A stretch of DNA of 64,000 bases from Pseudomonas sp. HMWF032. GTDB taxonomy: Bacteria; Pseudomonadota; Gammaproteobacteria; Pseudomonadales; Pseudomonadaceae. Where the stretch lies: the NCBI RefSeq assembly GCF_003060885.1, contig NZ_QAIG01000005.1, positions 1,363,090 to 1,427,089 on the forward strand, given 5' to 3'. The notes below the pieces were generated by a model that made no database searches, was not told the DNA's origin, and was given only the letters and a program-made list of their open reading frames with translations. Positions within the stretch are counted from its first letter, which is position 1; each line of letters opens with the position of its first letter. Shown piece by piece: positions 1 to 64,000 of this stretch. Made by a program: the position numbers and the translations under genes.

Positions 1-232
1 TTTCCAGCGTCGCGATGTAAGCCGTCATCAACTTGGTCAGGCTGGCCGGCGGCAAGCGCTGGTCGCCGTTGTTCTCGACCAGAACCTTGCCACTGGCAGC
101 ATCCAGCAGCACATAGGACTTGGCGGCAAGCTGGGGTGCCGTTGGAATCACTTGCTGATTGGCCCAGGCAGTCGATGCGCTGAGCAGAAAAAGTGACAGG
201 AAAACGCGTTGCGCAAAGCTGGTGATATTCAT
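1..232 (-). CDS. dacA: D-alanyl-D-alanine carboxypeptidase (PBP5 family), N-terminal part
   Basis: The 77 visible codons encode the start of a low-molecular-weight penicillin-binding protein that trims D-Ala from periplasmic peptidoglycan pentapeptides. A Sec signal peptide covers residues 1-24, ending STAWA. The acylation motif SLTK has the nucleophile Ser64 and Lys67, in the context PPASLTKLMTAYI typical of PBP5/DacA/DacC. The gene runs off the left edge, so the SxN and KTG motifs and the C-terminal anchor are not visible. It sits just downstream of rlpA on the same strand, as in other pseudomonads (dacC in P. aeruginosa naming). Confidence 0.9.
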   Translation of the reverse strand, partial: MNITSFAQRVFLSLFLLSASTAWANQQVIPTAPQLAAKSYVLLDAASGKVLVENNGDQRLPPASLTKLMTAYIATLE

Positions 233-285
233 CCGTCTCTCTAGATTGCTGATGGTAAAACTGCCCGAAGGCCTAATCATTGCTG

Positions 286-312
286 CCCCGGCTAGGCGCT
301 CGTGCACCGGGG
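286..312 (-). terminator. GC hairpin between rlpA and dacA
   Basis: An inverted repeat CCCCGG (286-291) / CCGGGG (307-312) lies in the 118-bp gap between rlpA and dacA. There is no T-run on the minus strand after it, so it could attenuate read-through or be incidental. Confidence 0.25.
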
Positions 313-350
313 ATCTTGCTTAGTCCCATGAAGAGACAATAAGTGCCGCG

Positions 351-1355
351 TCACTCAGCCTTGACCAGGGTTGGCTCGCCAAGATTGGCCAGGCGCACAC
401 TGTCCTGCAACTGTTCAGCTTCGCTCTGGCTGCTCACGGGGCCCAGACGCACGCGGTGCAAAATCTGCTGGTTGCGCACCACTGAGCTGACGAACACTGG
501 CGCAGCCACTGTCTCGCTCAACTTGGCTCTGAGTAGCTCCGCAGCGTCCGGATTGGCGAAGGCGGCCACTTGGAGAAACAGGCCAGAGGCTCCGACTGAA
601 GCGTTTTTTTTTGCGTCAATCTGCACGGGGAGCACCGCGGCGGCATGTTGCTGCGGGGGGGGTGAATACTGCTCAAGCGGCTGCGCGACAGGCTGTGCAA
701 CCGGCTGGGCCTGGGCCACCTGTTGCGGAGCAGCCAACACCATCGGTACCGGACGGCCCTGCTGAGCCCACCACTCATGCGGATCAATACCTTCGACCTT
801 GACCCGCGCAGTTCCGCTTTCGGCATAGCCGAGCTTCTTCGCGGCGGCGAAGGACAGGTCGATAATTCGGTCGGAATAGAACGGGCCGCGGTCGTTGACG
901 CGCAGGATGGCGGTCTTGCCGTTTTCCAGATTGGTTACACGCACATAACTCGGCAGCGGCAGGGTTTTGTGTGCGGCGGTCATGCCATACAGGTCGTAGG
1001 TTTCACCATTGGCAGTGGCCTGACCGTGGAACTTGGTGCCATACCAGGATGCCGGCCCCACCGCCTGATAACGACGCGCATCGGGGATCGGGTAGTACTG
1101 CTTGCCGAATACGGTGTAGGGGCTGGCCTTGACCGGGCCGTAGTGCGGCATGGGCACCGCATCAGGAATCCGCGACACATCGACATCCCACCAAGGGGCG
1201 CCATCCTTGTGTGGACGATTGAAATCACCCGGTCCGGAAATCGCGCCACCCGGTTGAATGGGCGCAACCGGCTGAGGCGCACGACTGGACGAACAACTGG
1301 CCAGCGCCAACGCCAGACCGCCACACAGGGCCAACTTGAAAGGCAAACGCAACAT
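351..1355 (-). CDS. rlpA: Endolytic septal lytic transglycosylase RlpA (rare lipoprotein A)
   Basis: A 334-residue outer-membrane lipoprotein that cleaves denuded septal glycan strands during daughter-cell separation. The lipoprotein signal ends in lipobox LASC with Cys21. A double-psi beta-barrel domain covers about residues 100-190 (GPASWYGTKFHG, then RVNDRGPF), where the active-site region lies. A C-terminal SPOR domain (about 255-334) binds denuded peptidoglycan. I chose the ATG at 1355, which overlaps the mltB stop by one base (TGATG); a GTG one codon earlier is also possible. It is the last gene of the mrdA-rodA-mltB-rlpA run. Confidence 0.95.
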   Translation of the reverse strand: MLRLPFKLALCGGLALALASCSSSRAPQPVAPIQPGGAISGPGDFNRPHKDGAPWWDVDVSRIPDAVPMPHYGPVKASPYTVFGKQYYPIPDARRYQAVGPASWYGTKFHGQATANGETYDLYGMTAAHKTLPLPSYVRVTNLENGKTAILRVNDRGPFYSDRIIDLSFAAAKKLGYAESGTARVKVEGIDPHEWWAQQGRPVPMVLAAPQQVAQAQPVAQPVAQPLEQYSPPPQQHAAAVLPVQIDAKKNASVGASGLFLQVAAFANPDAAELLRAKLSETVAAPVFVSSVVRNQQILHRVRLGPVSSQSEAEQLQDSVRLANLGEPTLVKAE

Positions 1356-2374
1356 CACTTCACACCCCGTGTATCGACCAGCGCCTCGGCCAGCTGATTG
1401 ACTGCCATGGCATACATCACACTGCGATTGTAGCGGGTGATGACAAAGAAGTTAGGCAGGCCGATCCAGTACTCGGCGCCATCAGTACCTTCCAGACGGA
1501 AGGCAGTTACCGGCAAATCGTCAGCCAGCGGCTCGGCACTGGTCCAGCCCAACTTACGCAGCTCACCGACATTCTTCACCGGGTCCAGGCCCACAGTCAG
1601 GCCTTGCTCAGCTTGCGCCCCCTTGAGGTTGGCGGCGCTGGCCACAAGTTGCCCTGGCTGCCAGCCGTGCCGCTTGAAGTAGCTGGCCACACTGCCAATG
1701 GCATCGACCGGGTTATTCCAGATGTTGATATGGCCATCACCATCGAAATCCACGGCATATGCACGAAAACTGCTCGGCATGAACTGCGGCAATCCCATGG
1801 CACCGGCATAGGAGCCGGTCATGCTCAGCGGCTCGACCTGTTCTTCGCGGGTCAATAGCAGAAATTCGCGCAGCTCCTTGCGAAAGAACGGTGCACGCGG
1901 CGGGTAGTCAAAAGCCAGGGTCGACAGGGCATCCATCACGCGCCAGCTGCCGGTATTACCGCCATAAAAGGTTTCCACGCCAATAATCGCCACGATCACC
2001 TGTGGCGGCACGCCATATTCAGCTTCGGCGCGAGCCAGCGTCGCTTCGTGCTGCTTCCAGAATGCGACGCCCTGACTGATGCGCTTGTCCGTGATGAAAA
2101 TTGGCCGATAGTCCTTCCACGGCTTGGCCTTTTCTGCCGGACGCGAAATGGCATCAAGAATGGCCTGTTTGCGCTCAACCTGGGCAAACAGTTCGATCAG
2201 TTGTTCACCAGCAAAACCATAGTCACGTGTCATCTCTGCGACGAACTCAGCCACCTGCGGTGATTGCCGGTAGTCATCGGCCACAGCCACCGGTACCAGT
2301 GCACAGGCGCCAGCCAGCGCCAACCAGGGTGTTACCCATTTCATCATGCCAAACACGTTCTGCATTGCACTCAT
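1355..2374 (-). CDS. mltB: Membrane-bound lytic murein transglycosylase B
   Basis: A periplasmic lytic transglycosylase of the SltB1/MltB family (GH103), about 339 residues, that cleaves MurNAc-GlcNAc bonds to give 1,6-anhydro products. A hydrophobic export signal lies near the N terminus (MMKWVTPWLALAGACALVPVAVA). The catalytic-Glu segment reads VAIIGVETFYGGNTG, followed by YAGAMGLPQFMPSSF, a family signature. Several starts are possible. The ATG at 2374 lies just after the rodA stop with a weak GGGATT upstream; an in-frame start at 2401 would overlap rodA by 19 bp. The stop overlaps the rlpA start, suggesting translational coupling. Confidence 0.93.
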   Translation of the reverse strand: MSAMQNVFGMMKWVTPWLALAGACALVPVAVADDYRQSPQVAEFVAEMTRDYGFAGEQLIELFAQVERKQAILDAISRPAEKAKPWKDYRPIFITDKRISQGVAFWKQHEATLARAEAEYGVPPQVIVAIIGVETFYGGNTGSWRVMDALSTLAFDYPPRAPFFRKELREFLLLTREEQVEPLSMTGSYAGAMGLPQFMPSSFRAYAVDFDGDGHINIWNNPVDAIGSVASYFKRHGWQPGQLVASAANLKGAQAEQGLTVGLDPVKNVGELRKLGWTSAEPLADDLPVTAFRLEGTDGAEYWIGLPNFFVITRYNRSVMYAMAVNQLAEALVDTRGVK

Positions 2375-2382
2375 AATCCCAA

Positions 2383-3528
2383 TCAAGCCTGAGTCATCCA
2401 CTTCCGATGGGTGTGGATCGACATCAAAATTCCGAAGCCGGAGAGCAAGGTAATAAGCGAGGTACCGCCATAGCTGATGAAGGGCAACGGCACCCCCACC
2501 ACCGGCAACAAGCCGCTGACCATCCCGATATTGACGAAAACATAAACAAAGAAAGTCATGGTCAGCGCGCCGGCGAGCAGCTTACCGAACAGCGTCTGCG
2601 CTTGCACGGTAATCACCAGACCGCGCGCGATCAACAGCAAGTACACCAGCAGTAACAAACACACGCCAACCAGGCCGAACTCCTCGGCCAGTACCGCAAT
2701 GATGAAGTCGGTGTGGCTCTCCGGGAGAAAGTCCAGGTGCGACTGAGTACCCTGCAACCAGCCCTTGCCCAGCACACCGCCGGAGCCAATGGCGGCCTTG
2801 GATTGGATGATGTTCCAGCCGCTGCCCAGCGGATCGCTTTCAGGGTTGAGGAAGGTCAACACGCGCTGCTTCTGGTACTGGTGCATGACAAAGAACCACA
2901 TGCCGATAGCGATCGGCACCACGGCGGCCACGGCACCAATCACCCAGCGCCATTGCAGACCGGCGATAAACAACACGAAGCCGCCAGAGGCGAGAATTAG
3001 CAGCGAAGTGCCCAAATCAGGCTGTATCAGGATCAGCACGAAAGGCATGATGATCATCGCCAGACTGATGCAGATATGCTTAAACCGCGGCGGCAGACTG
3101 CGGTTTGACAGGTACCAGGCAATCGTCGCCGGCATGATGATTTTCATGAACTCCGAGGGCTGAAAACGGATCACCCCGGGGATATTGATCCAGCGTGTGG
3201 CACCCATGGCGTTATGCCCCATAACATCCACTACAACCAGCAGCGCCACGCCCCCCACATAGGCCAGCGGCACCCAACGCTCCATGAAGCGCGGTTCGAA
3301 CTGGGCGATGATCAGCATGCCGACCAGGCCGATGCCAAAGGAGCTGGCCTGCTTCATCAGCAGATCAACGTTCTTGCCACTGGCCGAGTACAGAATGAAC
3401 AGGCTGCCGGTTGCCAGGATCAACAACAGCAGCAGCAATATCCCATCGATATGCAGGCGCTGCAGCAAGGTTGCACGGCGACGCAGCAGATCTTCGGTGG
3501 ACAGGTTACGGTCAAAATTATTGCTCAT
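2383..3528 (-). CDS. rodA: Rod-shape peptidoglycan glycosyltransferase RodA
   Basis: A 381-residue SEDS-family integral membrane protein with about ten transmembrane segments. RodA polymerises lipid II into glycan strands in the elongasome together with PBP2. Visible signatures are FLPESHTDFIIAVLAEEFG in the large periplasmic loop and PFISYGGTS near the C terminus. Its ATG overlaps the mrdA stop by 4 bp (ATGA), so the two partners are translationally coupled. Confidence 0.97.
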   Translation of the reverse strand: MSNNFDRNLSTEDLLRRRATLLQRLHIDGILLLLLLILATGSLFILYSASGKNVDLLMKQASSFGIGLVGMLIIAQFEPRFMERWVPLAYVGGVALLVVVDVMGHNAMGATRWINIPGVIRFQPSEFMKIIMPATIAWYLSNRSLPPRFKHICISLAMIIMPFVLILIQPDLGTSLLILASGGFVLFIAGLQWRWVIGAVAAVVPIAIGMWFFVMHQYQKQRVLTFLNPESDPLGSGWNIIQSKAAIGSGGVLGKGWLQGTQSHLDFLPESHTDFIIAVLAEEFGLVGVCLLLLVYLLLIARGLVITVQAQTLFGKLLAGALTMTFFVYVFVNIGMVSGLLPVVGVPLPFISYGGTSLITLLSGFGILMSIHTHRKWMTQA

Positions 3529-5414
3529 GGTGCCACGACCTCAGCCGCCACTGGCGGAGCAAATTCGGCCTTCAGCTGGCCTTTCTCATCGAGCAACCAG
3601 GCATCCATCACTTGTTTGACCACCGGTGCAGCAACCCCTGAGCCAGACTCGCCATTCTCCACCATCACGGACACCGCAATCTGAGGGTTGTCTGCCGGCG
3701 CGAAGGCGACGAACAAGGCATGATCGCGATGGCGTTCAGCCACTTTGCTGCGGTCGTATTTCTCACCCTGCTTGATGGCCACCACCTGAGCAGTACCGCT
3801 CTTGCCGGCAATCCGGTACAGCGACGTATCGCCCACCTTGCGCGCGGTACCGCGCGGGCCGTGCATCACCTGCTCCATGCCATGACGACCGTTGTCCCAG
3901 AACTTGAGGTCACGCAACACAATGTCAGGCACGGGATCGGGGTCAACCGGCGGCTGTCCCTGGATAGTCTTGGCCAGATGTGGGCGAATCCACTTACCCC
4001 GAGTGGCCATCAGCGAAACGGCCTGAGCCAGCTGCAGGGGGGTGGTCTGCATATAGCCCTGACCGATACCGAGGATCAGCGTTTCCCCGGGATACCAGGC
4101 CTGACGATAGCGCGCCCGCTTCCAGTCTCGCGACGGCATCAACCCCGGAGTTTCTTCGAACATATCCAGCGACACACGCTGACCCAGACCGAAACGGGTC
4201 ATGTAGTCGTACATGCGATCAATGCCCATCTTGTGTGCCAGTGAGTAGAAATAGGTGTCATTGGAGCGGGCGATGGCCAGATCCATGTCCACCCAACCAT
4301 CGCCGGTGCGGTTCCAGTTGCGGTATTTGTGACTATGGCCCTGCAACTGATAGAACCCAGGATCTAAGACTCGGGTCTGCGGTGTCACCACACCGGCGTC
4401 CAAACCCGCCACTGCAACCATTGGTTTGATCGTTGAGCCCGGCGGATAAAGACCACGCAACACCCGGTTGTAGAGCGGGCGGTCGATCGAGTCGCGCAAC
4501 TCGGCATAGGCCTTGAAGCCGATACCGGTAACAAACGGATTGGGGTCGAAACTCGGCTGACTGACCATCGCCAGCACTTCGCCGGTTTGCGGCTGTATTG
4601 CCACTATCGCACCACGGCGACCGGCCAGGGCCGCTTCCGCCGCTTCCTGCAGACGCACATCAAGGCTCAGCACAATATCCTTGCCTGGCGTCGGGTCAGT
4701 CCGTTTAAGCACCCGTAATACGCGGCCACGGGCGTTAGTCTCGACCTCTTCATAACCCACATCACCGTGCAACTCGTCTTCATAGAAGCGCTCAATGCCG
4801 GTTTTGCCGATGTGGTGCGTACCGCTGTAGGCCACCGGGTCCAGCTCTTTAAGCTCTTTCTCGTTGATCCGCCCGACATAGCCCACCGAGTGTGCGAAGT
4901 GCTTGCCCAACGGATAATGCCGAACCAGCTGCGCAGAGACCTCAACCCCCGGGAGGCGGAACTGGTTGATGGCGATGAGAGCGATCTGCTCCTCGCTCAA
5001 CTCGAACAACACCGGCACCGGCTCGAATGGCCTTCGCCCCTGACGCACCCGGCGCTCAAACAGCGCCCGCTCATCCGGCCCAAGCTTTAGCACTTCGACA
5101 ATCACGTCGAGTACCTGCGGCCAATCGCCAGCGCGTTCGCGGGTCAGGGTCAAGCTGAAACTTGGTCGGTTATCCGCAATGATCACGCCATTGCGATCGA
5201 AGATCAGCCCACGACTGGGCGGAATCGGCTGTACATGGATGCGATTATTTTCCGCCAGGGTGGTGTGGTATTCGTACTGAACCACCTGCAGGTAGTACAG
5301 GCGCACGAGCAACACCAAGGTCAGCAGCAACACCACCACGCCCCCCACCACCGCGCGTTTGCGGATCAGACGACTGTCTTTTTCGTGGTCTTTGAGGCGA
5401 ATTGGTTGCGGCAT
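3525..5414 (-). CDS. mrdA: Penicillin-binding protein 2 (elongasome transpeptidase)
   Basis: A class B PBP of 629 residues that cross-links peptidoglycan during cell elongation with RodA and MreCD. One transmembrane helix lies near residues 20-45, followed by the pedestal domain and a C-terminal transpeptidase. The catalytic motifs are all present: SxxK as STIK, SxN as SND and KSGT. The start is the ATG at 5414 (MPQPIRLKDHEKD), which matches the conserved Pseudomonas N terminus; an earlier in-frame start would run back into rlmH. The stop overlaps the rodA start. Confidence 0.96.
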   Translation of the reverse strand: MPQPIRLKDHEKDSRLIRKRAVVGGVVVLLLTLVLLVRLYYLQVVQYEYHTTLAENNRIHVQPIPPSRGLIFDRNGVIIADNRPSFSLTLTRERAGDWPQVLDVIVEVLKLGPDERALFERRVRQGRRPFEPVPVLFELSEEQIALIAINQFRLPGVEVSAQLVRHYPLGKHFAHSVGYVGRINEKELKELDPVAYSGTHHIGKTGIERFYEDELHGDVGYEEVETNARGRVLRVLKRTDPTPGKDIVLSLDVRLQEAAEAALAGRRGAIVAIQPQTGEVLAMVSQPSFDPNPFVTGIGFKAYAELRDSIDRPLYNRVLRGLYPPGSTIKPMVAVAGLDAGVVTPQTRVLDPGFYQLQGHSHKYRNWNRTGDGWVDMDLAIARSNDTYFYSLAHKMGIDRMYDYMTRFGLGQRVSLDMFEETPGLMPSRDWKRARYRQAWYPGETLILGIGQGYMQTTPLQLAQAVSLMATRGKWIRPHLAKTIQGQPPVDPDPVPDIVLRDLKFWDNGRHGMEQVMHGPRGTARKVGDTSLYRIAGKSGTAQVVAIKQGEKYDRSKVAERHRDHALFVAFAPADNPQIAVSVMVENGESGSGVAAPVVKQVMDAWLLDEKGQLKAEFAPPVAAEVVAP

Positions 5415-5427
5415 CGGTGGCTGCTGA

Positions 5428-5895
5428 TTATTTGTGGTAAGGGTGGCCGGACAACACCGTCCAGGCACGATACATCTGTTCGCCGATCAGAATCCGCACC
5501 AAGGGATGCGGCAGGGTCAGTGGCGACAACGACCAGCGCTGTTCACTGCGTGCCTGCACCTCAGGCGCCAGTCCTTCCGGGCCGCCGACCATGAGGTTGA
5601 CGGTGCGGGCATCCAAACGCCATTTGTCCAGTTCAACAGCCAACTGCTCGGTGCTCCAAGGTCGCCCTTCGACTTCCAGGGTGACGATGCGTTCCCCCGG
5701 CTGCACCTTGCTCAGCATGGCCTCACCTTCCTGGCGGATCATGCGCGCCACGTCGGCATTCTTGCCGCGGGTGGTCAGCGGAATCTCCACCAATTCCAGC
5801 GACAGCTCGCTGGGCATTCGCTTGGCATATTCCTGCCAACCGTCCTCAACCCAGCGCGGCATGCGTGAACCCACGGCAATCAGCTTGATGCGCAC
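5428..5895 (-). CDS. rlmH: 23S rRNA (pseudouridine1915-N3)-methyltransferase RlmH
   Basis: A 155-residue SPOUT-class methyltransferase that methylates pseudouridine 1915 in helix 69 of 23S rRNA on assembled 70S ribosomes. The length and the ends are typical: [13 protein letters not shown] at the start, and LMVGGPEGL (trefoil-knot SAM loop) with [14 protein letters not shown] near the C terminus. The start codon is GTG at 5895. It sits between rsfS and mrdA, its conserved location. Confidence 0.96.
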
Positions 5896-5907
5896 AGCGA
5901 AACGTCC

Positions 5908-6294
5908 TTATTGCTGCTCAGAACCTGGCTCTGCGCTGAACTGCGCACGGCTTTGCTCAGCCCCCTGCCACAGACGCTCAAGGTCGTAGAACTGACGGGC
6001 CGTTGGCAGCATCACGTGCACCACGATGTCGCCGAGGTCGAGCAGTGCCCACTCGCCACTGTCCAGACCTTCGCTGCCCAGCGGGCGCACGCCCTGCTCT
6101 TTGGCCTTTTCCAGCACGTTATCGACCAGCGATTTAACGTGACGGCTGGAGGTGCCGCTGGCGATCAGCATGAAGTCAGTGATGCTGGTTTTGCCACGCA
6201 CATCGATTACGGTGATGTCTTGCGCCTTGATTTCTTCCAGAGCGGCGGTGGCCAGTTTAACCAGCGCTTCGCTCTGCATTTTTGCGTTTGTCAT
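5908..6294 (-). CDS. rsfS: Ribosomal silencing factor RsfS
   Basis: A 128-residue Iojap/DUF143 protein that binds ribosomal protein uL14 and blocks subunit joining when nutrients are low. The diagnostic stretches are [17 protein letters not shown] and [13 protein letters not shown] chose the ATG at 6294 (MTNAKMQ); the longer in-frame reading upstream runs into nadD and has no family resemblance. It lies 22 bp downstream of nadD and 12 bp upstream of rlmH, in the usual nadD-rsfS-rlmH order. Confidence 0.95.
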
Positions 6295-6316
6295 AAGTAA
6301 CCCGTTTGCCTCGTGT

Positions 6317-6991
6317 TCAATTCGCACCACGGTACAGTCCGTGGGCATGGATATAGGCCAGTACCGTGTCAGGCACCAGAAAGCGTGCCGACTTCCCGCT
6401 CGCCAGTAGCGCGCGGATCTGGGTAGCCGACACCGCCAGGGGTGTCTGCCAGATAAAAGCAATTTGCCCACTCGGCCCATTCAGGGCAGAAGGGTCACTC
6501 ACACTGCGTGCCGCCAGCAAATCGCGCAGCGCCTCGGGCGCTTCGCTGTCGGCATCCGGGCGCTGCAGCACCAGAATATGACAGTGCCGCAATAACTCAT
6601 CCCAACGCTGCCAGCTGGGCAAGCCGCAAAAGGCATCCCAGCCCAACAGCAGAAACAGCTGGTCATGTACCGCCAACTCGCAGCGCAACGACTCCAGCGT
6701 GTCGATACTGTAGGACGGTTTGTCGCGTTGCAGCTCGCGATCATCCACCCGCAGCACATCAGCATCCGTCACCGCCAGCCGCACCATGGCCAGGCGATCC
6801 TCGGCACTGACCTCTGGCGCACTGCGATGCGGCGGCCGTGCACTGGGGATCAGACGCAACTCATCAAGCTGCAGCGCCTCGGCGACTTCCACGGCACTGC
6901 GCAGATGGCCGATGTGCACCGGATTAAAGGTGCCACCAAGCAGGCCGATGCGTCGGGCGTCGGTACGTCGGGCGCCAGGATTCTGGGCCAT
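6317..6991 (-). CDS. nadD: Nicotinate-nucleotide adenylyltransferase NadD
   Basis: A 224-residue enzyme that makes nicotinic acid adenine dinucleotide from NaMN and ATP, a shared step of de novo and salvage NAD synthesis. The nucleotidyltransferase motif [11 protein letters not shown] (HxGH type) lies near the N terminus, and a C-terminal [12 protein letters not shown] matches the ISSTxIR motif. The ATG overlaps the proA stop by one base (TGATG), indicating coupling. Confidence 0.96.
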
Positions 6992-8256
6992 CAGGTGCGG
7001 ATGTGTCCGTCGCCGAACACCACATACTTCTCACTGGTCAGGCCTTCCAGACCCACCGGACCACGGGCATGCAGCTTGTCAGTGGAAATACCGATCTCCG
7101 CGCCCAGGCCGTACTCGAAGCCATCGGCGAAACGGGTCGAGGCATTGACCATCACCGAGGCGGAATCCACCTCGGTCAGGAAACGCCGCGCATCCGTGAA
7201 GTTCTCAGTGAGAATCGCGTCTGTGTGCTTGGAACCGTAATGGTTGATGTGCTCGATGGCGGCATCCAGCGACTCAACGATACGGATAGCCAGGATCGGC
7301 GCGTTGTACTCGGCGTACCAGTCATCTTCACTGGCTTCCAATACGTCGCTGCCGAGCAGCGCACGGGTCGCGGCATCGCCACGCAGCTCAACACCTTTGT
7401 CGCGGTAGATCGCCGCCAGCGGCGGCAGCACCTTGTCCGCCACGGCGGCATGCACCAGCAAGGTTTCCATGGCGTTGCACGGCGAGTAGCGCTGGGTTTT
7501 GGCGTTATCGGCGACGCGAATGGCCTTGTCCAAATCGGCCGCCATGTCGATGTACACGTGACACACACCGTCCAGGTGTTTGATCACCGGCACCTTGGCG
7601 TCACGGCTGATGCGCTCGATCAAACCCTTGCCGCCACGCGGCACGATTACATCGACAAATTCCGGCATGCTGATCAGCGCACCAACAGCGGCGCGATCAG
7701 TGGTTTCCACCACCTGCACGGCGCTGGCCGGCAGGCCGGCCTCTGCCAGCCCCTGCTGAATGCAGCGGGCAATGGCCTGGTTGGAATGAATCGCCTCGGA
7801 GCCACCCCGCAAAATGGTCGCGTTACCGGATTTCAGGCACAGGCTGGCGGCGTCGATGGTCACGTTCGGCCGTGACTCATAAATAATGCCAATCACACCG
7901 AGCGGCACGCGCATCTTGCCGACCTGGATACCCGACGGCAGGTAACGCATGTCACGGATCTCGCCAATCGGGTCCGGCAGCGTGGCGACCTGACGCAGGC
8001 CTTCAATCATCGAATCGATCACCGCAGGCGTCAGCGCCAGACGGTCAACCATAGCCGGTTCAAGACCATTGGCGCGGGCAGCGGCCAGGTCCAGTTCATT
8101 GGCGACAATCAGTTCGTCGCGGCCTGCATCCAACGCTGCAGCGGCGGCCTGCAGGGCACGGTTCTTCTGCGCGGTGCTGGCCCGCGCGAGCACACGCGAA
8201 GCACTGCGGGCGGCCTGTCCCAGGCGGGTCATATAATCAAGCACGGACTCAGTCAT
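6991..8256 (-). CDS. proA: Gamma-glutamyl phosphate reductase ProA
   Basis: A 421-residue NADPH-dependent enzyme of the aldehyde dehydrogenase superfamily, catalysing the second step of proline synthesis (gamma-glutamyl phosphate to glutamate semialdehyde). The catalytic Cys is in [13 protein letters not shown], and the family signature [13 protein letters not shown] is present. The start is the ATG at 8256 (MTESVLDYM); more upstream in-frame codons would give an implausible 124-residue extension. Its pathway partner proB is about 43 kb away in this window, so the two are not in one operon here. Confidence 0.97.
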
Positions 8257-8443
8257 GATCTTGGCAGGTCTGGCGGTTGAAAAAAGTCGCTGAGTATAAC
8301 GGGCGCGCCGCTTCACGCCCAGCACTGTGCGGCGGACGGTAAACACCGCGTTCGCCACCACTGGCGGTAACGCCGCCAGGCCCCGAGCGGCCGGCCACCC
8401 CGAGAAACAGTGACACCTCCCCCGCTTTGCCGCCCGAAGGTTA

Positions 8444-8472
8444 GGTAAACAAAAACCGCCCAAATGTTTACC
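8444..8472. promoter_or_regulatory. Perfect inverted repeat GGTAAACA-N13-TGTTTACC (candidate operator)
   Basis: An exact 8-bp inverted repeat in the 264-bp divergent gap between proA and the alpha/beta hydrolase gene, ending 48 bp before the hydrolase start. The half-site spacing of 21 bp is two helical turns, as expected for a dimeric regulator. I do not recognise the motif. It has no T-run, so a terminator is unlikely. Confidence 0.45.
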
Positions 8473-8520
8473 GTGCAATTGAAAGGAAAACAGGCGGTTG
8501 ACCGCCGGGGTGGGATCAGC

Positions 8521-9753
8521 ATGCATTACCGTACCGACTATTGCGCTGCACAACTCAACGAACCCCCGCAGACGCTGGACCTGGGCGAGCTGCGCCTGCA
8601 CTACCAGGCCTACGCCCAGCACAGCCAAGACCTACGCCCACCGGTGCTGATGCTGGGCGGCGCATTCCAGAGTTTTCGCTCGTTTGCCGCCGAAGTCAGC
8701 GAACTGCTCGAACAGCATCCGGTGATCCTGCTTGACCTGCCCAGCCAGGGCGGCAACCTGCAATTGGTGCCGCAACTCACGCTGGAGCAACTGGCCGACC
8801 TGATCGCCGACTTTGCCGAAGAGCTCAATCTGCCACCGCTAATGCCCATCGGCCTCTCCTACGGATCCGCTCTGGCCGCTCTGTTTGCTGCCCGACACCC
8901 AACCCGCTGCGCCCGCGTGCTACTGGCCGGAATCACTGCCTTTGGCCGCCCCGGTGCGCGCCTGCTGCTGCAGGAAGGCCTGGCATTGCTGGCCGATGGC
9001 CGCAACGACGCCTTTGCTTACGGCGCCCTGACCGGCCTGCTCAACCCTTTGCGCCTGGAGCAGACCGGCGTTGCTCCGGTATTCCGCAAAGCCCTGCTGC
9101 GGCAAATTCAGCGCCTGTCCGCCGCCGATGTCGAGCGCTACCGGCAGAACAGTCAGCGCCTGCTGGACTTTCAGGGCTTTAATCAGCACCCCTGCTGCCC
9201 CACCCTGGTGCTGGCCGGCGAACACGACCATTTCACCCAGCCCTGGGAGCATGCCCACTTCGCCGCCGCCTGCGCCCAAGCCAGTTGCGCACTGATCCAC
9301 AACGCTGACCATCTCGCCCAGTTCGAGCAACGCGAAGCCTGCGCCAGCCTGTACAACCCCTTCCTGCGCGGCGAAACCCTGCCGCAGCGCAGCCTGGGCA
9401 GCAGCTTGCTGCCCCACCCGCATCTGCTGCAGCTGGAAAAACGCTTTGAGCCGCGCCAACCACCCAACCACCGCCACGCTCGCCTGCAACATCGTGATGG
9501 TGGGGAATGGACAGTGGAAGTCAGCGAACTGGGTTTCTTCGGTGGACTGTTGCAAGCCGACCTGCCCACCATTCGTGGCACGCGCGGCTGGCAACTGCTG
9601 TGCAAGGACCTGCCAGCACAACCCCTGCTTCCCCTGCGTCAAGATGCAAACGGCTTGGCCTTCGTCTTCCCGCATAGCGATCAGCACGCCAGCCAGGCAC
9701 TGGAAAGCCAATTCCAGCTACAGCAGCCACTCCCCACTGCGGCCTGCGCTTAA
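8521..9753 (+). CDS. Alpha/beta hydrolase with C-terminal PilZ-like domain
   Basis: A 410-residue protein. Residues 1 to about 295 form an alpha/beta hydrolase fold with a nucleophile elbow GLSYGS (Ser113), a likely acid in GEHDHF (Asp236) and a His in ADHLAQFE (His264). The domain resembles RhlA-type and related acyl-transferring hydrolases. The remaining roughly 110 residues look like a PilZ domain: a basic stretch [11 protein letters not shown] followed by [12 protein letters not shown], close to the [D/N]xSxxG signature but with Glu in place of Asp/Asn. The ATG at 8521 has GGGGTGGGATC upstream. It faces a methyltransferase gene tail to tail. The substrate is unknown. Confidence 0.75.
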
Positions 9754-9781
9754 CACCACGCCGAACCAACTGAGTGCCGGC

Positions 9782-9811
9782 GAGACGGGTAAAGCAGGCG
9801 CGCGCCGTCTC
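9782..9811. terminator. Possible bidirectional hairpin between convergent genes
   Basis: A stem GAGACGG (9782-9788) / CCGTCTC (9805-9811) lies in the 77-bp gap between the hydrolase and the methyltransferase, which end toward each other. No U-tract follows, so efficiency is doubtful. Confidence 0.3.
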
Positions 9812-9830
9812 ATGAGATACCCACGTACCG

Positions 9831-10685
9831 CTAGACACGCGCCTCGATCACCCGGACCAGACCGGCATTACGCGAGACAGCCAGGCCGAGCGCCTGGGCT
9901 GTGCGGCTCGGATCAAAGACCTCGACCTGACTGAAGCCGCAGCGCTGGAAGCCCTGCACAATCGCCTGGTCATTGCGGTAATGCAGCGGGTAGTTACCAC
10001 GGGTCAGCCGCCCAATCAGACCAACACCCCAGCGCAGCTGACGGTAACGCGGGTGCTCGCGCAGATCAGGATAAAGCTCGGTGAGATAGGTGGCCTGAGG
10101 AAACTCGCGCAACAGGTCAGCCAAACGCGTCCAGAACGATTCGATCAGTGCCAACTCGAAATAATTCACCAACCCCTCGGTAATCACCACCACTGGCTTG
10201 CTGTGATCCAACTCGGCGAACAGTGCCGCCAGGCTTTTACTGCCGTCCTCGGCAAGGATATCCACTGCACGCACCTGATGCTGGTTACCCAGCCAACCCT
10301 CGGCATTCAGCAACAGACGCTTACGCGCGGCCATCACCGGCAGATCAGCCTCGACATATCGCAGGTGCGAGTATCGCGAGGTAAAGCGACGACCACGCGG
10401 TGACAGACCGCAGGCAATTTCCACCACCTGGCATACGCCGCCCTGCTCAATGGCCGCAGTCAGCTGAGCATCAATCTGCAGATGGCGCTGCAACAGGAAC
10501 TGCTCGATATCCAGACCGAATCCGACCCGTGCCCCCCAGGTGATCGGGCTGAGCAGACCATGCACGAAACGCCCGAAACCGGTAACAAAGGCTACATCCG
10601 CCAACTGATGGCGATACCAGACATAACCGGTGTAGTGGGCACTGGGGCTGATATGGGCACTGCTGGCTCGGGCACGTTCAGGCAT
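9831..10685 (-). CDS. Class I SAM-dependent methyltransferase, LCMT (PPM1-like) family
   Basis: A 284-residue protein resembling leucine carboxyl methyltransferase-type enzymes, which in bacteria often act as O-methyltransferases on small molecules or carboxylates. The SAM site is visible as VVEIACGLSPRGRRF, with a downstream acidic residue in YVEADLP and a VVVITEGLVNYF segment typical of the family. No substrate can be inferred. It is divergent from the DNA glycosylase gene and convergent with the hydrolase-PilZ gene. Confidence 0.8.
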   Translation of the reverse strand: MPERARASSAHISPSAHYTGYVWYRHQLADVAFVTGFGRFVHGLLSPITWGARVGFGLDIEQFLLQRHLQIDAQLTAAIEQGGVCQVVEIACGLSPRGRRFTSRYSHLRYVEADLPVMAARKRLLLNAEGWLGNQHQVRAVDILAEDGSKSLAALFAELDHSKPVVVITEGLVNYFELALIESFWTRLADLLREFPQATYLTELYPDLREHPRYRQLRWGVGLIGRLTRGNYPLHYRNDQAIVQGFQRCGFSQVEVFDPSRTAQALGLAVSRNAGLVRVIEARV

Positions 10686-10792
10686 GATTCAGACTCTTAT
10701 TGTTATGATCACGGGACCTTCAACGGCGCTCGACTGAACGCCTGAACCGGCCACAGCCCAGCCTATGCCCTGCCGAGTAAGCACAACACTGT

Positions 10793-11509
10793 ATGCCTGC
10801 CGATCCCAACCTTAGTTTGCCCTGGCCCCAGGGACGCGCTCTGCCGGCCGATTTCTTCGACCGTGACGCATGCCGACTGGCCCGCGACCTGCTGGGCAAG
10901 GTTATTCGCCATCGGCATGGCGAACACTGGCTGAGCGCACGCATCATCGAAACCGAAGCCTATTACCTGAGCGAGAAAGGCAGCCATGCCTCGCTTGGCT
11001 GTACCCACAAACGCCGCGCGCTGTTTATGGATGGCGGACACATCTATATGTATTACGCCCGCGGCGGCGACTCGCTGAACTTCAGCGCCCAGGGCCCGGG
11101 CAATGCAGTGCTGATCAAATCAGCCTATCCCTGGCAGGATGTGCGCAGCGGCGCCGACGCTCTGACGCAGATGCTGCGTAATAACCCGGACGCACAAGGC
11201 CGCCCCCGTGCCCCAGGCAGTCTGTGCAATGGCCAAACCCTGCTGTGCAAGGCCCTGGGCCTGAAAGTACCGGACTGGGATGCACGGCCCTTCGATGAGC
11301 AGCACCTGTTTGTCGAAGACCTCGGTGAACGCCCGCAGCAGATCGTGCAATGCACCCGCCTGGGCATCCCCCACGGGCGTGACGAGCAACTGCCGTACCG
11401 TTTTGCCGACGCTGCCTTTGCCCGCTACTGCACCCGCAACCCATTGCGCCGCGGCCAGTTGGCCGGCCGCGACTTCCATTTAATTAACCCTGAGGATGAT
11501 CACCGATGA
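10793..11509 (+). CDS. mpg: DNA-3-methyladenine glycosylase, AAG/Mpg family
   Basis: A 238-residue monofunctional base-excision repair glycosylase that removes 3-methyladenine and related alkylated purines. Family motifs are ARDLLGKVIRH, the catalytic-region ARIIETEAYY and the substrate-loop HIYMYYARGG. It is unrelated to E. coli AlkA or Tag. The stop overlaps the start of the DedA-PAP2 gene (ATGA), so the two are co-translated, although no functional link is known. Confidence 0.92.
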   Translation: MPADPNLSLPWPQGRALPADFFDRDACRLARDLLGKVIRHRHGEHWLSARIIETEAYYLSEKGSHASLGCTHKRRALFMDGGHIYMYYARGGDSLNFSAQGPGNAVLIKSAYPWQDVRSGADALTQMLRNNPDAQGRPRAPGSLCNGQTLLCKALGLKVPDWDARPFDEQHLFVEDLGERPQQIVQCTRLGIPHGRDEQLPYRFADAAFARYCTRNPLRRGQLAGRDFHLINPEDDHR

Positions 11510-12822
11510 GTCAGTGGCTCGACAGCTTGACCCTGTGGCTGAGCGCCAACCCTGAATGGCTAGGCCTGGCGATCTTCTTGATTGCCTGCGTCGAGTGCCT
11601 GGCAATCGCCGGCATCATTGTGCCAGGCACCATTATCATGTTTGCCGTGGCGGTTCTGGCCGGTAACGGTGCCTTGTCGCTGTGGGAAACACTGCTGCTG
11701 GCCTACCTGGGCGGCCTGTTCGGCGATGCCTTGTCTTATGGCATCGGCCGCTACTTTCATCAGGACATTCGCCGCCTGCCGCTGCTGCGCAGCCACCCGC
11801 AGTGGCTGAGCGCGGCAGAGAGCTACTTCCAACGCTATGGCGTCGCCAGCCTGCTGGTCGGCCGTTATATCGGCCCTCTGCGGCCAATGCTGCCGATGGT
11901 CGCCGGCATGCTGAACATGCCGCTCCCGCGTTTTATCGCCGTCAGCCTGCTGGCCGCTGCCGGCTGGGCCATTGCCTATATGCTGCCGGGCTGGGCCACC
12001 GGTGCCGCCTTGCGCCTGCCGCTGCCGGAGGGATTCTGGCCGCAGGCCGGCGCCGTAGCGGCAGGCGTGGCCATCGTGGTCGGCCTGAGTATTCAAGGCA
12101 GCATGCGCGGGCAACGCCACGCCAGCCTGCTGGCGGCCGGCGCCTGCCTGGTGCTGCTGGTCAGCATGATGCTCAGCTGGCCGCTGCTCAGCCACTTTGA
12201 TCAGGGCCTGCTGGCCCTGGTGCAGGAACAGCGCAGCAGCGAGCTGGACCGGCTGATGGTGCTGATCACCCGCCTCGGCGACATGCACACCCAGGTGGCC
12301 GCCGCCGCTCTGCTGTGCCTGATTCTGCTGGTTACCCGGCAGTGGCGCAGCCTGTGCCTGGCCGTCGGCGCCACACTCGGTACGGCCCTGGCCAATGGTG
12401 CACTGAAAGCCCTGTTCGCCCGCAGCCGACCCGATGTGCTGCTGGAGCCACTGGGCAGCTTCAGTTTCCCTAGCGGACACAGTTCGGCGGCGTTTGCGTT
12501 CTTCCTGCTACTCGGCATGCTCGCCGGTCGCGGTCAACCGCCGCGCATGCGCCTGACGTGGCTGCTGCTGGCCAGCTTGCCGGCAGCCGCAATTGCCGTT
12601 TCCCGGATATACCTGGGTGTGCACTGGCCCAGCGACATCATCGCCGGCGCCATGCTGGCGGGCTGTTTCTGCGCCCTGAGCCTGGCATTGGTGCAATGGC
12701 GTACGTCGCTGCCAGCCCTACCGGCGAAAATCTGGTGGTTGTTGCTGCCGACGATTATCGCCCTGCTCGGCGGCATCACCACCTGGCAGCTGTCAGCGGG
12801 GCTGCTGCTGTACCGCTACTGA
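11506..12822 (+). CDS. Fusion of DedA-family membrane protein and PAP2 lipid phosphatase
   Basis: 438 residues, strongly hydrophobic. Residues 1 to about 200 are a DedA/VTT domain (lipid scramblase or flippase-like; GRYIGPLRPMLPMVAGM is the conserved membrane-reentrant arginine segment). Residues from about 225 on are a PAP2 phosphatase with all three motifs: KALFARSRP, PSGHS (His325) and SRIYLGVHWPSD. The combination suggests dephosphorylation and recycling of undecaprenyl pyrophosphate or phosphatidyl phosphates at the periplasmic face. The start overlaps the mpg stop by 4 bp, and its 3' end overlaps the convergent LON-domain gene by 7 bp. Confidence 0.9.
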   Translation: MSQWLDSLTLWLSANPEWLGLAIFLIACVECLAIAGIIVPGTIIMFAVAVLAGNGALSLWETLLLAYLGGLFGDALSYGIGRYFHQDIRRLPLLRSHPQWLSAAESYFQRYGVASLLVGRYIGPLRPMLPMVAGMLNMPLPRFIAVSLLAAAGWAIAYMLPGWATGAALRLPLPEGFWPQAGAVAAGVAIVVGLSIQGSMRGQRHASLLAAGACLVLLVSMMLSWPLLSHFDQGLLALVQEQRSSELDRLMVLITRLGDMHTQVAAAALLCLILLVTRQWRSLCLAVGATLGTALANGALKALFARSRPDVLLEPLGSFSFPSGHSSAAFAFFLLLGMLAGRGQPPRMRLTWLLLASLPAAAIAVSRIYLGVHWPSDIIAGAMLAGCFCALSLALVQWRTSLPALPAKIWWLLLPTIIALLGGITTWQLSAGLLLYRY

Positions 12823-13409
12823 GAACCGCCCTGCAGCAACTCCAGCAACTGCTGCAACCGCTCCAGGCGCTGCTCGGCACCGGGCATGTCGAGCAGTTGC
12901 AGCTTTTGCTGATTGTCCAGTGGCAACAGGTAAGCCAACTGATTGGCCAGCGCCTCCTGGCCTGCCGGTTCACTCGGCATACCCAACGCAGCGACCATCG
13001 GATGGGCACTCAGTGCGCCCAGCAGCGCAGCAAGGTCAGCATGTTCGGCGCGCAAGGGCTGCTCGACGCCATCTTCCAGCCACTCAACCTCGCCCAGGGT
13101 CAACTGATCAGGCAACACCTGCGCGCGCTGCACCCGAAAGCGCCGCCCACCTTCCACACGAATGCCCAACAAGCCATTGGGCCGCTGTTCAAAATCACGA
13201 ATCAGTGCCTCACAGCCTATCGCCGCAAACAGCCCGGCGGCTTTGCCAACCTCTGCACCGTCAATCAGGCTGACCACTCCAAAACCCTGGCCCTGCTTCA
13301 TGCTGCGACTGATCATATCCAGGTAGCGCGCCTCGAATATCTGTAAATCGAGCATGCAGCCAGGAAACAGCACGGTATTGAGCGGAAACAATGGCAGGGT
13401 CACGGTCAA
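12816..13409 (-). CDS. LON substrate-binding-domain protein (no protease domain)
   Basis: A 197-residue stand-alone LON N-terminal (PUA-like) domain, with the opening LPLFPLNTVLFPGCMLDLQIFEARYL diagnostic of the family. It lacks the AAA+ and Ser-Lys protease parts of Lon. Such proteins are widespread in pseudomonads and have no assigned function; peptide or protein binding is a guess. It ends 7 bp inside the convergent DedA-PAP2 gene and starts just beyond the end of lrgB. Confidence 0.9.
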   Translation of the reverse strand: MTVTLPLFPLNTVLFPGCMLDLQIFEARYLDMISRSMKQGQGFGVVSLIDGAEVGKAAGLFAAIGCEALIRDFEQRPNGLLGIRVEGGRRFRVQRAQVLPDQLTLGEVEWLEDGVEQPLRAEHADLAALLGALSAHPMVAALGMPSEPAGQEALANQLAYLLPLDNQQKLQLLDMPGAEQRLERLQQLLELLQGGSQ

Positions 13410-13413
13410 TTCC

Positions 13414-14130
13414 TCAGAGCCAGAGCAGGATGGCCAATGGCAACAGCACGGCGGTAAATACCCCCATCAGGCTCATCGCCAGGGCAGAGAACGCGCCGCA
13501 CTCCTCGCCCTCCTGCAGCGCCCGCGCGGTGCCGACCGCGTGCGCGGTCAGGCCCAAGGCCATGCCCAGTGCGGCGGGATGATGCACACCAAACCGTTTG
13601 AGCAGCGCCGGGCCGCAGATGGCGCCGATGATCCCGGTGATCATCACAAACACCGCCGCCAGCGCGGCAATCCCGCCAATCTGATTGGCCACCAGCATGG
13701 CAATCGGTGAGGTCACCGATTTGGGCGCCATGCTCATCAGCATGATCTGCTCGGCACCGAAGGCCCAGGCCAGGGAGATGCCCAATACCGTGGCCACCAC
13801 GCCGGCCACCAGCAAGGTGATCAGGGTGGGCCAGAATAATTGACGGATGCGCCGCAGGTTGAGGAACAGCGGCACCGCCAGCGCCACCGTGGTCGGCCCG
13901 AGGAACAGCGTCAGCGCCGTCGCACTGTCCTTGTATTCGGCGAAGGTCAGGCCGCAGGCCAAGAGGATGCCAATCACCGTGAGCATCGACAGCAGCACGG
14001 GTTGCAGGAACACCCAACGGGTTTTCTCATAAGCGGCAATCGCCAGTTGATAAGCCCCCAGAGTAATGCCCACACCAAATAAGGGATGATGGATCAGCGC
14101 TTGCCAGGCGGCGTGCCATTCCAGAGTCAT
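13414..14130 (-). CDS. lrgB: LrgB/CidB-family membrane protein
   Basis: A 238-residue polytopic protein of the LrgB/CidB (YohK) family, which pairs with small holin-like CidA/LrgA proteins. Typical features are PTTVALAVPLF and TSPIAMLVANQIGG. In Gram-positives the pair influences murein hydrolase activity and cell death, and related plant and bacterial proteins transport glycolate or pyruvate; the role here is not established. Its ATG overlaps the lrgA stop (ATGA). Confidence 0.88.
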   Translation of the reverse strand: MTLEWHAAWQALIHHPLFGVGITLGAYQLAIAAYEKTRWVFLQPVLLSMLTVIGILLACGLTFAEYKDSATALTLFLGPTTVALAVPLFLNLRRIRQLFWPTLITLLVAGVVATVLGISLAWAFGAEQIMLMSMAPKSVTSPIAMLVANQIGGIAALAAVFVMITGIIGAICGPALLKRFGVHHPAALGMALGLTAHAVGTARALQEGEECGAFSALAMSLMGVFTAVLLPLAILLWL

Positions 14131-14486
14131 ACATCCTCCCGGCGCTGCTGACGGTCGATCAGCTTTTGCATCAACCAGCCAGCGAAGACGATCGAGATCA
14201 ACAGCGACAGCAACAGCGCACCGGCAATCGCCCAGAAGTCGGCAAAAATATCCTCGGCATAGGCCATGACGCCCACCGCTGGCGGCACCAGCAGCAGCGG
14301 CAGGTATTTCAGCAGGCTGGTGGAGGCCAGATGCAACGACTCACCCACCTCGCCGCGCAGCAGCAGAAAGCTGAACAGCAGCAACATGCCGATGATCGGC
14401 CCCGGCAGGATTGGAATCAGCAGGACATTCAACGCGGTGCCGAGCAACTGGCACAGCACCAGCCAGGAAAGACCGCGTAACAGCAT
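14127..14486 (-). CDS. lrgA: CidA/LrgA-family holin-like membrane protein
   Basis: 119 residues with four predicted transmembrane segments and the family signature LPGPIIGMLLLF. The start at 14486 has a good GGAG 10 bp upstream; a longer reading upstream is not hydrophobic and has no family similarity. It is the first gene of an lrgA-lrgB operon, divergent from phaJ4. Some homologues are named CidA; sequence alone cannot separate the two names. Confidence 0.88.
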   Translation of the reverse strand: MLLRGLSWLVLCQLLGTALNVLLIPILPGPIIGMLLLFSFLLLRGEVGESLHLASTSLLKYLPLLLVPPAVGVMAYAEDIFADFWAIAGALLLSLLISIVFAGWLMQKLIDRQQRREDV

Positions 14487-14703
14487 GATGGATAATCTCC
14501 GAATCGTATGATCCCAGGCACAGTGCTGCGCATTATAAGCAGAAGCACCCGCAAACAGCCGGCTTACAGCGGTTGCTGCGAATTGACCAGCAGCCTCGAC
14601 GCGCATGCACCCGACACTTGACCCTGCGGCAAACCCATGTTGATCTTAGGGCAGAAGGATTTACGCCCGAAAAAAAACAACACTGCGTCTTCAAGGAGAA
14701 CCC

Positions 14704-15159
14704 ATGACATCAGTACCCGCCACCGAATTGCCCAGCTACATTGGTAAGGAACTCGGCCGTTCCGAATGGCTGACCATCGATCAAGAGCGCATCAACCAGT
14801 TCGCCGAGTGCACCGGCGATCACCAGTTCATCCACGTCGACCCGGAAAAAGCCAAGCTCACCCCGTTTGGCACCACCATCGCCCATGGTTTCCTCTCGCT
14901 GTCGCTGGTGCCCAAGTTGATGGAAGGCATCATGATCATGCCCAAAGGGCTGAAAATGGCCGTCAACTATGGCCTGGACAGCGTGCGTTTTATCCAGCCG
15001 GTCAAGGTCAACTCAAAAGTCCGCCTGGTGGTCACGTTGACCGACGCCACCGAGAAGAACCCCGGACAATGGCTACTCAAGGCCAAGGTTGTACTGGAAA
15101 TCGAAGGTTCGGAAAAACCGGCCTATATCGCTGAACCACTGACGCTCTGCTTCGTCTAA
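14704..15159 (+). CDS. phaJ4: MaoC-type (R)-specific enoyl-CoA hydratase PhaJ4
   Basis: A 151-residue hot-dog-fold hydratase that converts trans-2-enoyl-CoA from beta-oxidation to (R)-3-hydroxyacyl-CoA, the monomer for medium-chain polyhydroxyalkanoate. The catalytic signature is present as FAECTGDHQFIHVDPEKA and GTTIAHGFLSLSL (Asp and His of hydratase motif 2). The start has AAGGAG at ideal spacing. The PhaJ4 assignment rests on length and on synteny with P. aeruginosa phaJ4 (PA4015, from memory). A terminator follows. Confidence 0.87.
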   Translation: MTSVPATELPSYIGKELGRSEWLTIDQERINQFAECTGDHQFIHVDPEKAKLTPFGTTIAHGFLSLSLVPKLMEGIMIMPKGLKMAVNYGLDSVRFIQPVKVNSKVRLVVTLTDATEKNPGQWLLKAKVVLEIEGSEKPAYIAEPLTLCFV

Positions 15160-15177
15160 GCGCAGCCAGCCGCCAGA

Positions 15178-15209
15178 GGCGTACAGGCACAAGCCTGTGC
15201 GCCTTTTTT
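15178..15209 (+). terminator. Intrinsic terminator of phaJ4
   Basis: An 11-bp stem GGCGTACAGGC / GCCTGTGCGCC (one G-T wobble) with loop ACAA, followed by a run of seven T. It starts 18 bp after the phaJ4 stop. Confidence 0.88.
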
Positions 15210-15293
15210 ATGGCATTTTCAGCGCGCTCGATCACGGCATGCCAGGCGGTTTAAGGCATACTCGGCAACGTCCTTCCGGTGTGGATTTTCTGC

Positions 15294-17021
15294 ATGCATC
15301 CTCTGACCCGTCTGGCTCCACTGAGCCTCGCCCTGTTGTTGGTCGCCTGCGGCGATGGCGAACCCTTGTTACCAGCAAATGCCGTGCTGCCGGATGGCGG
15401 GCGCTACCGTGGCGAAGTGGTCAATGGCTTGCTGCAAGGCCAGGGACGCCTGGATTACAGTGACGGCAGCTACTATGCAGGGCTGTTCAAAGATGGACAG
15501 TTCAATGGCCCCGGCGAATGGCACAGCAAACACGGTGAAACCTATACCGGCGAGTTCCAGAACGGCGACTTCCACGGTCAAGGCAGCCTGAGTTACAGCG
15601 ACGGCAGCCGCTACGAAGGCGGCTTTGCCAGCGGCACCCCCAGCGGTGAAGGCCACCTGCAGAGCCAGGATCTGGAATACCGGGGCGAGTTCAGCAAGGG
15701 CCATTACCAAGGCCTGGGCAAGCTGCAATGGAGCAACGGCAGCAGCTTTCAGGGTCAGTTCCGCAAGGGCGAACCGCACGGCCAAGGCGTGATGATCGAC
15801 GCTGAAGGCAACGAGTTCGTCGGCACTTTCAATAACAGCCAGCTCAACGGCCAGGGCAGTTTCAAGAGTGCCGACGGCGACCTCTACAGCGGCCAGTTCC
15901 GCGACAACCAATTCCACGGCAAGGGCCGCTATCAAAGTGCCGACGGCGAAGTCTGGAGCGGACGCTTCGAGGACGGCAGCCTGACCGGCAAAGGCGAGTT
16001 CAAGGGCAGCGACGGCAGCCATTACCGTGGCCAGTTCAGCGACTGGCGCTACCACGGCGAAGGTCGACTGAACCTCGCCGATGGCAGCCTCTATGAAGGC
16101 CACTTTGCCTACGGCCAATACCACGGTAACGGCAGCCTGACCCTGGCCGATGGCAGCCAGCAACGTGGTACCTGGCAGCGTGGCCGACTGACTCGCGATG
16201 CCGATGGCCAAGCCATCCCCGACAGCCTGGCCGTCGGCTTGCTGGAGCAAGGACGGTTGCTCGATGCCGCCATTGCCAACCTGCCAGCCTCGACCCCAGC
16301 CATCGAACTCTACGCCCTGACCCTGGCCGGCGACGGCAAGCAGAGCGTGTTCATGCGCGAGGCCGACTATGTCGGTAACCTGCTGCAGGAACGCTTCGCC
16401 GCCCATGGCCTGATCACCCTCGTCAACCACCGTGACCACCTGGCGGATCGCCCGCTGGCCACCAGTGCCAGCCTGGGTCGCAGCGTTCAGGCCCTGGCCG
16501 AACGCAGCGGCAAGGAAGACCTGATCTTTATCTACCTGACCAGCCACGGCTCAGCCCAGCATGAGCTGAACCTTGACCAGCCGCGCCTGCAGCTCAACGA
16601 CCTGCCCGCCAGCGAACTGGCCACCCTGCTCGAACCGCTGAAAGATCGGCACAAGGTGCTGGTGATCTCTGCCTGCTACTCCGGCGGTTTTATCCCCAAA
16701 TTGCAGGATGACAAGACCCTGGTGATCACCGCTGCACGGGCCGACCGCGTGTCCTTCGGTTGCTCGGAGGAAAACGACTTCACCTACTTCGGCCGCGCGC
16801 TGTTTGCCGAAGCGCTGCAGCAAACCGACGACCTGCAGCGCGCCTTCAAGCTGGCCCAGGCCAGCGTTGCCGAACGCGAAAAGGCCGACGGTTTCGAAGC
16901 CTCCGAACCGCAGATCTGGCCAGCCAAGGCGGTGCTCGCCCAGTGGCGCAAGCTGCGCGAACAGCAGGCTGAGCGCGCCCTGAACAATGCACTTGAGGCG
17001 CAATCAGCGGTCAACCCCTAA
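15294..17021 (+). CDS. Lipoprotein with about 11 MORN repeats and a C13 (legumain-type) protease domain
   Basis: 575 residues from the ATG at 15294 (a GTG 15 bp upstream is in frame). The signal ends in a lipobox LLVACG. About eleven consecutive 23-residue MORN repeats follow (pattern YxGxFxxGxxxGxGxxxxxDGS), to about residue 300. The C-terminal part is a caspase-hemoglobinase-fold peptidase: [10 protein letters not shown] gives His418 and [12 protein letters not shown] gives Cys461, the His/Cys dyad of family C13. It is presumably anchored in the periplasm or outer membrane. MORN arrays usually bind lipid or protein partners. No substrate is evident. The position matches P. aeruginosa PA4016 by memory. 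Confidence 0.87.
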
Positions 17022-17082
17022 CAAGCATGCGCGCCACCTACGGCCTGATAAGCTGATGGATATCAGCGGAGAACTTCAAACC

Positions 17083-17724
17083 ATGTATTTGACGCCCCAG
17101 CACATCCTTCTTGCAGGTGCCACCGGACTGACCGGCGAGCACCTGCTGGACCGCCTGCTGAACGAGCCCACGGTCGCTCGCGTGCTGGCACCCAGCCGCC
17201 GCCCGCTAGCAGCACACGCCCACCTGGAAAACCCACAAGGCGAACTGCTGGCCCTGCTGCCGCAACTGAGCGGCAAGGTCGATACCGCCTTCTGCTGCCT
17301 GGGTAGCACAATTAAACAGGCCGGCTCGCAGGACGCCTTCCGCGCGGTCGATCATGACCTGGTGCTCGCCTTCGCCGAACGCGCCCGCGCCCTCGGTGCA
17401 CGGCACCTGCTGGTGATCAGTGCCCTCGGCGCGGATGCCAACTCCACCGTGTTCTACAACAAGGTCAAAGGCCAAATGGAGCAGGCCCTGCGCGCGCAGG
17501 ACTGGCCGCAGCTGACCATCGTCCGCCCTTCGTTACTGCTTGGCACACGCCAGGAATTCCGCCTTGGCGAGCGCCTGGCGGCACCTTTTATGCGCTGGCT
17601 GCCGGGCAAGTACCGCAGCATCGAAGCCACCGTTCTGGCTCGCGCCCTGTGGCGTCTTGCCCTGGAAGAAGACGCCGGCACCCGGATCATCGAATCAGAC
17701 CAACTGCGCCGCCTCGGCCGCTAA
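17083..17724 (+). CDS. NAD(P)-binding Rossmann oxidoreductase, atypical SDR
   Basis: A 213-residue atypical short-chain dehydrogenase of the NmrA/HTATIP2-like group. The nucleotide-binding motif is [11 protein letters not shown] near the N terminus, and [11 protein letters not shown] and [11 protein letters not shown] supply the catalytic Ser and YxxxK-like segments. The ATG at 17083 has a GGAG 11 bp upstream. The substrate is unknown. It lies 62 bp after the MORN-C13 gene and 33 bp before a small conserved gene, probably in one transcript. Confidence 0.85.
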
Positions 17725-17756
17725 CTGTCGTTAAACCCCAGAAGAAGCCATTATCC

Positions 17757-18095
17757 ATGAGCACCACCCCGCACGATCTGATCAGCGCCCTTAGCGGTGC
17801 TGACATGCTGGAAATCGACGGCCTGCATGCCTGGCAATTCCACCTGGACGCCGAACAACTGGCCCAGCACCAGGCCGGCACCACGCCCACTGACGATGCG
17901 CCGCTGCTGAGCATTGAATGCATGGACGGCCGCGCCCTGCGCAAATGGCACTTCAGCCTACCCCAGGTAATCGCCGCACGTTTTGATGGTGAGGCCGACG
18001 CCTGGCGCATCAGCGGCACGGCCGGCGTGCACCTGATCAAGTGTTTTGCTGCGGTCAGCGGCGACAACAGTGATCGGCCAGACGACGCCGAATAA
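17757..18095 (+). CDS. Small conserved protein of unknown function (DUF5629-like)
   Basis: A 112-residue acidic soluble protein with no signal peptide or membrane helix. It starts MSTTPHDLISALSGADML and contains DGRALRKWHFSLPQV. I think it belongs to the Pseudomonas-restricted DUF5629 group but cannot confirm this. Coding is supported by its spacing between the two flanking genes and by the ATG at 17757, which follows the previous stop by 33 bp. Confidence 0.6.
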   Translation: MSTTPHDLISALSGADMLEIDGLHAWQFHLDAEQLAQHQAGTTPTDDAPLLSIECMDGRALRKWHFSLPQVIAARFDGEADAWRISGTAGVHLIKCFAAVSGDNSDRPDDAE

Positions 18096-18113
18096 CCCTG
18101 CCGAGGGCAACCT

Positions 18114-18725
18114 GTGGGCCTGTATGACCGCTACCTGCTGCCACACCTGATCGACTTCGCTTGCGGCATGGGCGCGGTGATGAAAGCCCGCTCGCAACTG
18201 GTGCCCCTGGCCCATGGCCGAGTGCTGGAAATCGGCATTGGCAGCGGCCTCAACCTGGGCTTCTACGACGCCAGCAAGGTCAGCGTGATCATCGGCGTCG
18301 ACCCCAGCGCTGACATGCAGAAGCTGGCCAGGCAACGGGCCGCCACGATCAGCATTCCCGTGCAGATGATTGCCCTCGAACTGGGACAGATCCAGGCTGA
18401 GGACGCCAGCTTCGACAGCATCGTCTGCACCTTTACCCTGTGCACCATTCCTGATGCCGTAGCGGCACTTAAAGAAATGCGCCGCGTGCTCAAGCCCGGT
18501 GGTCGCCTATTGTTCTGCGAGCACGGTCTGGCTCCGGAGCTGCCCGTGCTGCGCTGGCAGAACCGCCTGACGCCGCTGTGGAAGCCACTGGCCGGCGGCT
18601 GTCACCTCAACCGCGACATTCGCGCCCTGATCGAAGCCGGCGGCTTTCATATTGGCGAACTGCATAACCGCTACCTCAAAGGCCCCCGGCCGATGACCTA
18701 TGTTTATCAGGGCTGGGCCGACTGA
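18114..18725 (+). CDS. Class I SAM-dependent methyltransferase (UbiE/Methyltransf_11 type)
   Basis: A 203-residue Rossmann-fold methyltransferase: motif I VLEIGIGSGLNLGFY, acidic residue in IIGVDPSADM, and the post-II segment EMRRVLKPGGRLLFCEHG. It resembles UbiE-like small-molecule methyltransferases and eukaryotic METTL7-like proteins. The start is GTG at 18114, preceded by GAGGG at 7 bp. It follows the small DUF gene closely and probably ends that operon. Confidence 0.85.
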   Translation: MGLYDRYLLPHLIDFACGMGAVMKARSQLVPLAHGRVLEIGIGSGLNLGFYDASKVSVIIGVDPSADMQKLARQRAATISIPVQMIALELGQIQAEDASFDSIVCTFTLCTIPDAVAALKEMRRVLKPGGRLLFCEHGLAPELPVLRWQNRLTPLWKPLAGGCHLNRDIRALIEAGGFHIGELHNRYLKGPRPMTYVYQGWAD

Positions 18726-18801
18726 GCAGCAATGCGTACTGCATCTGTGCCGATTCTGACTATCGTTAGGTCATAAATTCCCGCACAGAAGCCGGCCCCG
18801 C

Positions 18802-21357
18802 ATGAAGCCCCCATCAATCCGCCTTCTCGCCAGCCTGCTGTTGATTATCGACCTGGCGCTCGTGTCGGCAGTTGAGGCCCAGCCACGCTCGGTCAAAGTG
18901 GGCGTCTACGACAACGAACCCAACTATCTTCTGGAACAGGACGGCAAACTGTCTGGGATCTTTGGCGACTTGCTCAATGAGATCGCCCAACAGGAAGGCT
19001 GGCAATTACTGCCGCAGCCCTGTGATTGGCAGCAGTGCCTGGACCAGTTGAGCAGTGGCAAGATCGATCTGTTGCCGGACGTGGCGTATGACGAAAGCCG
19101 CAATAAGGTATTCGACTTTCACACGCACCCCGCGCTGCTCAGCTGGTCGCAACTCTACAGCAGCAAGAATCTCAACCTCAGGTCGATACTCGACCTGCAT
19201 GAGAGGCGCATTGCCGTACTCAGAAGCTCAGTGCAGGCGCAATATCTGCGTGAGTTGCTCCACAGTTTCGGCCTGAAAGCCGACCTGATCGGGGTACAAA
19301 GCCTTACTCAAGGGTTCGAACTGGTCGCCAAGGGGCAAGCCGATACGGTGGCCGCCAACCAGCGCTTTGGCGACGTCCTTGCACCGAGTTACCAACTGCA
19401 CAGCGCTCCAATCATGTTCCAGCCCACCCAACTGTTTTATGCCACGCGCAAAGGACAGAACGGCGAACTGCTCGCAGCCATTGATCAGCACCTGTCCAAC
19501 TGGCAAAAATCGCCCACCTCAATCTGCTGCCAGACACTGCAACGCTGGGGAGGCGAACACAGCGCCCACCTGATCCCAGCAGCCGCATGGTGGGGGCTGG
19601 CGATTCTGCTGGCACTACTGACTGCGGCTCTGGGTGGAGCGCTGCTGCTGCGCCGCCAGGTCCGCGAGAAGACCCAGCACCTGCTGGACAGCGAACAGCG
19701 CCTGAACACCATCCTCGACAGCGTCGAAGCCTACATCTATATCAAGGATGTCCAGCTGCGCTACCAGTACGTCAATCGCAAAGTCTGCGAACTGTTTGGC
19801 CTGACCTTAAAACAGGTGATTGGTAAAACCGACGACGAGTTCTTTGACCTCGATACTGCATCCAACCTTCACGAAAACGATCGCCGCGTGCTGGAGTTGG
19901 GCGAACGGGTACACACCGAAGAAGTCAATCGCAGCCTGGACGGTGGAAACGAACATACTTTTCTCTCCATCAAATTGCCGCTGCGCGATAACCATGGCGA
20001 CATCTACGCCTTGTGCGGCATCTCCACGGACATCACCGCCCACAAGAAAAATCTGGAGAAGATCAATCAACTGGCCTTCTATGACCCGCTGACCGGCCTG
20101 CCCAACCGGCGCCTGTTGCTGGATCGCTTGCAGCAGGCACTGGCCAAGCATGCCCGCGGGCTTCAGCAGGGCGCGCTGCTGTTCATCGACCTGGATAACT
20201 TCAAATACCTCAATGACACCCTGGGACACGACGTGGGTGATCAATTGTTGCAACAGGTCGCTCTACGCTTGAGCAACCATGTACGCGCTCAGGACACCCT
20301 GGCACGCCTGGGCGGTGATGAGTTCGTGCTGATGCTGGAGGGATTGAACCTGATACCGGCGCAGGCGGTCACGCAGGTGGAATATGTCAGTAACAAGATC
20401 ATAACCGCCCTGGCGCAACCCTATAACCTGTCAGGCCACAACCATGTCAGTACCGCCAGCGTGGGCGTTACGCTGTTTCCCGGCGACCACAGCACGGTGG
20501 ATGAGGTGCTCAAACGTGCCGACCTGGCCATGTACCAGGCCAAGAGCGCCGGGCGCAATGCCGTACGCTTCTTTGACCCGCAGATGCAGGCCGCCGTAAA
20601 TGCCCGCGCCAGCCTGGAGCGCGACCTGCGACAAAGCCTGGAGGAGCAGCGGTTCATCCTGCACTACCAACCCTTCTTCAACGAGCACGGCCAATTAATC
20701 GGCGCCGAAGCGTTGGTGCGCTGGCAGCATCCCCAACGCGGCCTGGTGATGCCAGGTGACTTTATCCCCCTGGCCGAAAGCACCGGACTGATCCTGCCAC
20801 TGGGCCGTTTAATCCTGCGCCAGGCGTGCGAGCAGCTGGTGGTTTGGGCCGCTGACCCGCTGTTAAGTGAGCTGTGCCTGGCCATCAACATCAGCGCCAA
20901 ACAATTTCATCACCCTGAATTTGTCACCTATATCCGGGCGGCCCTCGAAAAGAGCGGTGCGGATCCGCTACGCCTGATACTGGAGCTGACAGAAAGCCAG
21001 CTGGTCGAGGATATCGAACCGCTGATCAGCAAAATGAGCCAGCTCAAAGCCCAAGGTATCCGCCTGGCATTGGATGACTTTGGTGCCGGCTACTCATCAC
21101 TCAATTACCTCAAACGCCTGCCTCTCGATCAGCTGAAAATTGATCGCAGTTTTGTCCAAGACCTCCTGACCGAGCCCAGCGACGCCGCCATCGTGCGCAC
21201 CATTCTGGCGCTCGGCGCCAACCTTAATTTAGCGGTCACCGCCGAAGGTGTGGAAACCCAGGCGCAATACGAAGCGCTGCTGCAAATGGGTTGCCGGCAA
21301 TTCCAGGGTTACCTGTTTGCCAAGCCGGGGCCTGCCAGTGAAATTGCACGCTCGTAG
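18802..21357 (+). CDS. Periplasmic-sensor c-di-GMP enzyme: SBP-PAS-GGDEF-EAL
   Basis: An 851-residue inner-membrane protein. After a signal peptide, residues about 30-250 form a bacterial extracellular solute-binding (SBP_bac_3) sensor. A transmembrane helix follows at about 255-283, then a PAS domain (about 300-415), a GGDEF domain and an EAL domain. The GGDEF motif is intact and carries the product-inhibition I-site RAQD five residues ahead. The EAL domain keeps EALVRW, DDFGAGYSSL, KIDRSF and AEGVET, so both synthesis and hydrolysis of c-di-GMP are chemically possible. The SBP domain suggests an amino-acid or amine ligand. It ends next to the amine-catabolic genes on the opposite strand. 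Confidence 0.93.
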   Translation: MKPPSIRLLASLLLIIDLALVSAVEAQPRSVKVGVYDNEPNYLLEQDGKLSGIFGDLLNEIAQQEGWQLLPQPCDWQQCLDQLSSGKIDLLPDVAYDESRNKVFDFHTHPALLSWSQLYSSKNLNLRSILDLHERRIAVLRSSVQAQYLRELLHSFGLKADLIGVQSLTQGFELVAKGQADTVAANQRFGDVLAPSYQLHSAPIMFQPTQLFYATRKGQNGELLAAIDQHLSNWQKSPTSICCQTLQRWGGEHSAHLIPAAAWWGLAILLALLTAALGGALLLRRQVREKTQHLLDSEQRLNTILDSVEAYIYIKDVQLRYQYVNRKVCELFGLTLKQVIGKTDDEFFDLDTASNLHENDRRVLELGERVHTEEVNRSLDGGNEHTFLSIKLPLRDNHGDIYALCGISTDITAHKKNLEKINQLAFYDPLTGLPNRRLLLDRLQQALAKHARGLQQGALLFIDLDNFKYLNDTLGHDVGDQLLQQVALRLSNHVRAQDTLARLGGDEFVLMLEGLNLIPAQAVTQVEYVSNKIITALAQPYNLSGHNHVSTASVGVTLFPGDHSTVDEVLKRADLAMYQAKSAGRNAVRFFDPQMQAAVNARASLERDLRQSLEEQRFILHYQPFFNEHGQLIGAEALVRWQHPQRGLVMPGDFIPLAESTGLILPLGRLILRQACEQLVVWAADPLLSELCLAINISAKQFHHPEFVTYIRAALEKSGADPLRLILELTESQLVEDIEPLISKMSQLKAQGIRLALDDFGAGYSSLNYLKRLPLDQLKIDRSFVQDLLTEPSDAAIVRTILALGANLNLAVTAEGVETQAQYEALLQMGCRQFQGYLFAKPGPASEIARS

Positions 21358-21412
21358 TTCTATTTCAGCCAAGATTGCCCGCTTGCCAACTCCAAGCCTC
21401 CGCCAAAACGCA

Positions 21413-23212
21413 CTAGCTCAGTTCATTGACCGCCCGCCAGGCCTGATCCACGGCCGCGTGCAGGTAAGCGTCCCAACCGGCATCGGAATTGGCGATGGCC
21501 ACCGCGCCCAAGGGCTGACGCGCCCGCTGCATCACCGCCGCACCACCGTCTGGACCATCGAACAAGGCGTTGCTGTAGTAGGAATAGCCATGCGGCCAGC
21601 GGTTGACCGTGATGGCCAGCACATCGCGCTGATGATCAAAACCACCGCCACCAAGCACGCGCTGCAACTGATCACGGATTTGCGCTTCGTAGTGGGCAAA
21701 GGTGCTGGTGTAGATCTGCATGCGCGCGGCCCGCGCCTGCGTGCGCAGGTCCGGGCCAACACCTGACGCATACGGCACATGCACCAGATGCAGGCACATG
21801 GGCTGCTCAGGATCATTCGGCGCCTGATACCCACCCAGATCCACCGGGTAATCCAGCTTCATCAGGCTGAAGGGCATGCCCGGTGCGTACACCTCCTGCA
21901 TGCCCAACTCGGCCCAACTCTGCCAATTACGAATCACCACATTGGCGTAGACCATGGGCAGTTTGACGTTCTGCGCCAACGCTTGCGCCTGAGGGGCCGG
22001 CAGGTCGCGCAGAATGTAAGGAATGAGCATGTTGTAGCAGGCCAGCACCGAATGCCTGGCGCGCACCCGGTAAAGCTGCCCCGCCTGGCTGTAGCCGATG
22101 TCCACGCCGCCCTCACGGTTGCGCACACTGACGGCGGTGCTCGACAGGCGCAGGCGCACGGCCTGCTCGGGGCGGTCCAAACGGCTGTAATCAAAGGCGG
22201 CCAGCACCACATCGTCCATGCCTTGCCCGGCGGCCACCGCCGGAATCAGGTCACGCACCAGCAGGCGGGCGACACCGGCATTGCCATCGGGGAAATGGTA
22301 GATATACGGCTCTTCTTCGCTGTCATCCTCCTCCAGGTCCAGGCCGGCAAAGCCCGGATAGCCGGCATAACGCGCGTAACTGGCCGGTAGAAAGTCGATG
22401 CGGTAGCCGTATTCGTCGCAGGAACGCTGCTGAAAGTAAGCGATGGCCTTGTCCGAAAGGCCGACATGGCGTTTGAGATAGGCGTGGTAACTCAAGCTGT
22501 CGAGGTAGGCCTCGCGCTCATCGAGCGGCAGCGCCTGCAGGTAATTCTGCTCACCCGCATACAGCGCCAGCAGGGCGGCGCGGTCGCTTTCCGGCAGCGG
22601 GAACTGGCCAATAAAACCGGCCCAGCCGGCGTCCGCATCCGGCTCGCCGACGACCAAACGGTCTTCGCCAAAAGTCTGCTGATCGAAAAACACCGCGCTG
22701 TCCAACTCGTCATACAGGCGATGCTGAAAAGCCTGATGAAAGCGCTCCAGCTTGATGCCCAGCGCCGCCAGCAAGCGCTGCACCTCGGCGCTGAAATTGG
22801 CCTTGGGCGAGTCCAACGATTCGCTGCCGCCATAGCCCAGCAGTAAACGACCGTCCACACGAAACTCGTTGCGTTTGGCATGGCCGCCAAAGTCGTCATG
22901 ATTATCCAGCAGCAGAATGCGCGCCTGCGGGTGACGTTCACGGTAAAACCAGGCGGCCGCCAAGCCGCTGATGCCGGCACCCACCACGACCAGGTCATAG
23001 TCTTCATGCTGGGGCAGGTGATCGGTGGCGAACACCTTGCGCTCCCAGCCCAGCTGATGCGCCACCTCAAAGCTGCCCACATGGCTGCCGCGCAAGCCCG
23101 TCAACGCCGGCGGATACACGCGCGACTCAGCGCGCAGAAACCGCCACGGCACCAGACCGGCGGCAATCGTCAGCGCCGCCCCGTTGAGAAAGTCGCGTCG
23201 TTTAATGCTCAT
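21413..23212 (-). CDS. Tat-exported FAD amine dehydrogenase, spermidine dehydrogenase (SpdH)-like
   Basis: 599 residues. The N terminus MSIKRRDFLNGAALTIAAG is a twin-arginine signal, and the FAD-binding motif VVVGAGISGLAAAWFY follows at about residue 80. The sequence resembles periplasmic spermidine dehydrogenase, which cleaves spermidine to 1,3-diaminopropane and 4-aminobutanal. That substrate is supported by the neighbouring polyamine-type binding protein, but no substrate residue was verified; a generic NAD(P)/FAD-binding oxidoreductase is the conservative call. It is separated from the binding-protein gene by a strong terminator. Confidence 0.72.
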   Translation of the reverse strand: MSIKRRDFLNGAALTIAAGLVPWRFLRAESRVYPPALTGLRGSHVGSFEVAHQLGWERKVFATDHLPQHEDYDLVVVGAGISGLAAAWFYRERHPQARILLLDNHDDFGGHAKRNEFRVDGRLLLGYGGSESLDSPKANFSAEVQRLLAALGIKLERFHQAFQHRLYDELDSAVFFDQQTFGEDRLVVGEPDADAGWAGFIGQFPLPESDRAALLALYAGEQNYLQALPLDEREAYLDSLSYHAYLKRHVGLSDKAIAYFQQRSCDEYGYRIDFLPASYARYAGYPGFAGLDLEEDDSEEEPYIYHFPDGNAGVARLLVRDLIPAVAAGQGMDDVVLAAFDYSRLDRPEQAVRLRLSSTAVSVRNREGGVDIGYSQAGQLYRVRARHSVLACYNMLIPYILRDLPAPQAQALAQNVKLPMVYANVVIRNWQSWAELGMQEVYAPGMPFSLMKLDYPVDLGGYQAPNDPEQPMCLHLVHVPYASGVGPDLRTQARAARMQIYTSTFAHYEAQIRDQLQRVLGGGGFDHQRDVLAITVNRWPHGYSYYSNALFDGPDGGAAVMQRARQPLGAVAIANSDAGWDAYLHAAVDQAWRAVNELS

Positions 23213-23223
23213 CTGCGCCTCAC

Positions 23224-23248
23224 AAAAAAGCCCCGTACACGACGGGGC
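23224..23248 (-). terminator. Intrinsic terminator of the polyamine-binding-protein gene
   Basis: On the minus strand, GCCCCGT / ACGGGGC with a 5-nt loop is followed by TTTTTT. It lies between the binding-protein stop and the SpdH-like start, so most transcription from the LysR side should stop before the dehydrogenase gene. Confidence 0.88.
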
Positions 23249-23280
23249 AAACTGCCTTTCATCACGCTTGGAACATCAGC

Positions 23281-24375
23281 TTAGTCGCTGTAGAGGCGAC
23301 GCCAGTATTGGGTCATGACGCGTACCGTTTTCGGCTCAATGGTGCCGGATATGTAGAAGCTCGCGATTTCCTCATCCTCAGGCGCATAGCGGCCATCTTT
23401 TATCGCACGCCCAACGGCCTGCGCCTCGCTCACCGCACTGGGGTAGCTGTTGTATTCAGACACCTGCGTGGCCACCGTGGGCTCAAGCAGGTAGTTGATC
23501 CACTGGTAGGCGGCTTCGGTATTTTTGGCATCTGCCGGAATGCCCATCATGGTGAACCAGATCGGTGTTTGCCCCCGCGGCGTGATGTAGCGGATCTGCA
23601 TGTCCAACTGGTTTTCCCGGACGATGCGATTGATCACCCCGGCATCGCCACTCCAGGCCATGGCCACGCAGATATCACCACGGGTGATCTGATCGCGGTA
23701 GGTCGAGTTGATTTGCTTGATATGCGGCCAGACCTGTTGCAGCTGAGCAAAAGCGGCCTGGTAATCCTCAACCTTGTTGCTGTTCGGATCGCGCCCCAGG
23801 TAGGCCAGCACCATGGTGAAGACGTCTTGCGGCGAATCGAGAAACGACACCCCGCACTTGGCGAGTTGGCTCACCACCTGCGGGTCGAACAACAAGGCGT
23901 GGCTGCTGAGGTCGGCGTCTTTGCCCAGAATGGCCTGCACCTTCTCCACATTGATCAAGATGCCGTTGGTGCCCCAGATAAACGGCACGCCGTGGCGATT
24001 ATCGGGATCGTGCATGTTCAGTTTTTCCAGCAACTGCGGGTCAAGGTGCACGCGGTTGGGAATCTTCGACCAATCCAGCGGCAGGTAGGCCCCGGCCTTG
24101 ATCTGCTTAGTCATGTACGACGATGACGGGTAGACCACGTCATAACCCGAATTGCCGGTGAGTAATTTGCCCTCCAGAGCGTCATCACTGTCGAGAGTGT
24201 CGTACGTCAGGCGGGTGTTGAACTGCTGGGTAAAGTTGCGCTGCAGCTCGCTGGGGATCAACTCGGACCAGTTGAGCACATTCAGCGTTTGCTCACCGGC
24301 CTGGGCTGACACCGCGTGCAGGCCACAGATCGCGATGAGGGCAAGGCCTTTTAAACGGCGAATTGTTGTTTTCAT
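23281..24375 (-). CDS. Periplasmic polyamine-binding protein (PotF/SpuD-like)
   Basis: A 364-residue ABC-type solute-binding protein with a Sec signal ending VSAQA. The N-terminal lobe LNVLNWSELIP and the segment GYDVVYPSSSYMTKQIKAG are characteristic of the PotD/PotF/SpuD/SpuE family that binds putrescine or spermidine. No ATPase or permease gene lies nearby, so it must share a transporter encoded elsewhere or serve as a sensor subunit. It is followed by a terminator and then the SpdH-like gene, and it lies downstream of the LysR gene on the same strand. Confidence 0.88.
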   Translation of the reverse strand: MKTTIRRLKGLALIAICGLHAVSAQAGEQTLNVLNWSELIPSELQRNFTQQFNTRLTYDTLDSDDALEGKLLTGNSGYDVVYPSSSYMTKQIKAGAYLPLDWSKIPNRVHLDPQLLEKLNMHDPDNRHGVPFIWGTNGILINVEKVQAILGKDADLSSHALLFDPQVVSQLAKCGVSFLDSPQDVFTMVLAYLGRDPNSNKVEDYQAAFAQLQQVWPHIKQINSTYRDQITRGDICVAMAWSGDAGVINRIVRENQLDMQIRYITPRGQTPIWFTMMGIPADAKNTEAAYQWINYLLEPTVATQVSEYNSYPSAVSEAQAVGRAIKDGRYAPEDEEIASFYISGTIEPKTVRVMTQYWRRLYSD

Positions 24376-24484
24376 GGGCGCTCTCGCAAACGGTCGTTAG
24401 GCACCACGTCAGTGGCACCCCGACCATAGAGCGCGAGCCCGCACGCAACAACATGCGATTAGGGCACCTGGCTATTAATAAAAC

Positions 24485-25372
24485 TTATACCGGAGTCGGA
24501 TTGAGTTTGCTCAGCAGCCAGAGCCGGAATGCCTTGGCCTCGGGTTTAAGACCACCGGCAGGACTGAGCAGCAGATACCCCTCCAGCGGTACTTCATGGG
24601 GCAACGGCCGAATCAGGCGCCCACTGGCCAGTTCCTCGCTGACCAGCAAAGGGTTGGTCAGCGCCACACCGGCGCCGGCCAATGCCAGGTCAATCACCTG
24701 ATCAGCACTGACATAGGACATCTCACTATTCAGGCGCACCTTGACGCCCTGCCGCTGCAACCACAGCCCCCACCAGTAACCATCGTCCTCGTGCAACAAG
24801 GGCATGCGCAGGAGGTCGCCGGGCGTATTCAGTGGCCCGTGTGCGGCCAGAAAATCCGGCGAACACACCGGAAAGATCGGCGGTTGCAGCAACACCTCGC
24901 GTGGGCCGCTGAACTCCTCACCCTCGCCAAAAGCGATGCCTAAATCCGCGCGCTCGCTGCTGACCTCGCGAAAGGACGGATTAGGCTCCAGCGCGATACA
25001 GATGCCGGGATGCAACGCACGAAACTCACCCAGATGATGGCGTAACCAGCGCCCGGCAAACCCCGGCACCACCAGCAGCCGCAGCCAACGCTGCTGTGCG
25101 CGGCTGGTCAGCTCATAGGTGGCATCGGCAATTTGCGTCAGGGCAGCGCTGATTTGTTCAAAGTAACGCCAGCCGTCTTCGGTCAGCAGCACACCGCGCG
25201 GCGTGCGCTGAAACAACGCCGTTTGCAGGCGATCCTCCAAGGTCTTCACATGCCGCCCGATGGCCGGCTGGGTGACGTGCAGCTCTTTGGCCGCGGCCAC
25301 ATAGCTGCCCAACCGGGCGGCTGCTTCAAAGGCCCGAACCGCGTTGAGTGGCGGCAATCGATTGGCGTTCAT
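24485..25372 (-). CDS. LysR-family regulator (GcvA-like)
   Basis: 295 residues with the N-terminal winged HTH (LPPLNAVRAFEAAARLGSYVAAAKELHVTQPAIGRHVKTLE) and a C-terminal effector-binding domain. The opening LPPLNAVRAFEAAAR is typical of the GcvA subgroup. The ATG is at 25372; a TTG one codon earlier is less likely. It is divergent from the DAO-family oxidase gene, and the gap holds a perfect inverted repeat, so it probably regulates the amine oxidase-aldehyde dehydrogenase genes and possibly itself. Confidence 0.9.
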   Translation of the reverse strand: MNANRLPPLNAVRAFEAAARLGSYVAAAKELHVTQPAIGRHVKTLEDRLQTALFQRTPRGVLLTEDGWRYFEQISAALTQIADATYELTSRAQQRWLRLLVVPGFAGRWLRHHLGEFRALHPGICIALEPNPSFREVSSERADLGIAFGEGEEFSGPREVLLQPPIFPVCSPDFLAAHGPLNTPGDLLRMPLLHEDDGYWWGLWLQRQGVKVRLNSEMSYVSADQVIDLALAGAGVALTNPLLVSEELASGRLIRPLPHEVPLEGYLLLSPAGGLKPEAKAFRLWLLSKLNPTPV

Positions 25373-25401
25373 CAAACCCTCAACTTGCTATTAGTTTTTT
25401 T

Positions 25402-25431
25402 AACAACCTAGCACAGAAAACGCAGGTTGTT
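25402..25431. promoter_or_regulatory. Inverted repeat AACAACCT-N14-AGGTTGTT in LysR/oxidase gap (candidate LysR site)
   Basis: A perfect 8-bp inverted repeat, 22-bp half-site spacing, in the 117-bp divergent gap between the LysR gene and the amine oxidase gene. The location is what a LysR-type regulator would use, although the T-N11-A core is not obvious. Confidence 0.5.
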
Positions 25432-25489
25432 CGCCCCGCCGGGCTTACGCATGCTGGCCCCATGCAACCGCGCAGCAGCGAAGAACGCC

Positions 25490-26836
25490 ATGAGCCAAGC
25501 CCTCTTTCATCCCAGTTTGTACGACCGCAACACCTATCATCCCAGCTACTGGGCGGCACACACCGATTTGCCGTCAGTCGGCCCACTGCCCGGGGACACC
25601 GAAGTGGAAGTGGCCATCATCGGCGGTGGCTATACCGGGCTGTCCTGCGCCCTGCACCTGCAGCGTGATCACGGCATCGCCAGCCTGGTGCTGGAAGCCG
25701 GTGCCATTGGCTGGGGGGCCAGCGGACGCAATGCCGGGTTCAATACCCTGCCGGCCTGCAAGCTGTCTGCGCTTGAGGTTTTCCAGCGCTGGCCAGAGGC
25801 CGAAGCACGGGCGTTTTTTGCCTCGCAACGGGAAGGCCAGGCACTGGTCTATGAATTGGCGGAACAAGAGGGATTTGACCTGCACGCCTGCGGTGCAGGC
25901 ATCTATCAGGTGGCGCATTCGCGCGGCGCACTGGCTGACCTGGAGGAGGAAGGCCATTGGCTGCGCAAGGCGGGCATCCCCTGCGAACGGTTGAGCCGCG
26001 AAGCCTTTGCAGAGGTCGGGCACGCAGGCCCGGATCAGTTCGGCGCGCTGTACATGCACGAAGGGGGTGGGATCAACCCGCTGGCGCTGACAGCGGGACT
26101 CGCCCAAGCAGCCCGCCGCCATGGTGCCCAGTTGTACAGCCACAGCCCCATGCAACACTGGCACAAGCAGGCCGGCTGGCATGTGCTGCACACCCCGCAT
26201 GGCCGCGTGCGCGCACGGCAGGTGGTACTCGCCACCAATGGTTACCGCGACAGCCAGGAACCGCCCTCACTGGAACAACGCGTACTGCCGGCCATCTCCA
26301 ACATCCTCGTCAGCGCACCGCTGAGTGAGGCGCAGTGGCAGGCCATAGGCCTGAGCAGCCTCAGCCCCATGTCCGACACCCGCATGCTGGTGACCTATTA
26401 CCGCCGCCTGCCGGACAACCGCTTACTGCTGGGTGCACGCAGCGACACCTGGGGCGATCCACGGCACGACGCGCGCCTGCAGCAATTGCTGCTGCATCTA
26501 CTGGCGAAGAAGTTCCCCGAGGCCGGTGCCATACCGATTGACTACTTCTGGCGCGGCTTGGTGTCACTGACCCGTAAGCGGGTGCCGAGTTGGGGCCGGG
26601 TGCCGGATGACCCCAGCGTGCTGTTCAACCTGGGCTGCTTCGGCTCGGGGGTCAATAGCATGCCCTGGCTGGGGCGCACGCTGGCCCGCGCGCTGGCCGG
26701 TTACCCGTTGAGTGCGCGCGAAGCCTGTGCGGTCTACCGTGAATTACCCGACCGACTGCCGCGCAGCCCCTGGCTGCAACGCAGCGGCCTGCAACTGGCT
26801 TATCTGCACTATGGCCTGCAAGACCGCCTGGCCTGA
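25490..26836 (+). CDS. FAD-dependent amine oxidoreductase (DAO superfamily, PuuB/PauB-like)
   Basis: A 448-residue cytosolic flavoprotein. The dinucleotide-binding motif VAIIGGGYTGLSCALHL is near residue 38, followed by GWGASGRNAGF, seen in gamma-glutamylputrescine oxidases and related enzymes. The C-terminal segment GCFGSGVNSMPWLGRTLA closes the FAD site. Family knowledge suggests oxidative deamination of a gamma-glutamylated or free polyamine to an aldehyde, which the next gene would oxidise. The ATG at 25490 was chosen; an earlier in-frame start lies inside the operator region. Confidence 0.82.
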   Translation: MSQALFHPSLYDRNTYHPSYWAAHTDLPSVGPLPGDTEVEVAIIGGGYTGLSCALHLQRDHGIASLVLEAGAIGWGASGRNAGFNTLPACKLSALEVFQRWPEAEARAFFASQREGQALVYELAEQEGFDLHACGAGIYQVAHSRGALADLEEEGHWLRKAGIPCERLSREAFAEVGHAGPDQFGALYMHEGGGINPLALTAGLAQAARRHGAQLYSHSPMQHWHKQAGWHVLHTPHGRVRARQVVLATNGYRDSQEPPSLEQRVLPAISNILVSAPLSEAQWQAIGLSSLSPMSDTRMLVTYYRRLPDNRLLLGARSDTWGDPRHDARLQQLLLHLLAKKFPEAGAIPIDYFWRGLVSLTRKRVPSWGRVPDDPSVLFNLGCFGSGVNSMPWLGRTLARALAGYPLSAREACAVYRELPDRLPRSPWLQRSGLQLAYLHYGLQDRLA

Positions 26837-26859
26837 CCCATCACATTCGAGAGAGTCCC

Positions 26860-28368
26860 ATGACCGCAACCGCCACCCTCATGCTTGAACGCTCCGCCCA
26901 GCACTTTGTCGATGGTCAGTACCTACCCGGCCACGGCGCCCGCGTGGCCATCATCGATCCGGCCACCGAGGCCGAAATCGGCTGCTATGCCGAAGCCACC
27001 GAGGCTGAAATGGATCAGGCCATCGCCTTGGCCAATCAGGCCCAAAAAGGCTGGTGGGCGCTCAGCGCATTGGAACGTGCCGACGCCTTGCACCGGGTCG
27101 CCGACCGCCTCGGTGAACTCAGCGCCCAGGTGGGCGAATGCCTGACCCGCGAGATGGGCAAACCCTACCGCGAAGCGGAATGGGAAGCCGGCGCGTCCGC
27201 CTCGGCCTTTCGCTACTACGCCGAACTGGCCCGCCAGGAACACGGCCGCGTGGCCGGCCCGGCCATCGCCGGCCAACTGCACATGACCCTCAAGGAGCCG
27301 CTGGGTACGGTGGTTTCCATCGTGCCCTACAACTTCCCGGTGCTGCTGTTCGGCTGGCAGGCCGCCGCCGCATTGGCCGCCGGCAACGCCATCATCGTCA
27401 AACCCTCGGAGCTGACCTCGCTGACCCTGCTGCTGGTCATGCAGGCCTTCGATCATCTGCCGGCCGGGCTGGTGCAATGCCTGACCGGTGGGGCCAACGT
27501 TGGCCGCCATTTGGTGGCGCACCCGCACACCCATGCCGTGGCCTTCACCGGCAGCGTGCCGGCCGGTCAGGCGGTGGCGCAGAGCGCCGCGCTGCGCTTC
27601 AAACCGGTGCTGATCGAAGCCTCCGGCAACGACCCGTTCATCGTCATGCCCTCGTCGCCGGTGGAGATCGTCGCCCGTGGCGCCGCCTTCGCCGCCTTCC
27701 TCAACTGCGGCCAGGTGTGCACCTCGGCCGAGCGTTTCTATGTGCATGAAGATGTTTACGACCGCTTCGTCAGCGCCCTGGCGACCGAGGCCCGCATGCT
27801 GCGCATCGGCAATGGCCTGGAGTGCGTGGACATCGGCCCCATGGCGTCGGCCCGTGAGCGCGCGCGGGTAGAGAACATCGTCGCCCGCGCCGTGGAACAG
27901 GGCGCGCGCATCGTCTGCGGCGGCAAGCGTCCGGCAGACCGCGAGCAGGGCTGGTTCTTCGAGCCCACCGTACTGGAAGTGAGCCACAGCATGGACATCA
28001 TGCACGGCGAGTGCTTCGGCCCACTGGCACCGGTGTGCAAGGTGCGCAGCCTGGACGAGGCCATCGCCCTGGCCAACGACTCCGAATTCGGCTTGGGTGC
28101 CAATATCTACACCGAGCGCCTTGCCGAAGCCATGCGCGCGGTGAACGAGATCGAGTCCGGCATCGTCTGGGTCAACACCCCGCTCAACGACAACGATTGC
28201 GTGCCCTTCGGCGGCCGCAAGATGACCGGCCAGGGCCGTGAACTGGGCATCGAGGGGCTGGAGCAATTCCGCCGCTCGAAGATGGTGATGATCGCCCCGC
28301 AGGCCATCGACGACCCGGAATGGTTCCCCTACCCCGATGACGAGGCCTTCCCGGCCACCCAGCAATAA
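26860..28368 (+). CDS. NAD(P)-dependent aldehyde dehydrogenase
   Basis: A 502-residue aldehyde dehydrogenase. The catalytic Cys is in NCGQVCTSAERFYV, the general-base Glu in IEASGNDPFIV and the cofactor-binding region in VSIVPYNFPVLL. The usual ELGGK motif is replaced by EASGND, a variant found in several semialdehyde dehydrogenase groups. It starts 23 bp after the oxidase, so it most likely oxidises the aminoaldehyde made by that enzyme (KauB or PuuC role). The exact substrate cannot be told. Confidence 0.88.
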   Translation: MTATATLMLERSAQHFVDGQYLPGHGARVAIIDPATEAEIGCYAEATEAEMDQAIALANQAQKGWWALSALERADALHRVADRLGELSAQVGECLTREMGKPYREAEWEAGASASAFRYYAELARQEHGRVAGPAIAGQLHMTLKEPLGTVVSIVPYNFPVLLFGWQAAAALAAGNAIIVKPSELTSLTLLLVMQAFDHLPAGLVQCLTGGANVGRHLVAHPHTHAVAFTGSVPAGQAVAQSAALRFKPVLIEASGNDPFIVMPSSPVEIVARGAAFAAFLNCGQVCTSAERFYVHEDVYDRFVSALATEARMLRIGNGLECVDIGPMASARERARVENIVARAVEQGARIVCGGKRPADREQGWFFEPTVLEVSHSMDIMHGECFGPLAPVCKVRSLDEAIALANDSEFGLGANIYTERLAEAMRAVNEIESGIVWVNTPLNDNDCVPFGGRKMTGQGRELGIEGLEQFRRSKMVMIAPQAIDDPEWFPYPDDEAFPATQQ

Positions 28369-28402
28369 CCGCCCTCGCAGGTTCACACAGGAGCCCAAGC
28401 CG

Positions 28403-29767
28403 ATGAATCGTCGCACCCTGTTAAAAAGCGCCACCCTGGCGGCCGCCATGGCCGCTGTCAGCACCAGCCAAACGAGCCTGGGCGCGACGCGCAGCCCAAA
28501 GACCATCCTCGTTATCGGCGCGGGCATCGCCGGCCTGGCAGCGGCCAGTCAATTGGCGGGGCGCGGGCATCAGGTCACGGTACTGGAAGCCCGTACGCGC
28601 CTGGGCGGCCGCTTGTGGACCAGCCAGGCCTGGGCTGATGCGCCCGTGGATCTGGGCGCCTCGTGGATTCACCAAATGGACGGCAATCCCCTGACTGCGC
28701 TCGCCGACGAGGCCGATGCGCGCTTGATCACCACCTCCTATGACAGTGTCATCGACTACGACGTTAACGGTCGCCCGCTGAGCGCCGCACGGGCCGCGCG
28801 CCTGGCCACCCTCAAGGATGAATACCAATGGGCCGTCGACCAGGGTCAACGTCACAGCATCGACCGCTCGCTGCGCAACACGATTGAGAGCGAACTGGAC
28901 TGGGCCTCCCTCAGCAACGCCGACCAGGAGTTGCTGGCATTTATCACCAACAGTGCGGCCGAGCAGGAATACGCCGGCAGTCGCAACGACTTGTCGACCT
29001 ACTGGTTTGACAGCCTGGGCGGCTACGATGGCGACGATGCCGTGTTCGCCGAGGGCTACCAGACACTGATCAACTTCCTGGCACGCGGGCTGAAAATCCA
29101 ACTCGGGCAGACGGTCAGCGCCATTGACTCCAGCACCGCGACGGTCAAGGTCAAAACCAACAGCGGCACCTTCAGTGCCGACCGGGTCATCGTCAGCGTT
29201 CCGTTGGGCGTGTTGAAGAAAGGCACGATCCGCTTCACGCCCGCCCTGCCCAGCAAAAAGACCACCGCCATTAACAAACTGGGTATGGGCCATTTCAACA
29301 AGTGCTACCTGCGCTTCCCCACCCAGTTCTGGCCGCAGCAAGACTGGCTGGAATACATCCCGCCGCTGTCTCAGCACGGCCAGTGGAGCCAATGGTTGAA
29401 CCTCGGCCGCCTGACCGGCCAACCGGTGCTGCTGGGATTTAACGCGGGCGACTTTGGCCGGCAGATCGAAGCCTGGAGCGATGCCCAGATCGTTGCCAGC
29501 GCCATGGCACGCCTCAGGCTGATCTTTGGTCAGCAGATTCCAGATCCGCTCGGTTTCCAGATCACCCGCTGGAGTCAGGACCCGTTCAGCTATGGCGCCT
29601 ACTCGTTTAACAAACTGGGGGCCAACCCGGCGATGCGAGATGACCTGGCAGCCCCCGTCGGGAACCGACTGTTTTTTGCCGGCGAGGCCACGCACAAGAA
29701 CATGTTTGCCACCGTGCACGGTGCCTTACTCTCCGGCCGCCGAGCCGCCACGCAGGCGCAAGCCTGA
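28403..29767 (+). CDS. Flavin monoamine oxidase, twin-arginine signal
   Basis: A 454-residue flavin amine oxidase. The N terminus NRRTLLKSATLAAAMAAV looks like a Tat signal. The FAD-binding motif is VIGAGIAGLAAASQLAGRGH, LGASWIHQMDGNPL matches the amine-oxidase Rossmann extension, and LFFAGEATHKNMFATVHGALLSGRRAA closes the FAD site. It resembles polyamine and monoamine oxidases, likely acting in the periplasm. AGGAG precedes the ATG, 35 bp after the aldehyde dehydrogenase, in the same operon. Confidence 0.88.
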   Translation: MNRRTLLKSATLAAAMAAVSTSQTSLGATRSPKTILVIGAGIAGLAAASQLAGRGHQVTVLEARTRLGGRLWTSQAWADAPVDLGASWIHQMDGNPLTALADEADARLITTSYDSVIDYDVNGRPLSAARAARLATLKDEYQWAVDQGQRHSIDRSLRNTIESELDWASLSNADQELLAFITNSAAEQEYAGSRNDLSTYWFDSLGGYDGDDAVFAEGYQTLINFLARGLKIQLGQTVSAIDSSTATVKVKTNSGTFSADRVIVSVPLGVLKKGTIRFTPALPSKKTTAINKLGMGHFNKCYLRFPTQFWPQQDWLEYIPPLSQHGQWSQWLNLGRLTGQPVLLGFNAGDFGRQIEAWSDAQIVASAMARLRLIFGQQIPDPLGFQITRWSQDPFSYGAYSFNKLGANPAMRDDLAAPVGNRLFFAGEATHKNMFATVHGALLSGRRAATQAQA

Positions 29768-29775
29768 ACAAAGAC

Positions 29776-29806
29776 CGGCCTGTCATCTCAACGTGATGAC
29801 AGGCCG
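29776..29806 (+). terminator. Strong inverted repeat after the amine oxidase operon
   Basis: A 12-bp perfect stem CGGCCTGTCATC / GATGACAGGCCG with a 7-nt loop, 9 bp after the stop. A long T-run is missing (TTAACG follows), so it may end transcription weakly or protect the 3' end. Confidence 0.6.
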
Positions 29807-29860
29807 TTAACGACGTAAAGACTCGCCTAGACTTGCAGCACACCTTATTGGGAGAGGCTC

Positions 29861-30322
29861 ATGCCAAGGCCGTCACTGCGTCACATTGCCCACCTCAGCA
29901 CTGTTCTCACGGCCGCCCTGGCGGCTTTTGGTCTGGTGATTGCGGTCTGGCAAATTCGTGCAGCTGAATCAAGCCAGCGCGAAGCCTCAGCCCGCGATGC
30001 CTACAAGGAATACCTCAAGCTGGCCATCGAAAAACCTGAACTGACCGACCTGCAACTGTCCAGCGCCATGGACCCAGCGGCGCGGAAAGTGGCCCAAGAA
30101 AACTTCTTCAGCTTTTACTTATTCAGCGCCGAACAAATCTACGAAACATTCAACACCGACTTAGGCTGGCAGCGCAGCCTGCAAACAGACCTGTGCGGGT
30201 TTCATCACGATCTCAATGATCGCTTCGCCGACTGGCAATGGCATCAACATGAACCTGACTTTGCGCAGTTTGCCCAGGAAACCCTTGAGAACTGCCCAAA
30301 GGTAGCAATCGATAAAAACTAA
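29861..30322 (+). CDS. Hypothetical protein with one N-terminal membrane helix
   Basis: 153 residues, not recognised. One transmembrane helix (VLTAALAAFGLVIAVWQI, about residues 13-32) is followed by a helical, mostly polar domain with REASARDAYKEYLKLAIEKPELTDLQLS. GGGAGAG at 6 bp supports the ATG. It has its own promoter space after the inverted repeat at 29776-29806. Two cysteines occur in the C-terminal domain. No function is assigned. Confidence 0.65.
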   Translation: MPRPSLRHIAHLSTVLTAALAAFGLVIAVWQIRAAESSQREASARDAYKEYLKLAIEKPELTDLQLSSAMDPAARKVAQENFFSFYLFSAEQIYETFNTDLGWQRSLQTDLCGFHHDLNDRFADWQWHQHEPDFAQFAQETLENCPKVAIDKN

Positions 30323-30415
30323 TGGGGTTCACCACTGCACCTGCAACAAAACTTCAATAGCGTGAACCCACCTAACACGGCAATCTGCATGGATATCCAC
30401 ACAGCAAGAGCCACC

Positions 30416-31282
30416 ATGCGAACCCTCACCACCCTCACCGGCAACAGCCAGAAACTCGATGGCGGCGCCATGTTTGGCAATGCGCCGAAAGCGCTATGGC
30501 AGCGCTGGATGAAAGCGGACGAACTGAACCGGATCGACCTCGGCTGCCGCGCCCTACTGGTACAAGAAGAGGCGCGCAACATCCTCATCGAAACCGGTAT
30601 CGGTGCGTTTTTCAGCCCGGAATTGAAGCAGCGTTTCGGCGTACAGGAAACGCGTCACGTACTGCTCGACAGCCTGGCCGCTGCTGGCCTGAGTGATGCC
30701 GATATCGATATCGTAGTGCTCACCCACCTGCACTTTGACCATGCCGGCGGTTTGCTCGCCGCCTGGGAAGAAGGCCAACCGGCACGCCTGCTGTTCCCCA
30801 ATGCGCAGTTCATCACGGGCCGCCGTCAGTGGCAGCGGGCCTGCCAGCCGCACGCCCGCGACCGCGCTTCCTACATTCCGGAGTTGTTGGCCTTGCTGGA
30901 GGACAGCGGCCGCCTGCAGCTGATCGACGAAACCGAGCACTGTGAACTGCTTGGCGCGGACTGGCGCTTGCACTGGAGCGATGGCCATACACCCGGGCAA
31001 CTGCTGCCGGAAGTGGCCATGCCTGAGGGGCCGGTGGTGTTCCCCGGCGACCTGATCCCAGGCGCGCCGTGGGTGCACCTGCCCATCACCATGGGCTACG
31101 ACCGTTTTCCAGAGGGGCTGATCGAAGAGAAAGAAGCCCTGCTCGCCGACCTGTTCGCCCGCAACGGCCGACTGGTATTCACCCACGACCCTGATACGGC
31201 CATGGGCCGCATCAGCCGTGATGACAACGGACGCTATGCGGTGCAGCAGGTCACTGAGCAGGTTTGCCAGCTGAGTGATTGA
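30416..31282 (+). CDS. MBL-fold metallo-hydrolase
   Basis: 288 residues of the metallo-beta-lactamase fold. The metal motif is [10 protein letters not shown] (HxHxDH), with a later His in WSDGHTPGQ and an Asp in VFPGDLI. Such stand-alone enzymes include lactonases and thioester or phosphodiester hydrolases; the substrate is not predictable. The ATG at 30416 has AAGAG at 6 bp; in-frame starts at 30389 or 30362 are possible. It ends only 3 bp from the convergent YceK-type lipoprotein gene. Confidence 0.85.
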
Positions 31283-31285
31283 TGC

Positions 31286-31585
31286 CTAAAGGCCGCCGCT
31301 GACACCCAGGCTAATGCCCATTGCAGTGGCCAGGGACAACGGTAATAGCAAGGTGTCGAGTAAGGCGCTGACCGGCAGATCGGCCGCCGGATATGCCGGG
31401 GCCTCGGCGCCGAAACGGTCCGTGGCACAACAGCCGCCTTGCAGCGCATACAGGTTCAGCCGTGTGCCGGCGTACACCACGGGCGCATCGGGCTTGGCCG
31501 CATCCAGGGTGCGCACGGTGGCACAACCGCTCAGCGCCAGGCTCACGCACAGCCCCACAAGCGCAAGTCGCAACCATTTAGTCAT
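31286..31585 (-). CDS. YceK/YidQ-family lipoprotein (DUF1375)
   Basis: A 99-residue predicted lipoprotein: signal [20 protein letters not shown] with lipobox LSGC, then [16 protein letters not shown] and [12 protein letters not shown], typical of the family. Function is unknown. The ATG sits inside the last codons of ubiX (8-bp overlap), so it is translationally coupled to ubiX; I preferred it to an upstream start that would lie deeper in ubiX. Confidence 0.8.
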
Positions 31586-32210
31586 CGGGGCTGATCTGAT
31601 GGTGCTCACCCCAACGCGGCAGCATGTCTTGGGGAATGTTCAGGCAGTTGAGAATCCGCGCCACGACAAAATCGATCAGGTCATCGATGGTTTGCGGCTG
31701 ATGATAAAAGCCCGGCGCCGCCGGCAGAATGGTCGCACCCATGTTCGACAGTTTGAGCATGTTATCCAGATGGATGCTGGAGAACGGTGCCTCGCGCGGC
31801 ACCAGAATCAACTGACGCCGCTCTTTGAGGGCCACGTCGGCGGCACGTTCAATCAGGTTGTTGCACGCACCATGAGCAATCGCCGAGAGCGAGCCGGTGC
31901 TGCACGGCACCACCACCATCGCGGTCGGAGCCCCAGAGCCAGAGGCCGCCGGGGCCATCCAGTCTTCTTTACCAAAGACGCGAATCTGCCCCGGCGCGGC
32001 GCCGGTGTACTCGCTCAAGAATGCCTGCATGGCCTGCGGTTTGCTCGGCAGGCTGACATCGGTTTCAGTGGCCATCACCAGCTGCGCGGCCTTGGAAATC
32101 AGAAAGTGCACCTCGCGCTCTTCCTGCACCAGGCAGTCGAGCAGGCGCAGGCCGTACTGAGCGCCAGAAGCGCCGGTCATGGCCAGGGTGATTCTCTCAG
32201 GTCCAGACAT
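31578..32210 (-). CDS. ubiX: Flavin prenyltransferase UbiX
   Basis: A 210-residue enzyme that prenylates FMN to prenyl-FMN, the cofactor of the UbiD decarboxylase in ubiquinone synthesis. Typical signatures are [42 protein letters not shown] and [13 protein letters not shown]-like [13 protein letters not shown]. The start follows the mpl stop without a gap, with the Shine-Dalgarno GGAGG inside the end of mpl. It shares this mpl-ubiX order with P. aeruginosa. Confidence 0.95.
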
Positions 32211-33563
32211 TTATGCCTCCAGGGCCGCAGCCAGCTTGCCATGCAAACCGCCAAAACCGCCGTTGCTCATCACCACCACCTGAGTACCCGGCGCGGCTTC
32301 AGCCTTGACCCCGGCGATGATCGCCTCCAGGGAATCGCACACCTGCGTCGGCACCGTCGAGGCGGCGACCGTGCCGGCCAAGTCCCAGCCCAGGTTTGGC
32401 GGCGCGTACCAGTACACCGAGTCCGCCTGCACCACGGATTCCGGCAGGCCATCACGGTGCGCGCCGAGTTTCATCGAGTTGGAGCGCGGCTCGACGATGG
32501 CAATCAGTTTGGCGTCGCCGATGCGTTTGCGCAGGCCATCCAGGGTGGTGGCAATTGCCGTCGGGTGATGCGCGAAGTCATCGAAAATGGTCACGCCGTT
32601 GACCTCGGCCACCTTCTCCATGCGCCGCTTGGCGTTGATAAAGCCGCACAGCGCGGCGATGCCCAGCTCCGGCACCACGCCGACATGCCGCGCCGCCGCC
32701 AGCACGGCCAAGGCATTGGCGACGTTGTGCTGGCCGGTCAGCTGCCAGTCCACGGTGCCGGCAACCTTGCCCGCGAAACTCACCTCGAAGCGCGAGCCGT
32801 CGGCGCTGAGCAGACGCGCCTGCCATTGGCCACCTTCGCCGGTGGTTTGCACCGGGGTCCAGCAACCCATCTCGATCACCCGCTTGAGTGCCGGTTCGGT
32901 GGTCGGATGAATGATCAGGCCGTCGCCTGGAATGGTGCGCACCAGATGGTGGAACTGCCGCTCGATTGCTGCCAGATCCGGGAAGATGTCCGCATGATCG
33001 AACTCCAGGTTATTCAGGATGGCGGTGCGCGGGCGGTAATGGACGAACTTGCTGCGTTTGTCGAAGAAGGCGCTGTCGTACTCGTCGGCTTCCACCACAA
33101 AGAACGGCGTGCCGCCCAGGCGCGCGGAGATGCCGAAGTTCTGCGGCACGCCGCCAATCAAAAAGCCCGGGCTCATGCCCGCATGTTCCAGCACCCAGGC
33201 GAGCATGCTCGAACTGCTGGTTTTGCCGTGGGTGCCGGCCACCGCCATCACCCAACGGCCCTGCAACACATGGTCGGCCAGCCACTGCGGGCCACTCACG
33301 TAGGGCAGACCTTTGTTCAGCACATATTCCACCGCCGGGTTACCGCGCGACAGCGCGTTACCGACCACCACCAGATCCGGCGCGGGGTCGAGTTGTGCGG
33401 CGTCATAGCCTTGAGTCAGTTCGATGCCCTGCGCTTCCAGCTGGGTGCTCATGGGCGGGTAGACGTTGGCGTCGGAACCGGTTACGCGGTGGCCGAGTTC
33501 CTTGGCCAAGACGGCCAGCGAGCCCATAAACGTGCCGCAGATGCCGAGAATATGGATATGCAT
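32211..33563 (-). CDS. mpl: UDP-N-acetylmuramate:L-alanyl-gamma-D-glutamyl-meso-diaminopimelate ligase
   Basis: A 450-residue Mur-ligase-family enzyme that recycles murein tripeptide by attaching it to UDP-MurNAc. It starts MHIHILGICGTFMGSLAVLAKELGH (UDP-binding). The ATP P-loop is AVAGTHGKTSSSSML and the Mpl-specific EADEYDSAFFDKRSKF motif is clear. The ATG at 33563 was chosen; a longer reading upstream lacks similarity. It overlaps nothing and is followed immediately by ubiX. Confidence 0.96.
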   Translation of the reverse strand: MHIHILGICGTFMGSLAVLAKELGHRVTGSDANVYPPMSTQLEAQGIELTQGYDAAQLDPAPDLVVVGNALSRGNPAVEYVLNKGLPYVSGPQWLADHVLQGRWVMAVAGTHGKTSSSSMLAWVLEHAGMSPGFLIGGVPQNFGISARLGGTPFFVVEADEYDSAFFDKRSKFVHYRPRTAILNNLEFDHADIFPDLAAIERQFHHLVRTIPGDGLIIHPTTEPALKRVIEMGCWTPVQTTGEGGQWQARLLSADGSRFEVSFAGKVAGTVDWQLTGQHNVANALAVLAAARHVGVVPELGIAALCGFINAKRRMEKVAEVNGVTIFDDFAHHPTAIATTLDGLRKRIGDAKLIAIVEPRSNSMKLGAHRDGLPESVVQADSVYWYAPPNLGWDLAGTVAASTVPTQVCDSLEAIIAGVKAEAAPGTQVVVMSNGGFGGLHGKLAAALEA

Positions 33564-33713
33564 GATGTACCTTGAAGGCGGGTCAGAACCTGGAAACAGG
33601 CCGGATAAAAACTCGCCGCAGATTATCACAGCCTCCCCGCCCATTTGCGCAGGTTGGATCGGGCGGTGATCCGTTGCGGTGCGCAGTTGCAGCGCCCAAG
33701 CGCGTACCCGACC

Positions 33714-33748
33714 TTGTTGGGCTTCGCTGCGCTCAACACCAACCTACG
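33714..33748. repeat. REP-like element with hairpin
   Basis: TTGTTGGGCTTCGCTGCGCTCAACACCAACCTACG-type sequence (positions given): a stem GTTG...CAAC with arms TTGG/CCAA. It resembles the short imperfect palindromes scattered in Pseudomonas genomes, lying in the gap between eatR and mpl. Confidence 0.4.
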
Positions 33749-33751
33749 CTT

Positions 33752-35650
33752 CTAGCCTCGTCGGGCAATCCCGTGTTTGCGCAGTTTGCGGTACAGGGTG
33801 TTGCGGCTGATGCCGAGCTGTTCGGCGCTGCGGCTCATCTGCCAGTGCTGCGCCTCTAGGACCGCGAGCAGCGCCTGGCGTTCGGCATCGCCCAGCTGAT
33901 CGGGTTTGGCCGTAGGCAACAACACCTGCGCAGGACGGGCATGGCGGATCTCGGCGGGCAGATCAGCGTGGCTGATGAGGCCGTTTTCACACAAGGCGCA
34001 CAGGGTGCGCAACACATTGCGCAGCTGGCGCACATTACCCGGCCAGGAATAGCCGAGCAGCGCCTCGCGGGCGGCATCATCGAGCCGCACGGCTTGTCCG
34101 CGTGTTTCTTCGGCGAGGAGGAAATCCAGCAGCGCCAACTGGTCGCTGCGCTCACGCAAAGGCGGCAACTCGATCACCAGACCATTGAGGCGATAGAACA
34201 GGTCCTGGCGAAACTCGCCGCTCACCACCCGCTCGTTGAGGTCGCGGTGACTGGCGCTGATCACCCGCACATCGATGGCCTGCGCCTCACCGCCAATCGG
34301 CTCGACACGACGCTCTTCCAGCACCCGCAGCAAACGGGTTTGCAGCGCCAGCGGCATGTCACCGATTTCATCAAGAAACAACGTGCCGCCATCGGCCTGC
34401 TGCAACTTGCCGCGCATGCCTTCCTTGCGCGCACCAGTGAAGCTGCCGCCGCGATAACCGAACAGCTCGCTCTCGATCAGGCTCTCGGGAATCGCCGCGC
34501 AATTCAGCGCGACAAAGGGCTTGCCGCCACGCGAGCTGACCTGATGCAGGGCCTTGGCGAAGGCCTCTTTGCCGGTGCCGGTTTCGCCACCGATCAGCAG
34601 CGGCACGTCACGCTCATACACCCGCAGCGCCCGGCGAAAATCACTCTGCAGGCCCACATCGGCCAGGCACAAACCCGGTGCTGCCAGCGCCGTGGCTGCC
34701 AGGGCCTGAGCACTGCTCCGGGGCTGGCCGCGCAACATGGCAAACAACAACTGACCACGCTGGGTGTACAACGGCCAACTGGCATTGGGCTGCGCCGAGG
34801 CGCGACCGAGCAGATCATCCAGACGGCAGTCGAACACCTCGACCAAGGTGCGCCCGAGCAGTTGCTGCCGCGACAGGCCGAGCAGGTTGATCGCGCTCTG
34901 GTTCACCGCGCTCACCCGGCCATCGCCATCGAAAGCCAGCAACCCTTCGCTGAACTGACCGATGTATTCGGCCTGAGCATGAAAACGCAGCAGCCACTCG
35001 CCTTCATAGCTGCGCAGAAAATGACAACCCTCGATGGCCTTGGCCGACAGGTTGACCAGCGCCATGGTGTGGAACTGGCTCTGCCGCGATACGTCATGCC
35101 GCGCCGAGGACACATCCAGCACCGCCAGCAACTCGCCATGCGGATCAAACACCGGGCTGGCCGAGCAGGTCAGGCCGGTATGCCGGCTGCGGAAATGTTC
35201 ATTCTGGTGAATGGTCAGCGGCTGGCGCTCAACCAAGCAGGTGCCGATGCCGTTGGTGCCTTCACAGGCCTCGCTCCAGTCGGCTCCAAGCCACAGGCCG
35301 GCTTGCTCGAAGGTGCGCTTTTCCGCCTGCTCGGTGACGCAATTGAGGATCACACCACGGGCATCGGTCAGCAACACGGCATGACCGGAGCAGGCTAACT
35401 GGCGGTGCAGGCTGTTCATCTCGTTGCTGGAAATCTCCAGCACCTGTTGCAGCTGTTCGCGCCGCTCGAGCATGCGCGCGTGTTCGATGACAGCGGGCGG
35501 CATGTTCTGCGCCGGGTCGAGGTGGTGCTGCTGCAGGCAGCGCAGCCAGGAGCGCGCCACCGAAGAATCAGCAGCCGGGCCGGCGTGTTGCCCACGCCCT
35601 TGGGCCACGGTCAGCACCTGCTGGGCGTGGCGGCTTGCAGGGTTGTGCAT
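33752..35650 (-). CDS. eatR: Sigma-54-dependent activator EatR (AcoR-like)
   Basis: A 632-residue enhancer-binding protein. An N-terminal GAF-type sensor (about 80-200) and a PAS segment (about 210-300) are followed by the AAA+ ATPase: Walker A GETGTGKEAFAK, Walker B GGTLFLDEIGDMP, and the sigma-54 loop GSFTGA, where the usual second residue Ala is Ser. A Fis-type HTH (RNTLYRKLRKHGIA) ends it. Position next to ethanolamine genes matches P. aeruginosa EatR, which with RpoN controls ethanolamine use (from memory). The start at 35650 follows GGAG. It is divergent from the aldehyde dehydrogenase gene. Confidence 0.9.
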   Translation of the reverse strand: MHNPASRHAQQVLTVAQGRGQHAGPAADSSVARSWLRCLQQHHLDPAQNMPPAVIEHARMLERREQLQQVLEISSNEMNSLHRQLACSGHAVLLTDARGVILNCVTEQAEKRTFEQAGLWLGADWSEACEGTNGIGTCLVERQPLTIHQNEHFRSRHTGLTCSASPVFDPHGELLAVLDVSSARHDVSRQSQFHTMALVNLSAKAIEGCHFLRSYEGEWLLRFHAQAEYIGQFSEGLLAFDGDGRVSAVNQSAINLLGLSRQQLLGRTLVEVFDCRLDDLLGRASAQPNASWPLYTQRGQLLFAMLRGQPRSSAQALAATALAAPGLCLADVGLQSDFRRALRVYERDVPLLIGGETGTGKEAFAKALHQVSSRGGKPFVALNCAAIPESLIESELFGYRGGSFTGARKEGMRGKLQQADGGTLFLDEIGDMPLALQTRLLRVLEERRVEPIGGEAQAIDVRVISASHRDLNERVVSGEFRQDLFYRLNGLVIELPPLRERSDQLALLDFLLAEETRGQAVRLDDAAREALLGYSWPGNVRQLRNVLRTLCALCENGLISHADLPAEIRHARPAQVLLPTAKPDQLGDAERQALLAVLEAQHWQMSRSAEQLGISRNTLYRKLRKHGIARRG

Positions 35651-35745
35651 TGTTATTGTTCTCCGCGGTGGAGTTGCACGTGATGACCGAGCATCTACCA
35701 GCTTCCTGGGCAATGCAAGATGCACTGACCAGTAAGTCACCCCGC

Positions 35746-35763
35746 TGTATCACCCCTGGTACA
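35746..35763. promoter_or_regulatory. Candidate EatR binding site 1 (TGTATC-N6-GGTACA)
   Basis: An 18-bp imperfect palindrome in the 303-bp divergent gap. It matches TGTAYC-N6-GRTACA and lies about 110 bp upstream of the sigma-54 promoter, at typical enhancer distance. A second copy follows with centres 33 bp apart, three helical turns. Confidence 0.6.
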
Positions 35764-35778
35764 GCCTGTCACGCAGGT

Positions 35779-35796
35779 TGTACCAAGGCCGATACA
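35779..35796. promoter_or_regulatory. Candidate EatR binding site 2 (TGTACC-N6-GATACA)
   Basis: The second copy of TGTAYC-N6-GRTACA, a mirror-like partner of the site at 35746-35763. Two phased sites upstream of a sigma-54 promoter is the usual arrangement for enhancer-binding proteins. Confidence 0.6.
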
Positions 35797-35861
35797 CCGC
35801 GCCTGGCGCAACCGCCCGGCACATACAACGCAACCGCTCTAAACCGGACATCACGCACGCC

Positions 35862-35877
35862 TGGCCCAGCCCTTGCT
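35862..35877 (+). promoter_or_regulatory. Sigma-54 (RpoN) promoter of the aldehyde dehydrogenase gene
   Basis: TGGCCCAGCCCTTGCT matches the consensus TGGCAC-N5-TTGCW, with GG at 35863-35864 and GC at 35875-35876 exactly 10 bp apart. The predicted transcript would start near 35888, 66 bp before the gene. Confidence 0.75.
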
Positions 35878-35953
35878 CTGTGTCTATTCAAGCGCCACTG
35901 CGCGCCTCTCGCTGCATCACCAGAACAAGCATAAGAACCAGGAGATATTCAGC

Positions 35954-37474
35954 ATGCGTTACGCCCATCCCGGCACCGAAGGTGCCCTCGTTTCGTTCAA
36001 ATCCCGTTACGGCAACTACATCGGCGGCGAGTTTGTCGCACCGGTCAAAGGCCAGTACTTCACCAACACCTCACCGGTGAATGGCCTGCCGATTGCCGAG
36101 TTCCCGCGCTCCACCTCCGAGGATATCGACAAGGCGCTGGACGCCGCCCATGCCGCCGCCGACGCCTGGGGCCGCACCTCAGCGCAGGAACGCTCACTGA
36201 CCCTGCTGAAGATCGCCGACCGCATCGAAGCCAATCTGGAAGTGCTGGCCATCACCGAAACCTGGGACAACGGTAAAGCCGTACGCGAAACCCTGAATGC
36301 CGATATTCCCCTGGCCGCCGACCACTTCCGCTACTTCGCTGGCTGCCTGCGCGCCCAGGAAGGTTCTGCTGCCGAGATCGACGGCAACACCGTGGCCTAT
36401 CACATCCACGAGCCGCTGGGCGTGGTCGGGCAGATCATTCCGTGGAACTTCCCACTGCTGATGGCCGCCTGGAAGCTCGCCCCGGCCCTGGCCGCCGGCA
36501 ACTGCGTGGTATTAAAGCCAGCCGAGCAAACGCCGCTGGGCATCAGCGTACTGATGGAGCTGATCGGCGACCTGCTGCCGCCGGGCGTGCTCAACGTGGT
36601 GCAGGGCTTTGGTAAAGAGGCCGGCGAAGCCTTGGCCACCAGCAAGCGCATCGCCAAGATTGCCTTCACCGGTTCTACCCCGGTGGGTGCGCACATCATG
36701 AAATGTGCCGCTGAAAACATCATACCGAGCACCGTGGAGCTGGGCGGCAAATCGCCAAACATCTTCTTCGAAGACATCATGCAGGCCGAGCCGAGCTTTA
36801 TCGAAAAAGCCGCCGAAGGCCTGGTGCTGGCCTTCTTCAACCAGGGCGAGGTGTGCACCTGCCCATCGCGCGCGCTGGTGCAGGAATCGATCTACCCGGC
36901 CTTTATGAAAGAGGTGATGAAGAAGGTCGAGCAGATCAAACGCGGCGACCCGCTGGACACCGACACCATGGTCGGCGCGCAAGCCTCCGAGCAACAGTTC
37001 GACAAGATCTTGAGCTACCTGGAAATCGCCAAGCAGGAAGGGGCTGAGTTGCTCACCGGCGGCGCGGTGGAAAAACTCAGCGGCACCCTGGACGGCGGCT
37101 ATTACATCCAGCCGACCCTGCTCAAGGGCCACAACAAGATGCGCGTGTTCCAGGAAGAAATCTTCGGCCCGGTGGTCAGCGTCACCACCTTCAAGGACGA
37201 AGCCGAAGCCCTGGCAATTGCCAACGACACCGAGTTCGGCCTCGGCGCCGGCCTGTGGACCCGCGACATCAACCGCGCCTACCGCATGGGCCGGGCGATC
37301 AAAGCCGGTCGCGTGTGGACCAACTGCTACCACCTCTACCCCGCCCATGCTGCCTTCGGCGGCTACAAGAAGTCCGGCGTCGGCCGCGAAACCCACAAGA
37401 TGATGCTCGACCACTATCAGCAGACGAAAAACCTGCTGGTCAGCTACGACATCAATCCGCTGGGGTTCTTCTGA
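35954..37474 (+). CDS. Acetaldehyde dehydrogenase for ethanolamine use (ExaC/AcdA-like)
   Basis: A 506-residue NAD-dependent aldehyde dehydrogenase, with catalytic Cys in [13 protein letters not shown], general-base Glu in [14 protein letters not shown], and cofactor segment [23 protein letters not shown]. Length and motifs match ExaC-type enzymes. Next to eutBC it should oxidise the acetaldehyde made from ethanolamine to acetate. The ATG at 35954 has AGGAG upstream; in-frame starts further left run into the promoter. Predicted RpoN/EatR control. Confidence 0.92.
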
Positions 37475-37559
37475 CGCACGCAGGCATTGGCAGCGAAAAC
37501 GCCTCCTGCTTAGCTAAAAGCGTCATTCGCCGTGCCAGCCGTAACATCCTGTTGCAGCT

Positions 37560-37575
37560 GGCATAGGCGTTGCGT
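37560..37575 (+). promoter_or_regulatory. Sigma-54 (RpoN) promoter of the ethanolamine permease gene
   Basis: TGGCATAGGCGTTGCG fits TGGCAC-N5-TTGCW: GG at 37561-37562 and GC at 37573-37574, 10 bp apart. It lies 48 bp before the permease start, giving a second RpoN promoter in the cluster. No TGTAYC palindrome was found just upstream, so activation may use the sites at 35746-35796 or a different site. Confidence 0.65.
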
Positions 37576-37622
37576 AGATCCGCAAGACTCTTGGTCTATT
37601 CCACTACTTAGGGCGGGTACTC

Positions 37623-38993
37623 ATGACTACAACAACGACACTCAAACCTACACTCGGCACCCTGCATCTATGGGGTATTGCCGTCGGCCTGGTGATTTCC
37701 GGTGAATATTTCGGCTGGAGTTACGGCTGGGGCAGCGCTGGCACACTGGGCTTTCTCGTCACCACGCTGATGGTGGCGGCGATGTACACCTGTTTTATCT
37801 TCAGCTTTACCGAACTGACCACGGCCATTCCTCACGCGGGCGGCCCGTTCGCTTACAGCCGCAGGGCCTTTGGTGAAAAAGGCGGGCTGATTGCCGGGCT
37901 GGCTACCCTGATCGAGTTCGTCTTTGCGCCACCGGCGATTGCCATGGCCATCGGTGCGTACCTCAACGTGCAGTTTCCGGGGCTCGACCCCAAACTCGCC
38001 GCAGTCGGGGCTTACGCCGTCTTTATGACCCTGAACATCCTCGGCGTGAGCATTGCCGCGACCTTCGAGCTGATCGTCACCGTGCTCGCGGTGGGTGAGC
38101 TCCTTGTGTTTATGGGCGTGGTTGCACCGGGCTTCAGCTTCAGCAACTTCGCGCTGAACGGCTGGTCTGGCTCCGACACCTTCAGCACAGCCTCGATTGC
38201 CGGAATGTTCGCGGCGATTCCGTTTGCCATCTGGTTTTTCCTCGCCATCGAAGGCGCGGCCATGGCCGCCGAAGAAGCCAAAGACCCGAAACGCACCATT
38301 CCGCGCGCGTATGTCAGCGGCATCCTGACCCTGGTATTCCTGGCCATCGGCGTGATGATCATGGCTGGCGGCGTCGGCGACTGGCGTCAACTGTCGAACA
38401 TCAATGACCCGCTGCCGCAAGCGATGAAGGCGGTGGTCGGTGACAACTCCGGCTGGCTACACATGCTGGTGTGGATCGGCCTGTTCGGCCTGGTGGCGAG
38501 CTTCCACGGCATCATTCTCGGCTACTCGCGACAGTTCTTCGCCCTGGCGCGCGCCGGTTACCTGCCTGCCGGGCTGGCCAAGCTGAACCGTTTCCAGACA
38601 CCGCACCGGGCCATCCTGGCGGGTGGCGCAATCGGTATCGCCGCAATCTACAGCGATGGCCTGATCAACCTGCAGGGCATGAGCCTGACGGCGGCAATGA
38701 TCACCATGGCCGTATTCGGCGCCATCGTCATGTACATCATGAGCATGCTCAGCCTGTTCAAATTGCGCAAAACCGAGCCAAACTTGGAGCGCAGCTTCCG
38801 CGCGCCGGGCTATCCGATTGTTCCAGGCATCGCCCTTGCATTGGCCCTGGTCTGCCTGGTGGCTATGGCCTGGTTCAACCCGGTTATTGGCCTGGTCTTC
38901 GTAGGCTTTATGGCTGTCGGTTTTATCTACTTCCAACTGACCCACAAGCAGCGCTCCGAAGCACCGGCTGACGCCATGCTAACCGGCGTTTAA
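37623..38993 (+). CDS. eat: Ethanolamine permease
   Basis: A 456-residue amino acid-polyamine-organocation (APC) family transporter with about 12 membrane helices. It starts with LHLWGIAVGLVISGEYFGWSYGWGSAG, the conserved substrate-binding TM1 of ethanolamine permeases. It imports ethanolamine for EutBC. GGGCGGG-rich sequence before the ATG gives a weak ribosome site. It is preceded by an RpoN promoter and followed by two hairpins before eutB. Confidence 0.92.
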   Translation: MTTTTTLKPTLGTLHLWGIAVGLVISGEYFGWSYGWGSAGTLGFLVTTLMVAAMYTCFIFSFTELTTAIPHAGGPFAYSRRAFGEKGGLIAGLATLIEFVFAPPAIAMAIGAYLNVQFPGLDPKLAAVGAYAVFMTLNILGVSIAATFELIVTVLAVGELLVFMGVVAPGFSFSNFALNGWSGSDTFSTASIAGMFAAIPFAIWFFLAIEGAAMAAEEAKDPKRTIPRAYVSGILTLVFLAIGVMIMAGGVGDWRQLSNINDPLPQAMKAVVGDNSGWLHMLVWIGLFGLVASFHGIILGYSRQFFALARAGYLPAGLAKLNRFQTPHRAILAGGAIGIAAIYSDGLINLQGMSLTAAMITMAVFGAIVMYIMSMLSLFKLRKTEPNLERSFRAPGYPIVPGIALALALVCLVAMAWFNPVIGLVFVGFMAVGFIYFQLTHKQRSEAPADAMLTGV

Positions 38994-39000
38994 GATGCAC

Positions 39001-39026
39001 CGCTGTCGTGCTAAAGCTCGACAGCG
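39001..39026 (+). terminator. Hairpin 1 between eat and eutB
   Basis: An imperfect 12-bp stem CGCTGTCGTGCT / AGCTCGACAGCG (one mismatch) with loop AA, 7 bp after the eat stop. There is no T-run. Confidence 0.45.
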
Positions 39027-39035
39027 GCCCCATTC

Positions 39036-39065
39036 AGGTGCACATGCTGAACGGCATGTGCACCT
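39036..39065 (+). terminator. Hairpin 2 between eat and eutB
   Basis: A 12-bp perfect stem AGGTGCACATGC / GCATGTGCACCT with a 6-nt loop TGAACG, just upstream of eutB. No T-run follows; it may set differential expression of eat and eutBC or be a processing site. Confidence 0.5.
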
Positions 39066-39101
39066 CAGCAGTAACCAGCCGGATCAGGAGCCTATCGACA
39101 G

Positions 39102-40496
39102 ATGACCGGTTTCTCTCATAGCGTCGGCACTCAGACGTACCGTTTTGACAGCCTCGCCGAGGTCATGGCCAAGGCCAGTCCGGCGCGCTCCGGCGACTAT
39201 CTCGCGGGTGTTGCTGCCAGCAATGCCGGTGAGCGGGTCGCGGCGCAAATGGCCCTGGCTGATATTCCACTCAAACACTTCCTCAATGAGGCACTGATTC
39301 CCTACGAGGCTGATGAGCTCACCCGGCTGATCATCGACAGCCATGACCTGGCGGCCTTCGCCCCGGTCAGCCACCTGACGGTCGGTGGCTTCCGCGACTG
39401 GCTGCTCGACGACAGCGCCGATGAAGCCAGCCTGCGCGCCCTCGCCCCCGGACTGACGCCAGAAATGGCGGCAGCGGTATCGAAGATCATGCGCGTGCAG
39501 GACTTGGTGCTAGTGGCGCAGAAAATCCGTGTGGTCAGCCGTTTTCGCAACACTGTCGGCCTGCGCGGGCGTATGTCCACCCGCCTGCAACCGAATCACC
39601 CGACCGATGAGCCGGCCGGCATTGCCGCGAGCATTCTCGACGGCCTGCTGTACGGCAACGGCGACGCCATGATCGGCATCAACCCGGCCACCGACAGCAT
39701 CAGTTCGATCTGCGACATGCTGAAGATGCTCGACGGCATCATCCAGCGTTATGAAATCCCCACCCAGGCCTGCGTGCTGACCCACGTCACCACCTCAATC
39801 GAGGCGATCAACCGGGGCGTGCCACTGGACCTGGTGTTTCAGTCAATTGCCGGCACCGAGGCGGCCAACGCCAGCTTTGGCGTCAGCCTGAAGATCCTGC
39901 AGGAAGGCTATGACGCCGGCCTGAGCCTCAACCGTGGCACCCTCGGCAACAACCTCATGTACTTTGAAACCGGCCAAGGCAGCGCACTGTCCGCCGGTGC
40001 CCACCATGGCCTCGACCAACAGACCTGCGAGACCCGTGCCTACGCGGTGGCCCGCCACTTCAAACCGTTTCTGGTGAACACCGTGGTCGGTTTTATCGGC
40101 CCGGAGTACCTTTATAACGGCAAGCAGATCATCCGCGCCGGCCTGGAAGACCACTTCTGCGGCAAGTTGCTGGGCCTGCCGATGGGCTGCGACATCTGCT
40201 ACACCAATCACGCAGAAGCCGACCAGGACGACATGGACGTGCTGCTCACGCTGCTCGGCGTGGCCGGAATCAACTTCATCATGGGCATCCCCGGCTCAGA
40301 CGACGTGATGCTCAACTACCAGACCACCTCCTTCCATGACGCGCTGTATGCCCGGCAGAGCCTGGGATTAAAGCCGGCGCCCGAGTTCGAAGGCTGGTTG
40401 CAGCGCATGGGCATTTTCACCCAGGCCGATGGCCGTCCGCGTATGGGTAACAGCCTGCCGCCGGCGTTTCGCCAGGCCCTGGCGCAGCTTGGTTAA
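39102..40496 (+). CDS. eutB: Ethanolamine ammonia-lyase large subunit EutB
   Basis: A 464-residue alpha subunit of the adenosylcobalamin-dependent lyase that converts ethanolamine to acetaldehyde and ammonia. Length and segments [47 protein letters not shown] and [17 protein letters not shown] are family typical. AGGAG precedes the ATG. No eutA reactivase or microcompartment shell genes are in the window, as is usual for pseudomonads. Confidence 0.96.
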
Positions 40497-40510
40497 TCAA
40501 GGAGCCGCTT

Positions 40511-41323
40511 ATGTACGATGACAGCCCCCTCAGCGGCGCCAGCGAAAATCCCTGGCAGCAACTGCGCAACCTAACCCCTGCGCGCATCGCGCTCGGCCGT
40601 GCCGGCACCAGCATGCCGACCCATGCACAGCTGGATTTTCAGTACGCCCACGCCCAGGCCCGCGATGCCGTGCACCTACCGTTTGATCACGCCACGCTGG
40701 CTGCCAACCTGGCTCACCAGCATCGGCAGAGCTTGCTGCTGCACAGCGCCGCCAAGGACCGCGACACCTACCTGCAACGCCCGGACCTGGGTCGACGCCT
40801 GAGTCACGAGTCCGCAGAACTGCTGGACCAGCACCGGGAGAACAACCCGGATGGTTATGACCTGGCCATCGTCGTCGCCGACGGCCTCTCCGCGCTGGCC
40901 GTGCATCGCAATGCCCTGCCGATGATTGAGCGCATCGAAGAAAACGCCGCAACTGAAGGCTGGCGCGTATCTCCTATCGCGCTGGTCAACCAGGGGCGCG
41001 TCGCAATAGCCGATGAAGTGGCCGAACGGCTTGGTGCTCGTATGGTGGTGATTCTGATCGGCGAGCGTCCCGGTCTGAGTTCACCGGACAGCCTGGGTTT
41101 GTACTTCACGTATGCGCCACGGGTAGGCCTGACCGATGCATACCGCAACTGCATTTCCAACGTCCGCCTGGAGGGGCTGAGCTATGCCATGGCCAGTCAC
41201 CGCCTGTTCTACCTGATGCGCGAAGCCTGCCGCCGCCAACTATCAGGAGTCAACTTGAAGGATGAAGCCGAAGTTCCCGTGCTGAATGGCGGCGCCGCAC
41301 GCGACAACTTCCTACTCGGTTAG
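40511..41323 (+). CDS. eutC: Ethanolamine ammonia-lyase small subunit EutC
   Basis: A 270-residue beta subunit forming the B12-binding site with EutB. Typical stretches are [29 protein letters not shown]-like [17 protein letters not shown] and [27 protein letters not shown] precedes the ATG 14 bp after eutB, so the two subunits are made together. Confidence 0.96.
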
Positions 41324-41460
41324 CCCGGTTTTATCGGGCGTAGCAGGCAAACACCTGTTTGGATTGCACTTTCAAACTGCTTTAGGCAGCATCGTGGGCG
41401 TTTACAGGCAGCGCGGCCGTGTTGCCAAAGCCATCCACATGACTGAAGTCGAGGCTCACC

Positions 41461-41928
41461 ATGCGCATTGTCCAAGCGACCCTGGAGCATCTGGATCAAC
41501 TCACGCCACTGTTCGTCAATTACCGCGAACACTTCGGCCAGTTGCCTTACCCTGAATCCTCGCGCAAATTTCTGGAAAAACGCATCAGCCGCAAGGAGTC
41601 CGTGATCTACCTGGCCATGCCAGACGATGACGACAAAATCCTTGGCTTTTGCCAGCTTTATTCAAGCTTTTCGTCGCTGTCGCTCAAGCGCGTATGGATC
41701 CTCAACGACATCTATGTCTGCCAGGACGCGCGCCGTCAGCTGGTGGCAGACCGCCTGATTCAAACGGCCAAGCAGATGGCCAAAGAGACCCATGCCGTGC
41801 GTCTGCGCGTGGCCTCCAGCATCGACAACAGCGTTGCGCACAAACTCTATGAATCCATCGGTTTCAAAGAAGACACCGAGTTCAAAAGTTTTGTCCTGCC
41901 GATCACCGAAGACTTCACCGCGCCCTAA
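41461..41928 (+). CDS. GNAT-family N-acetyltransferase
   Basis: A 155-residue GCN5-related acetyltransferase. It has IVQATLEHLDQLTPLFVNYREHF at the N terminus, an acetyl-CoA loop QDARRQLVADRLIQTA (Q/RxxGxG/A type) and a NSVAHKLYESIGFKED motif. GAGG precedes the ATG. It lies 137 bp after eutC with the same orientation; a matching gene occurs in the P. aeruginosa cluster (PA4026, from memory). Its substrate is unknown. Confidence 0.88.
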   Translation: MRIVQATLEHLDQLTPLFVNYREHFGQLPYPESSRKFLEKRISRKESVIYLAMPDDDDKILGFCQLYSSFSSLSLKRVWILNDIYVCQDARRQLVADRLIQTAKQMAKETHAVRLRVASSIDNSVAHKLYESIGFKEDTEFKSFVLPITEDFTAP

Positions 41929-41940
41929 GCCGCCCCCAGC

Positions 41941-41963
41941 CAGCGCTGCAGCATGCAGCGCTG
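41941..41963. terminator. Palindromic hairpin between GNAT and kinase genes
   Basis: A perfect 10-bp stem CAGCGCTGCA / TGCAGCGCTG with loop GCA, between convergent genes. There are few T residues after it; a bidirectional terminator is likely but not certain. Confidence 0.5.
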
Positions 41964-41964
41964 A

Positions 41965-43563
41965 TCAGCCGTTCAGGCTCAGCCATAGACCAATGCCCAG
42001 GTGTGCCAGTAACAGACCAAGCACAATCAGGCGCCAGGGCGAGCGGTCACGCCCTGTGTGCAGCCTCGGTTCGCGCTGCGTCAGCAACGGCTGACGCAGC
42101 GCCAGCTCGAACTCCGACAAGGCTTCAAAACGCGCCTCCGGCCTGGGCGCCAATGCCCGCGCCAGCACACCATCCCAGCCCACCGGTAGCTGCACACTGA
42201 ACGACGCCAGCGCTACATAGCGGCTATTGCCGTCGACATCCGCCCGCGCCACGTCCGGCCAACGTCCACAGAACAACCAGTACGCCAGCGCAGCCAGGGC
42301 GAACTGGTCAGCACGCCCATCCAGGGCTTGCCCGCTACGGACCTCAGGTGCCAGCGGCACGGCCTCAACCGGCAGCGCCTGCCGTGGAACACCTGGAATC
42401 AGCGCGGCATGTTCGGGCAACAGCAGCACCCGACCGCCGTCATTCACCAGAATATTGCGCGGATCCAGCCACAGCCCCTGCATGCCACGCCGCTGCAACC
42501 CGCGCACCGCCGCGATCAACTGCTCAAGCAAGGCCAACAGCGTCAAGCCATCGACCGGACCATGCGCGGCCATCCAGTCGACCAGGCTGCGCATGCCACT
42601 GGCAGGCGGCTCCAGCAGCACAAAGGCATGCTCACGCGGCTGATGCGATGACAGTACGTGCGGCAGGCTGCTCACCAGGCTGCGCCGCAGCACCCATTCG
42701 CGCTGCCAGAAGACCTCATCGGCCGCCTGCTCGGCCAGCCAAAGCAGTGCCTCCCGGCCACAGGGGTCGGTGACGCGGAACAACCGTCCCGGTGGGCCAA
42801 ACGGGCATGCTGAGAGCAGCACCCAGCCATCCAGTTGCACACCGGGTTGCGCATGCTGCACGGCAGGCCAGTGCGCGCGTGCAGTCTTTACCGCCGCCTG
42901 CTCAGCGGCGCCCGGCTGCAGCAAAACCGCCGCCCCAGGCGCCTGTAGCAAGGGCGTGAGCAGCGTTTGCAGGGCCGGCGTATCGAGTTCTGCATCAAGT
43001 CCGCGCCAGCCTTGCAAATCGGCCACATCCAGCAACGGCTGCGGGGCCATCAGCACTCGCTCGCCTGCACTCAGAAGCAGGTGATGCTGCACCAGTGCCA
43101 GCTCGGCCTGAGTCCCCAACTGCAACCCCTCACGTCCCATCAGGCGGGTCAACGCCGTGTGCTGAAAACGCTGCAGGCCAATAGACCCCGCCTGGAAGAA
43201 CTGCGCCTCTGCACCCTGGACCAGTAGCAGCCCAGCATGCAGTTGAGCCGTGCTACGCCCGGCCTGACGCTGACGAAACAGCTGCTGATTGAGCGCCGCC
43301 AGCACCTGGCGTGCCGCCTGAGCTTCGCTCCAGCCTGCGGGAGTGCTGTAAAAGTCCGCCAGCAGCCCATCAAGACAGGCCTCCAGCGTACGCACCACAT
43401 CAGTGCAGTCACGCGCCCAGAGCAGCGCGATCACCAGCAGCGGCGCACGCCCTTCACGCCCTGGCAGCCAGGTCGCGCGAGCACGTGCAGCCTGGCCGGG
43501 CAGGTCAAGACCGTTGCCGCAGAGCAGCTTGATGGCGGGATGATGCAGACGCTCGATCGACAT
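41965..43563 (-). CDS. Pseudokinase/phosphatase-like membrane protein
   Basis: 532 residues with a C-terminal membrane helix (WRLIVLGLLLAHLGIGLWLSL). Residues 1 to about 230 resemble a degenerate PP2C phosphatase; the rest resembles a Ser/Thr kinase. It looks like the bifunctional kinase/phosphatase found near nitrate-assimilation genes in Pseudomonas. The catalytic sites appear missing: the HRDLKPxN loop reads GLWLDPRN (Asp replaced by Trp), DFG reads PEH and the VAIK region reads ALLWLA without Lys. It is more likely a scaffold or sensor than an active kinase. A sequencing or family-variant explanation is not excluded. Confidence 0.75.
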   Translation of the reverse strand: MSIERLHHPAIKLLCGNGLDLPGQAARARATWLPGREGRAPLLVIALLWARDCTDVVRTLEACLDGLLADFYSTPAGWSEAQAARQVLAALNQQLFRQRQAGRSTAQLHAGLLLVQGAEAQFFQAGSIGLQRFQHTALTRLMGREGLQLGTQAELALVQHHLLLSAGERVLMAPQPLLDVADLQGWRGLDAELDTPALQTLLTPLLQAPGAAVLLQPGAAEQAAVKTARAHWPAVQHAQPGVQLDGWVLLSACPFGPPGRLFRVTDPCGREALLWLAEQAADEVFWQREWVLRRSLVSSLPHVLSSHQPREHAFVLLEPPASGMRSLVDWMAAHGPVDGLTLLALLEQLIAAVRGLQRRGMQGLWLDPRNILVNDGGRVLLLPEHAALIPGVPRQALPVEAVPLAPEVRSGQALDGRADQFALAALAYWLFCGRWPDVARADVDGNSRYVALASFSVQLPVGWDGVLARALAPRPEARFEALSEFELALRQPLLTQREPRLHTGRDRSPWRLIVLGLLLAHLGIGLWLSLNG

Positions 43564-43674
43564 TGGCAGCCCTCCCGGGTCGTATACCCTGAGGTCACTG
43601 CAGCCTTTGTGCCGACTTGCCCAGCGCCGCAGCCCGGCTTAAGGTGGGGACACCCTAGCGTTCGAGCCGAGTCC

Positions 43675-44514
43675 ATGTGGTCGTTCCGTGCCTGGCGTCG
43701 CCAGCGCATCCTTGCCCGTCACCCTATCAGCCCCGCGCGATGGCAGGCCGTGTTGCAGCGCTTACCCATCCTCGACGGCCTGAATGAACACGAACAGCAG
43801 CGCCTGCGCGAGCGCGCCGTACTGTTTCTGCATCACAAACACCTCAGTGCCCTGCCCGGCGTCGAACTGGACGGCCATACACGCCTGCTGTTGGCAGTAC
43901 AGGCCGAACTGCCACTGCTGCACCTGGCCGACCTCAACTGGTATCAGGGCTTCCATGAAATCGTCCTGTATCCGGATGATTTCGTCAGCCCGCAGCGCCA
44001 CCGCGACGCCAGCGGCGTGGTCCATGAATGGGATGGCGAACACAGCGGTGAGGCCTGGCTGCAAGGCCCAGTGATCCTCGCCTGGCCGGGTGTGTTGGCC
44101 AGCGGCCAGTGGGACGGCTACAACCTGGTGATCCACGAACTGGCGCACAAGCTGGACATGCTCAATGGCGACGCCAATGGTCTGCCGCCGCTGCACAGCA
44201 ATATGGCCATTCAGGACTGGGCCAAGGCCATGCAGAGCGCCTTTGACCAGATGAACGCCGAGCTGGATGCTAACCCCGACACCGAAACCGCCATCGACCC
44301 TTACGCCGCCGAAGACCCGGCCGAGTTTTTTGCCGTCACCAGCGAATACTTCTTCAGCGCCCCCGACCTGCTCGCCGGTGCCTTCCCGGCGGTGTACGCG
44401 CAGCTGGCGCTGTTCTATCGACAGGACCCACTGGCGCGCCTGGAACAGTTGCAGGCCAGCAACCCGGACTATCAGGTCAGAACCGAAGACCATGAGTTCG
44501 CGACCAATGGCTAG
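43675..44514 (+). CDS. mtfA: Zinc-dependent peptidase MtfA
   Basis: A 279-residue cytosolic metallopeptidase; in E. coli MtfA interacts with the glucose-system repressor Mlc. The zinc motif is HELAHKLDM (HExxH), with the downstream Glu in DPAEFFAVTSEYFF. The start at 43675 (MWSFRAWRRQR) was chosen by similarity; a long upstream reading continues over the kinase gene on the other strand and is not credible. It is divergent from the pseudokinase gene. Confidence 0.92.
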   Translation: MWSFRAWRRQRILARHPISPARWQAVLQRLPILDGLNEHEQQRLRERAVLFLHHKHLSALPGVELDGHTRLLLAVQAELPLLHLADLNWYQGFHEIVLYPDDFVSPQRHRDASGVVHEWDGEHSGEAWLQGPVILAWPGVLASGQWDGYNLVIHELAHKLDMLNGDANGLPPLHSNMAIQDWAKAMQSAFDQMNAELDANPDTETAIDPYAAEDPAEFFAVTSEYFFSAPDLLAGAFPAVYAQLALFYRQDPLARLEQLQASNPDYQVRTEDHEFATNG

Positions 44515-44548
44515 GCATCCCGGCGTAGCAACGCTTGGGGAATATGCC

Positions 44549-44554
44549 TATAAT
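44549..44554 (+). promoter_or_regulatory. Sigma-70 -10 element upstream of ppa
   Basis: A perfect TATAAT about 39 bp before the ppa start. No good -35 hexamer is visible at 17 bp spacing (TAGCAA). Confidence 0.55.
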
Positions 44555-44592
44555 CGCGCCACTTTTTTGGCCCACCCCTCGGGAGTCGCCCC

Positions 44593-45120
44593 ATGAGCTA
44601 CAGCAAGATCCCGGCTGGTAAAGACCTGCCGAACGACATCTACGTCGCCATCGAGATCCCAGCCAATCACGCGCCGATCAAATACGAAATCGACCACGAC
44701 AGCGATTGCCTGATGGTCGACCGTTTCATGGCCACCCCGATGTTCTACCCGGCCAACTACGGTTTTATCCCGCACACCCTGGCGGACGACGGTGACCCCC
44801 TCGACGTGCTGGTCGTGACGCCGTACCCAGTGGCTCCTGGCTCAGTCATCCGCGCCCGTCCAGTTGGCGTACTGCTGATGAGCGACGAAGCCGGCGGCGA
44901 TGCCAAGCTGGTTGCCGTACCGCATGACAAACTCACCGTGCTGTACAAAGATGTACAGGAATACACCGACCTGCCCGCTCTGCTGATCGAGCAGATCAAG
45001 CACTTCTTCGAGAACTACAAAGATCTGGAGAAGGGCAAGTGGGTCAAGGTTGAAGGTTGGGCTGGCGCCGACGAGGCCCGCAACCTGATTAACAAGGCGG
45101 TCGCGGCTTACCAAAAATAA
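44593..45120 (+). CDS. ppa: Inorganic pyrophosphatase (class I)
   Basis: A 175-residue soluble enzyme that hydrolyses pyrophosphate. The signature DGDPLDVLV (metal-binding Asp residues), [14 protein letters not shown] and [20 protein letters not shown] are all present. TATAAT lies upstream and a strong terminator follows, so it is probably monocistronic. Confidence 0.97.
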
Positions 45121-45137
45121 GTCGGGACTCCCCCCTA

Positions 45138-45166
45138 AAAGCCGGCCACAAGCCGGCTTTTTTATT
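45138..45166 (+). terminator. Intrinsic terminator of ppa
   Basis: Stem AAAGCCGGC / GCCGGCTTT with a 5-nt loop CACAA, followed by a run of T, 17 bp after the ppa stop. Confidence 0.92.
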
Positions 45167-45237
45167 GCCTATGCCCCCCGAAAATAAGAATTAAAAATCA
45201 GAAGCAGCCTGCAACCCACAGCTCAACCCACAAGCTC

Positions 45238-45252
45238 GCATAATCATTCTCA
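45238..45252. promoter_or_regulatory. Fur-box-like sequence without an obvious gene
   Basis: On the minus strand TGAGAATGATTATGC matches 11 of 14 fixed positions of the Fur 7-1-7 consensus TGATAATNATTATCA. It lies between the ppa terminator and the 3' end of the MFS gene, where neither neighbour would be controlled. It may be a remnant or a chance match. Confidence 0.3.
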
Positions 45253-45339
45253 TAATGAGGCGCAGAACTTCATCGCCGTGAGCGCGGACGTGTTTGATGT
45301 TGAGGGTGCCGCCGTTAACGCCACAGCTCGGTACTTCGA

Positions 45340-46479
45340 TCAATTTTTGATAGCCGTTGACGGGCGTGTAAACCCTAGCAATAACGCCGTCAAGGCACAG
45401 ACCAACAGTGTAAGGCCCAGCGCCTGCCCCCAGGCAGCCAGAGTCAAGCCGGCGCCAATCACCACGTAATACAACAAGCCAAACAGTGCACCTGCTGTGC
45501 CAAGGCGGTCGCGATAAGCAATCAGCGCCGCCCCGAGCACATTGGGAATAGCCATGCCGAAAGCCACCACCACCAACAACATCGGCAGAACGAACAACCA
45601 GCGGTCCTGCAGCACTATAACCAGAATGCTGCCCAACAACGCCACGGCACCAGCAGCTAGGACCAGTTGTTCACTGTTCACTCCGCGCTTGAGCAACCCT
45701 TTGTTCAGCCACGCCCCCAACCCAGACCCCAGCGCCAGTAAAACACCACTGTAGCCGAACTGTTCGGCGGACAAACCCAGCCGCTCGAAGATGAACGGTC
45801 CAAGGCTGTAATAACTGAACAGCGCAATGTTAAATACTGCCACCAACCCAACCGAGCGCAACAATGCCCAGTCCTTGAGCATCAGGCGCAGAGTGCCAAA
45901 CAAAGGCGCAGTAGGCAGCGTGGCTGGACGGGTTTCAGGCAAGGCCCAGAGGCACCAAACCCACAACGCCAGCGCTAGCAACAGCAGGCAGGTGAGCATG
46001 CCGCGATAGCCAAAGTAGTGAACCAGGCTTGCCCCAGTGTATAAACCAATCGCAGGGCTAGCCGCCAGGGCAATGCCCATTACCGAAAACACCTGGGCCA
46101 GTTCAGCGCCGCTGAAGCGATCACGCAGAACCGTTTGCGTCACCACCGACCCCACTGCCGCACCGAAAGCGGCCAATATCTGAGCTATGAGCAACCCACC
46201 AAAGGTGCTGACGCTCAATGCAAGGCAGGAAGCCCAGCCGTATAGGGCAAGCCCCGACAACATTATCGGACGCCGTCCAAAGCGGTCGCACAACCGCCCC
46301 CATACCACCACGCCCAGGGCGAATGCGAGAAAATACACGGAAAGAACTTGCCCCGCTGTTTGGGGACTCACAGCAAATACTTGGCCGATATCCGAGAGTG
46401 CGGGGCTGTAGAGCGTTTGGGCAATTTGCGGAAACATCAGCAACGCCACCGCCAGCACCAGTAGATTTTTCAGACTCAT
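45340..46479 (-). CDS. MFS efflux transporter (Bcr/CflA-like)
   Basis: A 379-residue major facilitator with about 12 helices. The conserved loop 2-3 motif reads GRLCDRFGRRPIML, and SPAIGLYTGASLVHYFGYRG fits drug:H+ antiporter helix 5. It is close to Bcr/CflA-type exporters, though shorter than some. It is divergent from an AraC-type regulator with a 96-bp shared promoter region; that pairing resembles E. coli nimT-nimR. Confidence 0.82.
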   Translation of the reverse strand: MSLKNLLVLAVALLMFPQIAQTLYSPALSDIGQVFAVSPQTAGQVLSVYFLAFALGVVVWGRLCDRFGRRPIMLSGLALYGWASCLALSVSTFGGLLIAQILAAFGAAVGSVVTQTVLRDRFSGAELAQVFSVMGIALAASPAIGLYTGASLVHYFGYRGMLTCLLLLALALWVWCLWALPETRPATLPTAPLFGTLRLMLKDWALLRSVGLVAVFNIALFSYYSLGPFIFERLGLSAEQFGYSGVLLALGSGLGAWLNKGLLKRGVNSEQLVLAAGAVALLGSILVIVLQDRWLFVLPMLLVVVAFGMAIPNVLGAALIAYRDRLGTAGALFGLLYYVVIGAGLTLAAWGQALGLTLLVCALTALLLGFTRPSTAIKN

Positions 46480-46544
46480 AGAAAAGGACTCCTAAAGAAA
46501 CGAGGAGTATTTTAAGTAGCGGCCATCGGCGTATTATCCAAACT

Positions 46545-46577
46545 TCGACAACTTATCGCTAAAATCGGACAACCTAT
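46545..46577. promoter_or_regulatory. Direct repeats near the AraC-type gene start (candidate operator)
   Basis: TCGACAACTTAT (46545-46556) and TCGGACAACCTAT (46565-46577) share a CAACYTAT core, spaced 21 bp (two helical turns), and the second overlaps the start codon of the AraC-type gene. Direct repeats are typical AraC-family operators, so autorepression is plausible. Confidence 0.45.
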
Positions 46578-47340
46578 GGCCTGGCTAGCTGCCGATGCGG
46601 ATTTCGACCCAGACACGTTCAAGTGTCCGGTCATAGGTATCGGCGCCCTGCTTGGCGAGCATGATTCAGGGATTCACCAACACCAACGCGGCCAATTACT
46701 GTTTACCCAACAGGGTTGCACACGCATCAGCCTGGCCCACCAGCTGTGCCTGTTACCTCCGACTCGGGCAGCGTGGATCCCTAGCGGAGTGCCACACCGT
46801 GCGGTGATGCAACAGGCCGTCGACTACCGTTCGGTGTATTTGTGCCCGATGCTGGCCAAGCAGTTGCCGGCCCAAGTACGGGTAATAGAAGTCAGCGGAT
46901 TGCTCCGGGCGGTGTTGGAAGCCATGGCAATGGCCCCTTTCGACACCGATTGGGATCAAGGTAAATATGCGCATTTACTGGGGCTGTGCCTCAGCGAGAT
47001 CAACGAGGCCCGCGAACAACCGACACGTCTGCCACTGCCCAGAGACAAGCGCCTGGCGCCGTTACTGAATAACCTCGAACAGCTGCCGCCTGAGTTGCAA
47101 GAGCTGCAACAACAGGTGGGCGCCAGCGGCAAAACCATCGGTCGCATTTTTCTACGGGAAACCGGCATGGGTTACCAACAATGGCGCCAACAATGGCGGC
47201 TGATACGCGCCATTGAGCTGCTCGCTACCGGACGCAGCATTGCCTACTGCGCCTTTGAGCTGGGTTTCGCAAGCGACAGTGTGTTAATCGCCTTCTTCAA
47301 GGCCATGACCGGCACCACGCCACGGGGTTACTTCAAGTAA
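46576..47340 (+). CDS. AraC-family regulator with N-terminal cupin
   Basis: 254 residues: a cupin-type sensing domain (GEHDSGIHQHQRGQLLF and later PPTRAAWIPSGVPHRAVM) and a C-terminal double HTH (GASGKTIGRIFLRETGMGYQQWRQQWRL, then AIELLATGRSIAYCAFELGFASDSVLIAFFKAMTGTTPRGYF). It resembles NimR-like regulators of the adjacent MFS exporter gene. The effector is unknown. Confidence 0.88.
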   Translation: MAWLAADADFDPDTFKCPVIGIGALLGEHDSGIHQHQRGQLLFTQQGCTRISLAHQLCLLPPTRAAWIPSGVPHRAVMQQAVDYRSVYLCPMLAKQLPAQVRVIEVSGLLRAVLEAMAMAPFDTDWDQGKYAHLLGLCLSEINEAREQPTRLPLPRDKRLAPLLNNLEQLPPELQELQQQVGASGKTIGRIFLRETGMGYQQWRQQWRLIRAIELLATGRSIAYCAFELGFASDSVLIAFFKAMTGTTPRGYFK

Positions 47341-47746
47341 AGGCCGACACCGTATTGGGCATGTTGCCATGCGGCTTCAGCAGTAGATCGTGGCAATCAC
47401 CACACGCCTCATGCTCAGCAGGACTAGCCCAAAACCTTGGCGTACGACTCTCCTGAACTGCTCAGACGCCCCCTTATAACCTACACCGTGCAGCTCGACG
47501 CCAACGAGGCGTATGCAGCCAAAATAGCGTCAAGCATTAATGCGTTTTGCTATCGGCATACAGCCATATTGGCGACAACGCGAAGGTGCTCGCCAGTAAC
47601 CAAAACGGCTAAATGGCGCTTACCAAAGACCAAGGCGTTGAAATAATGACCGGCTATGCGTATGTGACGGATGTGAACTGGACGGTCGTTGCGCCCCCCC
47701 ACACGGTTAATCACGACCGGCCAGAAGCGACAGTCACAACAGAGCA

Positions 47747-47771
47747 CCCTGGCACGCAACACATGCCAGGG
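47747..47771. repeat. Perfect 8-bp hairpin in the AraC-ispB gap
   Basis: CCCTGGCA (47747-47754) and TGCCAGGG (47764-47771) with a 9-nt loop. It is followed by GGAACAAATGAAG, not a T-run. Role unknown. Confidence 0.4.
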
Positions 47772-47843
47772 GGAACAAATGAAGGGGGCCATAAAGCTCA
47801 CCAAGATTTAAAACAAATAAAATCAATGAATTAGATAGCAAAA

Positions 47844-47867
47844 AAACCGACTACAAGCCGGCTTTTT
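47844..47867 (+). terminator. Imperfect terminator-like hairpin
   Basis: AAACCGAC / GCCGGCTTT-like arms with a TACAA loop, followed by a run of five T. It resembles a decayed copy of the ppa terminator and could end AraC transcription. Confidence 0.4.
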
Positions 47868-47906
47868 CCTTGCCAGTGAGAACTACGAAGGCCGAGCCTG
47901 CAGGCA

Positions 47907-47932
47907 CAAAAAAACCCGTCACAAGGACGGGC
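47907..47932 (-). terminator. Intrinsic terminator of ispB
   Basis: On the minus strand, CCCGTC / GACGGG with a 5-nt loop followed by TTTTTTT, 23 bp after the ispB stop. Confidence 0.9.
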
Positions 47933-47954
47933 TTCTGACAACAGACTAACCAGC

Positions 47955-48923
47955 CTAGTGCGTGCGGGCGACGGCAAAGCGACTGAGTTCGACCAGCGCG
48001 TCGCGGTATGCACTGGCGGGCAAAACATCCAAGCAAGCGACTGCGCGCTCAACATAATTTCGGGCCAGTTGGGCGGTGTAGTCCAGCGCGCCGGCGGCTT
48101 CAACGGCATTGCGAATGCTTTCCAGGTCCTCGATACCGCCTTTCTGGATTGCCTGGCGTACCAGCGCCGCCTGCTCGGGCGTGCCTTCGCGCATGGTGTA
48201 AATCAGCGGCAGCGTCGGCTTGCCCTCGGCCAGATCGTCGCCAACGTTCTTGCCCAGGGTGCTGGCGTCACCACGATAGTCGAGCAGGTCATCGACCAAC
48301 TGGAAGGCTACGCCCAGGTGATCGCCGAAAGTACGCAAGGCTTCGGTCTGCTGCGCGTTAGCACCGGCAAGGGCAGCAGCGCTATGGGTCGAGGCCTCGA
48401 AGAGCATGGCCGTCTTGCCACGGATGACGTCCATATAAGTTTCTTCGGTGGTGCTGGCGTCGCGAATCTTCGACAACTGCAGCACTTCGCCTTCGGCAAT
48501 CACACGAGTGGCTTTCGAGAGTATCTGCATCACGGGCATGGAGCCCAACTCGACCATCATTTCAAACGAGCGCGAATACAGAAAGTCGCCGACCAGTACG
48601 CTCGGTGCATTGCCCCACTGAGCGTTGGCTGTGCTGCGGCCACGGCGCATGTCGGACATGTCGACTACATCGTCGTGCAGCAAGGTGGCGGTGTGCAAAA
48701 ACTCAATAGTGGCGGCCAGCAGGCGCAGATTGTCACCTTCAACCCCCAGAGCTTTACCACTGAGCAAAACCAGCAATGGACGCAGGCGTTTGCCACCTGC
48801 GGAGATAATATAGTCGCCGATCTTTTCTACCAGCGGTACGCGCGACACCAACTGGGCGCGAATGATACCGTCGACAGCGGTGAAGTCATCCGCCACCACG
48901 CGATAGAAAGCCTGGGGTTGCAT
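47955..48923 (-). CDS. ispB: Polyprenyl (octaprenyl/solanesyl) diphosphate synthase
   Basis: A 322-residue trans-prenyltransferase making the ubiquinone side chain. The two Asp-rich motifs are LLHDDVVDMSDMRRG and LVDDLLDYRGD. Pseudomonads use ubiquinone-9, so the product is likely solanesyl diphosphate, though the sequence alone does not fix chain length. It is divergent from rplU. Confidence 0.95.
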   Translation of the reverse strand: MQPQAFYRVVADDFTAVDGIIRAQLVSRVPLVEKIGDYIISAGGKRLRPLLVLLSGKALGVEGDNLRLLAATIEFLHTATLLHDDVVDMSDMRRGRSTANAQWGNAPSVLVGDFLYSRSFEMMVELGSMPVMQILSKATRVIAEGEVLQLSKIRDASTTEETYMDVIRGKTAMLFEASTHSAAALAGANAQQTEALRTFGDHLGVAFQLVDDLLDYRGDASTLGKNVGDDLAEGKPTLPLIYTMREGTPEQAALVRQAIQKGGIEDLESIRNAVEAAGALDYTAQLARNYVERAVACLDVLPASAYRDALVELSRFAVARTH

Positions 48924-49002
48924 CGCTTACACCTGCTACTCATGGGATGCGCGGCATGCTAGGGGGCAGGCTGGGGGCTGTCAAGGCAAGTGGCTGGAGC
49001 CC

Positions 49003-49031
49003 TTGCGCCGCTCGATCAGCTTGCGTACAAT
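49003..49031 (+). promoter_or_regulatory. Sigma-70 promoter of rplU-rpmA
   Basis: TTGCGC (49003-49008), a 17-bp spacer, and TACAAT (49026-49031). It is the best -35/-10 pair in the ispB/rplU gap, about 130 bp before rplU, leaving a leader that could carry ribosomal-protein control. Confidence 0.7.
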
Positions 49032-49168
49032 CGCGCACCCTGAACTTCCCCCTGGGTATTTCCCTGCCTTACGCAATTGCAAGGGTGTCCTTCCGGCCCC
49101 AAGCAGCCATGCCAGCCGACACTTACACCTATAAAGCGCTGGGTGAGCAGGATTAACGGAGATTTACC

Positions 49169-49480
49169 ATGTACGCAGTAATTGTTACTGGTGGCAAGCA
49201 ATACAAAGTCACCGAAGGCGAATTCCTCAAGGTCGAAAAACTCGAGCTGGCCACTGGCGCAGCCGTGACGTTTGACCGTGTTCTGCTGGTCGGCAATGGC
49301 GACGACGTAAAAATCGGCGCGCCGGTTGTTGAAGGTGCCAAGGTTGTTGCTGAAGTGATCGCTCAAGGTCGTCACGACAAGGTCACCATCATCAAGTTCC
49401 GCCGTCGTAAGCACCACATGAAGCGCCAGGGCCACCGTCAATGGTACACCGAGATCAAAATCACCGGTATCCAGGCCTGA
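49169..49480 (+). CDS. rplU: 50S ribosomal protein L21
   Basis: A 103-residue protein, starting [14 protein letters not shown] and ending with [25 protein letters not shown], both diagnostic of bL21. CGGAG precedes the ATG. It is the first gene of the rplU-rpmA-(obg) group. Confidence 0.99.
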
Positions 49481-49519
49481 TTCGTTTCGGTCTGATCCCT
49501 TTATAGGAGTATTGAACTC

Positions 49520-49777
49520 ATGGCACACAAAAAAGCTGGCGGTAGTACCCGCAACGGTCGCGACTCAGAAGCCAAACGACTTGGCGTGAAGATGTATGGC
49601 GGCCAGGCTATCAAAGCAGGCAACATCATCGTGCGTCAGCGCGGCACCCAATTCCACGCTGGTTACGGCGTTGGCATGGGTAAAGATCACACCCTCTTCG
49701 CGAAAATCGAAGGCGTGATCAAGTTTGAAGTAAAGGGCGAGTTCAATCGCCGTTACGTGAGCGTCGTTGCGGCTTAA
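49520..49777 (+). CDS. rpmA: 50S ribosomal protein L27
   Basis: 85 residues beginning [24 protein letters not shown], the N-terminal tail near the peptidyl-transferase centre. AGGAG precedes the ATG, 39 bp after rplU. A strong terminator follows. Confidence 0.99.
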
Positions 49778-49793
49778 TTGCGCGACTGCTGGG

Positions 49794-49824
49794 AAAGCCC
49801 CGTCCTTGTGACGGGGCTTTTTTA
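49794..49824 (+). terminator. Intrinsic terminator after rpmA
   Basis: An 11-bp stem AAAGCCCCGTC / GACGGGGCTTT with loop CTTGT, followed by a T-run. Obg may therefore have its own promoter in the 200 bp that follow. Confidence 0.93.
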
Positions 49825-49996
49825 TTGGTTCGCCATCCATGGTGGCTATCCGGCGGATCGTTGCGCGTGACGTCAGAAAACGCTCCGGGCGTTTTTTGTT
49901 TCGGTATTCTTGGGGTTCTTGCCAAACTGTCCTGGGTGTTAGCGTTCGATTTGAATGCAGGTCAATTTTGCAAGAACCTAGTGTTTCTCGGTTTAG

Positions 49997-51250
<1,254 letters not shown>

Positions 51251-51260
51251 GCAACTATTC

Positions 51261-51287
51261 AAACGCCGCTTAATTGCGGCGTTTTTG
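51261..51287 (+). terminator. Intrinsic terminator of obg
   Basis: Stem AAACGCCGC / GCGGCGTTT, loop TTAATT, then T-rich, 10 bp after the obg stop and before proB. Confidence 0.88.
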
Positions 51288-51319
51288 TAATCACAGTTGG
51301 CTGCTGGGGTTGGAAGATC

Positions 51320-52438
51320 ATGCGTGACAAGGTAACCGGCGCACAGCGCTGGGTGGTGAAGATTGGCAGTGCGTTGCTGACGGCCGATGGCCGTGGTCTG
51401 GACCGTGCAGCCATGGCGGTATGGGTCAAGCAGATGGTCGCGCTACGTGAGCAGGGCGTCGAGTTGGTGTTGGTGTCCTCCGGCGCAGTGGCGGCGGGAA
51501 TGAGCAAGCTGGGCTGGAGCGCACGACCGAGCGCCATGCATGAGCTACAGGCTGCGGCGGCGATCGGCCAGATGGTCCTGGTTCAGGCTTGGGAATCGAG
51601 CTTTGCCGAACACGGCCGGCGCACAGCGCAGATTCTATTGACCCACGACGACCTTTCAGACCGCAAACGCTACCTGAATGCACGCAGCACCTTGCGCACG
51701 CTGGTCGATCTGGATGTGGTGCCGGTGATCAACGAAAACGACACCGTGGTCACCGATGAGATCCGCTTTGGCGACAACGACACGCTGGCTGCATTGGTGG
51801 CCAACCTGGTCGAGGCTGACCTGCTGGTAATCCTTACCGACCGCGACGGCATGTATAACGCCGACCCACGGCACAACCCCGATGCTGAGCTGATTTTTGA
51901 AGCGCGCGCCGATGACCCGGCACTGGATGCTGTCGCCGGCGGTGTCGGCGGTGCGCTGGGGCGTGGCGGCATGCAGACCAAACTCCGCGCAGCACGCCTG
52001 GCAGCACGCTCTGGTGCGCACACAGTGATCGTGGGTGGCGCTATTGAGCAGGTGCTGGCGCGACTCAAGGCCGGCGAGCGCCTGGGCACGCTGCTGGCAC
52101 CTGAACGCGGCATGCTCGCCGCGCGCAAACAGTGGCTGGCCGGCCATCTGCAGACCCGCGGCACCCTGGTGCTCGACGAGGGAGCCGTGCAGGCACTGGC
52201 AACCGGTACCAAGAGCCTGCTGCCGGTTGGCGTGAAAACCGTGCAGGGCAGTTTCCGGCGTGGCGAGATGGTGGTGTGCGTAGCCGCGGATGGTCGTGAG
52301 ATTGCACGCGGTCTGGCCAACTACAGTGCGCTTGAGGCGCAGAAGATCATTGGCCAGCCATCCGATGCCATCGAGAAGCTGCTGGGGTATGTTGACGAAC
52401 CCGAGTTGGTGCATCGGGATAATTTGATCCTGGTTTGA
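51320..52438 (+). CDS. proB: Glutamate 5-kinase ProB
   Basis: A 372-residue enzyme for the first step of proline synthesis. An amino-acid kinase domain ([55 protein letters not shown]) is followed by a C-terminal PUA domain. It is allosterically inhibited by proline in the family. The partner proA is elsewhere in the window. creA follows 10 bp later. Confidence 0.97.
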
Positions 52439-52448
52439 GGGAAAGCGG

Positions 52449-52913
52449 ATGCGAGTGCTGAAGGGATTGCTGAGTGCGCTGATGCTGCTGCCTGGGTTGG
52501 CCGCGGCTGAACAGATTGGTGAAGTGTCGACGGTGTTCAAAATCATGGGGCCGAACGACAAGATTGTCGTCGAGGCGTTCGATGACCCGAAGGTGGCAGG
52601 CGTGACTTGCTACCTGTCGCGGGCCAAGACCGGCGGCGTCAAAGGGGGGCTGGGCTTGGCCGAAGACCGCGCCGAGGCTTCAATCGCCTGTCGCCAAGTA
52701 GGGCCGATCAGCTTTCTGGATAAGCTCAAGGACGGCGAAGAAGTATTCCGTGAACGCACCTCGCTGGTATTCAAGACCATGCAGGTGGTGCGGTTCTTCG
52801 ACCAGAAACGCAACACCCTGGTCTACCTGGTTTACAGTGACCGGGTGATCGAAGGCAGCCCGCAGAATGCGGTGACTGCCATTCCGATTCTGCCCTGGCC
52901 AAAGCAGCCCTGA
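52449..52913 (+). CDS. creA: CreA-family protein
   Basis: A 154-residue exported protein: signal [20 protein letters not shown], then [40 protein letters not shown], a clear CreA signature. Function is unknown. GAGGGAAAGCGG precedes the ATG, 10 bp after proB, so it is cotranscribed. Confidence 0.93.
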
Positions 52914-52944
52914 ACCGAACCGGTTTCTTAGCCTTTGCTTGCAA

Positions 52945-52990
52945 CCTGAAAAAGCCCCTGACGATCAACGATCGCAGGGGCTTTTTCAGG
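52945..52990. terminator. Bidirectional terminator between creA and sapC
   Basis: A 16-bp perfect stem CCTGAAAAAGCCCCTG / CAGGGGCTTTTTCAGG with a 14-nt loop, with T-runs on both strands (A-run on the left arm), between convergent genes. Confidence 0.92.
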
Positions 52991-53013
52991 CGTGCAATAT
53001 TCCCATCACACCC

Positions 53014-53757
53014 TCAATGGGTCACCACCGGCGCCTGCGGTTTGGCCTTGAGGTAGCTGTCGAACAGCTGATTGGCATTGCCCAGCGACATCAGGTGCGC
53101 GTAGATCCAGCCCAGGAAACCGCCACGGTTCAGCTCCAGCACCTGTTCATCGGAGAGCGCCAGGAACTTCTCTTCATCAATGGCCAGGAAGTCGCTGAGC
53201 ACAAAGCTTTCGCCGCTGCTGTGGGTCAGTTTGATCGTACGCGGAGCGAGCAACTCAAGCGCATTGAGCTTTTCCACAAACGCACGGGTACGCTCCATCT
53301 CGGCAGTGAAGTTCTGCAGGAACTGAATCATTTCATCCAGGTACGCGCTGTTCTGCCCTTCAGCGTCGAACAAATCACGACCATCCTGCTGATTCCAGCC
53401 ACTGAACGCCGCATCGAAGCACACGGTGAAGTTGCTCGCCTCATCCTGCGCGAGCACGAAGGGATAACGGCGGATAAAGGCCGGGATGTAGGTATTGGCC
53501 TGCCAGCGCAATTCATCATCCAGGTAGCCATTGTGCCCCTGCGCCAGACCAAGCAAGGCGATTGGCGTGGCCTGCGCGCCTTCGCCGATGAAGACCAGCG
53601 GGTAATGACGTGCGGCCTGGAAGAACTCCAGTCCGGCCACCGGCACCAGATGAGTGTCCGCCGCAAACGCGCAGTTTTCCGAGGGCTGCAACTTGAGGGC
53701 CTGGTGCTCCTCGCGGTTGAGGGGTTTGATGTCTTTGTAGAGCAGCAGCGTGGTCAT
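53014..53757 (-). CDS. SapC-family protein
   Basis: A 247-residue protein beginning MTTLLLYKDIKPLNREEHQALKL with ARHYPLVFIGEG and FLAIDEEKFLALSDEQVLELNRGGFLGWIYAHLMSLGN, matching the SapC family (named after the Campylobacter S-layer gene cluster; not the SapC of the peptide ABC transporter). No signal peptide is seen. GGAGA precedes the ATG at 53757. It lies 31 bp downstream of tpsB, so it is likely part of the two-partner secretion operon; a role in export or surface display is inference. Confidence 0.85.
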   Translation of the reverse strand: MTTLLLYKDIKPLNREEHQALKLQPSENCAFAADTHLVPVAGLEFFQAARHYPLVFIGEGAQATPIALLGLAQGHNGYLDDELRWQANTYIPAFIRRYPFVLAQDEASNFTVCFDAAFSGWNQQDGRDLFDAEGQNSAYLDEMIQFLQNFTAEMERTRAFVEKLNALELLAPRTIKLTHSSGESFVLSDFLAIDEEKFLALSDEQVLELNRGGFLGWIYAHLMSLGNANQLFDSYLKAKPQAPVVTH

Positions 53758-53788
53758 ATTGAGTCTCCGTTCAAACGTGAATAAAAGG

Positions 53789-55438
53789 TCAGCGCAGAAT
53801 GATCTGGGCCAACACCTGGCCGCCGTCCTGATCAGGCACAACATCCTTGAGGGTGTTGGCGGCCGTCAGGCTCAGACTCAGGTGCCGGCCCCAATTGAAA
53901 TTGAGTCCGACGCCGACGCTCTGCAGGTCGATGTCGGTGATGCCCAGCTCCATGGCACGGCCATAGTCGAAGAACACAAAAGGCTGCCAGCGCTGGCTTG
54001 GGCGCCACCAGGCTTCCAGGTTGAGCGTTGCCCCCTGGGGCGATGAAATGACACCGGGGTCATACCCGCGCACACTGCTGATGCCGCCAAACTGGTAGAA
54101 CAGTGAAGCCGGCAACTCTTCGGTATTGTTGGCGAATTGCCAGCCAAAACGCCCGACCAGCTCAAACTGCTCACCCAGGGCCCGCGACAGATAACCTTGC
54201 CCGTTGAGCAGTGCGTAGCTGCCCGTATCACCACTCACCGCGTTGTCCACACTGGCTTGGCGCACACGCTGCTCATACCGCAGGTACCAGGGCGCAGCCC
54301 GGTATTCGAGCTGGCCACGCAGAAAGGCCTCGCGGGTATCCACTTCACTGAGGGTGAAACTGTCGACGGTGTTCTCCGAACGCTGCTGGTTATAGCCCAA
54401 ACCCGCTTGCAGCAGCCAGTTGTCATCCAGCCACCAGGGCTGGTCAAACCCCAGGGTGTAGGTGCGCGACTCCCCTTCGATATTCAGTGCCGCCAGCGGC
54501 CCCTCCTCCACGGTCATGCTGTTCCCGCCCACCTCGGCATAGGCAACCCCATTCCAGCGGTTCAGCGGCCGGCTGTAGCGCAGACTGGCATATTGCGAAC
54601 CTGCGGTTGTTACCAGCAGCAGGTTGAGGGCATCGGCCACGGCGGTGGGCGAAAACCAGGTGAGGCTGCCGCCATACTGCTCACGGCCAGTGCTTTCATT
54701 GCCATAGTTGTTGGCAAACAGGCTCCATTGCAGCGTTTCAGGCTCGAACGCCTCCAGCTCAACCGATGTAGTGCCAAAGCGAGCGCCGGGGGCCAGGCTG
54801 GCCGTCACTTGAGGGCCAGGCGTGGTGGCATTGAAACGCTGAATCGCACTCATCAGCGCCGGACTGTCCAGGGTGCTGCCCGGCTGCACATTCAGGCGTT
54901 GAGCATAGAAACGCTCACCGACCTTACGCGTCTCTCCCTTCCAGGTGACCTGATCGACCTTCGCCTCGACCAGCACAATGCGCAACTGACCGTCTACCAG
55001 GCTTTGCGCCGGGATCAATGCCCGTGCCGTCAGCTGGCCACGCGCTTCGTAGAGCGCATTGATCTCACGCAGCAGCTGATTCAATTCAGCAAAGCCAATT
55101 TCACGGCCGACATACCCCTGGGCCAAGGACTCCAACTGCTCGCGAGGCAGATAGACCGAGGCATTGAAGGCGATACCCGTCAGCGCAAACCGCTCCCCCT
55201 GATCCGGCAGAACCTGATCAGCAGGCGCATCACCGCGCAACGCCGGCACTTGCGTACGCCGGGCCCGCTCTTCGATACGCTGCTGTTGCTGAATCTGCTC
55301 CACCTGCTCGCGTTGCAGGTTCGGGTTAACCAGCCCCGGTACCTGCGGGGCGATAGGCTGCGCCGCCTGTGCGTGGATGCTGGCCAGCACGACCAACATC
55401 AGCCAGGTAGCACGCGGGGTCGTTATCACAGGGACCAA
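53789..55438 (-). CDS. TpsB outer-membrane transporter (ShlB/FhaC/HecB family)
   Basis: A 549-residue Omp85-superfamily channel that secretes the partner TpsA. A signal ending IHAQA precedes a helix-rich linker (REQVEQIQQQQRIEERARR), two POTRA domains (about 75-225) and a 16-strand beta-barrel with the conserved loop-6 motif SSVRGYDPG. A TTG at 55438 has GAGGTGG at good spacing, while a GTG at 55429 overlaps the tpsA stop (GTGA); either is possible. Order tpsA-tpsB-sapC on the minus strand. Confidence 0.92.
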   Translation of the reverse strand: MVPVITTPRATWLMLVVLASIHAQAAQPIAPQVPGLVNPNLQREQVEQIQQQQRIEERARRTQVPALRGDAPADQVLPDQGERFALTGIAFNASVYLPREQLESLAQGYVGREIGFAELNQLLREINALYEARGQLTARALIPAQSLVDGQLRIVLVEAKVDQVTWKGETRKVGERFYAQRLNVQPGSTLDSPALMSAIQRFNATTPGPQVTASLAPGARFGTTSVELEAFEPETLQWSLFANNYGNESTGREQYGGSLTWFSPTAVADALNLLLVTTAGSQYASLRYSRPLNRWNGVAYAEVGGNSMTVEEGPLAALNIEGESRTYTLGFDQPWWLDDNWLLQAGLGYNQQRSENTVDSFTLSEVDTREAFLRGQLEYRAAPWYLRYEQRVRQASVDNAVSGDTGSYALLNGQGYLSRALGEQFELVGRFGWQFANNTEELPASLFYQFGGISSVRGYDPGVISSPQGATLNLEAWWRPSQRWQPFVFFDYGRAMELGITDIDLQSVGVGLNFNWGRHLSLSLTAANTLKDVVPDQDGGQVLAQIILR

Positions 55439-58400
55439 GAAGCCACCTCATCTCCTTCCAGCCGATCACCGGCCACATCGATATTGATACGGGTTTCCAC
55501 AGGCGCCTGACTCCAGGCGGGCACCCAGACACCATTCGACACCACCGTTGCAGCCAGACTATTGAGCAGGGACGCCAGACGTACCAGCGTCAGGCCGCTC
55601 GACAGGTGCTGCTCGGCAAAGCGCGCCGCAGAAATCCCCTGGTACGGGACACCGGTGCCGGCCTCACGGTTGATGCTGAAGTTCGGCACCACCACCTGAT
55701 GGGTCAACTTGCGGTGCAGTACATAGGCGCTGGTGTCAGACAGCAGGCTGCTCTGCTTGAGGCTGAAGGCTTTGTCCAGCTCGTACAGCTGCACATCGGC
55801 ATCGGCCATGTAAACCGGGCTGGCATTGTCCATGCGCACCCGTGCTTGCGGGGTGCGCAATTCAAGCCGATTGACTCCGCGTGCATCACGCAAATCCACC
55901 TGCGCCGCCGTGGTGTCGATCAGCGCGGCGGCCACATAAAGACGCGGAGCGGCGATGCTGGCAGCATCCAGACGCAACAACAGCGTGTCGGCAATCTGCT
56001 GATCGGCACGGCCTTGCACCCAGAGGTCCAGTTGACCGCTACCGGTGTGTCGTCCGTAGAGCTGCATGTCACGGCCATGCAAGTCCAGACGTTGACCAAT
56101 GGCCGCATCGGCGACCCGCACCAGATTCCCCGCCCACAGGCTCAGAGTCGGCGCCTCGGCCTGCTGCAGATGAATACTGGCAGCGTCTGAGCCACCGTGG
56201 CGAATGCCCGCACGCACCTGCACACCCTGTTCGGCGCGCAGCTGTGTACCCCGCACATCAAGCAGGCCATCAAGCAACGCCTGACCACTGGCCAGCAAAC
56301 GTTCGAAGAAGATGCCTTCATCGGCGGTCCAACGCTGATCACCTGCACTGCGGCTGGTGGCCACCCGAATCAACCCGCGCGAGAGCAGATCGATACGCTG
56401 ACTGGCAGCCAGATCGCCCAGCTGCAGGCGCGCGCCGGTCATGTCGATACGCCCATTGCGACTGTCCACCAGCGGCACCTCGATGCTGCCGGCTGCGCTC
56501 AGCAGAATGTCGCCGGCAATCGTGCGGCCTTCATACTGACCGCTGGAGCGGATGCGCTGACCAACGCGGATATCGCCCTTGCGTGCATTGAAGGTGATGT
56601 GGCCGCCCGCATCTACGGCTTGTCCAACCTGAATGGCATCTGCCAACCAACGCTGCTCTTCGCCACTGCGGCTGTTAGCAACAGTGATCTGCTCACCGGC
56701 CTGCAAATCGATACGCTGACTGGATGCCAAATCACCCAGTTGCAGGCGTGCACCTTCGACCTCAATACGCCCATTGAGGCTTTCCACCAGCGGCGTCTCG
56801 ATACTGCCGGAGGCGCTCAGCAGAATATTGCCTGCGACCGCCTGCCCCTCATACTGACCGCTGGAGCGGATGCGCTGACCGATGCGGATATCGCCTTGGT
56901 TGGCCTTGAGCGTGATGTGGCCACCGGCATCGATAAACTGCTCGATGTTGATCGCGGCGCCGGAAACGATGCTCAGGTTACGCCCGGCCCTCACGCCCTC
57001 CAGGTCAACCTTGCCGGCAATTTCAAAACGCAGGTCACGGCCGGCTTCGGCAATACCGGTGATATTCAGGTCGCCGCCCAGGCCCACCACCAAATCACGT
57101 CCGGCTTTGAGCGAGTAGGTGCCCCCGAACAGCACCTTGGGCATGCTCAGGTCACCGTTGGCGATGATGCCAACGTCCCGCTTGGCCTCCACCACCTGCC
57201 CGGTGATATTGCCGTGGCCCTGCAGGAAGTTGCCATTGGCCTGCAGGAAGATGTCCTCCTTGAGGCTCTGCGCACGGCCAAAGCGCAGGTTGCGGCCCAT
57301 CATGCGCAGCTCCAGATCAGCCTCGGCATTGCCACCCAGCACATCGCCGTCGGCATGCACCAACAGGTTACCGGTGGTTTTCAGATGGGCCGCCAGCAAG
57401 CCGGCCGTATCATTCGGGTCCATCGCGGTGCCAAAGCGGATGTTGCCCAGATGGCCTGCGGCCGTGGTGAGGCTCATGTCGCCGCCGCTGCGTCCCTCAA
57501 GCACACTCAGATCGCCCTGGGTATGCGCCTTGAGTTCACCCGCCGCGCTCACCCGGCCGAGCTGGGCACTGCCCGCCGACAGGTCAATCCGTTGCAGACG
57601 GCTGTGCAGCTCATCGACCGCCAAATGCCCGCCAGCATTCAGGCGCAGAGCACCGCTGGTACTTTCCAACCGGCCAAAGGTCCCGCTGCCTATGTTGACA
57701 CTGACATCACCCTGCACCAGCGCACTGTCACCCAGCCAGTGACCCGCGCCCTGCATGTTCAGCGTTCGCCCAACATCCAGCGAGCCAACGCGCAGCGTGC
57801 CTTGAGCGCCAGTGTGCTGCAGGTCAGCATGACCGCTCACCGTCGCACGCTGCAGCCACATGCCCTGAGCCACGTGCACCAACAGGTCACCGTCAATGGC
57901 CAGATCGGCCAGTTGCGATGCGCTGCCTGCCCGCAGCTGCGAGGTCTTCGCCTGCAAGCGCTGCAGCGCCAGATCACCCGTCAGCTCAAGGTCAGCCTCT
58001 GCACCCACGACCAGGTGACCAATCTGCGCGGCAGTGCCCTGCAAGGTCAAACGGCCTGATGTGGTCAGACGGCCCAGTTGCAGCGCGTCATGCAGCTGCA
58101 TGCTCACCGCGCCACCCAAGTTGGCCTCGGTGATCTCGCTGCGACCTGCTTTCAAGTTCCAGCCGCCGGTGGCATCCAGTTGGCCCAGGTTCAGCGCACC
58201 ATTGAGCGTGTGCTGCACCTGACCGTTGACCGTGGCGTTGCCGATGCGCGCCGAGTCGGCCTGCAGGGTCCATTTCGCGCCGGCAGTCAGGCGGTCTTGC
58301 GCCAGTGCACCACTCAGTTGCTGGTCAACGAAGCCTTGGATATCAGCATTGGTGACCGTGGCCGAGGTGCCGCGCAGAGTCCAGCCTTGTCCTGCTGTCA

Positions 58401-61400
58401 ACGCACCCAACTGCAGCGCGTCATGCAGTTGCATGCTCACCGCGCCACCCAGGTTGGCCTCGGTGATCTCGCTGCGACCTGCTTTCAAGTTCCAGCCGCC
58501 GGTAGCGTCCAGTTGGCCCAGGTTCAGCGCACCATTGAGCGTGTGCTGCACCTGACCGTTGACCATGGCGCTGCCAATGCGTGCCGAATCGGCCTGCAAG
58601 CTCCAGTTACCGGCACGGGTCAGCCGGTCGATTTGCACTGCACCGCTGTGCACCTGCTCCAGCGCGCCGGCAAAACTCGCCTCGCCCAATACCGCGGAAG
58701 CACTGCGCAACGTGCCGAAGCCCGCTACATTGAGCGTGTCGACACGCAGGGCATCACTCAGATTGACCGTCAGATTGCCGCTACGACTATCCAAGGTGCC
58801 GACGGTCAGGGCTTCACCGCTCAGTTCCAGATCACGCTCGGCACGCAGTGCCGTCAGTTCGAGCAGACCGCTGCCCTGCAGGTGAATGTCCCCACCACTG
58901 CTGACCCGATCCAGGCGCAGATTACCCAAGCTGCGCAGCCACTGATGGCTCGCACTGTCCAGCGTACCGCCCTGAATACCAGCCGCCAGGCTGAGGAACA
59001 GCCCACCGGTGGCACTGTTGACCTGCAGGTGCCGGGCCGACAGCTCAAGCGGTTGCAGCGGGCTGCCAATATCACCCAGGCTGGACAGACGCAGCAGACC
59101 GCTGGCATGCCAGCGCGTCGACGGTGCCCCTGCACTGAGGCGTGCGGCCTGAATATCCAGATCACCGTTGGCGACGCTGACGTTGCCCAGGCGCACGTCG
59201 CCACCGCTGTTGAGCAGGACGCCCTTGTCGGCATTCAGGCTGCTGCCGGCACTGGCCAGCCAGTCGCCGCTGACGTCCGCCACTAAGCCGCCAAGCTGCC
59301 ACGCACCGCGCTGCTGCACCTCGCTGACTTGGCCCAGATCCAAGGTACCGTTTACGGCAACCGTGCCCAGACGCAGCACGCCCGGCTGACTGGCCGCGCC
59401 TTGCAGGCCGCCGAGCCAGGCATCAGCGCCTAGGTCCAGATTGATCTGTTGAGACACCAGCCCTGTGCCCAGTTGCAAGCGCTGCCCGCTGGCCCCGGTC
59501 AGGCCGCTGACCTTGAGGTTGATCTGCCCGCCCAGCAGGTTTTCACCCAGCTGACTGGCGGCGCGCAGGTTACCCAGCACCTGCAGCGACAGACTGTCCA
59601 CGCCCGTCAGACGCTCCACGGCGAGATCGCCGTGTTGCACCAGGTTGAGCAGCCGTGCCCGTGCGGTGAGGTCGCCAGTGACCGCCATATTCAGCGCCTG
59701 AGCGTTGCCGATACTGCCGCCGGCCGCCTCCAGGGTGACGTCATGGCCACGAATGACCACCTTGTCGCCATTGCTGCTGACGATGCTGCCATCAGTTTTC
59801 AGGCTGATGCTGCGCCCGTTGAGCGCCTGCACGTTGAAGTCCTGCTCGCCACCGAGGAACAGGTCCGTTTGCGCCGTGGCGGTCAGGGTTCCGCCGGCCT
59901 TGACGTTAACGTCATCGCGCTGAATCACGCGGATCAGCAGCGGGTTATTGGCATCAAAAACGATGTCATCCCGCTCAGCAGACGCCAGCGCCGCGCGCTG
60001 TTCGTTGCTCAACGTAGCGGCCTGGCTCAGGTCGATGACAATCGCATCGGCTTTCAAGCGGCCAATGCGCGAGGCCTCCAGGGTGACGTTGCGACCCTCG
60101 ATGTTGTTGGCCTCCTTGACCACCGAACCGCCATCGTCGCGGCGCAACAGGTTGGCGGAAATCGAGTAGCGCAGTTGCTCATCCGTCCATTTGGCCGTCT
60201 GCTCCAGACTGGCCAGCTCGCTGCCCTGCAGTTGGTAAGTGAAGTTCGCATCAAAACTGCCCGCGCCATACAGCGTATGCAGGGCTTGGTAGTCCGCGAT
60301 TCGCCGCGCCTCCTCGGTGGCGATCTGCTGCACGCTCCAGCCCAGGCTGGTGAGCTGGTTGCGCTGCCCTTCGCTGAAGGCGGCCTGCTGGGCATCGAAG
60401 CTCAGCGCCCCGCCCTGGCGCATGCGCCAGTACTGCGCATACCGCTGCTGCCCGGCCTTGACCAGCGCATCACGCTGTTGCGCCAGCGCTTCATCGGCGG
60501 CACTGCCGGTCAGGCCCATGCTGGCCCAAAGGCGCTGCAGCTCACTCAGGGCGCGGTTGTCGTAGCTCAGTTCGCTGTTGCCGTCATACAGGTCACCGGC
60601 ACTGACCTTAAGCCAGACATCGCCACCGGCCTTGACCTGATCCAGCCAGAGGTTGCCACCCACTTCCTCCAGGTGGATATCATTCACGGCGGTCGCCTGC
60701 AGCAAGCCTTGGGCACTGTTGCCCGAATCAATGCGCAGCGCATTGCCGGCGGTGCCAATGCTGCCGTGGCTGGAGGTCAGGTTAAGGGTCTTGCCCGTCA
60801 CCACCATCCCGGCCTGGCCGAGAATGTCCCCCTGGGCACTGAGCGAGAGGTGATGACCGCCGGCACTCAGGCGTGTCAGGTTGACACCGCCATTGAGGGC
60901 CTTGAGGTCGATCGAGCCGGCCTGGCTGGAAGCGCCCAGGCTGCGGGTGGCCTCGACCCGCAAGGCCTGTTCGGCGCTGCCGATTGACTGCCCGGCCTGC
61001 AGGTCGAGGTCACGCGCGGCAATCACCAGGCTGTCATTGTTCTGCCGCAGCGCTCCGTCGACCCTCAGCGATGTGCTGCCGCTGAGGTTGTACAACGAGC
61101 CACGCAGCGTCACATCCCCCTTGGCCATCAGGTCGATCAGCCCACTCTCGCTGCCGATAAAGCTGATGTTGATGGGGCGATCAGCCTGCACCGCATAGCG
61201 GTTGATTTCTTTTGTGCCCGAGCTGAACACTTTGGTCAGGGTGGTGCGGTAAACCTGGCACCAAATGAAATGGGTCTTGCAGTACCCACCAAGGAACTCA
61301 TTGATTTTGACCGGATCAGCGGTCGTGTAAGTCTCGTTGACCCGGGAAATTTCACCGGCCCCAAGGCCGACACGGAACATTTGCAACAGCGCGTTATCCG

Positions 61401-64000
61401 GGTCCTGATCCGCCAGCTGCAAGGCCGCATTCTGATAGATCGCGTTGAGCGTCGCGTCCTCGGCAAAGCGGTGGTTACGGATGCGCTCTTTGTCGATCCG
61501 GTACAGGCCTTGGCTGTTGCCCATGTACTCGGCACCGGGAATGGCTGTGCTCTGGCCCTTGACCACTTTTTCCCAGGCCAGGGTGCCATCACCGGTCGGG
61601 ATAAAGCCCCAGAAGGCATCCCAGTACTCTTGCCGGGTGGTGGTGATGCTGTCGTCGCGCCCGGTCAGCCAGACGTAGGAGCGCCCGGCCGTGGTGCTGT
61701 AGCTGGTATCACGGCCATTGCTGCTGCCTTTGTGGATCAGCGGACCGTTGCTCCAGCCTTCATAACGCTGCACCTGATCGCCCACGCGGGTGTACACCGT
61801 CGACCAGAGCCGATCGCCGCCAATCTGCTGCCCCTGTTCGCCACGTCCCAGATCGTTGATGCGCAGGGTGCCTTCCACGCCGCGGCCCAGGTCCAGCCCG
61901 GACAATTCCAGATGGCGCGTGGTGTTATTGGTGATGTGCACCTGACTGAAGCCGTCGAGCACCTTGAGTTGGCCATTGCCGGTGCTGAGGATGTGCCCGG
62001 TCAGCTCCATGTAACCGCCGCCCACCTGCACCTGATCGAGCACGATGCTGTTGCTGTCGTAATCCCAGGCATACCCCAGGGTGCCGGTACGGGCATCGGT
62101 CTGCACCAGTTGCAGGCGGTTGCCAACGGCTTCTGCACGGCGACCGTCGAGATTGGCAAAGCGCGACTCATCAATGGTCGCCCGCCAATCCGCGACACCG
62201 CTCTGGATCAGGCCATTGATGTTCAGGTACAGCGCATTGATCACCACGTTCTGCCCAGCCACCGTGGCCGAACCATTGCCTTGAACCGTGCTGCCGTTGT
62301 TGTTGAATGCCGGATCACCACCAATATGCACAAAGGCCTTGGGGTTGTTCAGGACAAAGTCCTGACCGGCGCTGAGGCTCAGTTTCTGCGCGCGGATATC
62401 GGCATTGGCGTAGATGCTGCCGTATTTGGCAGTCAGTTCGATCTCGCCGCGTTTGTTCAGCAGGCTGCCCGCGACGTAGATATCGGCCGCGGGCATGCTC
62501 AAGCCAGAAGCATCCTTGATGTTGTCAGCCGGGTTGCGCAGGTTCTGCACCACAATGCGCGGCGCGGCCGAGTTTTCCGCCACGGTCACGCTGCTGAAGG
62601 CCGCGTTGCCACTGCCCGGTTTGTTGGCGGCCTGAATGCTCGCATTGCCGGACATCTTGGCGCCGTTGAAGAGCAACTGGCCGCCCAGGTGATCCGGGAT
62701 TTCCAGCCCCTTGAGGCTAAGGAATGCCTCGCTGTGGTTGATGATTTCGATCTTCGCATCGCCCGGTGCATTGAGCTTGCCACTGCCGATCAGGGCATCG
62801 CCTTGCACCAGAATATTGCCGGGCTTGGCCAATATCGGATCAATTTCCAACAGCCAGATTTTCAAGCCTTCCGGCAGGGTGCCCTCGCCGGAAACAGCAC
62901 CGGGGTTATTGGCGACCGTACCGCCCATCTGCTCATACAGCTTGCTCAGGGTTTTGTTCAGCAGGGTACGCTCAGCTTCAAAAGCCGCCCGCTCAACCGC
63001 CGAAATGCCGTAGCTGGCTAAGCGGTTATTGAGCTCCTGCAGGCGCTGCGTCAGCAACTGTGAGTATTCACTTTGCTTAAGGCTCCAAGTGATGCCATCA
63101 CTGACTTCCTGCATCACCGGAACGACGGTAAGCGTGCCTTGGGTCGAGGCATTGAGGCTGGCCGGGTTGACCTCCTGACCATTGAGCAGGTACTTCAGGC
63201 CACTGATGACCAACTTGCGCTGACTGTAAACGCCCGCATCCAACTGACCATCAATACGCACCAGGCCTTGGCCACGGTTCAGGGTGCTGCCGCCGTTGAT
63301 GTCCAGCGACACCTGCCCGACGATGGCACCCAGCAGGTCCGCGGCGGCCTGACGATAAAGGTCACGGCCCACGCCCTTACCAGTGAGTACGCCATGCCCT
63401 TGCCCGGCATAGGCATGAATGTCACCCACGCTGCGCAGCCGACTACCGGCGTTCACGTGCAGGTTACTGGTGCGCAGGTACTCTGCGGCGGCTTCCGGGT
63501 CTGTCACCACCGGGAAGGCGGTGTTGTTCCACAGGTCAGTGCGCGCCGTGAGCTCGGCGCGGTTCATCGCGCCATCGAGCCCATAACCGGCCTGCAAGCG
63601 CAGATCGCCATAGGCGAACAGCGCCGCATTGGCATTTACGCGCGCCACATAGTCGGCTTTGACCCGCGCCAGACTGCTGCCGCTGGCCGCACCGGCTGCG
63701 CCGAACGTCTTGGCGTTAGCCTGACTGTCGATGACATAAGCACCGCTGGCAGCCAGCACCAGATCGCCGATGCTGTAGAGGTCGGCACGCTCCCCAACGC
63801 GCACCTCGGCGTTGCTCTTGAGCACATCGATGCGGGATTCGGCACGGGCAATGCTGATCGCACCGCCACTGTCGAGTTTGACCCGGTCATAGCCATCAAT
63901 ACGGTTGAAGGCCTGAATTTCCAGCTTTTTCGGGTTGCGCCAATCGCCGTCGACACGCAGCAACACGTCGTTGCCGACCAGACTGCTGGTGTCCAGGGAG
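55426..64000 (-). CDS. Giant filamentous-haemagglutinin-type TpsA adhesin (5' end outside window)
   Basis: At least 2,857 residues; the frame is open at the right edge, so the signal peptide and probably the TPS secretion domain are missing. The rest is beta-helix-type sequence rich in Gly/Asp/Asn. Two repeat arrays stand out: 37-residue units (58073-58604) and 53-residue units doubled to 106 (56312-56947). A non-repetitive region near 61200-61700 holds the only two Cys I find (CKTHFIWC). A helical insert (about 60150-60600) interrupts the helix. The C terminus has no CdiA-type toxin signature. LktA-like or FHA-like filamentous adhesin is likely. Start is not visible. Confidence 0.9.
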   Translation of the reverse strand, partial: SLDTSSLVGNDVLLRVDGDWRNPKKLEIQAFNRIDGYDRVKLDSGGAISIARAESRIDVLKSNAEVRVGERADLYSIGDLVLAASGAYVIDSQANAKTFGAAGAASGSSLARVKADYVARVNANAALFAYGDLRLQAGYGLDGAMNRAELTARTDLWNNTAFPVVTDPEAAAEYLRTSNLHVNAGSRLRSVGDIHAYAGQGHGVLTGKGVGRDLYRQAAADLLGAIVGQVSLDINGGSTLNRGQGLVRIDGQLDAGVYSQRKLVISGLKYLLNGQEVNPASLNASTQGTLTVVPVMQEVSDGITWSLKQSEYSQLLTQRLQELNNRLASYGISAVERAAFEAERTLLNKTLSKLYEQMGGTVANNPGAVSGEGTLPEGLKIWLLEIDPILAKPGNILVQGDALIGSGKLNAPGDAKIEIINHSEAFLSLKGLEIPDHLGGQLLFNGAKMSGNASIQAANKPGSGNAAFSSVTVAENSAAPRIVVQNLRNPADNIKDASGLSMPAADIYVAGSLLNKRGEIELTAKYGSIYANADIRAQKLSLSAGQDFVLNNPKAFVHIGGDPAFNNNGSTVQGNGSATVAGQNVVINALYLNINGLIQSGVADWRATIDESRFANLDGRRAEAVGNRLQLVQTDARTGTLGYAWDYDSNSIVLDQVQVGGGYMELTGHILSTGNGQLKVLDGFSQVHITNNTTRHLELSGLDLGRGVEGTLRINDLGRGEQGQQIGGDRLWSTVYTRVGDQVQRYEGWSNGPLIHKGSSNGRDTSYSTTAGRSYVWLTGRDDSITTTRQEYWDAFWGFIPTGDGTLAWEKVVKGQSTAIPGAEYMGNSQGLYRIDKERIRNHRFAEDATLNAIYQNAALQLADQDPDNALLQMFRVGLGAGEISRVNETYTTADPVKINEFLGGYCKTHFIWCQVYRTTLTKVFSSGTKEINRYAVQADRPINISFIGSESGLIDLMAKGDVTLRGSLYNLSGSTSLRVDGALRQNNDSLVIAARDLDLQAGQSIGSAEQALRVEATRSLGASSQAGSIDLKALNGGVNLTRLSAGGHHLSLSAQGDILGQAGMVVTGKTLNLTSSHGSIGTAGNALRIDSGNSAQGLLQATAVNDIHLEEVGGNLWLDQVKAGGDVWLKVSAGDLYDGNSELSYDNRALSELQRLWASMGLTGSAADEALAQQRDALVKAGQQRYAQYWRMRQGGALSFDAQQAAFSEGQRNQLTSLGWSVQQIATEEARRIADYQALHTLYGAGSFDANFTYQLQGSELASLEQTAKWTDEQLRYSISANLLRRDDGGSVVKEANNIEGRNVTLEASRIGRLKADAIVIDLSQAATLSNEQRAALASAERDDIVFDANNPLLIRVIQRDDVNVKAGGTLTATAQTDLFLGGEQDFNVQALNGRSISLKTDGSIVSSNGDKVVIRGHDVTLEAAGGSIGNAQALNMAVTGDLTARARLLNLVQHGDLAVERLTGVDSLSLQVLGNLRAASQLGENLLGGQINLKVSGLTGASGQRLQLGTGLVSQQINLDLGADAWLGGLQGAASQPGVLRLGTVAVNGTLDLGQVSEVQQRGAWQLGGLVADVSGDWLASAGSSLNADKGVLLNSGGDVRLGNVSVANGDLDIQAARLSAGAPSTRWHASGLLRLSSLGDIGSPLQPLELSARHLQVNSATGGLFLSLAAGIQGGTLDSASHQWLRSLGNLRLDRVSSGGDIHLQGSGLLELTALRAERDLELSGEALTVGTLDSRSGNLTVNLSDALRVDTLNVAGFGTLRSASAVLGEASFAGALEQVHSGAVQIDRLTRAGNWSLQADSARIGSAMVNGQVQHTLNGALNLGQLDATGGWNLKAGRSEITEANLGGAVSMQLHDALQLGALTAGQGWTLRGTSATVTNADIQGFVDQQLSGALAQDRLTAGAKWTLQADSARIGNATVNGQVQHTLNGALNLGQLDATGGWNLKAGRSEITEANLGGAVSMQLHDALQLGRLTTSGRLTLQGTAAQIGHLVVGAEADLELTGDLALQRLQAKTSQLRAGSASQLADLAIDGDLLVHVAQGMWLQRATVSGHADLQHTGAQGTLRVGSLDVGRTLNMQGAGHWLGDSALVQGDVSVNIGSGTFGRLESTSGALRLNAGGHLAVDELHSRLQRIDLSAGSAQLGRVSAAGELKAHTQGDLSVLEGRSGGDMSLTTAAGHLGNIRFGTAMDPNDTAGLLAAHLKTTGNLLVHADGDVLGGNAEADLELRMMGRNLRFGRAQSLKEDIFLQANGNFLQGHGNITGQVVEAKRDVGIIANGDLSMPKVLFGGTYSLKAGRDLVVGLGGDLNITGIAEAGRDLRFEIAGKVDLEGVRAGRNLSIVSGAAINIEQFIDAGGHITLKANQGDIRIGQRIRSSGQYEGQAVAGNILLSASGSIETPLVESLNGRIEVEGARLQLGDLASSQRIDLQAGEQITVANSRSGEEQRWLADAIQVGQAVDAGGHITFNARKGDIRVGQRIRSSGQYEGRTIAGDILLSAAGSIEVPLVDSRNGRIDMTGARLQLGDLAASQRIDLLSRGLIRVATSRSAGDQRWTADEGIFFERLLASGQALLDGLLDVRGTQLRAEQGVQVRAGIRHGGSDAASIHLQQAEAPTLSLWAGNLVRVADAAIGQRLDLHGRDMQLYGRHTGSGQLDLWVQGRADQQIADTLLLRLDAASIAAPRLYVAAALIDTTAAQVDLRDARGVNRLELRTPQARVRMDNASPVYMADADVQLYELDKAFSLKQSSLLSDTSAYVLHRKLTHQVVVPNFSINREAGTGVPYQGISAARFAEQHLSSGLTLVRLASLLNSLAATVVSNGVWVPAWSQAPVETRINIDVAGDRLEGDEVASWSL
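56312..56947 (-). repeat. Tandem 318-bp repeats (106 residues, 2 x 53) in tpsA
   Basis: Two in-frame copies, about 56312-56629 and 56630-56947. Both encode DAGGHIT, RSSGQYEG, GRI and LQLGDLASSQRIDL landmarks in the same order. A 318-bp offset is measured between matching GTGATGTGGCC sites at 56594 and 56912. Confidence 0.8.
58073..58604 (-). repeat. 333-bp (111-residue, 3 x 37) repeat in tpsA
   Basis: About 200 bp at 58073-58272 recur at 58405-58604 with about a dozen differences, offset 333 bp. The encoded 37-residue unit ends in DATGGW, AGQGW or AGAKW-like turns, so the array is a three-unit higher-order repeat. Confidence 0.85.

Follow-up and report, generated by a model that had tools for sequence, protein, structure and literature searches.

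A predicted lipoprotein gene in a conserved region of Pseudomonas

The window analyzed here is the whole stretch of 64,000 nucleotides from Pseudomonas sp. HMWF032, and all positions are counted from its first letter. On its forward strand, at 15294..17021, lies an open reading frame with a stop-free translation of 575 amino acids, in agreement with the coordinates given in a preliminary description of this DNA. From the reading frame, its Pfam matches, and the neighbors that it shares with Pseudomonas aeruginosa, we assign the gene as the orthologue of PA4016, encoding a MORN-repeat lipoprotein with a C13 peptidase domain. If translation began at an alternative GTG codon at 15279, the product would be five residues longer. 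Residues 1 to 18 form a putative lipoprotein signal peptide, which together with the candidate lipidation residue Cys19 occupies 15294..15350 (+ strand). Cys19 stands at the end of the lipobox LVAC, which had already been pointed out in the preliminary description, and is invariant in 56 Pseudomonas homologues; the residues that directly follow the cysteine are GD, GE, LS, and others. Signal peptide and lipobox were called by inspection and conservation rather than with a dedicated predictor, and together with the cysteine they predict that the PA4016-type protein is exported and lipidated as a bacterial lipoprotein.

In the Pseudomonadaceae, the C13 gene is flanked by a MaoC-like dehydratase gene on one side and a gene for an NAD(P)-binding oxidoreductase on the other; close to PA4016 in P. 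aeruginosa there are, in addition, genes of the LrgA/B type, UbiX, and Mpl. Between the MaoC gene and the C13 gene, a scan found a terminator-like hairpin with a T run (15187..15210, + strand), which is fitting for a separate transcription unit but is weak on its own, because three such hairpins were found where 2.2 were expected from shuffled sequence. No sigma-70-like promoter was found in the scan. In P. aeruginosa, PA4016 has been judged to be a single-gene unit (PMC3406104).

A C13 gene was present in all 149 sampled Pseudomonas genomes, each representing a species, with open frames of 547 to 770 amino acids where listed. This universality and the conserved housekeeping neighbors bear out the earlier assignment of the locus to a core-gene region. 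Outside the family the gene is scattered, as C13 matches were obtained in 30 of 274 genomes from the class, in 38 of 245 from the order, and in 61 of 398 in a sample of the phylum. Within the HMWF032 genome, the open reading frame at 15294-17021 is the sole C13 gene and also the sole MORN gene. An all-against-all comparison of neighbors at 21 distant or Pseudomonas loci (three further loci being left out) revealed no operon partner, in that no neighbor was held in common outside the Pseudomonadaceae; genome context therefore gives no partner for the protein. Two PLSDB "plasmid" records, L174 (CP109682.1, 425 kb) and L173 (CP040048.1, 658 kb), carry chromosomal-looking core stretches with the C13 gene and may be mislabeled pieces of chromosome.

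Three other reading frames of the window were noted. Near the C13 gene, the frame at 18802-21357 (+ strand) encodes 851 amino acids with SBP_bac_3 (extracellular solute-binding), PAS, GGDEF, and EAL domains, and its product is possibly a periplasm-sensing c-di-GMP enzyme. A 753-amino-acid frame at 31314-33575 (+ strand) had no Pfam match at an E value of 1e-10. The frame at 55426-63966 (- strand), of 2846 amino acids and cut or nearly cut by the end of the window, had no Pfam match at an E value of 1; its 846 N-terminal residues are repetitive and rich in Gly, Asn, and Ala, resembling an adhesin of the filamentous-haemagglutinin type.

Architecture of the repeat array and the protease domain

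The protein combines two well-defined modules. Pfam MORN (PF02493) was matched with an E value of 2.7e-38 (128 bits; cut-off, 22.5) and Pfam Peptidase_C13 (PF01650) with an E value of 2.8e-38 (132.3 bits; cut-off, 22.8), and with E values near 1e-38 neither match can be put down to chance. The MORN array covers residues 37 to 301 (15402..16196, + strand) according to Pfam, AlphaFold2, and Foldseek. About eleven repeats of 23 residues had been described for it; 11 whole repeats of 22 to 23 residues are indeed present, but the model has 12 beta-hairpin units, the last being a partial repeat. In a whole-protein AlphaFold2 model built from 56 Pseudomonas sequences (mean pLDDT, 90.6; pTM, 0.63), the pLDDT over the array is about 90 to 97, and a Foldseek search of the PDB with the MORN rod retrieved MORN1 structures, with a TM score of 0.89 by target length for Trypanosoma brucei MORN1. 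A helix at residues 311 to 328 (16224..16277, + strand; DSSP on the model) links the array to the protease domain, and because the pTM of the whole model is 0.63, the angle between rod and protease is uncertain. Within Pseudomonas, mean column identity is 84% in the C13 domain versus 69% in the MORN array.

The C13 peptidase domain comprises residues 337 to 545 (16302..16928, + strand), as delimited by Pfam PF01650, the domain model, and Foldseek. Its best-matching stretch to PF01650 is residues 404 to 542, with a weaker N-terminal piece in addition, and the roughly 30 residues that follow the domain to the end of the protein are modeled as one helix. When modeled alone, the domain reached a pLDDT of 88.4 and a pTM of 0.90, the least certain part being a loop at residues ~492 to 501, adjoining Cys490. 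Foldseek placed human legumain first among PDB structures (E value, 8.0e-9; TM score, 0.60; probability, 1.00), followed by caspases, while a profile of the domain run against PDB sequences matched legumains only. The caspase-hemoglobinase fold, on which the preliminary description had staked its reading beforehand, is thereby upheld in the predicted model.

The two predicted catalytic residues are His418 (TSHG; 16545..16547, + strand) and Cys461 (SACYSGG; 16674..16676, + strand). Translation and alignment place them exactly where the preliminary description had put them, in SHGS and ACYSGG contexts, and the motifs His418-Gly419 and Ala460-Cys461 follow each other in C13 order and are invariant or nearly so. 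Both residues are retained in every one of the 56 Pseudomonas sequences and in all 73 members of a diverse set of homologues, which includes some Pseudomonas and near relatives; homologues without them, which the preliminary description had named as counter-evidence, did not occur in either set. Also invariant in the 73 wider members are Phe353, Glu356, Asp409, Ser487, Gly489, Cys490, Glu529, Ser537, and Pro539. The invariance of His418, Cys461, Glu356, Asp409, and Cys490 argues for a working enzyme, and the C13 domain is most likely catalytically intact, as judged from these conserved residues.

Substrate pocket, second cysteine, and the reaction of the domain

We compared the S1 pocket of the domain with that of legumain, whose acidic residues are Glu187 and Asp231. 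In the HMMER alignment, Ser459 (16668..16670, + strand) takes the place of Glu187, and Ser is found there in 72 of the 73 homologues. Arg501 (16794..16796, + strand) aligns with Asp231 at a position that is variable in the family (R in 28 of the 73, D in 19, E in 9, Q in 7, K in 5, and others). Since both legumain S1 acids are replaced, asparagine specificity should not be assumed. Nineteen loci had suggested that Arg at the Asp231 place, a caspase-like, acid-cleaving arrangement, marks proteins of the MORN type, and Glu or Asp those with a membrane bundle. A larger set refuted this, as many MORN-type Pseudomonas proteins have Asp and some membrane types have Arg.

Instead of being a hydrolase, the domain could act as a transamidase or peptide ligase that links the end of a protein to an amine or a second chain, for instance to anchor or cross-link envelope proteins. 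Family C13 holds both hydrolases and transamidases, and GPI8 and the plant legumain-type ligases are models for such action. S1 residues unlike those of legumain mean that legumain-like hydrolysis cannot be taken for granted, and membrane tethering, which is found in every architecture (see below), would also suit a processing enzyme. However, the nearest solved relatives by both sequence and fold are the legumain hydrolases, and neither a sorting-signal substrate family nor a partner gene was seen adjoining the C13 gene. We therefore consider a ligase unlikely, if worth keeping in mind.

The second cysteine of the domain, Cys490 (SFGC; 16761..16763, + strand), is conserved in 73 of 73 members and has a counterpart in the alignment with human legumain. 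Exactly two cysteines are present in the C13 domain of all 56 Pseudomonas sequences and of all 73 diverse members. The two, Cys461 and Cys490, are both invariant across Alpha- and Gammaproteobacteria, and the SFGC motif with Cys490 lies on the side of the active site. A redox-gated envelope protease can be imagined on this basis: a Cys461-Cys490 disulfide would hold the enzyme off in the oxidizing periplasm, reducing conditions of the DsbC/DsbG type or envelope stress would release it, and the MORN or membrane-bundle module would set its location. Because an aligned Cys exists in human legumain, Cys490 may simply be an inherited residue of the fold, and we regard such gating as decidedly improbable.

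Less probable still is a pseudo-enzyme, in which the protease domain would serve as a binding fold. The legumain S1 acids are missing and no activity has been documented, both of which such a reading would accommodate. Pseudo-enzymes normally lose catalytic residues somewhere in a sequence set of this kind, however, and here all 56 Pseudomonas and all 73 diverse sequences keep His418 and Cys461 with their motifs unchanged, which makes this reading very unlikely.

Interchangeable N-terminal modules

Across the C13 subfamily, three kinds of N terminus precede the protease domain: a MORN array after a signal peptide or lipobox, a set of four to six hydrophobic segments, or a short leader or anchor. 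In a tree of 63 C13 domains, these architecture labels need nine changes, the minimum being two, and even when only well-supported branches are considered, at least two changes are required for the MORN type and at least three for the membrane type. The labels were assigned by simply counting motifs and scanning hydropathy, and individual assignments may therefore be wrong; the protein from locus L128, for instance, was classed as short with two segments, yet its sister at L131 is of the membrane type. The tree is taken as unrooted and is read without a direction of change. The constant element across the architectures is a protease tethered to a membrane, and the variable one is the tether.

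Other C13 proteins were encountered in the same searches. Outside the class, five short, signal-peptide-like C13 proteins (L124, L126, L129, L132, and L133) form a deep tree branch of their own and have the same two cysteines. Two gammaproteobacterial genomes (G177 and G218) gave six C13 matches each, to much larger proteins (about 500 to 1900 amino acids) with weaker scores, apparently a separate, expanded C13 group; one of the large proteins with a weak C13 match, L101, has beta-propeller-like repeats.

A presumed Abrp counterpart and a probable role in the envelope

A C13 protein of Acinetobacter baumannii (QCP22175.1) is 38% identical over 203 amino acids (E value, 4e-41) and falls in the same subfamily tree. 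Two genomes of the species each have a single C13 protein, 99% and 97% identical to this one, and because it is the only one there we presume it to be Abrp. According to reviews, A. baumannii that has lost abrp, annotated as "peptidase C13 family," grows more slowly and has a more permeable membrane, and complementation restores permeability. The same reviews conflict on the effect on drugs, two stating that loss lowers susceptibility and another that the wild type is the less susceptible. In one transcriptome study, peptidase C13 expression was a minor predictor of early polymyxin exposure. The altered membrane permeability on loss of abrp suggests a part in envelope upkeep more than one in immunity or virulence, provided that the two proteins correspond. 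The envelope role proposed in the preliminary description appears reasonable in this light, while the surface location, the link to envelope stress, and the activation on binding that it had added are guesses.

We consider it probable that the protein is an envelope-anchored C13 protease on a MORN platform that acts on an envelope protein in constitutive upkeep. After cleavage by signal peptidase II, it would be lipid-anchored at Cys19 on the periplasmic side of a membrane. The MORN array, shaped like a rod, may serve as a stand-off platform with a membrane or a protein as its binding partner, and it would hold the C13 domain, with His418 and Cys461 in a caspase-hemoglobinase fold, close to its substrate. 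The domain would most likely cut, and less likely transpeptidate, an envelope protein in the course of constitutive upkeep of the envelope.

A secreted or host-directed virulence protease was suggested by one transposon allele of PA4016, which in a delta-exoU background was attenuated in Caenorhabditis elegans; no attenuation was seen with a second allele, carried in the wild type, and the gene was not taken further by the authors (PMC3406104). With the worm-killing defect confined to one allele and background, and with the gene universal in a largely environmental genus, we rejected this lead and hold a virulence function to be highly improbable. A caspase-like protease of immunity or cell death, to which the caspase fold matches in Foldseek, a weak match to the NCBIfam model "caspase, EACC1-associated" (E value, 2.3e-8), and a weak match to a PADLOC caspase model (E value, 0.00094) might be held to point, is the least probable reading and was likewise rejected, since the NCBIfam score is far below its curated cut-off, the product is predicted to be an exported lipoprotein, and the gene, present in every sampled Pseudomonas genome among conserved housekeeping neighbors, is neither patchy nor in islands, as defense genes usually are.

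Comparison with known systems

The MORN rod is like that of eukaryotic MORN1 (Toxoplasma, Trypanosoma, and Plasmodium), both in structure (TM scores up to 0.89-0.90 by target length) and in sequence (E value, 1e-30). Unlike the PA4016-type lipoprotein, these are cytoplasmic scaffold proteins without a protease. No publication joining MORN repeats with C13 peptidases or legumain was found in a search of open-access literature, which makes this weak evidence. Caspases (family C14) share the overall fold in Foldseek; they differ in that the 575-amino-acid protein matches Pfam C13 and has no match to Peptidase_C14 up to an E value of 1. The Acinetobacter relative has a marginal C14 match (26.1 bits; cut-off, 21.4).

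Human legumain, an asparaginyl endopeptidase of MEROPS family C13, resembles the domain in fold, in the His and Cys motifs, and in the second Cys, at 15 to 17% identity. It differs in having a C-terminal inhibitory prodomain, which is absent from the PA4016-type protein, and in its acidic S1 residues, in place of which Ser459 and Arg501 are found here; it also lacks the lipid anchor and MORN array. To our knowledge, the C13 enzymes of animals and plants have been studied in detail, those of bacteria hardly at all.

The closest known system is PA4016 itself, annotated as a hypothetical protein or peptidase C13. The link to it had been drawn in the preliminary description and is confirmed: PA4016 has 579 amino acids with MORN repeats and a C13 domain, shares 68.5% identity over this domain, and likewise has MaoC and oxidoreductase genes as neighbors, with no difference of substance seen. 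The gene is ordinary within its family, but it is architecturally unusual and a neglected core gene, whose product looks like an active envelope cysteine protease without an assigned function. The C13 protein of A. baumannii has the same TSHG, SACYSG, and SFGC motifs; in contrast, it carries an N-terminal membrane-spanning bundle instead of a lipoprotein signal and MORN array. With one protease domain on interchangeable tethers, and with abrp probably encoding the membrane-bundle version, the comparison suggests a testable common role for these proteins, namely, envelope proteolysis that sets permeability.
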